From Maritimibacter sp. (GTDB lineage: Bacteria; Pseudomonadota; Alphaproteobacteria; Rhodobacterales; Rhodobacteraceae), in the NCBI GenBank assembly GCA_011389895.1, contig JAABTN010000029.1, forward strand, positions 1 to 37,560: a DNA stretch of 37,560 nt, given 5' to 3'. Positions within the stretch are counted from its first letter, which is position 1, and every line of letters starts with the position of its first letter. The translations under genes and the position numbers were made by a program. The notes beneath the pieces are model-generated. The model was given only the letters and a program-made list of their open reading frames with translations. It searched no databases and was not told the DNA's origin. Below, piece by piece: positions 1 through 37,560 of this stretch.

Positions 1-541
1 CGGGCCAATAGACCCCGGCGCGCAGAAGCGGATTGGCGGGGCTGGGCGTCTCGCCACCATCGAGCATGGCGCGGGCGTAGGCGAGAAAATTGGTCGCGTT
101 TTCCGGTCCCCCTTCGACAAGGTAGGCCCAGAGGGCGGCATAGTCTTCGTCGGACACCGTGGAGTAGCCCGCAAGGTCCGGATCGGGCTTGTCGTCTCCG
201 GGCAGAAGCGCGAGCGGCACACCCGCCTCGGCACACCGCGCCGCATATTGCTCGACCCCGTAGCGCCAGTAACCGACACCGCCCAGAACGCGGGCGATCA
301 CCAGCCGCGATTTCGTGGCGCAATCGTCGAGGTGCAGGTCCACCGACATCGGGTGCGTCAGATGGGTGAGATTGGCGAGGCGCAGGGTCGGGGCTGCCTC
401 CATTTCCGAGCGCGCCTCGGACAGCGCAGCCAGTTCCGTGTCGGCCGCAGAAATGAACACCACATCGCTGGGCGTCTGGTTCAGATCGACGGCTTCCTTG
501 CCGTCGTCGATTGCACCTGGGGTCGCCGCGAGAAGGTGCAT
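1..541 (-). CDS. cobN: Cobaltochelatase subunit CobN, N-terminal part (cut by window edge)
   Basis: CobN is the large subunit of the ATP-dependent aerobic cobaltochelatase (CobNST), which inserts cobalt into hydrogenobyrinate a,c-diamide in cytoplasmic B12 synthesis. Only the first 180 codons are present, read leftwards from the ATG at 541; full-length CobN proteins are well over 1000 residues. The translation starts MHLLAATPGAIDDG and continues with the typical early CobN pattern DVVFISAADTELAAL, then LRLANLTHLTHPMSVDLH and VIARVLGGVGYWRYG. The start codon shares one base with the stop of the upstream GNAT gene (TGATG), so translation is probably coupled. The context (cobW, cbiM-like gene and B12 riboswitch upstream in the same direction) fits. 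The metal-binding and catalytic parts lie outside the window and cannot be judged. Confidence 0.93.
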   Translation of the reverse strand, partial: MHLLAATPGAIDDGKEAVDLNQTPSDVVFISAADTELAALSEARSEMEAAPTLRLANLTHLTHPMSVDLHLDDCATKSRLVIARVLGGVGYWRYGVEQYAARCAEAGVPLALLPGDDKPDPDLAGYSTVSDEDYAALWAYLVEGGPENATNFLAYARAMLDGGETPSPANPLLRAGVYWP

Positions 542-993
542 CAGGTCAAATCCTTGGTCATGAAGACGGAGCTTCCATCGTCCAAATAGTCGCCGAAGGG
601 ACCGCAGCGCGCGAAGCCGAACCGGTCATAAAGACGCACGGCGGCCTCAAGCTCATCGCCCGTCTCAAGGCACAGGCGCGGCAATCCTTCTTCGCGGGCG
701 CAATCCTCGATCATCCGCAGAAGCGCGGCGGCGACGCCTTTGCCCCGGGCCGCATCTGACGTGAACATCGCCTTCACCTCGCCATACGCACCCCGCAGGG
801 CAAGCGCGCCGACCCCCAGCACCCGGTCGCCTTCACGTGCCGCGAAAAACCGGATGTCGGGCGCAGAGAGCGCCGCCGTGGGCAGGCTGTGATTGTGCTC
901 GGGCGGATAGATTTCCGCCTGCAACGCCTGCGCTTCGGCCAAAAGGGCCGCTGGCTGATCATCCAACGGGTTCGCCGGTTCGACGACGATCAT
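541..993 (-). CDS. GNAT family N-acetyltransferase embedded in the cob operon
   Basis: A 150-residue protein spanning a single GNAT fold (acetyl-CoA-dependent N-acyltransferase). The centre reads GEVKAMFTSDAARGKGVAAALL, which is the beta4 strand followed by the acetyl-CoA pyrophosphate loop (R/Q-x-x-G-x-G/A), at about residues 90-112. It is followed by LCLETGDELEAAVRLYDRFGF, the usual C-terminal beta5/alpha4 with the Y-x-x-x-GF motif. Its ATG overlaps the cobW stop (ATGA at 990-993) and its stop overlaps the cobN start, so it is translated between two cobalamin genes. The substrate cannot be told from sequence. A direct role in B12 metabolism is only inferred from position; a generic amino-acid or small-molecule acetyltransferase carried in the operon is equally possible. 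Confidence 0.88.
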   Translation of the reverse strand: MIVVEPANPLDDQPAALLAEAQALQAEIYPPEHNHSLPTAALSAPDIRFFAAREGDRVLGVGALALRGAYGEVKAMFTSDAARGKGVAAALLRMIEDCAREEGLPRLCLETGDELEAAVRLYDRFGFARCGPFGDYLDDGSSVFMTKDLT

Positions 994-2072
994 GCCCGAA
1001 GCGCGGCCTCGATGGCCGCGTGATCCAGCCCTGCCTGTCCGATCACGACCAGACGCGTGGTGCGGGGGGCCGCGCCGAACGGCTGATCGAAATAGCTGTC
1101 AATCCGCGGCCCGACCGCCTGAAGCGTCAGGCGCATGGGCTTGCCTTCCACGGCCGCAAAGCCTTTGAGCCGGAGGATATCATGCGCCCGGATCACCCCC
1201 GCGACCTGATCGGAAAATGCTTTTGCATCCGCGATCTCGCCGCGTTCCACCACGAAGGTCTCGAAATCATCGTGGTCATGGTCGTGGTGATGATGGTGGT
1301 CGTGATCATGATCATCGTCATGATGGTCGTGATCGTCATCATGGTGATGATGATGCGCCTCGTCGCGCCCGTCCATGTTCGCCTCGGATTGCGCGCCCTG
1401 ACCCAAAAGCACCTCGACCGGAAGCGCGCCCATCGTGGCTTTCACCACCTGCACGCCCGCACGGCTTTCGGTGCGCAGTTTGGTTGTCAGCGCCTCGGCC
1501 GCGTCCGCCCCAAGCAGATCGGCCTTGTTCACCACGATCATGTCGGCACAGGCCACCTGATCTGCAAAAAGCTCGGACAACGGGGTTTCGTGGTCGAGGT
1601 TCTCGTCGGCCTTGCGTTGTGCATCCACGGCATCAAGGTTCGCGGCAAAGACACCGTCCGACACGGCCTTGCCATCCACCACCGTCACCACGCCATCAAC
1701 GGTGACGCGGGTCGAGATTTCGGGCCATTGGAACGCGCGTACCAGCGGTTGGGGAAGCGCGAGGCCGGAGGTTTCGATCACGATATGATCGGGCGGCGTA
1801 TCGCGGTCGAGCAGCGTCTGAAGCGTCGGCACGAAATCTTCGGCAACGGTGCAGCAGATGCAGCCATTGGACAGCTCCATGATGTCGTCCTCGGCGCAGG
1901 CCTCGTCCCCGCAGCCCTTGAGGATATCGCCATCCACGCCCAGATCGCCGAACTCGTTGATGATCAGCGCAATGCGCTTGCCATTCGCGTTTTCGATCAT
2001 GTGGCGGATAAGCGTGGTCTTCCCGGCCCCCAGAAAACCGGTGACGACGGTGGCAGGTATCTTGGATCGCAT
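990..2072 (-). CDS. cobW: CobW, GTP-dependent metallochaperone of cobalamin synthesis
   Basis: A 360-residue COG0523/CobW GTPase. Visible motifs are the Walker A loop GFLGAGKTT (residues 12-20), the metal-binding CxCC motif in NGCICCTV (Cys71, Cys73, Cys74), the NKAD guanine-specificity motif, and a stretch of about 30 residues made almost only of His and Asp (around 234-267). A C-terminal CobW_C domain follows. Family knowledge links CobW to cobalt delivery to CobNST; its location one gene upstream of cobN supports that over the zinc-related paralogues. Two further cysteines (54 and 59) lie in an acidic insert before the CxCC motif. An AGGAG ribosome site precedes the ATG by about 7 nt. The His/Asp tract is encoded by a repetitive cat/gat-rich region (about 1270-1370) whose reverse strand gives a misleading Met/Val-rich ORF. 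Confidence 0.93.
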   Translation of the reverse strand: MRSKIPATVVTGFLGAGKTTLIRHMIENANGKRIALIINEFGDLGVDGDILKGCGDEACAEDDIMELSNGCICCTVAEDFVPTLQTLLDRDTPPDHIVIETSGLALPQPLVRAFQWPEISTRVTVDGVVTVVDGKAVSDGVFAANLDAVDAQRKADENLDHETPLSELFADQVACADMIVVNKADLLGADAAEALTTKLRTESRAGVQVVKATMGALPVEVLLGQGAQSEANMDGRDEAHHHHHDDDHDHHDDDHDHDHHHHHDHDHDDFETFVVERGEIADAKAFSDQVAGVIRAHDILRLKGFAAVEGKPMRLTLQAVGPRIDSYFDQPFGAAPRTTRLVVIGQAGLDHAAIEAALRA

Positions 2073-2097
2073 GTGTGAACTCCTGAAACGCAGAGAA

Positions 2098-2116
2098 GCC
2101 GGGGGACACCCCCGGC
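2098..2116 (-). terminator. Perfect 8-bp intercistronic hairpin between cbiM-like gene and cobW
   Basis: GCCGGGGG (2098-2105) and CCCCCGGC (2109-2116) form a perfect 8-bp stem with a 3-nt loop, in the 67-nt gap between the permease stop and the cobW start. On the minus strand it is followed by a moderately T-rich stretch (TTCTCTGCGTTTC) rather than a clean T-run. It could be a partial terminator, an mRNA processing or stability element, or simply a stop-proximal hairpin lowering downstream expression relative to the transporter. Confidence 0.5.
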
Positions 2117-2139
2117 CTCATGTTGCACTGTCTGCCGGA

Positions 2140-2814
2140 TCAGGCGTTGAACAGGCGCGGGGTGACAAGACCCGTCTTCGCCAGACCACGCGCCGACTTG
2201 GCCCCCGCGAGAACCGCGAGATCCACCAGCGGCTCGATCAGGACGACAAGCATGTAAGCGCCCCCGAAGGCAAAGACCGACGTGGTGGTCGCGGCCCCGA
2301 AGCCCTGACCGTAAAAGGCCCAGAATGCGACCCAAAGCACGACGCCACCTTGGTAGGTGGTCGAAAGCGCGAGCGCATCCTTGTACTTGATGTCGACATA
2401 GGCCGTCTCAGGTTTGATCAGCTTGTCCGCGACGTATTTGATCGCGATCAGTGGCACGATCAGCGTGGTCACGTTGGCAAAGTATTGCGGCAGGTCGAAG
2501 GGCGCGAAAATCAGCCCCTGCGCCAGCAGCGCGAGCGCAAGACCAAAGGCGGCAGGGGCCGCGCCGAGCACGAGCAAAAGCGTGGAGCCGAGGATGAAAT
2601 GAACCTCGGAGACGCCGACCGGGAAGTGCGGCAGAACCTGGAAGAAGGAAAACGCGGCAGCGGTGGCGATCGCACTGCGCCCGACGAGAGAGCCGAGGCC
2701 CTTTTCCTTGAGCGTTTCCCACGTGAATTTGGCGGTGACAGCGGCGCCGCCTGCTGCGGTCGCATAGGCAAGCACCATTTTGGCAGGGGCCACGAGGCCC
2801 GGTTCGATATGCAT
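2140..2814 (-). CDS. cbiM: CbiM-like cobalt transporter membrane component (ECF permease)
   Basis: A 224-residue hydrophobic protein with about six to seven membrane segments. It begins MHIEPG, close to the CbiM/NikM signature MHIPxG, in which the free N-terminus and His2 ligate Co2+ or Ni2+. The conserved GVSEVHFILGSTLLL segment (with a further His) also matches the family. Role: substrate-capture subunit for cobalt uptake in the inner membrane. No CbiN, CbiQ or CbiO gene lies beside it here. The start at 2814 is chosen because it gives the MHI N-terminus and has GGAGGGA about 7 nt upstream; a 62-codon upstream extension in the same frame reads through the riboswitch and is rejected. It is the first gene under the B12 riboswitch. 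Confidence 0.85.
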   Translation of the reverse strand: MHIEPGLVAPAKMVLAYATAAGGAAVTAKFTWETLKEKGLGSLVGRSAIATAAAFSFFQVLPHFPVGVSEVHFILGSTLLLVLGAAPAAFGLALALLAQGLIFAPFDLPQYFANVTTLIVPLIAIKYVADKLIKPETAYVDIKYKDALALSTTYQGGVVLWVAFWAFYGQGFGAATTTSVFAFGGAYMLVVLIEPLVDLAVLAGAKSARGLAKTGLVTPRLFNA

Positions 2815-2849
2815 AGTTATGTCCCTCCATTGCCCGTCTCCCCGACGGG

Positions 2850-3051
2850 TGGGCGTTCGTTCCACATGGCAGGTCTCCTGGCTTCCCGGCTTCAACGCGC
2901 CCGACCACCTTCCCGGGGGTTGCCCCAGTGGTTTCCGGCGGGCGCTCGCCGCGTCACAGTCGCGGGGGCGGCTGCGGCTGAAGGCTCCTGATTGGATCAC
3001 CCCTCCGCATTCCCTATTCTCCCAAAGCGCTTGGCGCTATCTTGGGAACCA
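2850..3051 (-). promoter_or_regulatory. Cobalamin (B12) riboswitch
   Basis: Read on the minus strand, the leader contains, in order, the conserved cobalamin riboswitch blocks: GGTTCCC (about 3051-3045), an AATAGGGAATGCGG block, GTGATCCAATC, the core GCCGCCCCCGCGACTGTGA, and the B12 box AAGCCAGGAGACCTGCC (2884-2868). It lies directly upstream of the cbiM-like gene. A 6-bp hairpin (2832-2848, CCCGTC/GACGGG) sits just before the ribosome site GGAGGG, with no T-run, which favours control of translation over termination. Expected effect: adenosylcobalamin lowers expression of cobalt uptake, cobW, the GNAT gene and cobN. Outer boundaries are approximate. Confidence 0.93.
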
Positions 3052-3061
3052 TGTCGGAATG

Positions 3062-3090
3062 TTTTCGCGCGGAAGGGGCATACAGGTCAA
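3062..3090 (-). promoter_or_regulatory. Candidate promoter of the riboswitch operon
   Basis: On the minus strand TTGACC (3090-3085) is a good -35 hexamer, and a weak -10 (CGAAAA, 3067-3062) follows after 17 nt. Transcription would start around 3055, just ahead of the first conserved riboswitch block. The -10 is poor, so this is tentative. The rest of the gap up to smc (3091-3189) holds no recognisable gene. Confidence 0.35.
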
Positions 3091-3189
3091 GGATGTTTCG
3101 GACGCGCGAGGGTTCGATTGCGACATGGACCTGTCCAGCACAAAACAATATCTTGTGGATAACCCGCCGATGCGCGCCAGATACAGCGC

Positions 3190-3224
3190 TGAGTGATTGA
3201 CTCACCCCCGGCCTGATCGGATCA
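3190..3224 (+). promoter_or_regulatory. Candidate smc promoter with 15-bp palindrome over the -35
   Basis: TTGACT (3197-3202) and GATCAT (3219-3224) are separated by 16 bp, a plausible sigma-70 promoter 37 bp before the smc start codon. The -35 lies inside a perfect inverted repeat TGAGT-GATTG-ACTCA (3190-3204), which could be an operator. I do not recognise the palindrome as the site of a known regulator. Confidence 0.35.
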
Positions 3225-3260
3225 TGTCGGGATAATCAGAATCACCCCGAGCAGCGGACA

Positions 3261-6200
3261 TTGCGTTTCAATCGCCTAAAACTCAACGGCTTCAAAAGCT
3301 TCGTGGACCCCACCGATCTCGTCATCGCGGATGGGCTGACGGGCGTTGTGGGTCCGAACGGGTGTGGCAAGTCCAACCTGCTAGAAGCGCTGCGCTGGGT
3401 GATGGGCGAAAACCGGGCCAAGGCGATGCGCGGGGCCGGGATGGAAGACGTGATCTTCGCCGGCACCTCGGCCCGCGGTGCACGGAATTTCGCGGAAGTC
3501 ATCATCCAGATCGACAATTCCGAACGGCTCGCACCCAGTGGCTTCAACGACAGCGATATTCTTGAAATCGTTCGTCGCATCACGCGCGACGCGGGCAGTG
3601 CCTACAAGGTGAATGGCAAGGACGTGCGCGCCCGCGATGTCCAGATGCTGTTTGCCGATGCCTCGACCGGCGCACATTCGCCCGCGTTGGTGCGCCAAGG
3701 CCAGATCGCAGAGCTGATCAACGCCAAACCCAAGAACCGCCGCCGTATTCTGGAAGAAGCCGCCGGAATTTCCGGGCTGTACCAACGCCGCCACGAGGCG
3801 GAGCTGAAGCTGCGGGCGACCGAGACGAACCTTGAACGCGTCGATGACGTGGTCGAACAGCTGGCCAACCAGCTTGCACAGCTCGCGCGTCAGGCCAAGC
3901 AGGCGCAGCGGTACCGCGACATCGGCGAGCAGCTTCGCCAATCCGAGGGGATGCTGCTGTATCGCCGCTGGAAAGAAGCCGACGAGGCACGGCAGGCCGC
4001 ACAGGAAGATCTGACCGACAAGGTCAAATCCGCCGCCGCCGCCGAAACCACCGCCCGCACCGCCGCCCGAACCCGCAGCGAGTCGGAAGACAAGCTGCCG
4101 CCCCGGCGCGAGGAAGAAGCGATCGCTGCCGCCGTGCTTCAACGGCTCCAGGTCAGCCGGGACCAGCTTGAGGAACAGGAAGCGCAGGCGGTCGAACGGA
4201 TCGAAACCCTGACGCGTCGGATCGAACAGCTCACCCGCGATGCCGAGCGTGAAGAGGCGCTGAACCGAGACGCAGGTGAAACGATCGAACGCCTTGAATG
4301 GGAGCGCGCGGAACTGGCCAAGGCCGCCGAGGGCCACGACGCCCGGCTGGACGAGGCGACCGAGGCGGCGCGGGACGCCAAGCGGGTGCTGGACGAACGC
4401 GAAGACGTGCTGAGCCAATTGACCGAGAACGTGGCGCGTCTTTCGGCCCGCCACCAGTCGGCGCATCGGTTGTTGACGGATTCCAAGACCACGCTGGAAA
4501 AATCCGAGGCCGAGGCAGGGCGCGCCCGAAGTGCCGTGACCACCGCCAAGGCGGCGCTGGATGCCGCGACGCTGGCATTCTCGGAAGCGGAATATGCGCA
4601 GAAACGGGCCACGGACGCCTATGAGGCCGCCGAGGCCGCACTGACCGACGCGGATGAGGCCCGGTCGGACGCACAGGGGCGCGAAGCCGATGCGCGCGCC
4701 GAACGCTCCGAGACCGAGGGCGAAGTCAACGCGCTCAGGGCCGAGGTCATGGCGCTGGCAAAGGTGCTGGAGCGTGACACCGCCGAGGGGGGTCAGGTGA
4801 TTGATCTCGTCCGAGTGCAAAAGGGTTATGAGGCCGCACTGGGGGCGGCGCTGGCCGATGACCTGCGCGCGCCTGCCATCGACGACGATACCACCTCGGG
4901 CTGGCGCGAATTGCCGGGGTATCCCGAGACGCATCCGCTTCCAGCCAGAACCAGCCCCTTGACCGATGTCGTGAGCGTGCCCGGCGTCCTGGCCCGCCGG
5001 ATGAGCCAGGTGGGGTTGGTCGACGGGGCCGATGCCGCCGCGCTTCAGCCGCAACTGGCCCCCGGTCAGCGGCTCGTGACCGTCGAGGGCGATCTGTGGC
5101 GCTGGGATGGTTACCGGATCGCGGCCGAAGATGCGCCCTCAACAGCAGCGCTTCGGTTGCAACAGCTCAACCGTCTGGAAGAGCTGAAACAAGATCTTGA
5201 ACGGGCCGAGGCGCGCGCGATGGGCGCGAAACAGGCGCATGAAACGCTGCGCGCGGAATTGACCCGTCTGACCGAAGCCGACAAGGCCGCACGCGACGCC
5301 CGGCGCGAGGCCGATCGCGCCGTGGCCGAAGCCAACCGCACCCTGTCGCGTGCGGAAGCGGACCGGAATATCTCGGAAGGAAAGTTGGAAAACCTCGGGC
5401 TGGCCGTGACCCGCCATGAAGACGAGGCACGCGGGGCCCGCGCGCGCTTGGCCGAGGCCGAAAAGGCGGTCGCCGATCTGCCCGATCTCGATGACGCCCG
5501 GGCCGAGGTCGAGGACACGAAGCTCACCGTCGAAGCCGCGCGTATGACGATGATGTCGAAACGCTCCGCCCATGACGAGCTGAAGCGGGAAGGCGAGGCG
5601 CGGATCAAACGGTCACAGGAGGTGACCAAGGAAATCTCAGGCTGGAAACATCGGCTTGAGACAGCGGGCAAGCGGATCGCGGAACTGGACGAACGTCGGG
5701 CGGCGACCGAGACCGAGTTGAAGGATGCCAAGGCCGCGCCCGAAGAGCTGGCCGCCAAGCGCGATGAACTCGCCCACCAGATCACCGAGGCCGAGGCCCG
5801 GCGCGCCAAGGCACAGGATGCCCTGTCTCTGGCCGAGAGCGCCCTGCGAGACGCCCAAACCGCCGAACGCGACGGAGAGCGGCTTGCAGGTGAGGCGCGC
5901 GAGGCGCGTGCACGGGCCGAGGCCCGGCTGGACGGGGCACGCGAAACCGTGACCATCGCCGTGGGCCGCATCGAGGAAGAGATGGAGACCTCGCCCGAGA
6001 CTTTGCTTGAAAGTCTCGACATCACCCCGGACAACATGCCCCCCTCCAGCCAGGTCGAGCATGACGTGAACCGGCTGAAACGGCAGCGCGACGCGCTTGG
6101 GGCCGTGAACCTGCGCGCCGAAGAGGACGCGCGCGAGGTTCAGGAAGAGCATGACACGCTGGTGCGCGAGAAATCCGATCTGGAAGAGGCCATCGGCAAG

Positions 6201-6716
6201 CTGCGCCACGGCATCAACGCGCTGAACCGCGAGGGGCGCGAGCGGCTTCTCACCGCGTTCGAACAGGTGAACGAGAATTTCGGCACGCTCTTCGCCCACC
6301 TGTTCGGCGGGGGCGAGGCGAACCTTGTGCTGGTCGAAAGCGATGATCCGCTTGAAGCCGGGCTTGAAATCATGTGTCAGCCGCCCGGAAAGAAGCTTTC
6401 GACCCTATCGCTTTTGTCGGGTGGGGAACAGACGCTGACCGCGCTTGCCCTGATCTTTGCCGTCTTTCTCGCCAACCCCGCGCCGATCTGCGTGCTGGAC
6501 GAGGTTGATGCACCGTTGGACGATGCCAATGTCACCCGGTTCTGCGACCTTCTGGACGAGATGACGCGCCGCACCGATACCCGGTTTCTCATCATCACCC
6601 ACCACGCCGTGACCATGGCGCGGATGGACCGGCTGTTTGGCGTGACGATGCAGGAACAGGGCGTGAGCCAGCTTGTCAGTGTCGATCTCAAAAAAGCCGA
6701 GGCGATGGTGGCCTAA
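3261..6716 (+). CDS. smc: Chromosome segregation ATPase SMC
   Basis: A full-length 1151-residue bacterial SMC, the usual size. The N-terminal ATPase half holds Walker A GPNGCGKSN (residues 31-39). A long Ala/Glu/Arg-rich coiled coil runs from about 170 to 500, the hinge dimerisation domain lies at about 513-640, and a second coiled coil runs to about 990. The C-terminal half carries the ABC signature LSGGEQ (about 1052) and Walker B VLDEVDAPLD (about 1078). The protein forms the condensin ring with ScpA and ScpB, neither of which is nearby. The start is TTG at 3261: it gives MRFNRLKLNGFKSF, the family's standard N-terminus, and no ATG or GTG fits. There is only a weak ribosome site, so the TTG start may keep synthesis low. 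Coding bias and length look normal. Confidence 0.97.
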   Translation: MRFNRLKLNGFKSFVDPTDLVIADGLTGVVGPNGCGKSNLLEALRWVMGENRAKAMRGAGMEDVIFAGTSARGARNFAEVIIQIDNSERLAPSGFNDSDILEIVRRITRDAGSAYKVNGKDVRARDVQMLFADASTGAHSPALVRQGQIAELINAKPKNRRRILEEAAGISGLYQRRHEAELKLRATETNLERVDDVVEQLANQLAQLARQAKQAQRYRDIGEQLRQSEGMLLYRRWKEADEARQAAQEDLTDKVKSAAAAETTARTAARTRSESEDKLPPRREEEAIAAAVLQRLQVSRDQLEEQEAQAVERIETLTRRIEQLTRDAEREEALNRDAGETIERLEWERAELAKAAEGHDARLDEATEAARDAKRVLDEREDVLSQLTENVARLSARHQSAHRLLTDSKTTLEKSEAEAGRARSAVTTAKAALDAATLAFSEAEYAQKRATDAYEAAEAALTDADEARSDAQGREADARAERSETEGEVNALRAEVMALAKVLERDTAEGGQVIDLVRVQKGYEAALGAALADDLRAPAIDDDTTSGWRELPGYPETHPLPARTSPLTDVVSVPGVLARRMSQVGLVDGADAAALQPQLAPGQRLVTVEGDLWRWDGYRIAAEDAPSTAALRLQQLNRLEELKQDLERAEARAMGAKQAHETLRAELTRLTEADKAARDARREADRAVAEANRTLSRAEADRNISEGKLENLGLAVTRHEDEARGARARLAEAEKAVADLPDLDDARAEVEDTKLTVEAARMTMMSKRSAHDELKREGEARIKRSQEVTKEISGWKHRLETAGKRIAELDERRAATETELKDAKAAPEELAAKRDELAHQITEAEARRAKAQDALSLAESALRDAQTAERDGERLAGEAREARARAEARLDGARETVTIAVGRIEEEMETSPETLLESLDITPDNMPPSSQVEHDVNRLKRQRDALGAVNLRAEEDAREVQEEHDTLVREKSDLEEAIGKLRHGINALNREGRERLLTAFEQVNENFGTLFAHLFGGGEANLVLVESDDPLEAGLEIMCQPPGKKLSTLSLLSGGEQTLTALALIFAVFLANPAPICVLDEVDAPLDDANVTRFCDLLDEMTRRTDTRFLIITHHAVTMARMDRLFGVTMQEQGVSQLVSVDLKKAEAMVA

Positions 6717-6776
6717 CAGGTTTGGCGCGGCCCGGAAATTCCCGTAAGCTGAGACTGTCAGTCACGGAGATCGCCC

Positions 6777-7268
6777 ATGTTCATCAAGTCCACCCTCATC
6801 TTCGGCCTCACGCTGTTGGCCGCCCCCGCCTTTGCCCAAGCGCAGAAAACCTTGGGCCAAGCGCCCCGCGTGATTGCGAGCGATCCGCAGACCTTTGTCG
6901 ATTTTTTCGAAGAGGCGGGGTTTCCCGCGCGTCTGACCGAAGACGCGGTGGGCGATCCGTTGGTCGAATACCGTTCAAACGGCGACAAGCGCAGCCTGTT
7001 TTTCTATGACTGCACCGACCACGAGACCTGTCAGGCGGTGCAGTTTTACGCGGGCTACCGGACCGACGACGATGTAAGCCTTGAGGTGCTGAATGTCTGG
7101 AACACCGAGCGGCGTTTCATCCGCTCCTACCTCACCGACGAAGGTGTCAGCCGGATCGAAATGGACGTGGCCACCTCGGACGATGGGCTGACCCACCGCG
7201 ACTTCGGCGCGCTTCTGGACCTCTGGCTCGACAGCGTGGTGCTGTTTGAAGATCACATTAACTGGTGA
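6777..7268 (+). CDS. Secreted YbjN-domain protein
   Basis: A 163-residue protein with a clear signal peptide (MFIKSTLIFGLTLLAAPAFAQA, cleavage after about AFA at residue 19-20), followed by a YbjN-like domain. Features are a short helix PQTFVDFFEEAGFPARL, a beta strand with VEYRSNGDKRSLFFYDC, a Cys pair (DCTDHETCQAVQF), and a C-terminal helix with FGALLDLWLDSVVLF. YbjN domains resemble type III secretion chaperones, but periplasmic members have no known biochemical role. An upstream GGAG lies about 7 nt before the ATG. The gene follows smc by 60 bp in the same direction and could be co-transcribed; it is convergent with the transglycosylase gene. Confidence 0.82.
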   Translation: MFIKSTLIFGLTLLAAPAFAQAQKTLGQAPRVIASDPQTFVDFFEEAGFPARLTEDAVGDPLVEYRSNGDKRSLFFYDCTDHETCQAVQFYAGYRTDDDVSLEVLNVWNTERRFIRSYLTDEGVSRIEMDVATSDDGLTHRDFGALLDLWLDSVVLFEDHINW

Positions 7269-7301
7269 ACATGGCTGGACACCCGGCCCAGCGAAGGGCG
7301 G

Positions 7302-8492
7302 TCAGAGTCGGTTGAGAAGCGCGGGCGTAGGCCAGGCATCGGCGGGCATCCCCAGTTCCTGTTGCACCGCCTGCACCGCCGCCCGCGTGCCTGCGCCAAG
7401 AATGCCGTCGATCCCGCCAACGTCATACCCAAGCGCTTGCAGCTTTTGTTGAAGCAACTTCATCTGCCCGCCGGACAGCCCCGGCTCCGGGTTGCCCGCG
7501 TCATAAACCGGCGCGCCCTCAAGCCGGGTGGCAAAATAGGCGGCGGTCAACACGTAAGTGAAGCTCTGGTTCCATTCGAAGAAGACGTTGAAATTCGGGT
7601 AGGCGATGAACGCCGGCCCCTTGTGCCCTTCGGGAAGGATGATCGAGGCGGGCAGGTTGTGTAGGTTCCCGGAGCGCGCCCGCACCCCCATGTTCGCCCA
7701 TTGCGACGCAGGCAGGGTGGTGTCGATCCCGGTCTTGGCCCAATCGAGCGTGTCGGGCACCACGACCTCTTGCAACCACGGCTGGTTCGCGGTCCAGCCA
7801 AGCGACCGCAGCATGTTGGCCCCGGACAAAAGCGCATCGGGGGCCGAGGATTTCAGCCGCACATGCCCGTCGCCATCCCCATCGACACCGTTCGATATGA
7901 TGTCCTCGGGCAGCATCTGCACCATCCCGATCTCGCCCGCCCATGCGCCGGTCGTCTCGGTCGGCGAGAAATCTCCGCTTTCATAAAGCTCCAGCGCCGC
8001 CAGCACCTGTGGCTGAAACAGCCCCGGACGGCGGCAATCGTGGCCAAGCGTCATCAGCGAATTCAGCGTGTTGAAATCGCCTTGGAACCCGCCGAAATCC
8101 GTCTCGAACGCCCAGAACGCGGTCAGCACCCCGCGGCTGACCCCGTAAGTCCGTTCCATCACGTCGAAGACATTTTTGTATTTTTGCAGGTTGGCGCGCC
8201 CGTTCTGCAACCGGTTGGTGGAAATCAGGGCGCGGGAAAACTCGATGAAGCCTTTCTGGAAGAACCCCTGCCCCCGGTCGGCGTTCAAGGTGGCCCCATC
8301 CTGCCGCGCCGAGGCGAAGAACGCGTTTACCGTGGCCTGATCGTGACCGCGCGACACCGCCAGCTCTTTCATCTTGCCGACGAAGGCCGGGAACGACCCG
8401 CCACAGGCGACGAGGGGGGCGGGAACGTCCTGTGCCGTGGCCGGAAATGCGGTCAGGGCGGCAAGCGCGAGCGCGGCGAGTTTGGTTTTCAT
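7302..8492 (-). CDS. Secreted lytic murein transglycosylase (MltB/SLT_2 type) with peptidoglycan-binding domain
   Basis: A 396-residue periplasmic enzyme that cleaves the MurNAc-GlcNAc bond of peptidoglycan with formation of 1,6-anhydroMurNAc. The signal peptide is residues 1-20 (AFPATAQ). The SLT_2 domain spans about 30-325, with the catalytic Glu130 in TAFWAFETDFG, and conserved GEIGMVQMLPEDI downstream. A peptidoglycan-binding domain forms the C-terminus (about 335-396; LGYDVGGIDGILGAGTRAAV). Unlike E. coli MltB it shows no lipobox Cys at the signal cleavage site, so it is probably soluble in the periplasm. The closest cysteine to the signal peptide is Cys30. The gene lies 44 bp downstream of cobD on the same strand but is functionally unrelated. 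Confidence 0.92.
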   Translation of the reverse strand: MKTKLAALALAALTAFPATAQDVPAPLVACGGSFPAFVGKMKELAVSRGHDQATVNAFFASARQDGATLNADRGQGFFQKGFIEFSRALISTNRLQNGRANLQKYKNVFDVMERTYGVSRGVLTAFWAFETDFGGFQGDFNTLNSLMTLGHDCRRPGLFQPQVLAALELYESGDFSPTETTGAWAGEIGMVQMLPEDIISNGVDGDGDGHVRLKSSAPDALLSGANMLRSLGWTANQPWLQEVVVPDTLDWAKTGIDTTLPASQWANMGVRARSGNLHNLPASIILPEGHKGPAFIAYPNFNVFFEWNQSFTYVLTAAYFATRLEGAPVYDAGNPEPGLSGGQMKLLQQKLQALGYDVGGIDGILGAGTRAAVQAVQQELGMPADAWPTPALLNRL

Positions 8493-8536
8493 GCGATCCT
8501 CCGGGGCTATAATGGGTGAAGCCTAGCAGGCTGACC

Positions 8537-9448
8537 TCACCAGACAACAGAGATGATGAGGACGATCCCCAAAACCACCGCCCAGACACGCCAGAGAACC
8601 GAAACCGCCCGGTCGATATCCGAAGCACCCAACACCCGTTCCCCCGTTTCGTTGACGAACGGATAGGGGCGCAAGGTCCCATTGTAGCTGCGCGGTCCCG
8701 CCAGCGCGACATCAAGGTTTATCGCCATGGCCGCTTCCGGCCAGCCCGCGTTGGGCGACCGATGCAAAGGCGCATCCTGACGCACAAGACGCCAACTCCC
8801 GGGGCGATACTTGGTAAGCAGGATCAGGCCTGCTGTAAGACGGGCCGGAACCCAGTTCAGCACATCGTCAAGCCGTGCGGCGGCCTTTCCGAATTGTTCA
8901 TGGCGCGGGGTGCGGTAGCCGATCATGCTGTCGGCGGTGTTCACCATCTTGTAGATCGCGATACCGGGAAGCCCGGCCACGAGGAACCAGAACGCAGGCG
9001 CTATGACCCCGTCCGAGAAATTCTCGGCCGCGCTTTCGATCGCCGCGCGGGCAATGTCGTCATCATCCATATCGGCGGTGTCGCGCCCCACGATCCGTGC
9101 CACCGCCCGACGCCCGGCTGTGGTGGATTGGTCCAGGGCATCGGCCACCTCGCTCACATGATCGGCAAGCGACCTGTGGGCCAGAAGCACGGCAACGACG
9201 ACAAGCTCGATAACCCAGCCGAGCTGGGCCAAACCCCAACCGATCAGCCCGGCGAGGATCACGAGCGCGATGAGCGCGACGATCCCGGCCCCGATCCGGC
9301 CCCTGCCATGGTTCATCCGCGCCTCCGCCCATCCCACGGCACGCCCCATCAGAACCGCCGGGTGCGGCACGCGCGACCAAAGCCGCTCCGGCTCTCCCAG
9401 AAGCGCATCGAGGATCAGCGCCCCGGCGAGGATCAGCGCATGGGTCAT
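8537..9448 (-). CDS. cobD: Adenosylcobinamide-phosphate synthase CobD (CbiB)
   Basis: A 303-residue inner-membrane protein of the CobD/CbiB family, which attaches (R)-1-amino-2-propanol O-phosphate to adenosylcobyric acid. The N-terminus ALILAGALILDALLGEPERLW with PHPAVLMGRAVGWAE is the family signature (ILDxxxGEP...HPV). Later motifs are ESAAENFSDGVIAPAFWFLVAGLPG and NTADSMIGYRTPRHEQFG, and the protein ends in a membrane segment. The start at 9448 is preferred because it overlaps the cobC stop (ATGA, 9445-9448) and gives the normal N-terminus; a 20-codon extension exists but lies inside cobC. It works directly with CobC, whose product is its substrate. Confidence 0.95.
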   Translation of the reverse strand: MTHALILAGALILDALLGEPERLWSRVPHPAVLMGRAVGWAEARMNHGRGRIGAGIVALIALVILAGLIGWGLAQLGWVIELVVVAVLLAHRSLADHVSEVADALDQSTTAGRRAVARIVGRDTADMDDDDIARAAIESAAENFSDGVIAPAFWFLVAGLPGIAIYKMVNTADSMIGYRTPRHEQFGKAAARLDDVLNWVPARLTAGLILLTKYRPGSWRLVRQDAPLHRSPNAGWPEAAMAINLDVALAGPRSYNGTLRPYPFVNETGERVLGASDIDRAVSVLWRVWAVVLGIVLIISVVW

Positions 9449-10404
9449 GCGAGGGCCGCCTCCAGCCGGTCCCAGCCGTGTTCGGGTGGCAGGCCAAGGC
9501 GCAACCATGTCGGATCATAGGAAAACACCCGGCTCCAGACATGGCCGCGCGCAAGCCGCGCTTGCCAAGCCCCCGCGTCGTCGACCTTGTAAAGCCGAAA
9601 AAGCGTGGTTCCCCCGGCGACCTCGGCCCCTTTCGATTGCATCAGGGCATCAAGCCGCGCCGCATCGACATGAAGCCTTTGGCGCGTTCGGGTAGCCCAC
9701 TCCATATCCTCCAGCGCCACCCGCCCGATGGTAAGCGCGGGGCCCGACACGGGCCACGGGCCAAGCGCATCGCGCAGCTTGTCGACCAGCGTCGGATCCC
9801 CGATCACGAACCCAAGGCGCAGGCCCGCAAGACCCCAGAATTTGCCCAGCGATTTCAGGATCAACACCCCGGGCTCGGTCGCACCCACGGGCACATGGCT
9901 GTCGCCCGGCGTGGCGTCGCAAAAACTCTCGTCAATCACAACCAGCGGGCGCCCCGGCGCTTCGTCGGTGGCAAACCACAATTGCCCGGTGGGGTTGTTC
10001 GGATGCACCACGACGCGCGCCTCGGCACGGCGGTGCGTATCATCCTGCACAACCTCCCACCCATGGTGCGCGAAGGCGGCGGCATGTTCGTTATAGGTTC
10101 GCGCCGCGATCCTGACCCGCCCGGGCGGCATCAGCGCCGGAATTTGCGCGATCAGCACCGAGGCCCCCGGCGCGGCCAGAACCGCCGCCCCGGCTGGCAC
10201 CTGCCAGAACGCGCGGGCCGCCGTGATCAGCGCCTGTTCAGCCCCCGCGTCGGGAAGCGCCGTCCAAATATCGCCGGTCAATTGTGGGAAGGGATAGGGG
10301 TGCGGGTTGATCCCCGTCGACAGATCGACCCAATCGGCGCGCGTGCCGCCAAACCGCGCCACCGCGGCGTCGATACCGCCCCCATGCTCGCGCTGTGCCC
10401 TCAT
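9445..10404 (-). CDS. cobC: Threonine-phosphate decarboxylase CobC (PLP enzyme)
   Basis: A 319-residue class I/II aminotransferase-fold enzyme that decarboxylates L-threonine phosphate to (R)-1-amino-2-propanol phosphate for the nucleotide loop of cobalamin. Visible motifs are LSTGINPHPYP at residues 28-38, the HPNNPTG cofactor/substrate loop (134-140), VIDESFCD (157-163) and the PLP lysine Lys188 in LKSLGKFWG. A phosphate-binding Arg lies in GLRLGF. The N-terminal EHGGGID is typical of the family. Its start overlaps the DUF1636 stop (ATGA, 10401-10404) and its stop overlaps cobD, so the three genes form a tightly coupled operon. The naming follows aerobic-pathway usage; Salmonella calls this enzyme CobD. 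Confidence 0.94.
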   Translation of the reverse strand: MRAQREHGGGIDAAVARFGGTRADWVDLSTGINPHPYPFPQLTGDIWTALPDAGAEQALITAARAFWQVPAGAAVLAAPGASVLIAQIPALMPPGRVRIAARTYNEHAAAFAHHGWEVVQDDTHRRAEARVVVHPNNPTGQLWFATDEAPGRPLVVIDESFCDATPGDSHVPVGATEPGVLILKSLGKFWGLAGLRLGFVIGDPTLVDKLRDALGPWPVSGPALTIGRVALEDMEWATRTRQRLHVDAARLDALMQSKGAEVAGGTTLFRLYKVDDAGAWQARLARGHVWSRVFSYDPTWLRLGLPPEHGWDRLEAALA

Positions 10405-10775
10405 CCGTCGTCGGAAGGAAGCGGGGGATGGCGGGTCACGAAATGTCCCTTCACCGCCACCGGCCAGTTGCGATAGGGCACTTGCCCGCTCTCGCTCGCC
10501 GCATGGTCCAGCGCCCAGTCGACGATGCCTTGGGCGGCCTCCTTCGTCGGCTCGAACCGGCCCAGCGTATAGTTCAGTTTGCCCATGGCCTGAACCGCGA
10601 CGTTGCAGGAATGGTCACAGCCCATCAGGCAGGCGGTGCGCCGGGTCCGAAGACCGGTGCCCTGCGCCGCGCTTTCCACCAGCTCGGCAAGCACCGCGCC
10701 GTCGGTCCGGGTCGCGCCGCTTTCTGCCCAACCGTCGCGTTTGCAGGTGTCACAGATCGTTATCCATGTGGTCAT
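10401..10775 (-). CDS. DUF1636 protein, predicted thioredoxin-fold metal-binding protein
   Basis: A 124-residue DUF1636 protein. It contains CDTC near the N-terminus (Cys8, Cys11) and the cluster TACLMGCDHSCNV (Cys49, Cys53, Cys57), an arrangement like that of small [2Fe-2S] thioredoxin-like ferredoxins. DUF1636 genes are recurrent members of alphaproteobacterial cobalamin clusters, but the biochemical role is not established; a redox or metal-handling function is inferred. It is the first gene of the DUF1636-cobC-cobD operon, with a strong AAGGAGG ribosome site about 5 nt before the ATG. No B12-riboswitch blocks are visible in the 160 bp upstream, so this operon is regulated differently from the cobN operon. 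Confidence 0.85.
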   Translation of the reverse strand: MTTWITICDTCKRDGWAESGATRTDGAVLAELVESAAQGTGLRTRRTACLMGCDHSCNVAVQAMGKLNYTLGRFEPTKEAAQGIVDWALDHAASESGQVPYRNWPVAVKGHFVTRHPPLPSDDG

Positions 10776-10935
10776 GTTGCCTCCTTCGCGCCCCGCTTGA
10801 ACCGTATATACGCAGCGAACGCAACGCGGCTTGTATCAAACATCCGGACCGATCGAAATTCTCGCGACGTGATGCGCTCGGACGACGCAGACTCGCCCAT
10901 CGAAATCCGGTACGCTGCACTTTTTTGGCAACCCT

Positions 10936-11334
10936 GTGGGTAGTAGGCGTTTGAAAGTCTTGATCGTCATAGAAAACCCGGATCTCGGGGCCCTTTGGGC
11001 GCGTCACCTTGAACGGCAGGATGCGGTGGTGACGGTCGTCGGCGATGAAGACGCGGCCATGACGGCCCTTCGCGGCACGGATGGCACCGATGATGTCGAC
11101 GTGATCGTCGCGGATCTCGACCTGACGGGGTCCGGGGCCATCGGTGTTGCCGATTACGCGGCCTACCGCCAACCCGGGGCGCAGGTGGTGTTCGTCACCG
11201 CCTCATCTTTCTTCTCGGATGGCTCGATCTTTTCGATCAGCCCGAATGCCTGCGCGCTTCTGTCCAGCCGCACCTTGCCCGATGACCTCGCCCATGTGGT
11301 GGCCCATCACGCCGAACGGGCGCGCAAGGGCTGA
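10936..11334 (+). CDS. Degenerate response-regulator receiver-domain protein
   Basis: A 132-residue stand-alone receiver-like domain. The first strand is KVLIVIENPDLGALWARHL, where the usual acidic pair is replaced by EN. The expected phospho-Asp lies in VIVADLDLTG, the switch Thr in VVFVTASS, but the conserved KP pair is missing (the region reads LSSRTLPDDL). It may therefore be a pseudo-receiver that binds partners without normal phosphorylation. The start is uncertain: GTG at 10936 has no ribosome site, whereas TTG at 10951 gives MKVLIVIENP, a more typical receiver N-terminus. It is divergent from the DUF1636-cobC-cobD operon and 52 bp before the HAD gene on the same strand. Confidence 0.7.
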   Translation: MGSRRLKVLIVIENPDLGALWARHLERQDAVVTVVGDEDAAMTALRGTDGTDDVDVIVADLDLTGSGAIGVADYAAYRQPGAQVVFVTASSFFSDGSIFSISPNACALLSSRTLPDDLAHVVAHHAERARKG

Positions 11335-11386
11335 TCGGGGGGGTGAGCCGGTTTCCTTCCCCCGCCCGAAGCCGTAGGATTTTGAC

Positions 11387-12025
11387 ATGACCAAAGCCCC
11401 ACTTCCCCGACCCGACATGGTGCTATTTGATATCGGCAACGTGCTTATCACATGGCGACCCGAAGATCGGCTGGACGAGATCGTGGGGGTCGCGCGGCGC
11501 AAGCAATTGTTCGAGACCGTCGATATGCACGCGATGAACGAACGCTTTGACCGGGGCGAGGATTTTCGCGCCGTGGTCATGGAAACCGCCGCCGCGCATC
11601 CGCATCTCAGCGACACGATCATGCTTTGGTATGACCGCTGGCTCGACCTTGCCACCCCACCCATCGCACAGTCCGTGCGTCTTCTGCGCGCGCTCAGGCG
11701 CCGGGGTGTCCCGGTCGCCGCGCTGAGCAATTTCGGCGTTGACAGCTTCGCACGCTCGCAATCACGCGACCGGTTTCTGACAGAATTTGACCGGCGCTAT
11801 ATCTCGGGCCACATGGGGGTGACCAAGCCCGATCCACGGATTTACGAGATGGTCGAGGACGATTGCGGGGTCGCCCCCGAGCGGCTCTTGTTCACCGACG
11901 ACCGGGAGGAAAACATTGCCGCAGCGCGCAGGCGCGGCTGGCAAACCCATCTGTTCACCGGCCCCGAGGGCTGGGCCGACCGGCTGGTCAGCGCCGGGCT
12001 ATTATCCAGGGAGGACGCAGTTTGA
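11387..12025 (+). CDS. HAD family hydrolase (HAD-IA phosphatase)
   Basis: A 212-residue haloacid dehalogenase superfamily hydrolase with all four motifs: I, VLFDIGNVLI with nucleophile Asp15; II, VAALSNFG (Ser); III, Lys in GVTKPDPRIYE; IV, LLFTDDREENI (paired Asp). A helical cap lies between motifs I and II, as in subfamily I. The FDIGNV signature is typical of the YihX-like sugar-phosphate phosphatase group, although the true substrate is not predictable. The stop overlaps the start of the ornithine-cyclodeaminase-like gene (TTGA, 12022-12025), so the two are probably translated together and may act in one catabolic or repair step. Confidence 0.9.
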   Translation: MTKAPLPRPDMVLFDIGNVLITWRPEDRLDEIVGVARRKQLFETVDMHAMNERFDRGEDFRAVVMETAAAHPHLSDTIMLWYDRWLDLATPPIAQSVRLLRALRRRGVPVAALSNFGVDSFARSQSRDRFLTEFDRRYISGHMGVTKPDPRIYEMVEDDCGVAPERLLFTDDREENIAAARRRGWQTHLFTGPEGWADRLVSAGLLSREDAV

Positions 12026-12963
12026 GCATTGAAATGGTTCCCGCCGCCGCAGAGGCGCATCTTGACTGGATCGCGCTGACCGAAGCGTTCAAGACCGGTC
12101 ATGACCTTCCCAAGGCCGAGATCGAGGACAGCTTTCTCTACCGGGGGCAGGACACGCTTCTCAGCCGCGCGGCCTGGATCGACGGTATGGGGATCGCGGT
12201 GAAATCGGCGACCATCTTTCCCGGCAACCCCGAGCAGGGCTTGCCACAGGTGAACGGCGGGGTGAGCCTGTTTCACGACACCACCGGCGTGCTTGAGGCG
12301 CTGGTCGATTTTCATCTCGTGACGAAATGGAAAACTGCTGGTGACAGTCTTCTGGGCGCGCGGCTTCTGGCACGCCCCGACAGCGCTGTGATCTTGATCG
12401 TCGGCGCAGGCAACGTGGGGCGATCCCTGCGCGAAGCCTATGGCGCGGGCTTTCCCGCCGCGCGGTTTCTCGTCTGGAACCGGACCGGGGCCAAGGCCGA
12501 AGAGCTTGCCGCCGGATTTCCGAACACAGAGGCGGTCGGTGATCTGGAAAAGGCCGTGGCGCAGGCCGATATCGTGACCTGCGCCACCTCGGGTCTGTCG
12601 CCCGTGATCAAGGGCGACTGGCTACGCCCCGGTCAGCATCTCGACCTGATCGGGGCCTTTCGCGCGGATATGCGCGAAGCGGATGATACCGCGCTCACCC
12701 GGTCGCGCATCTTCGTCGACAACCGGGCCACCGTGATGACCCATATCGGCGAATTGAAAATCCCGCTTGAGGCAGGCGTGATCGACCCGGACGCGATCAA
12801 GGGCGATTTCTATGACCTCGCCTCCGGCGCGTTCCACCGGGAACCGGAGGATATCACCCTGTTCAAGAACGGCGGTGGCGCGCATCTCGACCTGATGACC
12901 GCCCGGCATATCCTCGACCGTTGGCGCGCGGCTCAGGCGACCTCCAACCCATCGAGAAGCTGA
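12022..12963 (+). CDS. Ornithine cyclodeaminase / mu-crystallin family NAD(P)-dependent enzyme
   Basis: A 313-residue protein of the OCD/mu-crystallin family. A Rossmann dinucleotide-binding loop VGAGNVGRS follows LVTKWKTAGDSLLGARLLARP, where conserved Lys and Thr residues contact substrate. The C-terminal part has DLIGAFRADMREAD and FVDNRATVMTHIGEL. Family reactions include ornithine to proline conversion and reduction of delta-1-pyrroline-2-carboxylate; which one applies is unknown. The start is TTG at 12022, because an AGGGAGGA ribosome site lies 6 nt upstream and the codon overlaps the HAD stop; ATG at 12034 is a less likely alternative. The last 31 bases overlap the convergent SRPBCC gene. 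Confidence 0.88.
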   Translation: MSIEMVPAAAEAHLDWIALTEAFKTGHDLPKAEIEDSFLYRGQDTLLSRAAWIDGMGIAVKSATIFPGNPEQGLPQVNGGVSLFHDTTGVLEALVDFHLVTKWKTAGDSLLGARLLARPDSAVILIVGAGNVGRSLREAYGAGFPAARFLVWNRTGAKAEELAAGFPNTEAVGDLEKAVAQADIVTCATSGLSPVIKGDWLRPGQHLDLIGAFRADMREADDTALTRSRIFVDNRATVMTHIGELKIPLEAGVIDPDAIKGDFYDLASGAFHREPEDITLFKNGGGAHLDLMTARHILDRWRAAQATSNPSRS

Positions 12964-13409
12964 TAAGACAGCTCCATACCGTCAAGCATCCCCGTGTCCA
13001 TCATCGCCTTGCGCGTTTCGGCATCGGGCAGCGTCATGGTCATGATCATGTGGGTTCCGTCCCCTTTCGCCATGAAGAGGGTTTCGACGATATTGGGTGG
13101 TGTCGGGTCAGGCAGGAGCATGATTTCCTCCTGCAAGACCCGGTTGGGTGGGTCGAATTCGAGGAATGTTCCGGTGATTGAGAACCCGGTCCCATCCGGC
13201 CCTTGATGGTCCATGCGGTAAGATCCCCCGACCCGCGCGTCGATGTCGCACTGCGTGATCGACCACCCATCGCCGCCACCGTTCTGCCAGCGCGTCACAA
13301 GCGCCGGCTCCATATGCGCCCGCCAGACCAAAGCGGGGGGTGCGTCGAAATCACGGGTGATGACAAGCTGGGTTTCGTCGACAAGGTTGAAGCTCAGGGG
13401 TTTGGGCAT
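12933..13409 (-). CDS. SRPBCC (AHSA1-type) START-like domain protein
   Basis: A 158-residue single-domain protein of the AHSA1/CalC START-like group. It shows the hallmark start LVITRDFDAPPALVWRAHMEP, the strand pair with GGSYRMDHQGPDG, the LEFDPPNRVLQEEI segment, and the long C-terminal helix ending GMELSYQLLDGL. Such proteins bind hydrophobic ligands; the bound molecule is unknown. The ATG at 13409 has an AAGGAG site 7 nt upstream and lies 4 bp after the ArsR stop, so the two form an operon. ArsR-AHSA1 pairs of this kind are common in proteobacteria and are thought to be a ligand-responsive regulator with its effector. Confidence 0.9.
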   Translation of the reverse strand: MPKPLSFNLVDETQLVITRDFDAPPALVWRAHMEPALVTRWQNGGGDGWSITQCDIDARVGGSYRMDHQGPDGTGFSITGTFLEFDPPNRVLQEEIMLLPDPTPPNIVETLFMAKGDGTHMIMTMTLPDAETRKAMMDTGMLDGMELSYQLLDGLEVA

Positions 13410-13413
13410 CGTG

Positions 13414-13788
13414 TCACTCCTTTGGATTGGACCGGGGCTTTGGGGTGGACGGGGTTTCGATCTCGGCGGCAAGCACCGCGTCGAGCCGGTCGTAATTCGC
13501 GGCCAAGTTGCGGCGCAGCCCGTCAAGCCACGCTTCAAGCTCTTCAAGCGTGCCACCTGCCAAACGGCAAGGGCGGCGCGCGCCGTCAACCCGCCGGGTG
13601 ATCAGCCCCGCCTGCTCCAACACCTTCAGGTGACGCGAAATCGCGGGCTGGCTGATGTCGAATGGGGCCGTCAATTCGCTTACCGTGGCTTCGCCCGTCG
13701 CGAGACGGGCAAGGATTGCGCGCCGGGTCGGATCGGCGAGCGCCCCGAAGGCGGCATCATAGTTCGGGACAGGCGAATCGCTGTGCAT
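13414..13788 (-). CDS. ArsR family winged-helix transcriptional repressor
   Basis: A 124-residue ArsR/SmtB-type regulator: ALADPTRRAILARLATGEATVSEL (helices 1-3), DISQPAISRHLKVLEQAGLI (recognition helix, about residues 44-63) and a wing with RVDGARRP. No metal-binding CVC motif is visible, so it belongs to the metal-independent AHSA1-linked subgroup and more likely senses another ligand or state. It heads the operon with the SRPBCC gene. Its ATG has only a weak AAGG very close by; the predicted -10 is about 20 bp upstream, giving a very short leader. It probably represses its own promoter through the AT-rich site at 13792-13816. Confidence 0.92.
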   Translation of the reverse strand: MHSDSPVPNYDAAFGALADPTRRAILARLATGEATVSELTAPFDISQPAISRHLKVLEQAGLITRRVDGARRPCRLAGGTLEELEAWLDGLRRNLAANYDRLDAVLAAEIETPSTPKPRSNPKE

Positions 13789-13791
13789 GCC

Positions 13792-13816
13792 TTAATATAG
13801 CGCAAGTATTATATAA
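13792..13816 (-). promoter_or_regulatory. ArsR operon -10 element and candidate operator
   Basis: An unusually AT-rich patch in this GC-rich region. On the minus strand there is a perfect TATAAT (13813-13808) about 20 bp before the arsR start; no convincing -35 is seen. The patch is an imperfect inverted repeat with ATATA (13795-13799) and TATAT (13810-13814) arms around GCGCAAGTAT. Its overlap with the -10 makes it a natural autorepression site for the ArsR protein. It may also affect the divergent hydrolase gene. Confidence 0.45.
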
Positions 13817-13914
13817 CGGAACAGTAATCTTCATGATGACAGAGCTTGAGCCCCCCGATCCCCACCGCTACTGTCCCGGCCAGCCGTTCAGGCGCATTTT
13901 TCACAGGTGCTTTC

Positions 13915-14865
13915 ATGATTTGGACATTTCTGGCCGTGGTAGCGATCGCGCTGCTTGTTTTTCCGTGGCTTCGCGAAAGGTGGCGCGACCCAGTGGAAAA
14001 AATCCGGCCGGCGAAGTCAGGGGGGGCTGCCCCCGACGCGTCTTCGTCCGGCATTCTCGACCTGTCCGATGGCGAGACATGGTATGAATGGCATGGCGAG
14101 ACGTCAGACAGCGTGATCGTTCTGGTCCATGGGCTGACAACGCCTTCGTGGGTCTTCTCCGGCCTTTTGCGCGGGTTGAACATGATGGGGTATCAGGTCC
14201 TGACCTATGACCTTTACGGGCGCGGGTTCTCTGGCAATTCCGACGCGCCACAAACCCCGCAATTCTTCCTGCGCCAGTTGACCGAGCTTCTCGATGCCCT
14301 CGGGCTTGAAGGGCCGGTCTCGCTCATGGGCTATTCCATGGGCGGGGCGATCGTTTCGCTTTTTGCCAGCACGCATCCCGAACGGGTCGATCGGCTGGTT
14401 CTGCTCGCCCCGGCGGGGATCGACTATGCCCCGCCCCAGCCGCTGAAAATGGCGGGGCATACCGGCCATCTTGGTGACTGGATCTGGAGCTTGACAGGGG
14501 CCTGGGTGCTGCGCCGCGCCGCGCACTCCGATGCCGCCGGGCCGACCGTGGTGGTCGATATCGACGCGCGGATGAAGCGTGAAACGGGGCGGCGCGGATA
14601 CCTTGCCGCCGTCATGTCATCGCACCGCGAAACGCTTCTGGTCGATCTGGAAGAGGTCTACCGCGACGTGGGCAAGACGAAAATCCCGGTGCTCGCGATC
14701 TGGGGCGACGAAGACCGGACCATTCCGCGCAGCGCGATCGGCAAGCTGACCCAGTGGAACCGCCGCGTGCGCCACCACGTCACGCACCGCGCCGGTCACA
14801 GCCTGCCGCATACCGCACCAAACGACGTGATCGCGGCGATCACAGCTTTCCTCAAGGCCGGCTGA
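13915..14865 (+). CDS. Membrane-anchored alpha/beta hydrolase
   Basis: A 316-residue alpha/beta hydrolase preceded by one N-terminal membrane segment (MIWTFLAVVAIALLVFPWLRE). Motifs are the oxyanion HG in VLVHGLTTPSW, the nucleophile elbow GYSMGG (Ser141), an acid in AIWGDEDRTIP and the catalytic His in RAGHSLPH. The substrate is unknown; esterase or lipase activity is the generic expectation. The start at 13915 is chosen because it opens directly into the membrane anchor and has AGGTG upstream; an in-frame extension of 23 codons back to 13846 has no such support. It is divergent from arsR and followed by the shared terminator at 14886-14909. Confidence 0.88.
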   Translation: MIWTFLAVVAIALLVFPWLRERWRDPVEKIRPAKSGGAAPDASSSGILDLSDGETWYEWHGETSDSVIVLVHGLTTPSWVFSGLLRGLNMMGYQVLTYDLYGRGFSGNSDAPQTPQFFLRQLTELLDALGLEGPVSLMGYSMGGAIVSLFASTHPERVDRLVLLAPAGIDYAPPQPLKMAGHTGHLGDWIWSLTGAWVLRRAAHSDAAGPTVVVDIDARMKRETGRRGYLAAVMSSHRETLLVDLEEVYRDVGKTKIPVLAIWGDEDRTIPRSAIGKLTQWNRRVRHHVTHRAGHSLPHTAPNDVIAAITAFLKAG

Positions 14866-14885
14866 CAGGCCTCTAGAAACGACAA

Positions 14886-14909
14886 ACCCCCGGGCACTGC
14901 CACGGGGGT
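14886..14909 (-). terminator. Intrinsic terminator of rpsU, possibly bidirectional
   Basis: ACCCCCG (14886-14892) and CGGGGGT (14903-14909) form a 7-bp GC-rich stem with a 10-nt loop. On the minus strand it lies 41 bp after the rpsU stop and is followed by TTGTCGTTTC, a moderate T-rich tail. It also lies 20 bp after the alpha/beta hydrolase stop, so it may end both transcripts. Confidence 0.7.
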
Positions 14910-14949
14910 CCACGTTTGGGAGAACAGCGTCCCCCGATGCATGCGGGTC

Positions 14950-15156
14950 TTAGAGAAGACCCTCACGCTGCGCTTTCTTACGGGCGAGCTTGCGCGCGCG
15001 CCGGATGGCTTCCGCCTTCTCACGAGCCTTCTTCTCGGAGGGCTTCTCGAAATGCTGCCGAAGCTTCATCTCACGAAACACACCTTCGCGCTGAAGCTTC
15101 TTCTTCAGAGCCCGAAGCGCCTGGTCGACGTTGTTATCGCGAACCGATACCTGCAT
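14950..15156 (-). CDS. rpsU: Small ribosomal subunit protein bS21
   Basis: A 68-residue bS21, typical alphaproteobacterial length. The sequence [20 protein letters not shown], a central [19 protein letters not shown] and a basic C-terminal tail ([17 protein letters not shown]) match the family. bS21 sits on the 30S platform near the anti-Shine-Dalgarno and helps initiation. The start at 15156 has an AAGGTGG ribosome site; the longer in-frame extension upstream crosses the rpsU promoter and is rejected. The gene is monocistronic, with its own promoter (15211-15239) and terminator (14886-14909). Confidence 0.97.
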
Positions 15157-15210
15157 GTGGTTGTCACCACCTTTCTGAGTTTGAGTTGCAAGGAAGTTGC
15201 AGGAGCGCGC

Positions 15211-15239
15211 CTTATAGCGCCGATCATTGTGCTTGTCCA
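15211..15239 (-). promoter_or_regulatory. Strong sigma-70 promoter of rpsU
   Basis: On the minus strand TGGACA (15239-15234) and TATAAG (15216-15211) are separated by exactly 17 bp. Transcription should start near 15204, leaving a leader of roughly 48 nt before the rpsU ATG. This is the best-matching promoter in the window, as expected for a ribosomal protein gene. Confidence 0.75.
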
Positions 15240-15281
15240 GTTTTGCTTGAAAGCAGGTTTTTCGCGTGCAAATGTCGCGAT

Positions 15282-15956
15282 ATGACACAGAGTGACGCAC
15301 TTCTAGACGCTGCAGAAATGCATATTCCCTTCGATGGCTGGAGCGACGAGGCGCTCAGGGCCGCCTGCCGGGACACCGGGATTTCCGCGGACGTGGCACG
15401 ATCCTTTTTCCCGCGCGGCGGCGTCGATCTTGCCTTTGCTTACCACAAGAAGGGCGACGCCCTGATGGTCGCCCGGCTCAAAGACGAAGACCTCGCCAGC
15501 ATGCGGTTTCGCGACCGCATCGCGCACGCGGTTCGGGTCCGGCTCGACGTGGCGGATAAAGAGCTTGTGCGCCGTGGCATGGCGTTGTTCGCGCTTCCCA
15601 TGAACGCGGCAGACGGCAGCCGCGCGCTTTGGGAAACCGCCGGGTTGATCTGGGAAACGCTTGGCGACACATCGACAGACGTGAACTGGTATACCAAGCG
15701 CGCAACGTTGTCGGCAGTCTATTCCTCGACCGTGCTCTATTGGCTCGGGGATGACAGCGCAGGCAACGAATCGACCTGGGCCTTTCTCGACCGCCGCATC
15801 GACGACGTGATGAAGATCGAACAGGTGAAGGGGCGCGTGCGCGGCACCAAGGCGCATGAGATGTTCATGGCCGGCCCCGGCAAAGTGTTCGACATGATCC
15901 GCGCCCCCGGCGTTCCCCGCGACGGATACCCCGGTCAAACCGCCCCCGGAGAATGA
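15282..15956 (+). CDS. COQ9 family ubiquinone biosynthesis protein
   Basis: A 224-residue COQ9 family protein, a TetR-like fold that binds lipids and supports ubiquinone hydroxylation with COQ7 in mitochondria and alphaproteobacteria. Characteristic segments are [19 protein letters not shown] near the N-terminus, [19 protein letters not shown], and [20 protein letters not shown] followed by [19 protein letters not shown], the lipid-binding helices. The start ATG at 15282 opens directly into the domain; an upstream extension runs antisense through rpsU and is discarded. The gene is divergent from rpsU and ends 1 bp before the quinone oxidoreductase gene, suggesting a quinone-related operon. 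Confidence 0.93.
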
Positions 15957-15957
15957 C

Positions 15958-16944
15958 ATGACCCTTCCCGAAATGATGCAAGCCGTCGAGATCACCAAGC
16001 CCGGCGGGCCCGAGGTGCTGCGCCCCTGCGAACGGCCGGTTCCAACCCCCGGACCGGGCGAGATCCTGATCAAGCTCGCCTATGCCGGGGTGAATCGCCC
16101 GGACGCCTTGCAACGTGCCGGGGCCTATGCCCCGCCCCCGACCGCCAGCGACCTTCCGGGGCTTGAGGGCGCGGGCGAGGTCGTGGCGGTCGGTCCGGGT
16201 GTTTCGGGCTGGTCGGTCGGCGATCAGGTCTGCGCGCTCTTGCCCGGCGGTGGCTATGCGCAATACGCGGTGACGCCTGCCGCCCATGCGCTGCCGATAC
16301 CGGCGGGCATGAATCTTGAACACGCCGCCTGCCTACCCGAAACCTATTTCACCGTCTGGTCCAACGTCTTCATGCGCGGCGGGTTGAAAGCCGGTGAACG
16401 GTTCTTGGTCCACGGCGGGTCGTCGGGCATCGGCACCACGGCGATCCAACTTGCCAGCACGCTTGGCGCACGGGTGTTCACCACCGCCGGATCGGACGAA
16501 AAATGTGCGACCTGCCGCGCGCTTGGTGCCGAGGTCGCGATCAATTACCACGACGAGGATTTCGTCGACATCATGGAGGCCGAGGGCGGCGCGAACCTGA
16601 TCCTCGACATGGTCGGCGGCACGTATATTCCGCGCAACATCCGGGCCTTGGCGGACGAAGGCCGGATGGTTCATATTGCCTTTCTCACGGGCCCCAAGGC
16701 AGAGCTCAATTTTGCACAGATCATGGTGCGGCGCCTGACCATCACCGGCTCGACCCTGCGCCCGCAATCCGACGCGGCCAAGGCCCGGATCGCCGACGAG
16801 CTGCGCGAACATGTCTGGCCCCTCTTGGACGCCGGTCGGGTCAAGCCGATCATGGACAGCACCTTCCCCCTTGCCGAGGCCGAAAAGGCCCATGCCCGGA
16901 TGGAAGCAAGCCAGCATATCGGAAAGATCGTTTTAAAGGTGTGA
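15958..16944 (+). CDS. Quinone oxidoreductase, PIG3/zeta-crystallin-type MDR enzyme
   Basis: A 328-residue medium-chain dehydrogenase/reductase. It starts MQAVEITKPGGPEVL, as in TP53I3/PIG3-like NAD(P)H:quinone oxidoreductases, and has AYAGVNRPDALQRAG, GLEGAGEVVAVGPGV and CLPETYFTVWSNVF. The nucleotide-binding loop is VHGGSSGIGTTAIQLA, and the zinc-ligand residues of alcohol dehydrogenases are absent. Expected reaction: NADPH-dependent reduction of quinones or enones in the cytoplasm. It is separated from coq9 by a single base, so translation is probably coupled; the link to ubiquinone handling is inferred from this. Confidence 0.92.
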   Translation: MTLPEMMQAVEITKPGGPEVLRPCERPVPTPGPGEILIKLAYAGVNRPDALQRAGAYAPPPTASDLPGLEGAGEVVAVGPGVSGWSVGDQVCALLPGGGYAQYAVTPAAHALPIPAGMNLEHAACLPETYFTVWSNVFMRGGLKAGERFLVHGGSSGIGTTAIQLASTLGARVFTTAGSDEKCATCRALGAEVAINYHDEDFVDIMEAEGGANLILDMVGGTYIPRNIRALADEGRMVHIAFLTGPKAELNFAQIMVRRLTITGSTLRPQSDAAKARIADELREHVWPLLDAGRVKPIMDSTFPLAEAEKAHARMEASQHIGKIVLKV

Positions 16945-16959
16945 CCCGGCCCGGACCTG

Positions 16960-17520
16960 TCAGCCGGCAAGTTGCGTGCACAGTTCGGGGTCGATGTAGC
17001 TGTTGGACCACCCCATGCCGATCAGAACACCATCCCGGGTGACCGAGAGGAATTCCCACCCGGGGGCATCGACCCAATCATAATTCCAGATGATATTCGC
17101 CCCGGCACGCCCGACAGACAGGATCGGAGCCGACATATCATGACCCGCGCGCAGCGGAACATCCGGCCCCCGCCAGCCGATACAGCCCGACCCGGTGTCG
17201 GTCGGCACCGGCAGATCCTGAAGCTGGCGCAGGAAGCCTTCGTTGGGCAGGTCGAGATAGCGTTGCGACGTATCCACATCACAGCCCATCCAGTCTTCCA
17301 TCTCGCCGAGCTTCGCCACGGTCGCCTGTGCGTCACGGGACAACGTGGGGTTTTTCGTCACACAGTTGGCGTTGTCGAACAGGGCCTGACCAAGAGTGGA
17401 CCCGAAGCAATACCCGGCGCGGTCGAAGGTGAGATTCCGGATGAACCACAATTCATCGCAGATATCATAGGCGGCAGCGGGGCTCGCCATCAGGGTGAAA
17501 ATCAAAACCAAGTGTTTCAT
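16960..17520 (-). CDS. Secreted DUF4453 (YARHG-like) protein
   Basis: A 186-residue exported protein. The signal peptide MKHLVLIFTLMASPAAAYD is cleaved around residue 18-19. The mature N-terminus ICDELWFIRNLTFDRAGYCFGS with FDNANC is the DUF4453/YARHG-like pattern found in Rhodobacterales. The C-terminal half reads like an SH3-type domain (GPDVPLRAGHDMSAPIL..., WEFLSVTRDGVLIGMGWSNS). Several cysteines suggest disulphides in the periplasm. Function is unknown; SH3-like parts in such proteins often bind cell wall. The start at 17520 has AAGGAGA 6 nt upstream; a 29-codon upstream extension lacks support. It is convergent with the quinone oxidoreductase gene. Confidence 0.8.
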   Translation of the reverse strand: MKHLVLIFTLMASPAAAYDICDELWFIRNLTFDRAGYCFGSTLGQALFDNANCVTKNPTLSRDAQATVAKLGEMEDWMGCDVDTSQRYLDLPNEGFLRQLQDLPVPTDTGSGCIGWRGPDVPLRAGHDMSAPILSVGRAGANIIWNYDWVDAPGWEFLSVTRDGVLIGMGWSNSYIDPELCTQLAG

Positions 17521-17607
17521 GTCTGTCTCCTTGGGTTGAGTGAACACCAAACGCGTTACCCCGTCCACTGCCCTGACGCCGCAGCCCCAAGCACACGACC
17601 CCGGCAC

Positions 17608-17636
17608 GAAAAAGGCGCAGGCCGAAACCCGCGCCT
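17608..17636 (-). terminator. Intrinsic terminator of trcR
   Basis: On the minus strand AGGCGCGGG and CCTGCGCCT arms (17636-17628 and 17621-17613) form a stem with one mismatch, followed at once by TTTTTC. It lies about 20 bp beyond the trcR stop codon, in the right orientation for that gene. Confidence 0.78.
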
Positions 17637-17657
17637 GTCCCGATCTAACAGCAACGC

Positions 17658-18416
17658 TTACTTGGCGTCGTCGTCATCGTCTTCGGTCTCATCCTCGTCC
17701 TTGTCGTCGGGAAGGTTGAATAAGGTCTCCGCATCCGGCGTCGCCTCTTCTTTCTTGTCGTCCCCGCCCAGCGTGAAGGCTTCGAGCCCTTCGATCGCAG
17801 TCGGCATTTTCGGCTCTGCATCGGCGGCCAGCGACTGCTCGGTCGACAAGAGCTTGCGACGCTCGTCATCCGACATCGCCTCGCCTTCCTGTGCCCGCTT
17901 GGTGGCGGCCTTCTGCACGGCGGCATCAAGCTCGGTTTGTTTGCAAAGACCCAGCGCAACCGGGTCGATCGGCTCCATCTGCTGGATGTTCCAATGCGTG
18001 CGCTCACGGATCGACTGGATCGTCGGCTTTGTGGTGCCGACCAGCTTTGCGATCTGGGCATCGGTCAGCTCGGGGTGGAATTTCACCAGCCAGAGGATCG
18101 AATTCGGGCGATCCTGACGCTTCGACAGCGGCGTGTAGCGCGGCCCCCGGCGCTTTTCCTCGCCCTGTGCAGCCGGGTTGTATTTCAGCTTGAGAGTATG
18201 GGCCGGATCGGCCTCTGCCTTGGCGATCTCTTCCTGGGTGAGCTGGTTGTTGGCGATCGGGTCGAACCCCTTCACACCCTGCGCCACGTCACCGTCGGCA
18301 ATGCCCTGCACTTCCAATTCGTGCAGGCCACAGAAATCCGCAACCTGCTTGAAGCTGATCGTGGTGTTGTCCACAAGCCAGACGGCGGTGGCCTTGGTCA
18401 TGATCGGTTTGTCCAT
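17658..18416 (-). CDS. trcR: DUF1013 / TrcR-type cell-cycle transcriptional regulator
   Basis: A 252-residue DUF1013 protein, a family conserved in alphaproteobacteria and annotated as the cell-cycle transcriptional regulator TrcR. The N-terminus TKATAVWLVDNTTISFKQVADFCGLHELEV is the conserved block; a helix-turn-helix-like segment LTDAQIAKLVGTTKPTIQSIRERTHW lies at about 117-142. The C-terminal 40 or so residues are very acidic (ending in a run of Asp) and probably disordered. An AAAGGAG site lies 8 nt before the ATG at 18416; Met6 is an alternative start. It is monocistronic with its own terminator and is divergent from the RNase T2 gene. I know the family link but cannot show its targets here. 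Confidence 0.88.
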   Translation of the reverse strand: MDKPIMTKATAVWLVDNTTISFKQVADFCGLHELEVQGIADGDVAQGVKGFDPIANNQLTQEEIAKAEADPAHTLKLKYNPAAQGEEKRRGPRYTPLSKRQDRPNSILWLVKFHPELTDAQIAKLVGTTKPTIQSIRERTHWNIQQMEPIDPVALGLCKQTELDAAVQKAATKRAQEGEAMSDDERRKLLSTEQSLAADAEPKMPTAIEGLEAFTLGGDDKKEEATPDAETLFNLPDDKDEDETEDDDDDAK

Positions 18417-18486
18417 GATGACACTCCTTTGGATACGGCGGTACCACTCCCCCGAAAAGGGGCGCCTGTCGCAGGCTGGGTTACCG

Positions 18487-18514
18487 TTGTCGGGAAACTT
18501 GGCGCGCTTATAGT
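18487..18514 (+). promoter_or_regulatory. Candidate promoter of the RNase T2 gene
   Basis: TTGTCG (18487-18492) and TATAGT (18509-18514) are separated by 16 bp, about 35 bp before the RNase start codon. Both hexamers are close to consensus. It lies in the 131-bp divergent gap with trcR, which also contains a CCCC-GAAAA-GGGG hairpin around 18450-18463. Confidence 0.45.
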
Positions 18515-18547
18515 GCAGGGAACGTCATGAGGAAAGAGCGAATAGCC

Positions 18548-19177
18548 ATGAAACACCTTGTCGCCGCCCTGATCGCTGCCCTGCCTGTCGCAGCACTGGC
18601 CGATGGCGAACGCGCGGGCGATTTCGATTACTACGTGCTGGCGCTGTCCTGGTCGCCCAACTGGTGCGCGCGCGAAGGTGACGGGCGCGATTCGGCGCAA
18701 TGCGAACAGGACTTCGGCTGGGTCGTGCATGGGCTTTGGCCACAGTATGACCGGGGCTGGCCCGCCTATTGCCCGACCGCAGCCCGCGCGCCCTCCCGCC
18801 AGATGACACGCGCGCAGGCCGACATCTTCGGCACCGGCGGGGCGGCATGGTATCAATGGAAAAAACACGGCACCTGCTCCGGGCTCGACGCGGCCACATA
18901 CTACGACACGGCACGCACCGCGTTTTCCAACGTGACCCGCCCCGAGGTGCTGCGAAAAATCGACCGGACTTTCAGCATCCCCGCCAAGCTGATCGAAGAG
19001 GCCTTCTTGCAGGCCAACCCGGACTGGACGCCCGACATGATCACCGTCACCTGCAAGGAGGGATATATCCAGGAAGCGCGCATTTGCCTGACCAAGGGTC
19101 TGGACCCGCGCCCCTGTGGCACCGATGCCCGCCGCGATTGCACTCTGCAGGACGCGCTGCTTGAACCGATCCGCTGA
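18548..19177 (+). CDS. Secreted ribonuclease T2 family enzyme
   Basis: A 209-residue RNase T2 with a signal peptide (MKHLVAALIAALPVAALADG). Mature motifs are YYVLALSWSPNWC, the CAS1 motif HGLWPQY (catalytic His61) and CAS2 WKKHGTCS (His107 with the neighbouring Lys), so both active-site histidines are intact. Several cysteines (40, 52, 75, 110 and later) are placed for the usual disulphides. It would cleave RNA through 2',3'-cyclic phosphates in the periplasm, perhaps for nutrient scavenging. The ATG at 18548 is chosen for the signal peptide; another ATG 7 codons upstream is possible. It ends near a hairpin-rich spacer convergent with pbpC. Confidence 0.94.
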   Translation: MKHLVAALIAALPVAALADGERAGDFDYYVLALSWSPNWCAREGDGRDSAQCEQDFGWVVHGLWPQYDRGWPAYCPTAARAPSRQMTRAQADIFGTGGAAWYQWKKHGTCSGLDAATYYDTARTAFSNVTRPEVLRKIDRTFSIPAKLIEEAFLQANPDWTPDMITVTCKEGYIQEARICLTKGLDPRPCGTDARRDCTLQDALLEPIR

Positions 19178-19202
19178 TCTCGGTTTCATCGTTTGCAAAA
19201 TA

Positions 19203-19273
19203 CCTCCGCCGGAGGCCCCGCGCGGGCTGGCCAAAGGCCGGCCCGTGCACATCCTGTGCGGGCGCAAGCCCGC
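19203..19273. repeat. Four successive hairpins in the RNase T2 / pbpC convergent spacer
   Basis: Within 71 bp there are four adjacent inverted repeats: CCTCCGCCGGAGG (19203-19215), GGGCTGGCC-AAA-GGCCGGCCC (19224-19244), GCAC-ATCCT-GTGC (19247-19259) and GCGGGC-GCAA-GCCCGC (19258-19273, with a GNRA loop). No T-run follows on either strand. The spacer lies between two convergent genes, so it probably separates transcripts. It may be a dispersed REP-like element, but I cannot see copies elsewhere in this window. Confidence 0.55.
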
Positions 19274-19288
19274 CCGATCAGGCATGAC

Positions 19289-21334
19289 CTACCGCAATTC
19301 GACCCGGGCCCGCGCCGCCTGGCCCTCGGCATCAATGACCGACAGCAGGATGTGCCCCGGTGCGGGCAGCTCCAGCATGGTTTCGCGCGCGTGGCTTGCA
19401 ACCAGAACCGGGGTGCCATTGGCGATCACTGTAAAGGGCGGGCGTCCGTCCCGGATCTTCACGGCAAGCGGCCCGCCCGCGGTCTCGACCGTCGCCCCGT
19501 CGGGTGGGAAGGCCAGCTCGGGCTGGCCCTTGGGCGGCGCGAACACCGCGCCCCGGGACCGAAACTCGCGCAGCGGCGCGGGCAGGGCGGCGTGGCTCAC
19601 CATCAGGGTGCCGGGCGGCGGCGGGCCGAGCGGTTCGATCTTCGGCGTGACCCTTGAGAAGGCTTCAAACAGGAGCGGCGCGGCCATGTCGGCCCCGAAG
19701 GCCCCCGGCACGGGCGTGCCATCGGGGCGCCCGATCCAGACGGTGACAACATATCGCCCGTCGAACCCGACCGCCCAGGCATCGCGGTGGCCATAGGATG
19801 TTCCGGTCTTGTAGGCCAGCCGGGCCCGGGGCGCATTTGGCGGCGGTGGCAGGGTGGTCAGGATATGCCCGACCTGCCACGCCGCTTCCCGCGACACCAG
19901 CCTGCCGGGCACCGCCTGTGGACGGCCCGGGCGATGGTTCAATCGCACCGCCTGCCCGCCGGAAGCCAGCCCCGCGTAAAGCGTGGTCAGACCTTCGGGC
20001 GTCACCCCGAGACCGCCCAGCGCGATCGCCAACCCCGGCGCTCCGCCGGGCAGAAAAGGTTCGGCCCCGCCCCGCTCCAACGCCGAGAACAGCCGCGCAG
20101 GCCCGATCTCGGAGGTGAGCGCGACGACCGGGATATTGAGAGACAGGCGCAAAGCCTCGGCAACCGTGACCGTGCCGCGATAGGCCCCGTCGAAATTCTG
20201 CGGCGCATAATCTCCGAAGGCGACAGGGCTGTCGTCAATCAGGGTTTCGGGGTGCACCAGCCCCTCGTCGATCGCCATCGCGTAGACCAGCGGTTTCAGG
20301 GTCGAGCCGGGCGAACGCAGCGCGCGGGTCATGTCGACGAACCCCTGCCGGTTGTCGCCCGCGTAGTCCGCCGACCCGACCGAAGCCCGAATGTCGCCCG
20401 CTTGATGATCCGCGGCGATGATCGCCACCGACAAACGCGCGCCGCCATGGTCGGCCACCGCGCGCGCGGCGAGATCTTCGAGCCGCGCCTGAAGCCCGGC
20501 GTCAAGTGTCGTGGCAAACCGCCCATCCGGACCCGGGCCCGCGCGGCGCACCCGGTCGGCGAGGTGCGGCGCAAGCTGTGGCATGTCGCGGCGCATATGT
20601 GGCACCGGGTCGCTCTGCGCAATGGCCGCCCGGTCTTCGGTCAATACCCCGGCGCGCACCGCCCGCGCGATCACCCGCCCACGCGCCGCCTCGGCCGCCG
20701 CAGCGTGCCGGTCGGGTCGCCGCGTCTCGGGCGATTGCGGCAGGGCCACCAGAAGCGCCGCCTCGGCCGCCGTCAGCCGCGCGGGCTCTTTGCCGAACCA
20801 CGTTCGCGTGGCCGCGCGGATGCCCTCGGTGTTGCCACCATAGGGCGCGCGGTCATGGTAAAGCGCAAGGATCTCATCCTTGGACAGGGTCCGCTCCAGC
20901 GCGAGCGCGAGCCGTATTTGCCGGATCTTGCCCGCCACCGTCCCGGTCGGCCCGTCTTCCAAAAGCCGCGCGACCTGCATGGTCAGGGTCGAGGCCCCCG
21001 AGACAACTTCGCCCACCATGATGGCCTGCCCGACTGCGCGCAGGAGCGCGCGAGGATCGACGCCGGCATGCGTCCTGAACCGCTTGTCCTCATAAGCGAT
21101 CAGCATCTCGGTGAAGAGCGGATCGACCGGCGTGTCCCCGACCGCAAGACGCCAGCGCCCGTCTGCCACGGTATAGGCGCGCAGAAGCTGGCCCTCACGG
21201 TCCAGAACCTCGTCCGACGTCTCGATCACGCGCGGCGGTAGCGTGGTTCTTGCGATCCAGTCGTCGAACCCGTCACGCGCTGCGGCCCCGCCCCACAGGG
21301 CGGCGACAAGGGCGATGGCCCACCCCGCTCTCAC
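19289..21334 (-). CDS. pbpC: Penicillin-binding protein 1C (bifunctional peptidoglycan synthase)
   Basis: A 681-residue class A PBP of the PbpC type. A short N-terminal anchor (WAIALVAALWGGAAA) is followed by the GT51 glycosyltransferase domain with catalytic Glu82 in YEDKRFRTHAGVD and SGASTLTMQVARLL. The transpeptidase domain has SPGSTLKPL (Ser344, Lys347), SLN, and KTGTSYGHRDAW. The C-terminal beta domain is the BiPBP_C domain typical of PbpC. It polymerises glycan strands and cross-links stems in the periplasm. The start is GTG at 21334, overlapping the stop of the alpha-2-macroglobulin gene (GTGA). In many proteobacteria pbpC is paired with such a macroglobulin, thought to protect the cell when the wall is breached. 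Confidence 0.96.
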   Translation of the reverse strand: MRAGWAIALVAALWGGAAARDGFDDWIARTTLPPRVIETSDEVLDREGQLLRAYTVADGRWRLAVGDTPVDPLFTEMLIAYEDKRFRTHAGVDPRALLRAVGQAIMVGEVVSGASTLTMQVARLLEDGPTGTVAGKIRQIRLALALERTLSKDEILALYHDRAPYGGNTEGIRAATRTWFGKEPARLTAAEAALLVALPQSPETRRPDRHAAAAEAARGRVIARAVRAGVLTEDRAAIAQSDPVPHMRRDMPQLAPHLADRVRRAGPGPDGRFATTLDAGLQARLEDLAARAVADHGGARLSVAIIAADHQAGDIRASVGSADYAGDNRQGFVDMTRALRSPGSTLKPLVYAMAIDEGLVHPETLIDDSPVAFGDYAPQNFDGAYRGTVTVAEALRLSLNIPVVALTSEIGPARLFSALERGGAEPFLPGGAPGLAIALGGLGVTPEGLTTLYAGLASGGQAVRLNHRPGRPQAVPGRLVSREAAWQVGHILTTLPPPPNAPRARLAYKTGTSYGHRDAWAVGFDGRYVVTVWIGRPDGTPVPGAFGADMAAPLLFEAFSRVTPKIEPLGPPPPGTLMVSHAALPAPLREFRSRGAVFAPPKGQPELAFPPDGATVETAGGPLAVKIRDGRPPFTVIANGTPVLVASHARETMLELPAPGHILLSVIDAEGQAARARVELR

Positions 21335-24300
21335 TCGATCACGACCCGGCCGGTTGCCCCCGTCGCCCGGAAGCTGGGCCGATACATGTCTTCGACAAGG
21401 GCGGCAGGGTGATGGAACACGCCCGGGGTCACCGCGCGCACCACGTAGGCCAGCCGGATCACCCCGTCAGATTGCCAATCAACAGCGGCAAGGAACCGGT
21501 CCTGCCGGAACTCGGTCGTCTCGGTCTCCGACGTAAGGTCGAGCCAATCGAGTGCCCGGATGTCCCCACCCCGGATCAGGTTGGGGTTGTCGATCTCGAA
21601 CCCCGCCGGCAGCGGATCCGACACCATGAGTCGCCCATCGGAGCGACCCTGTGGTCTCACGGTGATCAGGGTCACGAGCCGCGCGCCCTGCGCCACGCGG
21701 TCCACCGCGACAGGCTGGCCCTCCATGGTGAAATACTGCCGCTCGATGGTGTATCCGTTCGAGGTCGGCGGTTGCGGTGTCTCGGGCACGCCGAAGGTGG
21801 TCAGCGTCAGGTCGATGGATCCCTCCCCGGTGTTCTCGACCATCCAGGGGTTGGCCAACGACACCGGGTTCATCACCTCGACCATCGGGCCCGACATGGC
21901 CTCGCCATTGATCGTGAGCCCGGCGTTGGCCGCGTCCGAGAGAAGCGCGTTGGCGGCGAGCAGCGACCAAGTCGCCTCCTGCGTCGACCAATGCCGCTCT
22001 GCCTGCGCGATCCGGGTCACCAAAGCATCGCGGTCGATCACATCGCTCCCCGCCTCGACGGCGAGGGTGAGAACCGCCGCCGCGTCGCGCAGGTTCGTGC
22101 CATAATCGGCGCGCCAGAGCTGTCCTTCGGGCTGCTGGCTGGCCAATTGCCGCCCCGCCGCCGCAAACATCCGGTCCGCCCGCGTCGGGTCGCCATAGGC
22201 GGCGAGCGCGGCCCCAAGCTGCGCCACCGCCAGCGGCCCGTCAAAGTCATCCGCCTTCACATCCGCGAAATACCGCAGATCGCCCATCGCCGCCGCGCCT
22301 TCGCGCGCCAGAACGTAAAGCGCATAGGCCAGATCACGACCGCCGTCCTCGAAATCCGGATAGTAGTTCACCCGGTTTCGCAGGTTGTCCATGGCAGACC
22401 GGAACGCCGTGTCGGGTATCGCGTAGCCCTGCGCCCGCGCGCGGCTCAGGAAATCGGACACGAAAGCATCAAGCCACAGATCGCCCGAGTCCGCGCGCCA
22501 GAGCCCAAAGCTCCCGCCCGCCGCTTGGTTTGCGAGCACGGATTTGACCGCGTCACTGATCCGGCCCGGCAAATCCGCACGATCGGAAAGCCCCATCGCC
22601 TCGGCCACCCCGCCCATGTACAAAAGCGGCAGCGCGCGCGATGCGGTCTGTTCGGTGCAGCCATAGGGATAGCGGTCGAGCCGCTCCAAAAGCCCCGGCG
22701 CATCAATCCGCGCCAGCGGCCCCGCGGCGAGCGTCGCACGCGCGCTCCCCGGGCGCAGCCCGTTGAACACGTCATCGGTGAAGGTGAAGGTATCACTCGC
22801 CGCCAGCGTGAAACGCGACGTGCGCGCCACGGCCGGGTCGAGCGACTGGACCGGGATGGTGAGCGTCTTGGTCAAGGCCGCACCACCCGGCGGTGTGACC
22901 GTGAGCGCGATTTCATGAACCCCTTCCGCCGTGCCGCGAATGGGCACCGAAAGGCGTTCGGTCGCAGCATTGTCCAGCATGATGGTCTCCGCCAGCACGC
23001 CCCCGTCGATCTGTAGGCCCGCGCTGGTCGCCGTCACGTCGACCGCGCCGGTGGGCCCCGATGCGTGGGTCAACTCGAGAAGCATCCGGGCATCGTCGCC
23101 GGGTGCCATGAAGCGCGGCACGGAGGCGGTCAGAACCACCGGGTCACGCACCAGAACATCGGCCCCCGCCTGCCCCACACCGGTGTCCGACCACGCCACG
23201 GCCATCAGCCGGACCGAGCCGTTGAAGTCGGGCAGATCGACGGTCACGGTGACCTTGCCATCCTCCACGTCGACCGGTCCGAAAACCTGCGCCATCAGCT
23301 TTTCCGTCGGTGGTGGGGCCTGCATCCGCATCTGCGCCGTGGCATCCCCGCCGGAACGGATTTGCCCCATGTCGCCGCTCATCCCGTCGATGAGCTTGCC
23401 GTAAACATCGCGCAGACCCATGCCAAGCCGCCGTTGACCGAAGAAATGGTCCGATGGATCGGGGTCGGCAAAATCGGTGAGGTTCAGGATGCCCTGGTCA
23501 ATCGCGGCAAGCGTGACATAGGCGCTGTCGCCCTCGGCCACACCATCGACATTCACCGTCACCTCAAGCGGCCCGCGCGGTTTGGCGGTGTCGGGCGCTT
23601 CGATGCTGGCGGCGAGCTGATGCGCGCCGGGGTCGATGGCTGCATGGGCCAGCCCCAGCGCCCGTGTCGGGTTGCGCCCCTCGGCCTCGTCCAAGGGCTG
23701 CACCAGCGTCGCGGCGACATAGGCCCCCGCGCCCCAATCCTCGGTCACCTCGAGCTCGACCACCGTCTCGCCCTCCCCGACCTCGAGCGGCACCATGTCG
23801 ATCAGGCGGTTGGACATGACGGTGACCAGCGCCTTACCGGGTGTGCGCGGCACGATCCGCAGGCGCGCGGTGTCACCCACCGCATAGCTTTCGGCATCCA
23901 GCGACACCTCGAGCATATCTGGCGTTTCCGAGACATCGGCAGGCACATACCAACCGGCGTAGAAATCGGCGGACGAAGCAAGGTATTCGCCATCCGCCCG
24001 GCTCACCACGATCTCGTAGCGCCCCCATTCGACCTGCGTCGAAACCTGTGTCGGCCCGTCCAGCGTAACAGTGCCGCCATCGACGCGGGTCCGCGTCGTG
24101 ACCGGCTCCCAATCCCAGTAACCGCCGCGCGAATACCATTGGTAGCGGGTGCGCACGCGGTTCACGGTCCAGCTCACCTCCATCTCCGTCTCGGCCATGT
24201 CGGGACCAAGCGCAACAAGGTCAAAGACCGCCGCGCTGTTCTCCGCCACGGCCTCCTCGAACCCCGGCTTGATCCCGATCAGGTCAGTGCCCGGATTGAG

Positions 24301-26763
24301 CGCGCGGGTGATCTCGCGTTCGACGGGGCGACCGGACCCCTCTTTGACCCGCAGCGTCACATCGGCCACCAGCGGGCGACCGGTGGCCTCAACCTCGGGA
24401 AATGACAGTGGCACCGACGCTTTGCCCGCGTCATCCGTGCGCCCCGCATTGACCGAGCCGTATTGCGGGCGCGGCGTGTCCTGCCACATCCCGAAGCGGT
24501 AGCCCGGATGGCTGTCGACCGTGGTGACGGGGGTGACGCGAATATCGCCCTCATAGCTCAGACCAGAGCCGGGCGCACCGAACAGGTAGCGCGCGTCGAC
24601 GGTCAGAACCGGCTGCGACTCGCGCCGCAGCGGGCCCTCTGGCAGGGCGAGGTCAAAGTCGATCCTCTCCGGCAGGAAATCCTCGACCAGAAGCGTGGTC
24701 GAAGCGAGCGCGGGTTCCGCGGGGTCGGTGTGCAGATCAAGCCGCCACGTGCCACGCGGCGCGCTTCCATCGACCGGCAGCGCAAAGACATGCCCGCCCG
24801 CGCCCACGCCACCTGACAGCTGGCGGGAATATTCCACGCCATCGGGCCGCGTCAGGATCGCGGTGATCGGAAGCCCCTCGATCGCCTCGGCCCGGCCATC
24901 ACGGGCCAGCGCCGTGGCATGGACCGTCTCGCCCGCACGGTAGGCGCCGCGATCGGTGGTCAGGAACAGGTCAATCGGCGGCGCGGTCGGATGCCCTTCA
25001 ACGCCACGGTCGGAAAGGTCGAACTCAGGCCCGCTCAAAGACAGGTAGACAAGATCGTCGTCCCCCTTCTGCGCAACCAGAAGCGCGGGGGCTGACGACC
25101 CTTGACCAGCGGCAAGTGCGGCGCCGAAATGCGCATATCCGCGCGCGTCCGTGGTCAGGGTCTCCAGCACCTCGTTCGCGCCGTTGACCAGATCGACCTC
25201 GACCCCTTCCATAGGATCGGCACTCGCCAGCGAACGCGCGAAGACATGCACCCCGTCGGCCCCCCACATCGAGGTCACGCCGATGTCCGAAATCACGAAC
25301 CACTGCACGGCAGGCGGGCTTTCATAGGGGTCGGTTCCCGGAACGCTCGCCTGCAAGGCATAGACACCGGGGGGCTGATCGGCGATCGCTTCGCCGATGG
25401 GAAGCCGCGTGGTCACGTCCTCATTCAACGCGCTGGCGATCTCGCCCGTCCCGGCCCAGACCTCTTCGGCCATCTGGTCGGTCACATATTGCGCCATCCA
25501 CCTGTCAAAGCTGCGGCCAAGGATGTTTTCCTGCATGGTGCGCACAAGGTTCCGGTCCGACACGCGCAAAAGCGAAAGCGCCACCTCGTCGGCGTTGACC
25601 GACACGATGGGAAGGCCCGCGTTCGGGGTCGGTGGCAGGACATAGGCCTGACCGGGGAACAGGACCGAGGGCGTGCGATCACGCACGTATTGCGTGACTT
25701 CGACCGGGCTTGCGAGCACCTCGCCCGACCCGGCCGGCAACCCGGCGCGCAGCGTGATGGTATAGCGCCCGCCATGCTCGACCCCTTTCACGCAAAGCTG
25801 GCTGCCCGAGGCTTCCACCGCGAGGCCGGAGACATCCGATGTGACGAAGTCGGCATAATCGCGCCCGGTCTCGGCCAGCGGTTCCGAGAAGGTCGCGCAG
25901 ATCGCCGGTTGCGCGCTGTCCGAAGTCACCTCGGTCCCGGTCACGCGAAACCCGAACATCCCGATCGCCCGGTCGAGGGCTGCCGAGATATCGTCGCGCG
26001 GGGCAAGGTCATTGGCCAGCCGAAGCGCGGGCACGGTTTCCTGCCCCCGCCCAAGCCCTTCGAGCGCGCGCGCCATGGTTGAGAGCGCATTGGCGCGCTG
26101 GTTTGCGTCGGACAACCGAAGATAGGCCGACACCGAGGCCTCGAACGCCACGGACATAAGCCGCCGCTTCTCGCCTTGGTCTTCCGTGACATTGGCCGCG
26201 ATCAACGACAGGCGCGCGTAATCGGACCAATCGGCCCCCTGCCCGCTCACCACCGTGGTTGCGCCCCAGTAGCGCATCGCCTGCACGAAATTTCCGTCCT
26301 TCTCGGCCTCGACCGCGAAATCGACAAGCTCGGCCCGCGACCAGCCCCCGGCGACGAAATCGTTCACGATCGCACCCGCACGCCGAACCGCAGCATCGAG
26401 ATCGGATTGGCGCAGAAAGCCGCGCAACTCGTCCCCGCGGGTCCGGGATGCGGCGACGATGGCGGGATCGTTGCGGAAAACCTCGCCCGAGAAGGCCCCA
26501 TCGTAATCCGCCCGGTCGGATATTTCACCCTTCAGGAAACACGAGGCGTTGCGGGTGTTGAAGGTCATGGCACCACAGGCAGCCTGGCCAAGACAGGCCG
26601 ATTCGCAGGCTTCAAGCGTCGTGTCGAAAATCGACTGAAGATCCGAGCCATAGAAATCGACGTTCCGGGTCAGAACAAGCCGCCGGTCGGGGACCAGATC
26701 CTGTGCCATCGCCGTCCAAGCCATTGAAACGAAAATTGAAACAAAAACGAGCAGTTTCCGCAT
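21331..26763 (-). CDS. yfhM: Bacterial alpha-2-macroglobulin (YfhM type) with PAN domain
   Basis: A 1810-residue secreted protease trap. The signal peptide MRKLLVFVSIFVSMAWTAMA ends at about residue 20; no lipobox Cys is present, unlike E. coli YfhM. A PAN/apple domain with several cysteines (CESACLGQAACGAM) occupies about residues 30-100. Macroglobulin domains follow, then the thioester site YGCTEQ (Cys1369 to Gln1372) inside a TED-like helical domain, and a C-terminal receptor-like beta domain. The intact CxEQ motif indicates covalent trapping. The ATG at 26763 has GGAGGA about 8 nt upstream; a 28-codon extension lacks a signal peptide. It is transcribed ahead of pbpC and coupled to it. Confidence 0.95.
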   Translation of the reverse strand: MRKLLVFVSIFVSMAWTAMAQDLVPDRRLVLTRNVDFYGSDLQSIFDTTLEACESACLGQAACGAMTFNTRNASCFLKGEISDRADYDGAFSGEVFRNDPAIVAASRTRGDELRGFLRQSDLDAAVRRAGAIVNDFVAGGWSRAELVDFAVEAEKDGNFVQAMRYWGATTVVSGQGADWSDYARLSLIAANVTEDQGEKRRLMSVAFEASVSAYLRLSDANQRANALSTMARALEGLGRGQETVPALRLANDLAPRDDISAALDRAIGMFGFRVTGTEVTSDSAQPAICATFSEPLAETGRDYADFVTSDVSGLAVEASGSQLCVKGVEHGGRYTITLRAGLPAGSGEVLASPVEVTQYVRDRTPSVLFPGQAYVLPPTPNAGLPIVSVNADEVALSLLRVSDRNLVRTMQENILGRSFDRWMAQYVTDQMAEEVWAGTGEIASALNEDVTTRLPIGEAIADQPPGVYALQASVPGTDPYESPPAVQWFVISDIGVTSMWGADGVHVFARSLASADPMEGVEVDLVNGANEVLETLTTDARGYAHFGAALAAGQGSSAPALLVAQKGDDDLVYLSLSGPEFDLSDRGVEGHPTAPPIDLFLTTDRGAYRAGETVHATALARDGRAEAIEGLPITAILTRPDGVEYSRQLSGGVGAGGHVFALPVDGSAPRGTWRLDLHTDPAEPALASTTLLVEDFLPERIDFDLALPEGPLRRESQPVLTVDARYLFGAPGSGLSYEGDIRVTPVTTVDSHPGYRFGMWQDTPRPQYGSVNAGRTDDAGKASVPLSFPEVEATGRPLVADVTLRVKEGSGRPVEREITRALNPGTDLIGIKPGFEEAVAENSAAVFDLVALGPDMAETEMEVSWTVNRVRTRYQWYSRGGYWDWEPVTTRTRVDGGTVTLDGPTQVSTQVEWGRYEIVVSRADGEYLASSADFYAGWYVPADVSETPDMLEVSLDAESYAVGDTARLRIVPRTPGKALVTVMSNRLIDMVPLEVGEGETVVELEVTEDWGAGAYVAATLVQPLDEAEGRNPTRALGLAHAAIDPGAHQLAASIEAPDTAKPRGPLEVTVNVDGVAEGDSAYVTLAAIDQGILNLTDFADPDPSDHFFGQRRLGMGLRDVYGKLIDGMSGDMGQIRSGGDATAQMRMQAPPPTEKLMAQVFGPVDVEDGKVTVTVDLPDFNGSVRLMAVAWSDTGVGQAGADVLVRDPVVLTASVPRFMAPGDDARMLLELTHASGPTGAVDVTATSAGLQIDGGVLAETIMLDNAATERLSVPIRGTAEGVHEIALTVTPPGGAALTKTLTIPVQSLDPAVARTSRFTLAASDTFTFTDDVFNGLRPGSARATLAAGPLARIDAPGLLERLDRYPYGCTEQTASRALPLLYMGGVAEAMGLSDRADLPGRISDAVKSVLANQAAGGSFGLWRADSGDLWLDAFVSDFLSRARAQGYAIPDTAFRSAMDNLRNRVNYYPDFEDGGRDLAYALYVLAREGAAAMGDLRYFADVKADDFDGPLAVAQLGAALAAYGDPTRADRMFAAAGRQLASQQPEGQLWRADYGTNLRDAAAVLTLAVEAGSDVIDRDALVTRIAQAERHWSTQEATWSLLAANALLSDAANAGLTINGEAMSGPMVEVMNPVSLANPWMVENTGEGSIDLTLTTFGVPETPQPPTSNGYTIERQYFTMEGQPVAVDRVAQGARLVTLITVRPQGRSDGRLMVSDPLPAGFEIDNPNLIRGGDIRALDWLDLTSETETTEFRQDRFLAAVDWQSDGVIRLAYVVRAVTPGVFHHPAALVEDMYRPSFRATGATGRVVIE

Positions 26764-26853
26764 GCTGAAATCCTCCTGGGCCGTTCTCATGCTGCACCGT
26801 CCCGGCCCGTCTGGCAACGATTCCCCGCCGGGACCGACCGGGTCCAAATGCCA

Positions 26854-26869
26854 TTAAGGGCCTGTTCAC
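26854..26869 (+). promoter_or_regulatory. Possible CtrA-like site upstream of the hybrid kinase
   Basis: TTAA-GGGCCTG-TTCAC (26854-26869) matches the alphaproteobacterial CtrA consensus TTAA-N7-TTAAC with one mismatch. It lies in the 151-bp divergent gap between the macroglobulin gene and the kinase gene, 46 bp before the kinase start. Sites this short are expected by chance, so it is only a pointer. Confidence 0.22.
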
Positions 26870-26914
26870 CTTGATGCGCGACAGTCCGGTGCAGGCATAT
26901 GACAGGAGCTTTCG

Positions 26915-29134
26915 ATGACCGCCGACAACTTGCTGATCGAAGAACGGCGTGCGCGCATGGCGGCAGAACGCCTGCTGGCCCAAAAGGAAACCGAGTTGTT
27001 CGAAGCCAACAAGATGCTGTCGCGGCATGCCCGGACCCTGTCCGAAGACCTCGTGGAAACGCGCGAAGAGATGGTCGGGGTGCGCACCGATCTGGAACGG
27101 GTGACGCATGAGGTGGACATCGCCAAGCGCCGCCTCTGGTCCTCGATCGAGACCATTCAGGATGGATTTGCCGTCTTCGATGGCGAGAACCGGCTGGTGA
27201 TCGCCAACGCCGCCTATTACGCACCCTTCGACGGTCTGGAATGTATCCGCCCCGGTGCCTTTTATGACGAGATCATCGAGGCCGCGCTATACGAAGGGGT
27301 GGTGGACATCGGCGAACGCACCCCGCCCGAATGGCGCGACTGGATGCTGGATCGCTGGCAATCCGATGATCCCGAACCGCGCGAGATCCGGCTTTGGAAC
27401 GGGGCCTATGTCCGGCTCGTCGACCGGCGTGCGCCGGGCGGCGACACCGTGTCGATGGGGATGGACATCACCCGGGCGATCCGGCGACAGGCGCTGTTGC
27501 GCGAGGCCCGCGACCGGGCCGAGGCCGCGAACCGCGCGAAATCCGCGTTCCTCGCCAACATGAGCCATGAAATCCGCACCCCGATGAATGGGGTCGTCGG
27601 CATGGCCGACCTGATGGCCGAACATCCGCTGGACGAAGACCTCGCAAGCTATGTCGACACCATCCGATCCTCCGGACGGGCGCTTTTGAGCATCATCAAC
27701 GATGTGCTGGATTATTCGAAAATCGAGGCCTCGCGCATGGTGCTTCATACCGAACCCTTCGATCTCGAGCGCACGATCCTCGACGTTATCTCGCTCCTGA
27801 TGCCCACGGTGCGCGAAAAGGGGCTTCGGATCATGCTTGATTACGACATGTTCCTGCCGACCCGTTACAATGGCGACCCGGTGCGCCTGCGCCAGATCCT
27901 GACCAACCTGATTGGCAACGCGGTCAAGTTCACGGCGCAGGGCCATGTTCTGGTGCGGGTGATCGGGGTGCCTGACGGGGACGCCCAGCGCATTCATATC
28001 GCGGTCGAAGACACCGGCATCGGCATCCCGAAAGACATGCAGGCGCATGTGTTCGGCGAATTCAATCAGGTCGAGGATGATCGCAATCGTGCGTTCGAGG
28101 GCACCGGGCTTGGCCTTGCCATCACGCGACAGCTCGTCGCGCTCATGGGCGGTGAGGTCTGGGTCGAAAGCGAGGTTGGCGTGGGGTCGTGTTTCGGCGT
28201 GTCCGTCGCGCTCCCCCCGATTGCAGACGAAGAGATGCCACCCCCGCCCCAATGGTTGTCAAAGGCGCTCTTGGTGATGTCGGACGACATGAACCGATCT
28301 ATCCTCGCAAAACGTCTGATCGCCCTTGGCTTGCGCGTGGCGCGTGCCGAAACGGCAGAGGAAGGCAGGCCGATGATGCAGGGGCAGGACGTGGTTTTCG
28401 TCGATCAACGCATTTGCGACGCGCAAAACGGCGCGTTCAGCCAGGACGCCCCCGCGCCCATCGTCGCGGTGGCCGATCCGCTTCTGGCCACGCCCGCAAC
28501 GGTGCCGGGTGGGCGGATACTGCAAAAACCGCATTCGCGCCCCGCCTTGCTCGAAATTCTCGCAACCCTGCCTGAGCCTGCCACCCCGGTAGAGCCAACC
28601 GGTCAGGACCAAGGCGAGGGCGTGCCCGAGAGTGTTCCAGAACCCGAGCCACAGCTGGCGGGCAGCGCCACACTGGCCATCCCTCTTGTCGAGACCGCGC
28701 CGCGCCAGATGCGGGTGCTGGTGGCGGAGGACAACAAGACCAACCGTTTCGTGTTCTCAAAACTGGTGAAGCATTGCGACATTGACCTCGCTTTTGCCGA
28801 GGACGGTCACAAGGCGGTCGAGGCCTTTCGCAACCTGCACCCCGACCTTGTTTTCATGGACATCTCAATGCCCGGCATGGACGGGAAAGAGGCGACCCGC
28901 ACGATCCGCGCGATCGAGCAGGACGGCGCATTGCCCCATACCCGGATCGTCGCGTTGACCGCCCATGCGATGTCGGGCGACGGGGACGCGTTCCTGAAAC
29001 ACGGGTTGGATGCCCATCTCACGAAACCCTTTCCCAAGGATCAGATTCTTGCGGAAATCCGTGATGCCTGCCCCGACGGGGCGCGATCGCCGCTGCCTCA
29101 GGATACCGGGGCGAAAGCTCAGGCCGCGTTCTGA
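26915..29134 (+). CDS. Soluble hybrid sensor histidine kinase with PAS and receiver domains
   Basis: A 739-residue cytoplasmic hybrid kinase without membrane segments. Order of domains: N-terminal coiled coil (about 5-65), a PAS domain starting SIETIQDGFAVFDGENRLVIAN (about 78-190), the HisKA dimer with phospho-His218 in NMSHEIRTPMNG, and the HATPase with N-box NLIGNAVKF (about 331), DTGIGIP and GTGLGLAI (about 396). A first, atypical receiver follows (about 450-560, LLVMSDDMNRSILAK...FVDQRI...LQKP), then a Pro/Glu linker, and a canonical C-terminal receiver (about 597-720) with LVAEDNKTNRF, phospho-Asp649 in FMDISMPGMDG and LTKPF. An AGGAG site lies 7 nt before the ATG. The last 16 bases overlap the convergent yaaA. 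Signal and partner are unknown. Confidence 0.94.
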   Translation: MTADNLLIEERRARMAAERLLAQKETELFEANKMLSRHARTLSEDLVETREEMVGVRTDLERVTHEVDIAKRRLWSSIETIQDGFAVFDGENRLVIANAAYYAPFDGLECIRPGAFYDEIIEAALYEGVVDIGERTPPEWRDWMLDRWQSDDPEPREIRLWNGAYVRLVDRRAPGGDTVSMGMDITRAIRRQALLREARDRAEAANRAKSAFLANMSHEIRTPMNGVVGMADLMAEHPLDEDLASYVDTIRSSGRALLSIINDVLDYSKIEASRMVLHTEPFDLERTILDVISLLMPTVREKGLRIMLDYDMFLPTRYNGDPVRLRQILTNLIGNAVKFTAQGHVLVRVIGVPDGDAQRIHIAVEDTGIGIPKDMQAHVFGEFNQVEDDRNRAFEGTGLGLAITRQLVALMGGEVWVESEVGVGSCFGVSVALPPIADEEMPPPPQWLSKALLVMSDDMNRSILAKRLIALGLRVARAETAEEGRPMMQGQDVVFVDQRICDAQNGAFSQDAPAPIVAVADPLLATPATVPGGRILQKPHSRPALLEILATLPEPATPVEPTGQDQGEGVPESVPEPEPQLAGSATLAIPLVETAPRQMRVLVAEDNKTNRFVFSKLVKHCDIDLAFAEDGHKAVEAFRNLHPDLVFMDISMPGMDGKEATRTIRAIEQDGALPHTRIVALTAHAMSGDGDAFLKHGLDAHLTKPFPKDQILAEIRDACPDGARSPLPQDTGAKAQAAF

Positions 29135-29892
29135 GCCAATTCTCCGCGCAGAAACACCGGCTCCTCGGGGCGGCTCATCCCCGGCTGATATTCGTAGCCC
29201 CCGGCGTTGAAATCCGCGAGATCGGCGGGGTCGGTCAGGCGGTGTTCACAGATGAAACGCGCCATCGCCCCGCGCGCCTGCTTTGCATAAAAGCTCACCA
29301 CCCGCGGTTCACCATTCTTGGTCTCGAAGAATTTCGGCGTCACCACGTCAAGTGCGAGCGTATCACGGTTCGCGACGGTAAAATACTCGACCGAGGCGCA
29401 GTTCACCAGCCACCTGGTGCCCAAAGCCTTGGCTTCCTCGCTCAATCGCTCTGCCACCCGGTTCCCCCAAAACTCGTAAAGCGATTTGCCACGCGGGGTC
29501 TTCATCCGCGTCCCCATCTCAAGCCGATGCGGCGCGATCAGGTCGCGGGGGCGCAACAGGCCATAGAGCCCGGACAGGATACGCAGGTGCGACTGCGCAT
29601 AGGCCATGGCATCGGGATCGAGCCCGGGCGCATCGAACCCGGTGTAGGTGTCGCCATCGAACATCTCGATCGCCGGCTTGCGGGCTGCCGTGCCAAACTG
29701 CGCAAACCGCGCAGCGTTCAGCTTTCCGAGCGCCTCGGAAATATGCATCAGCTTCATCAGATCACCCGCGTCCAGCGCCCCGGCATACTTGGCCAGAAGC
29801 TTTGCCTCATCCGCGAAGAAGGGCTCGGTCCCGTCGCCCGTTTCGCTTGGCGTTTCATTCAGTTTCTTGGCAGGCGACACGACAACAAGCAT
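29119..29892 (-). CDS. yaaA: Peroxide stress protein YaaA (DUF328)
   Basis: A 257-residue YaaA/UPF0246 protein. It starts MLVVVSPAKKLNETP like E. coli YaaA (SPAK motif) and carries LSGLYGLLRPRDLIAPHRLEMGTR and LVNCASVEYF, plus the C-terminal VVSFYAKQARGAMARF. YaaA limits intracellular free iron and DNA damage during H2O2 stress and binds DNA. The ATG at 29892 is used since its first base is the last base of the recQ stop (TGATG) and GAGAGG lies 5 nt upstream; GTG at 29895 is an alternative. Coupling to recQ places an oxidative-damage protein with a repair helicase. The end overlaps the convergent kinase gene by 16 bp. Confidence 0.94.
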   Translation of the reverse strand: MLVVVSPAKKLNETPSETGDGTEPFFADEAKLLAKYAGALDAGDLMKLMHISEALGKLNAARFAQFGTAARKPAIEMFDGDTYTGFDAPGLDPDAMAYAQSHLRILSGLYGLLRPRDLIAPHRLEMGTRMKTPRGKSLYEFWGNRVAERLSEEAKALGTRWLVNCASVEYFTVANRDTLALDVVTPKFFETKNGEPRVVSFYAKQARGAMARFICEHRLTDPADLADFNAGGYEYQPGMSRPEEPVFLRGELAQNAA

Positions 29893-31937
29893 CACGACCT
29901 CTCGTTTATTTCACTCAACATGGCGGTGGCGAACCGCGACATCCGCGCCCCGTCCATCCCCTTGATCCGTGCCAATTGGTCCGCGTCCACAGGTCGCCGT
30001 TCGGCGATGTTGCGCAACAACGCAGGCGTCATTGACAAAGGCTTCTCGGTGCCATCCGGCCCGCGCGCCAGATCAAGGGAAATACGCGACAAGGCGTCGA
30101 AAAGATCACCGGCGGGCGATCCGGCGAGCCGTTTTCGAAGCGGATGCATCTCGGCCACCTCGCCCGCGATTACGGAAAGGAACGCCGCGCCGTATTTTTC
30201 AAGCTTCTTGGCCCCCACCCCGCTGACTCGCGCCATGTCATCAAGCGTCTGGGGCCGCGCCTCGGTCATCTCGATCAACGTGCGGTCAGGAAAGACCACG
30301 TAGGCCGGAACCCGCTGCGCTTCGGCCAGCGCCCGACGCTTGGCCTTGAGCGCCGACAAAAGCGGCGCATCTTCGTCCGATACAAGCGCCTTGACCGCCG
30401 GGCGGGTCTTGGATTTCGTCACCAGATCGCGGCGCAGCGTCACCTCGCCTTCGCCGCGCAGGACCGGGTGCGCCTCGGCAGTGACGCGCAGCGCACCGTG
30501 GCGGTCGGGATCCGGGCGCATGAAATCCAATCCCATCATCTGCCGAAATACCGCCTGCCATTGCCCCTTGGTCATATCGTTGCCGACCCCGAAGGTGGGC
30601 AGATCGTGGTGATTGCGCGCGCGCACCTTGTCGGTCGCATGGCCCATGAGAATGTCGATAAGATGCCCGGACCCAAAGCTTTCGCCGGTACGCAGTGCCG
30701 CCGATAACGCCTTCATCACCGGCACGGTGGCGTCATAGGTTTCGGGCGGGCGGTCACAGGTATCGCAGTTACCGCATCCGCCGGCCTCTTCCCCGAAAAA
30801 GGAAAGAAGCTTCTGGCGGCGGCACCCGGCGGTCTCAGCAAGCCCGAGCAAGGCGTTCAACCGCGCATGATCCGCCGCCCGCCGCTCTGGCGGGGCGAGC
30901 CCCTCGTCGATCTGGCTTCGTCGCAGGCGGATGTCGTCGGGACCATAGAGCGTGAGCGTTTCGGCAGGGGCCCCGTCACGCCCGGCGCGACCGATTTCCT
31001 GGTAATAGGCCTCGATGGATTTCGGCAGATCGGCATGGGCGACCCAGCGTATGTCCGGCTTGTCGATCCCCATGCCGAAGGCGACGGTGGCCACCACGAT
31101 CAATCCGTCCTCGGTTTGAAATCGCCGCTCGACCTCGCGCCGCCGCTCGGCGTCCAGCCCGGCGTGATAGGCCACAGCCGCATGCCCGGCATCACACAGC
31201 GCCTGCGCCAGCGTTTCGGTCTTGGCCCGCGTCGCGGCATAAACGATACCCGAATGCCCCTTGCGCGCCGCCGCGAAGTCAAGGACCTGCTGACGCGGCC
31301 CATCCTTTACCGCGAAGGCAAGATGGATGTTCGGCCGGTCAAACCCCCGCAGGAAAGACCGCGGGTCCGCGCCTGCGAACAGCTTGCGGGAAATCTCAAT
31401 GCGCGTCTCGGCGTCCGCCGTCGCGGTGAATGCCGCAAGCGGCACGCCAAGAGCGGCCTTCAATTCGCCGATCCGCAGGTAATCGGGCCGGAAATCATGG
31501 CCCCACTGGCTGACACAATGCGCCTCGTCCACCGCGATCAGGCTGACACCCGCGCGCCGCAGCAAATTCACGGTGCCGCCCGCCGCAAGCCGTTCGGGCG
31601 CCATGTAAAGAAGCTTCAGACGCCCCTCGGACAGGGCCGCGAACACCGCGTCGGTTTCATCGCCCGTGTTCCCCGATGTCAGCGCCCCGGCCTCGACCCC
31701 GGCGGCGCGCAGGGCGCGCACCTGATCCCGCATCAGCGCGATGAGCGGCGAAATCACCAGCGTGACCCCATCGCGCAGTAGCGCGGGAAGCTGGTAACAC
31801 AGCGACTTGCCGCCACCGGTCGGCATGATGCAAAGCGTCTCTTCCCCGGCGGTCACCGCCGCAACGATTTCCTCCTGTCCGGGTCGGAACGCGTCGAAGC
31901 CGAAGACGGATTTGAGAAGGTCGAGATCACGAGGCAT
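29892..31937 (-). CDS. recQ: ATP-dependent DNA helicase RecQ
   Basis: A 681-residue full-length RecQ. Helicase motifs: motif 0 FGFDAFRPGQEEIV, Walker A PTGGGKS (Lys44), ISPLIALMRDQV, the DEAH box in AVDEAHCVSQWGHDFRPDY, and QEIGRAGRDGAPAE (motif VI, arginine finger). The RQC zinc site has CRRQ and CGNCDTC, and the C-terminus contains HRDC-like domain(s) (VFPDRTLIEMTEARPQTLDDMARVSG is cut by the field limit only in part: key residues FPDRTL and VSGVGAKKLEKYG). It unwinds DNA 3'-5' in recombination and replication-fork repair. Length and motifs are normal. It is transcribed ahead of yaaA, overlapping it by one base. Confidence 0.96.
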   Translation of the reverse strand: MPRDLDLLKSVFGFDAFRPGQEEIVAAVTAGEETLCIMPTGGGKSLCYQLPALLRDGVTLVISPLIALMRDQVRALRAAGVEAGALTSGNTGDETDAVFAALSEGRLKLLYMAPERLAAGGTVNLLRRAGVSLIAVDEAHCVSQWGHDFRPDYLRIGELKAALGVPLAAFTATADAETRIEISRKLFAGADPRSFLRGFDRPNIHLAFAVKDGPRQQVLDFAAARKGHSGIVYAATRAKTETLAQALCDAGHAAVAYHAGLDAERRREVERRFQTEDGLIVVATVAFGMGIDKPDIRWVAHADLPKSIEAYYQEIGRAGRDGAPAETLTLYGPDDIRLRRSQIDEGLAPPERRAADHARLNALLGLAETAGCRRQKLLSFFGEEAGGCGNCDTCDRPPETYDATVPVMKALSAALRTGESFGSGHLIDILMGHATDKVRARNHHDLPTFGVGNDMTKGQWQAVFRQMMGLDFMRPDPDRHGALRVTAEAHPVLRGEGEVTLRRDLVTKSKTRPAVKALVSDEDAPLLSALKAKRRALAEAQRVPAYVVFPDRTLIEMTEARPQTLDDMARVSGVGAKKLEKYGAAFLSVIAGEVAEMHPLRKRLAGSPAGDLFDALSRISLDLARGPDGTEKPLSMTPALLRNIAERRPVDADQLARIKGMDGARMSRFATAMLSEINERS

Positions 31938-31996
31938 GATCCGGGTTTAGCCAGCCCTCGCGCCAAGCTCAACCGAAAGCGGCTCACGCCGCCGCT

Positions 31997-32019
31997 GTTT
32001 CGGGACCGGGCCCCGAAAC
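31997..32019 (-). terminator. Hairpin immediately after the YggT gene
   Basis: GTTTCGGG (31997-32004) and CCCGAAAC (32012-32019) form a perfect 8-bp stem that starts 1 bp after the stop codon of the minus-strand yggT-like gene. No T-run follows, so it may be a rho-dependent or 3'-stabilising hairpin rather than a classic terminator. Confidence 0.5.
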
Positions 32020-32020
32020 G

Positions 32021-32308
32021 TCAGTAAAAATTGTACATGTTGTTCTGTATCACGGTGCGGATCGCGAAAAGCACGAGCAGCACAATGACTGGCGACAGGT
32101 CGAGCCCGCCCATGTTCGGCAGAAATTGCCGAATGCGGGAGTAGACCGGGTCAACCAGCTTGTTCAGCCCATACCAGATCTGTGCAACGAATTGCTGGCG
32201 CAGGTTCAGAACCTCGAAATTGATCAACCAAGACATGATGATGTGCACGATCACGATGAACCAAGCCACCGAGGTGATCGCGTAGAGAATTTGCAAGAGC
32301 GAAAGCAT
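32021..32308 (-). CDS. YggT family integral membrane protein
   Basis: A 95-residue YggT protein with two hydrophobic segments: LLQILYAITSVAWFIVIVHIIMSWLI near the N-terminus and PVIVLLVLFAIRTVIQNNMY at the C-terminus. Between them is the family block LVDPVYSRIRQFLPNMGGLDLSP, with the P-x-x-x-R-R/P-P-like motif. YggT (SepF-adjacent Ylm in other phyla) proteins are inner-membrane proteins implicated in osmotic tolerance and cell-division organisation; the mechanism is unclear. The start at 32308 is chosen for the standard N-terminus; a 41-codon upstream extension is not conserved-looking. It is divergent from the thioesterase gene. Confidence 0.92.
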   Translation of the reverse strand: MLSLLQILYAITSVAWFIVIVHIIMSWLINFEVLNLRQQFVAQIWYGLNKLVDPVYSRIRQFLPNMGGLDLSPVIVLLVLFAIRTVIQNNMYNFY

Positions 32309-32436
32309 GGGCGGTCCCTGTTTGTCCGCTGCATGACCTAGGACGGTGTGCCCCGATGTGCAAGGGCGACGCGAAGGAACGGTTGACGAAACGGCACAGC
32401 CGCCGCAGGTCACCGGCAAGAAAAGGAGCACCGCCC

Positions 32437-32970
32437 ATGTATCCCTTCCTGCGGATGATCAAGGAAATGACCGTTCACAGCCGGGCCGAGAAGCTTCCGC
32501 TGACCGGCACCCATGTGAGCCACCATATCTGCTGGCCATGGGATCTCGACATGTGGATGGAGCTGAACAACGGTCGCACGCTGACCATTTTCGACCTCGG
32601 GCGCATCCCCTTGGCGCAACGGGTCGGATTGATCGGGGCGCTGGCGCGCAACCGCTGGGGTCTGACCATGGCCGGGGCGAGCGTGATGTATCGCCGCCGC
32701 GTGCGCATCTTTGACAAGGTCGAAACGCGGTCCCGCGCGATCGGTTGGGACGAGAAGTTCATCTACATCGAGCAAAGCATGTGGAAGGGCGACACCTGCA
32801 CCTCGCATGTGCTCTATCGCAGCGCGGTCACCGGGAAATCCGGCATCGTTTCACCCCAGCGCGTTCTGGCCGAGATGGGTCAACCCGACACGACCTCGCC
32901 CCCCTTGCCGGACTGGGTCACGGGGTGGATCGAGGCCGACCGTCACCGCCCGTGGCCACCGGAAATGTAG
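32437..32970 (+). CDS. Hotdog-fold acyl-CoA thioesterase-like protein (THEM6-like)
   Basis: A 177-residue 4HBT-type hotdog protein. Key segments are SHHICWPWDLDMWMELNN followed by GRTLTIFDLGRIPLAQRVG, which matches the THEM6-like bacterial thioesterase group (Asp and Asn around the active site), then MYRRRVRIFDKVETRSRAIG and EKFIYIEQSM. Expected to hydrolyse acyl-CoA thioesters in the cytoplasm; the acyl chain is unknown. The ATG at 32437 is preceded by AAAAGGAG 8 nt upstream, which rejects the 27-codon in-frame extension. It lies 128 bp from the divergent yggT-like gene and 78 bp before the MFS transporter. Confidence 0.87.
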   Translation: MYPFLRMIKEMTVHSRAEKLPLTGTHVSHHICWPWDLDMWMELNNGRTLTIFDLGRIPLAQRVGLIGALARNRWGLTMAGASVMYRRRVRIFDKVETRSRAIGWDEKFIYIEQSMWKGDTCTSHVLYRSAVTGKSGIVSPQRVLAEMGQPDTTSPPLPDWVTGWIEADRHRPWPPEM

Positions 32971-33001
32971 CATTTTGGCCGCTTGCCGGTTGCCAGACCA
33001 G

Positions 33002-33042
33002 CCCTCCGCCCCGCATAAGACTTTAGAATAGGTGCGGGAGGG
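33002..33042 (+). promoter_or_regulatory. 5'-leader hairpin that can mask the MFS ribosome site
   Basis: CCCTCC (33002-33007) is complementary to GGAGGG (33037-33042), which is the ribosome-binding site of the MFS gene at 33049. The adjacent CCCGCA (33010-33015 region) can alternatively pair with TGCGGG (33033-33038). Either fold sequesters the Shine-Dalgarno. If transcription begins upstream of 33002 this could be a translational switch; the promoter was not located. Confidence 0.4.
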
Positions 33043-33048
33043 GACAGC

Positions 33049-34422
33049 ATGACCCAGACAGAGCGACGCAGAGTTTGGGGCTGGTATTGGTTCGATTGGG
33101 CAAGCCAGCCTTACCATACGGTCCTGTTGACCTTCATCTACGGCCCCTTCTTCGCATCGGTCGCCACGGCATACCTTGTGCAGATGGGGATGGAGCAGAT
33201 GGCGGCGGATGCCCGCGCGCAGACGATCTGGTCCGTGGGCCTGACCATCACCGGTCTGATCATCGGTTTCGGGGGGCCAGTCCTCGGGGCGCTTGCCGAC
33301 ACGTCGGGGCGCAGGCGGCCGTGGATCTGGGCGTTTTCGATGCTCTACGTCCTTGGAGCCTGGGCGCTTTGGTATACCAACCCGGATGGGCATAACGTCT
33401 GGCTCATGCTGTTTGCGTTCGGGGTCGGGTTCATCGGCGCGGAGTTCGCACTGATCTTCGTCAATTCGCAACTTCCCGGTCTGGTCAGCAGAGAGGCGGT
33501 GGGGCGCACCTCGGGCTCCGGGTTCGCCTTCGGGTATATCGGCGGCATTCTCGCCCTGATCATCATGCTGGCGGTGTTCGTCGAACAAACGGGCGGCAAG
33601 ACGCTCATCGGTTTTGATCCCGCCTTCGGCCTGCTCGATGCCAGCCGGATGGAGGGCACCCGGATCGTCGGCCCCTTCGTGGCACTTTGGTTTGTCGTGT
33701 TCATGGTGCCCTATTTCCTGTGGGTCCGGGAAGATGACCTGCCGCGCACCAAACACAGCTTTTCACGCGCGATGAAAATGCTGGGGCAGTCGATCCGGGG
33801 GTTGAAGGACAAGAAGAGCCTTTTGAATTTCCTCCTGTCGTCGATGTTCTACCGCGACGCGTTGAATGGCCTATATGGATTCGGCGGTGTCTATGCCACT
33901 CTCGTGCTTGGCTGGCAGGTGACCTCGATCGGGATATTCGGGATCATCTCGGCCATTTCCGCGGCCATTTTTTCCTGGCTCGGGGGCAAGATCGACAGCT
34001 CCATTGGCCCCAAACCGGTGATCATCGGGTCGATTAGCCTTCTCATGCTGGTCGTTCTGACCATCGTTTTCATGGACCGCGAACAATTCTTCGGCTTCGC
34101 GCTGGCCGAAGGATCGAAGCTCCCGGATATCGTGATGTTCAGCGCGGGGGTCATCATAGGCGGCATGGGCGGTATCTTGCAGGCGTCGTCGCGGTCGCTC
34201 ATGGTGCGCCATACCGACCCCAAGGCCCCGACCGAGAGCTTTGGTCTTTACGGTCTGTCCGGGCGGGCCACGTCATTTCTCGCTCCCGCGATGATCGGGA
34301 TCTTCACGACCATGACCGGATCGGCCCGTCTTGGCGTATCGCCCCTGATCCTTCTCTTTCTTCTCGGGCTGGTTCTGCTAATCTGGGTGCGACCTGATGG
34401 TGAGGAGTATTCCGCCCCGTGA
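33049..34422 (+). CDS. UMF1-type MFS transporter (Atg22-like)
   Basis: A 457-residue polytopic membrane protein with about 12 predicted helices. The N-terminus WGWYWFDWASQPYHTVLLTFIYGPFF is the signature of the UMF1/Atg22-like group of the major facilitator superfamily (W-x-x-YDWANSAY). MFS-like loops include GALADTSGRRRPW between helices 2 and 3, and SWLGGKIDSSIGPKP in the second half. A soluble loop with EQTGGKTLIGFDPAFGLLD lies in the middle. The substrate is unknown; the yeast relative exports vacuolar amino acids, but bacterial members are uncharacterised. The ribosome site GGAGGGG precedes the ATG. Its stop overlaps the mepA GTG start (GTGA), so both may be co-translated. Confidence 0.9.
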   Translation: MTQTERRRVWGWYWFDWASQPYHTVLLTFIYGPFFASVATAYLVQMGMEQMAADARAQTIWSVGLTITGLIIGFGGPVLGALADTSGRRRPWIWAFSMLYVLGAWALWYTNPDGHNVWLMLFAFGVGFIGAEFALIFVNSQLPGLVSREAVGRTSGSGFAFGYIGGILALIIMLAVFVEQTGGKTLIGFDPAFGLLDASRMEGTRIVGPFVALWFVVFMVPYFLWVREDDLPRTKHSFSRAMKMLGQSIRGLKDKKSLLNFLLSSMFYRDALNGLYGFGGVYATLVLGWQVTSIGIFGIISAISAAIFSWLGGKIDSSIGPKPVIIGSISLLMLVVLTIVFMDREQFFGFALAEGSKLPDIVMFSAGVIIGGMGGILQASSRSLMVRHTDPKAPTESFGLYGLSGRATSFLAPAMIGIFTTMTGSARLGVSPLILLFLLGLVLLIWVRPDGEEYSAP

Positions 34423-35390
34423 TCCGTCCACCCGTAACCCGCCCGACCATGCGATCCGTGCTCGCCCCATTGGCCCTGACGGTGCTTTTGGCCGCCTGCG
34501 GGACAGTCGATGGGCCGGGAACAACCGGCGCGCCCCCGCCCGCCAGCGAATACGACATGGACGCGGCGCGCGAGATCATCTCGACCTCCAACGAGCCCGC
34601 CAAACGTCTTTTCGGCGCGGCCCGCGAAGGGTCGCAACAAACCCCGGCGGTCTGGGGCTCATACGCGAACGGCTGTGTTGCCGGTGCCGACCAGCTTTCG
34701 GAAACCGGCCCGACGTGGCAGGCCATGCGGCTGAGCCGCAATCGCAACTGGGCCCACCCCGAGACCCTGGATTACGTGCGCAAACTGTCGGCCAAGGTCG
34801 CGCAGCTTCCCGGATGGGCCGGGCTCTACGTGGGCGACATGAGCCAGCCGCGCGGTGGCCCGATGCTCACCGGTCACCGAAGCCACCAGTCCGGTCTGGA
34901 TGTCGACATCTGGATGTTGCCGCCAAAACGGCTGGACCTGACCCGTACCGAACGTGAAAACCTTTCGTCGATCTCGACGCGCCGGGCCAATGGCGCCTAT
35001 GTGAACGACAACTGGACCCCGCAACACCACCAGGTGCTGAAAGCCGCCGCGTCAGACCCCCGTGTCACCCGGATTTTCGTCTTTCCCGGTGCCAAGGTGA
35101 AAATGTGCAACGACGAGAGCGGCGACAAAAGCTGGCTCAGAAAAATTCGCCCGTGGTATGGCCACCATTATCATTTCCACGTGCGGCTCGCCTGCCCCTC
35201 GGGCATGACCGGCTGCGTCAATCAGGATCCGCCACCCCCCGGTGACGGGTGCGCCGACGCGCAGGAATGGGTCAACAACATCCTTGACCCACCGCCGCCC
35301 GATCCCGATGCCCCGGCCCCGAAACCAAGACGCGAACTCACGCTCGCCGACCTGCCACAGCAATGCGCCGCCATTCTTGCTTCACCCTGA
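34419..35390 (+). CDS. mepA: Penicillin-insensitive murein endopeptidase MepA
   Basis: A 323-residue metallo-endopeptidase that cuts D-Ala-mDAP cross-links in the periplasm. Family motifs: [41 protein letters not shown] (the metal-binding His and Asp residues) and [14 protein letters not shown] lipobox-like LLAAC (Cys in the signal region, about residue 27) indicates a lipoprotein, unlike soluble E. coli MepA. Start choice: GTG at 34419 overlaps the MFS stop; ATG at 34449 (11th codon) gives a shorter signal peptide and is equally credible. The proline-rich C-terminus ([16 protein letters not shown]) is a linker-like tail. The last 28 bases overlap the next gene. Confidence 0.95.
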
Positions 35391-36295
35391 TCGCGGGCGC
35401 GCTGGCCTGCGCGGCCCCGGTCCTTTCCCAGACCCCCCCCGTCGCAACCTTCGGATCGAGCACGCTTTGGTCGATCGCCGATGAAAGCTTCGGCGGTTGG
35501 TCGGGGATCGAGGTCGACGCGGACGGAACCGGGTTTACCGCGATCTCGGACCGCGGCCTGATTGTGTCGGGACGGCTTCTGCGCAATACGCGCGGGTGGC
35601 TGATCGGGGCCGATGCCGGGCCGATCCTGTCGCTTGCCCACACGGACGGAGGCCCGCTCCCCCGGTATTGGACCGACAGCGAGGGCTTGGCCATCGGCGC
35701 GGATGGCGCGGTCTACGTGTCGTTCGAGGCCGAGGACCGCATCAACCGCTACGACGATGCCGCCGCCGACCGGGCGGTCGAGCTGCCCCGCCACCCGGAT
35801 TTCGCGGAGTTTCAGAACAATTCCTCGATGGAGGCGCTGGCCATCGGGCCGGACGGGGCGCTTTATACCCTGCCGGAACGCTCCGGGGCGCTGGACCGCC
35901 CCTACAATGTCTACCGGTTTCGCGACGGGGTCTGGGAGGTGCCCTTCACCATCCCCCGCCGCGACGATTTCCTGCCGGTCGGGGCCGACATCGGGCCGGA
36001 TGGGCGTTTCTACCTGCTTGAACGGCGCCTGTCCTCAAGCCAGCTTGGGTTTGCCTCGCGCGTGCGGCGGTTTGACCTGTCGGACGACGCGCTGACGAAC
36101 GAGGTGACGCTGTTCACGTCAGAGCCCCGCCAGCACGACAATCTCGAAGGGATCGCGGTCTGGCAGGACGATCTGGAGATCATTCACCTCACCATGATTT
36201 CCGACGACAATTTCCGGTTCTTCCAGGTGTCCGAGATCGTCGAATACCGGGTCGAACCGCGGCCCGGGCTTGATCAGGGCGAGGAAACGAATTAG
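35363..36295 (+). CDS. Secreted phytase-like (esterase-like activity of phytase) protein
   Basis: A 310-residue exported protein. The signal peptide ([23 protein letters not shown]) is followed by a beta-propeller-like sequence with repeated blade motifs: [59 protein letters not shown] and [12 protein letters not shown]. The pattern E-G-L/I-A-x-x-x-D-G matches the phytase-like Pfam family (esterase-like activity of phytase). It probably acts in the periplasm on phosphoesters or other esters; the substrate is not known. The ATG at 35363 overlaps the last 28 bases of mepA and has only a weak ribosome site (CCACAG), so re-initiation is likely. Confidence 0.85.
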
Positions 36296-36362
36296 ACGCC
36301 GGTCGTCCCGCGATGCGCGCGGGGCCAAGTCTCCGCGACCTTGTCAAAACGGAAAAAACCGA

Positions 36363-37004
36363 ATGACCCGACTTCTTCCCGGCGTTCTCGCCATGGCCAC
36401 CGTCGTGGTGGCCTCGAATATTCTCGTGCAATTCCTGCTGGGCAACTGGCTCACATGGGGGGCGTTCACCTATCCCGTCGCGTTCCTTGTCACCGATGTG
36501 ATGAACCGGGTCTACGGGCCGCAGGCCGCGCGCCGCGTTGTGTTTGCGGGCTTCGTCGTCGGCGTGATCTGTTCGCTCATCGGCAGCCAGATCATGCTCA
36601 CGGGGGACGGATACGACTATGCCGCCGTGTCCCTGCGCGTCGCGCTCGGGTCCGGCATCGCGTTTCTGAGCGCGCAATTGCTTGACGTCGCGGTGTTCGA
36701 TCGCCTGCGCAACCGGACATGGTGGGCCGCCCCCCTGACCTCAACCCTCGTCGGGTCGGCGGTCGACACCGCGCTGTTCTTCACCATCGCCTTCTCCGCC
36801 ACGCTCGCCGGGCTGTTCGGCGAGAGCGTCAACATGGAGATCAACTGGGCATGGGAGAGCGTGTCTTTCCTCGGCACCGGCCCGATCGCCCCGCTCTGGG
36901 TGAGCCTCGCGTTCGCCGATTGGCTCGTCAAACTGTCGCTCGCTTTGGTCGCACTGGTGCCATTTCGTGTGCTCGTCATGAAACTTTCACCAAATCCTGC
37001 GTGA
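36363..37004 (+). CDS. yhhQ: Queuosine precursor transporter (YhhQ/VUT family)
   Basis: A 213-residue inner-membrane protein with about six helices. The sequence VASNILVQFLLGNWLTWGAFTYPVAFLVTDVMNRVYG contains the family signature F-T/P-x-x-F-x-x-TD-x-x-x-x-x-YG. A later block DTALFFTIAFSATLAG with a conserved Asp is typical as well. E. coli YhhQ imports preQ0/preQ1 for queuosine tRNA modification. The start at 36363 is chosen for the normal N-terminus; a 31-codon extension overlaps the preceding gene's end. A clear Shine-Dalgarno is not seen (CGGAAAAAACCGA lies just upstream). No preQ1 riboswitch is recognised. Confidence 0.93.
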   Translation: MTRLLPGVLAMATVVVASNILVQFLLGNWLTWGAFTYPVAFLVTDVMNRVYGPQAARRVVFAGFVVGVICSLIGSQIMLTGDGYDYAAVSLRVALGSGIAFLSAQLLDVAVFDRLRNRTWWAAPLTSTLVGSAVDTALFFTIAFSATLAGLFGESVNMEINWAWESVSFLGTGPIAPLWVSLAFADWLVKLSLALVALVPFRVLVMKLSPNPA

Positions 37005-37079
37005 AAATTCTTGACCCATACAAAATCTGTGGCACCTTTGACCTACAGCTAATTTTTCAACTGTCGAAAGGAGGTGTCC

Positions 37080-37121
37080 ATGTCTAGAGAAACTATGGTG
37101 CGAGGTGCCGGGACAAAGTAG
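37080..37121 (+). CDS. 13-residue mini-ORF with near-perfect Shine-Dalgarno
   Basis: ATG at 37080 opens a 13-codon frame (MSRETMVRGAGTK) ending in TAG at 37119-37121. The preceding AAAGGAGGTG (37067-37076) is complementary to ten bases of the 16S rRNA 3' end, the best ribosome site in the window, 3 nt from the ATG. Such a site in front of so short a frame points to a leader peptide or small protein rather than chance. I recognise no family. It lies inside the candidate structured RNA, and its Shine-Dalgarno can be masked by CACCTCC at 37191-37197. Confidence 0.5.
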   Translation: MSRETMVRGAGTK

Positions 37122-37209
37122 TCGCGTCGTGCCGGGGCAGCCCTCGGCATGGATTGCGGGCTAGGCTGGCGCAAGGCGCCTAACCGGCCCCACCTCCAGA
37201 CTTCTCGAA

Positions 37210-37234
37210 GGGCCACCGCAACGGTGGCCCTTTT
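37210..37234 (+). terminator. Strong intrinsic terminator upstream of arfB
   Basis: GGGCCACCG (37210-37218) and CGGTGGCCC (37222-37230) form a perfect 9-bp stem with a 3-nt loop, followed by TTTTCGTTT. It ends transcription running from yhhQ or from the mini-ORF RNA and lies 64 bp before the arfB start. Confidence 0.88.
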
Positions 37235-37297
37235 CGTTTGCGCCCCCGCCCGCGTATGATCGGCACAGACAGCGCACCGATGCCCTGATGGAGCCCC

Positions 37298-37560
37298 ATG
37301 ATCCACGTCACGCCCGACATCACCATCGAAGACTGGGAACTGACCGAAAGCTTCGTGCGCGCCTCGGGCCCCGGCGGGCAGAACGTGAACAAGGTGTCCA
37401 CGGCGGTCGAGCTGCGGTTCGAAGCCGAGCGGTCGCCCAACCTGCCCGACCCGGTGAAACGGCGGCTGAAACGGATCGCGGGCCGGAAATGGACGACGGA
37501 CGGCGCGCTGGTGATCTTTGTTCAGGACACCCGGTCACAGGCCCGAAACCGCGAGATCGC
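37298..37560 (+). CDS. arfB: Ribosome-rescue peptidyl-tRNA hydrolase ArfB, N-terminal part (cut by window edge)
   Basis: The first 87 codons of ArfB (YaeJ), a class I release-factor homologue that frees ribosomes stalled on non-stop mRNAs. The catalytic GGQ lies at residues 26-28 in RASGPGGQNVNKVSTAVELRF, a block that matches ArfB/ICT1 rather than RF1/RF2, and no codon-recognition domain precedes it. The basic C-terminal tail that enters the mRNA channel is beyond the window. ATG at 37298 is used since it gives the standard N-terminus; GGAG lies 8 nt upstream. No promoter is obvious in the 63 bp after the terminator. Confidence 0.93.
   Translation, partial: MIHVTPDITIEDWELTESFVRASGPGGQNVNKVSTAVELRFEAERSPNLPDPVKRRLKRIAGRKWTTDGALVIFVQDTRSQARNREI

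What the first reader, a model, noticed from the sequence alone, without database searches (positions are those of the whole stretch)
37046..37234. Terminator-ended RNA with a super-Shine-Dalgarno mini-ORF just upstream of arfB
Seen: a ten-base Shine-Dalgarno, a 13-codon ORF, two internal hairpins, a CACCTCC (37191-37197) perfectly complementary to GGAGGTG (37070-37076), and a 9-bp intrinsic terminator, all in about 190 bp. Inference: ribosome behaviour on the mini-ORF could decide whether the segment folds to mask its own ribosome site or lets transcription pass into arfB, a ribosome-rescue gene. That would be a translation-sensing attenuator for rescue capacity. Alternatively it is a free small RNA or a small-protein mRNA whose start is self-repressed.
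Basis: partly seen in the sequence, partly recalled or inferred. Interest (0 to 1): 0.72.

Follow-up and report, generated by a model that had tools for sequence, protein, structure and literature searches.

The report
Ribosome-gated small RNA of Alphaproteobacteria
This short stretch of DNA, whose relatives sit once in nearly every genome checked across its bacterial family, likely makes a small RNA whose front can pair with the ribosome's docking tail, is predicted to hide that front inside itself, and in most relatives keeps a tiny reading frame of fixed length whose protein sequence seems barely selected, so it would be a switch worked by ribosomes rather than a protein gene or a controller of its neighbour.

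Summary
The features are real, but the element is neither local nor mainly an arfB device. A covariance model from 41 relatives finds it in 137 of 150 genomes (150 genera) of the window's family, one copy each but for one weak second match. Related RNAs occur in other alphaproteobacterial orders and match Rfam CC2171 (RF01867) over its whole model, mostly below the curated cut-off. Shared plan: segment complementary to the 16S rRNA tail, mini-ORF, hairpins, terminator. In Rhodobacterales the ribosome site GGAGGU pairs with a downstream copy of the 16S tail (98.8% of cells in 41 loci; predicted masked when complete, open when nascent). The ORF is exactly 18 codons in 75 of 80 relatives, with three interchangeable stops and no TGG where 14 were expected; amino acids show almost no purifying selection (0.91). 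The window's genus has a 13-codon version, and its own mask and closing helix do not beat shuffled or swapped controls. arfB is adjacent in 62 of 80, absent nearby in 10. Likely a free-standing, ribosome-gated RNA of unknown target; transcription, translation and function are untested here.

The parts
37011..37033 (+). Conserved upstream block TTGACCCATACAAAATCTGTGGC: a -35-like TTGAC and an imperfect CACA..TGTG palindrome; possible promoter or operator
   Evidence: Conserved in same-genus loci and several other genera (alignment); the promoter scan found nothing on this strand. Weak.
37058..37238 (+). Whole RNA element as matched by covariance model R1 (142.5 bits, E 4.1e-36)
   Evidence: the window is one of the 41 sequences R1 was built from; Rfam RF01867 full-length match 37058-37231, 30.9 bits against cut-off 75
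37066..37079 (+). 16S-tail complement GAAAGGAGGTG, then TCC (ribosome site)
   Evidence: GAAAGGAGGTG followed by ATCC or GTCC in most relatives
37080..37121 (+). Mini-ORF, 13 codons plus TAG (MSRETMVRGAGTK); shorter than the 18-codon ORF usual in the family
37087..37091 (+). 5' arm (GAGAA) of the closing helix P1 within the ORF
   Evidence: for the window alone P1 is no stronger than swapped partners (-10.1 against -10.3)
37131..37148 (+). Hairpin around the GGCAGCCC motif that is common in the family
37167..37182 (+). Covarying hairpin TGGCGC-AAG-GCGCC(U)A with a bulged U
   Evidence: 31 cells changed on both sides against 16.9 +/- 2.9 in shuffles, 0 of 500
37191..37197 (+). CACCTCC: internal copy of part of the 16S tail, predicted to mask the ribosome site 37070-37076
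   Evidence: 98.8% of cells pair in 41 relatives, 98.7% in 80; not above shuffles in the window alone
37202..37206 (+). 3' arm (UUCUC) of the closing helix P1
37210..37234 (+). Intrinsic terminator GGGCCACCG-CAA-CGGTGGCCC-TTTT
   Evidence: not reported by the consensus scan
36363..37004 (+).
   Evidence: upstream in 75 of 80 fetched relatives
37298..37560 (+).

Best explanation
The stretch is likely a free-standing small-RNA gene related to Rfam CC2171: a front segment is complementary to the 16S rRNA tail of sister species, a segment about 115 bases downstream is complementary to that same ribosome site and is predicted to mask it in the finished RNA, and 30S ribosomal subunits would act as the ligand that opens it. 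Shown by sequence: the complementarity, the conserved pairing and covarying hairpin across relatives, the terminator hairpin, the single copy, and in relatives the kept start, stop and ORF length with little selection on the peptide. Inferred: while the RNA is being made, before the 3' mask exists, the ribosome site is open and a ribosome can translate the mini-ORF; once the mask is made, initiation needs a 30S whose own tail displaces it. Because the ORF length is kept and the peptide hardly is, the useful act is probably how far the ribosome travels, unfolding the RNA to a fixed point near the foot of the GGCAGCCC hairpin. What the opened RNA then does (frees its CCUCC stretch to pair with ribosome sites of other mRNAs, changes its own stability, or holds 30S subunits) is not resolved; I favour a trans-acting RNA whose active segment is exposed by ribosome passage.
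For: Near-universal and single-copy: 137 of 150 genomes of the family, each of another genus; one genome has a second weak match. Self-mask: GGAGGU with the 3' copy pairs in 98.8% of cells of 41 loci; 3' changes are almost all wobble-keeping (C/T 22/19, A/G 33/7), with 3 of 246 cells breaking a pair. Predicted unpaired fraction of GGAGGTG 0.07 complete against 0.44 nascent, lower when complete in 77 of 80; scrambling the 15-nt mask in silico gives 0.31 against 0.06, native lower in 74 of 79. Complement to the SD region against shuffles: median rank 7.5 of 200 in 44 Rhodobacterales loci, 27 of them at rank 10 or better. Structure under selection: hairpin covariation 0 of 500 shuffles. Closing helix P1: own arms -15.4 kcal/mol, arms from other lineages -9.9 +/- 0.2, n = 129. 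ORF: 18 codons in 75 of 80, stops TGA 37, TAG 27, TAA 11; TGG at codon 19 0 of 80 where 14.0 expected; 22 of 24 in the sphingomonad class also 18 codons. Peptide: substitution ratio 0.91 over 84 nearest pairs, 1.02 in codons 13-18. Start codons in 120 contig loci ATG, GTG or TTG, CTG 0, though the pattern allowed it. Varied context.
Against: No transcript, ribosome footprint or mutant was examined. In the window and its genus the complement to the SD region does not exceed shuffles (ranks 18-47 of 200 in L002-L009), the ORF is shorter, and P1 of the window is no stronger than swapped controls. Codons 2-12 show a mild deficit of amino-acid changes (0.68), so part of the peptide may matter. The strong full-length mask is a Rhodobacterales trait: in other lineages the site is predicted 0.10-0.37 unpaired when complete and changes little when nascent, and the sphingomonad class shows no excess complementarity (median rank 63 of 200, 0 of 24 at rank 10 or better). 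P1 is weak in the Bradyrhizobium-type and MSS-type classes (median p against swaps 0.26 and 0.11). In 15 of 80 loci the four letters after GGAGGTG depart from ATCC/GTCC and in 8 the leading GAAA departs. Mask pairs cannot show two-sided change because the SD letters do not vary, partly because the search patterns fixed them. A4 was aligned to the model that contains the mask, so leans towards it, and the model's terminator helix pairs in only 40.6% of A4 cells, probably a register fault. The peptide test is a crude pairwise count.
Confidence: 0.48

Rival explanations
1. It is an ordinary trans-acting small RNA: the CCUCC stretch pairs with ribosome sites of target mRNAs (as in CCUCC-type RNAs of this class), and the reading frame mainly helps it to be stable or is incidental.
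For: CAYCTCC or a close variant is conserved; CCUCC-motif sRNAs are described in alphaproteobacteria (SisA-D/alphaR8 in Caulobacter, abstract and passages of PMC12559287 seen; anti-SD sRNAs in Bartonella, passage of PMC7717549).
Against: The stretch pairs with the RNA's own ribosome site in 98.8% of cells, which explains its conservation without targets; start, stop and length of the ORF are kept.
Confidence: 0.2
2. It is a mini-mRNA whose 13-18 residue peptide is the product, with a self-repressed start.
For: Kept start, stop and length; codons 2-12 ratio 0.68. In S. meliloti a 23-residue peptide (SEP1) has the highest translation efficiency of the new sORFs (PMC10117765, passages seen); whether it is this family was not established.
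Against: Overall ratio 0.91, and 1.02 in the last six codons; 0.92 or above in the other tests by lineage, most with few pairs; peptides of different orders share little beyond Met/Val-Ser; in L083 the CCUGGAC motif is kept while its frame is shifted (my reading).
Confidence: 0.16
3. It is a translation-sensing attenuator of arfB: ribosome behaviour on the mini-ORF decides read-through into the rescue gene.
For: arfB within 200 nt in 62 of 80 loci, starting within 40 nt of the model match's end in 31; two Hyphomonadaceae loci also carry arfB nearby, though on the other strand (L037, L085).
Against: Absent from the next 1.8 kb in 10 of 80 and far in 8, replaced by other genes in loci of other orders, terminator hairpin about as stable without arfB, and no antiterminator pairing seen.
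Confidence: 0.12

Closest known systems
Rfam RF01867, CC2171 (Caulobacter sRNA)
   Same: Full-length match 1-159 at the right place in the window and in 7 of 8 further loci scanned at low threshold; same 16S-complementary segment, mini-ORF start and pre-terminator closing helix
   Different: Score 30.9 bits in the window against a cut-off of 75; Rhodobacterales members carry a 3' copy of part of the 16S tail and mostly an 18-codon ORF. The two RNA papers that mention the family (passages seen) say nothing of the 16S complement, ORF or self-mask there
rnTrpL/peTrpL of Sinorhizobium meliloti (dual-function attenuator sRNA)
   Same: Short RNA with a 14-codon ORF, acting in trans
   Different: Leaderless, with a functional peptide and linked to trpE (PMC10117765, passages); here a long SD and almost no peptide selection
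Type I toxin mRNAs with long-range masking of the ribosome site (recalled)
   Same: Complete RNA inert through 5'-3' pairing, nascent RNA translatable
   Different: No toxin-like hydrophobic peptide; single copy with near-universal distribution in the family
CCUCC-motif sRNAs SisA-D (alphaR8)
   Same: Terminated sRNA with a CCUCC stretch
   Different: No 16S-complementary segment or kept ORF mentioned in the passages seen; the CCUCC here pairs internally

Membership tests
Rfam CC2171 (RF01867) | Bit score at or above the curated cut-off of 75 | tested here: not met
   Window 30.9 bits; 4 of 18 loci scanned from various lineages reach it
Rfam CC2171 (RF01867) | Alignment over the whole model | tested here: met
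   1-159 of 159 in the window and in 7 of 8 loci scanned at low threshold, 33.8-61.7 bits; L037 had none. So: a relative, not a curated member
Rfam CC2171 (RF01867) | Closing helix between the early ORF and the segment before the terminator | tested here: inconclusive
   Clear in the CC2171-like set (84.4% paired against 33-59% when slid) and on average across lineages; weak in some lineages and in the window itself
Translation-coupled transcription attenuator | Conserved downstream regulated gene | tested here: not met
   arfB adjacent in 62 of 80, absent from 1.8 kb in 10; other genes in loci of other orders
Translation-coupled transcription attenuator | Antiterminator that competes with the terminator stem | tested here: inconclusive
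   The mask lies outside the terminator stem; no competing helix in the folds; no systematic search was made
Dual-function sRNA with functional peptide | Purifying selection on the peptide | tested here: inconclusive
   Ratio 0.91 overall, 0.68 in codons 2-12, 1.02 in 13-18
Dual-function sRNA with functional peptide | Translation in vivo | not testable with these tools
   No ribosome profiling for this organism
Trans-acting Hfq-dependent sRNA | Hfq binding and mRNA targets | not testable with these tools
   None

The most novel reading that the evidence does not exclude
Alphaproteobacteria carry one dedicated RNA that senses free 30S ribosomal subunits by direct competition between the 16S rRNA tail and the RNA's own copy of that tail. 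The reading frame is a ruler, not a message: a ribosome must travel a fixed number of codons to unfold the RNA, and the exposed copy of the 16S tail would then act on the ribosome sites of other mRNAs, so that translation capacity is fed back to translation initiation.
Probability: 0.22. Interest if true: 0.88.

Novelty: new variant of a known kind. Interest (0 to 1): 0.66.

Why it matters
A single-copy RNA kept in 137 of 150 genera of a family, with relatives in several other orders of the class, is in the range of housekeeping RNAs, yet the passages I saw give it no function. The combination seen here (long complement of the 16S tail, an internal copy of part of that tail, and a fixed-length frame with kept start and stop but little selection on the peptide) suggests a reading frame used as a mechanical ruler. 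If confirmed it would give a simple genetic handle on how cells could sense spare ribosomes with RNA alone, and it joins scattered sRNA annotations (CC2171, M. huakuii MH_s33, the unnamed element beside arfB) into one testable family.

Tried and rejected
arfB attenuator as the main role: rejected on context; terminator stability gave no support for it either. Conserved functional peptide: mostly rejected. Alternative partners of the 3' copy inside the ORF: GGAGA (columns 42-46) pairs in 86.8% and GAGGU (47-51) in 90.7% of cells against 98.8% for the ribosome site, so a competing state is possible but less well kept. Rfam hits ctRNA_p42d, BjrC68 and isrD cover the terminator hairpin and are taken as terminator resemblance. 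That the base after GGAGGTG is A or G (98 A, 21 G, 1 gap of 120) holds for pattern-selected loci; in the 80 model-selected loci C also occurs, so I do not lean on it. The class-wide pattern count (73 of 387 genomes, reversed control 0) is not a count of this RNA: in one family (f46, 4 of those 73) most matches sit before a different gene, a protein of at least 50 residues that looks secreted (28 of 30 fetched loci), and L116 is of that kind; conversely exact matching misses most members in the window's family. L018 was used but left out of A1; L108 was left out of A2 (41 of the 42 loci listed for its class) as an outlier; L038 and L054 were left out of A3. Of 137 loci, 8 without a scored terminator were left out (129 kept). 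L034 and L043 are cut by the end of the fetched stretch, so their ORF lengths are not complete. Papers: searches, judged from listings and some passages, showed no description of this RNA's function; the library holds open-licence papers only, and the original Caulobacter sRNA paper (recalled, Landt 2008) was not seen. MH_s33 in Mesorhizobium huakuii is annotated RF01867 with a 215-nt sequenced product (table passages of PMC5596092). The link to S. meliloti SEP1 (23 aa, pI 4.18) stays a lead: two searches meant to reach its family gave other families.

Full report
OBSERVATION. The RNA folds better than shuffles (z -2.9; the 3' part z -3.7). A simple consensus scan did not flag the terminator or a + strand promoter, and within the window alone the complement to the SD region is not above shuffles (rank 45 of 200).

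FAMILY. A DNA search found the spacer, whole or in part, in 17 of 61 genomes, the window's own included. In 119 of the 120 the ORF read is 31 codons or fewer, two of them cut by the end of the stretch. Of 137 loci (these and 17 from the DNA search) 129 have a terminator-like hairpin by my own score. A covariance model (R1) from 41 Rhodobacterales elements finds the RNA in 137 of 150 genomes of the family at least 90% complete, one per genome except one weak second match, and matches 20 of 21 pattern-found loci of other lineages at E below 1e-3 (rough E-values, and the shared 5' segment was the reason these loci were picked). Rfam's CC2171 (RF01867) matches the window over its full length at 30.9 bits, reaches its cut-off of 75 in 4 of 18 loci, and matches 7 of 8 scanned loci of several lineages below it. 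So the element is a divergent relative of CC2171. The Rfam 15 paper lists CC2171 among families whose structure was improved with R-scape, by one additional covarying pair (table passage of PMC11701678).

RIBOSOME SITE. The front segment is complementary to the 16S tail: 11 contiguous bases in the window, more in most relatives. GGCTGGATCACCTCCTTTC was found in 6 of 37 relatives, including 3 of 8 of the same genus but not the window's own draft (many drafts probably lack rRNA). GGAGGTG is in all 80 fetched loci; 65 of 80 continue with ATCC or GTCC and 72 of 80 begin with GAAA. Spacing and start codon are kept: 74 of 80 start 5 nt after GGAGGTG, and CTG was never used in 120 loci although the pattern allowed it.

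SELF-MASK. In 41 Rhodobacterales sequences found by DNA similarity or by the 5' pattern, GGAGGU pairs with the 3' copy in 98.8% of cells; the 3' letters change almost only between C and T opposite G, or A and G opposite U. The SD letters themselves were fixed by the search, so only the 3' side is informative. Two competing partners inside the ORF pair less often (86.8% and 90.7%). Folding predicts the site 0.07 unpaired in complete RNAs and 0.44 in RNAs cut before the mask, in the same direction in 77 of 80; scrambling the mask in silico gives 0.31 against 0.06. For the window the numbers are 0.03 and 0.36, and the duplex with the 16S tail is -25.3 kcal/mol against -15.3 for the best downstream complement. 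Against shuffles the complement is strong in Rhodobacterales as a class (median rank 7.5 of 200, n = 44), moderate in the other lineages, and absent in the sphingomonad class (median 63, n = 24) and in the window's genus (ranks 18-47). In other lineages it often lies inside the ORF, and there the predicted masking is weaker and does not depend clearly on the 3' end.

OTHER STRUCTURE. The UUGGC..GCC(U)AA hairpin covaries (31 cells changed on both sides, shuffles 16.9 +/- 2.9; in 80 loci the whole model structure has 99 against 45.7, though its terminator helix is out of register there, 40.6% paired). A helix between early ORF codons and the segment before the terminator is on average matched within lineages and not across them (-15.4 against -9.9 +/- 0.2 kcal/mol, n = 129; 84.4% paired against 33-59% when slid in 28 CC2171-like loci). 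It is weak in two lineages, and in the window it is no better than swapped partners.

READING FRAME. In 80 loci fetched from the 137 (all distinct, one identical to a sequence used to build R1), the frame is exactly 18 codons in 75; stops are TGA 37, TAG 27, TAA 11; the other two frames end at scattered places apart from early clusters. At codon 19, TGG would be expected 14.0 times from the letter frequencies and occurs 0 times. In the sphingomonad class 22 of 24 also have 18 codons (one of the other two is the unrelated L116), the Bradyrhizobium type has 14 in 6 of 6, and the other classes have mostly 20-31. Nearest-pair substitution counts over 105 distinct 18-codon ORFs give a ratio of 0.91 over the ORF, 0.68 for codons 2-12 and 1.02 for codons 13-18. 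So start, stop and length are kept and the peptide hardly is. The window's genus is an exception in length (13 codons in L002-L009), probably a derived shortening.

CONTEXT. yhhQ lies upstream in 75 of 80 loci; arfB follows within 200 nt in 62, is farther in 8 and absent from the next 1.8 kb in 10. Among 43 earlier loci arfB is within 150 nt in 28. In the loci of other orders looked at, the neighbours are different genes. In 31 of the 62 adjacent cases arfB begins within 40 nt of the end of the model match, so read-through into arfB may still matter locally.

READING. The most economical account is a free-standing, single-copy RNA gated by the ribosome: open while nascent, masked when complete, opened again by 30S subunits whose tail outcompetes the internal copy, with a fixed-length frame that sets how far the ribosome unfolds it. 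The gating and any target are inference. A sequenced product for a Mesorhizobium RNA annotated RF01867 (MH_s33, 215 nt) is in print (PMC5596092, table and text passages), so at least one family member is probably transcribed. Schrader et al. report that two earlier predicted Caulobacter ncRNAs are translated, without naming them in the passages I saw (PMC4117421).

Noticed in passing
L116, L223-L235, L237-L251: A different gene, a secreted-looking protein beginning mostly MSHGA, carries nearly the same leader (CAAC..AAAGGAGGTGATCCAATGTC) in one family (f46); three genomes of that family hold two matches of the pattern, which may be the RNA and this gene. It may have borrowed the RNA's 5' end.
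   Followed up: partly
window 37018-37033 and same-genus loci: Imperfect CACA-AAATC-TGTG palindrome upstream of the RNA, conserved in several genera of the family: promoter or operator?
   Followed up: no
L037, L085 (Hyphomonadaceae by title): arfB near a family member again, but on the opposite strand and upstream; possible old linkage of the RNA with arfB.
   Followed up: partly
L029, L039, L057, L094: Pattern matches in MAGs labelled Gemmatimonadetes/Gemmatimonadota, Acidobacteria and Woeseiaceae; binning errors or transfer.
   Followed up: no
L108:2572-2768: One element contains GGATCACCTCC, a perfect 11-base copy of the 16S tail, downstream of its ORF.
   Followed up: no
L083: The CCTGGAC motif of the CC2171-like ORF is conserved but shifted out of frame, which speaks for RNA rather than peptide conservation.
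   Followed up: partly
literature, S. meliloti SEP1 (PMC10117765): A 23-residue acidic peptide (pI 4.18) with the highest translation efficiency among new sORFs resembles in size and charge the MSSDF-type ORFs of this family (22-23 residues; pI 4.05-5.87 in 8 of 9 checked); identity not established.
   Followed up: partly
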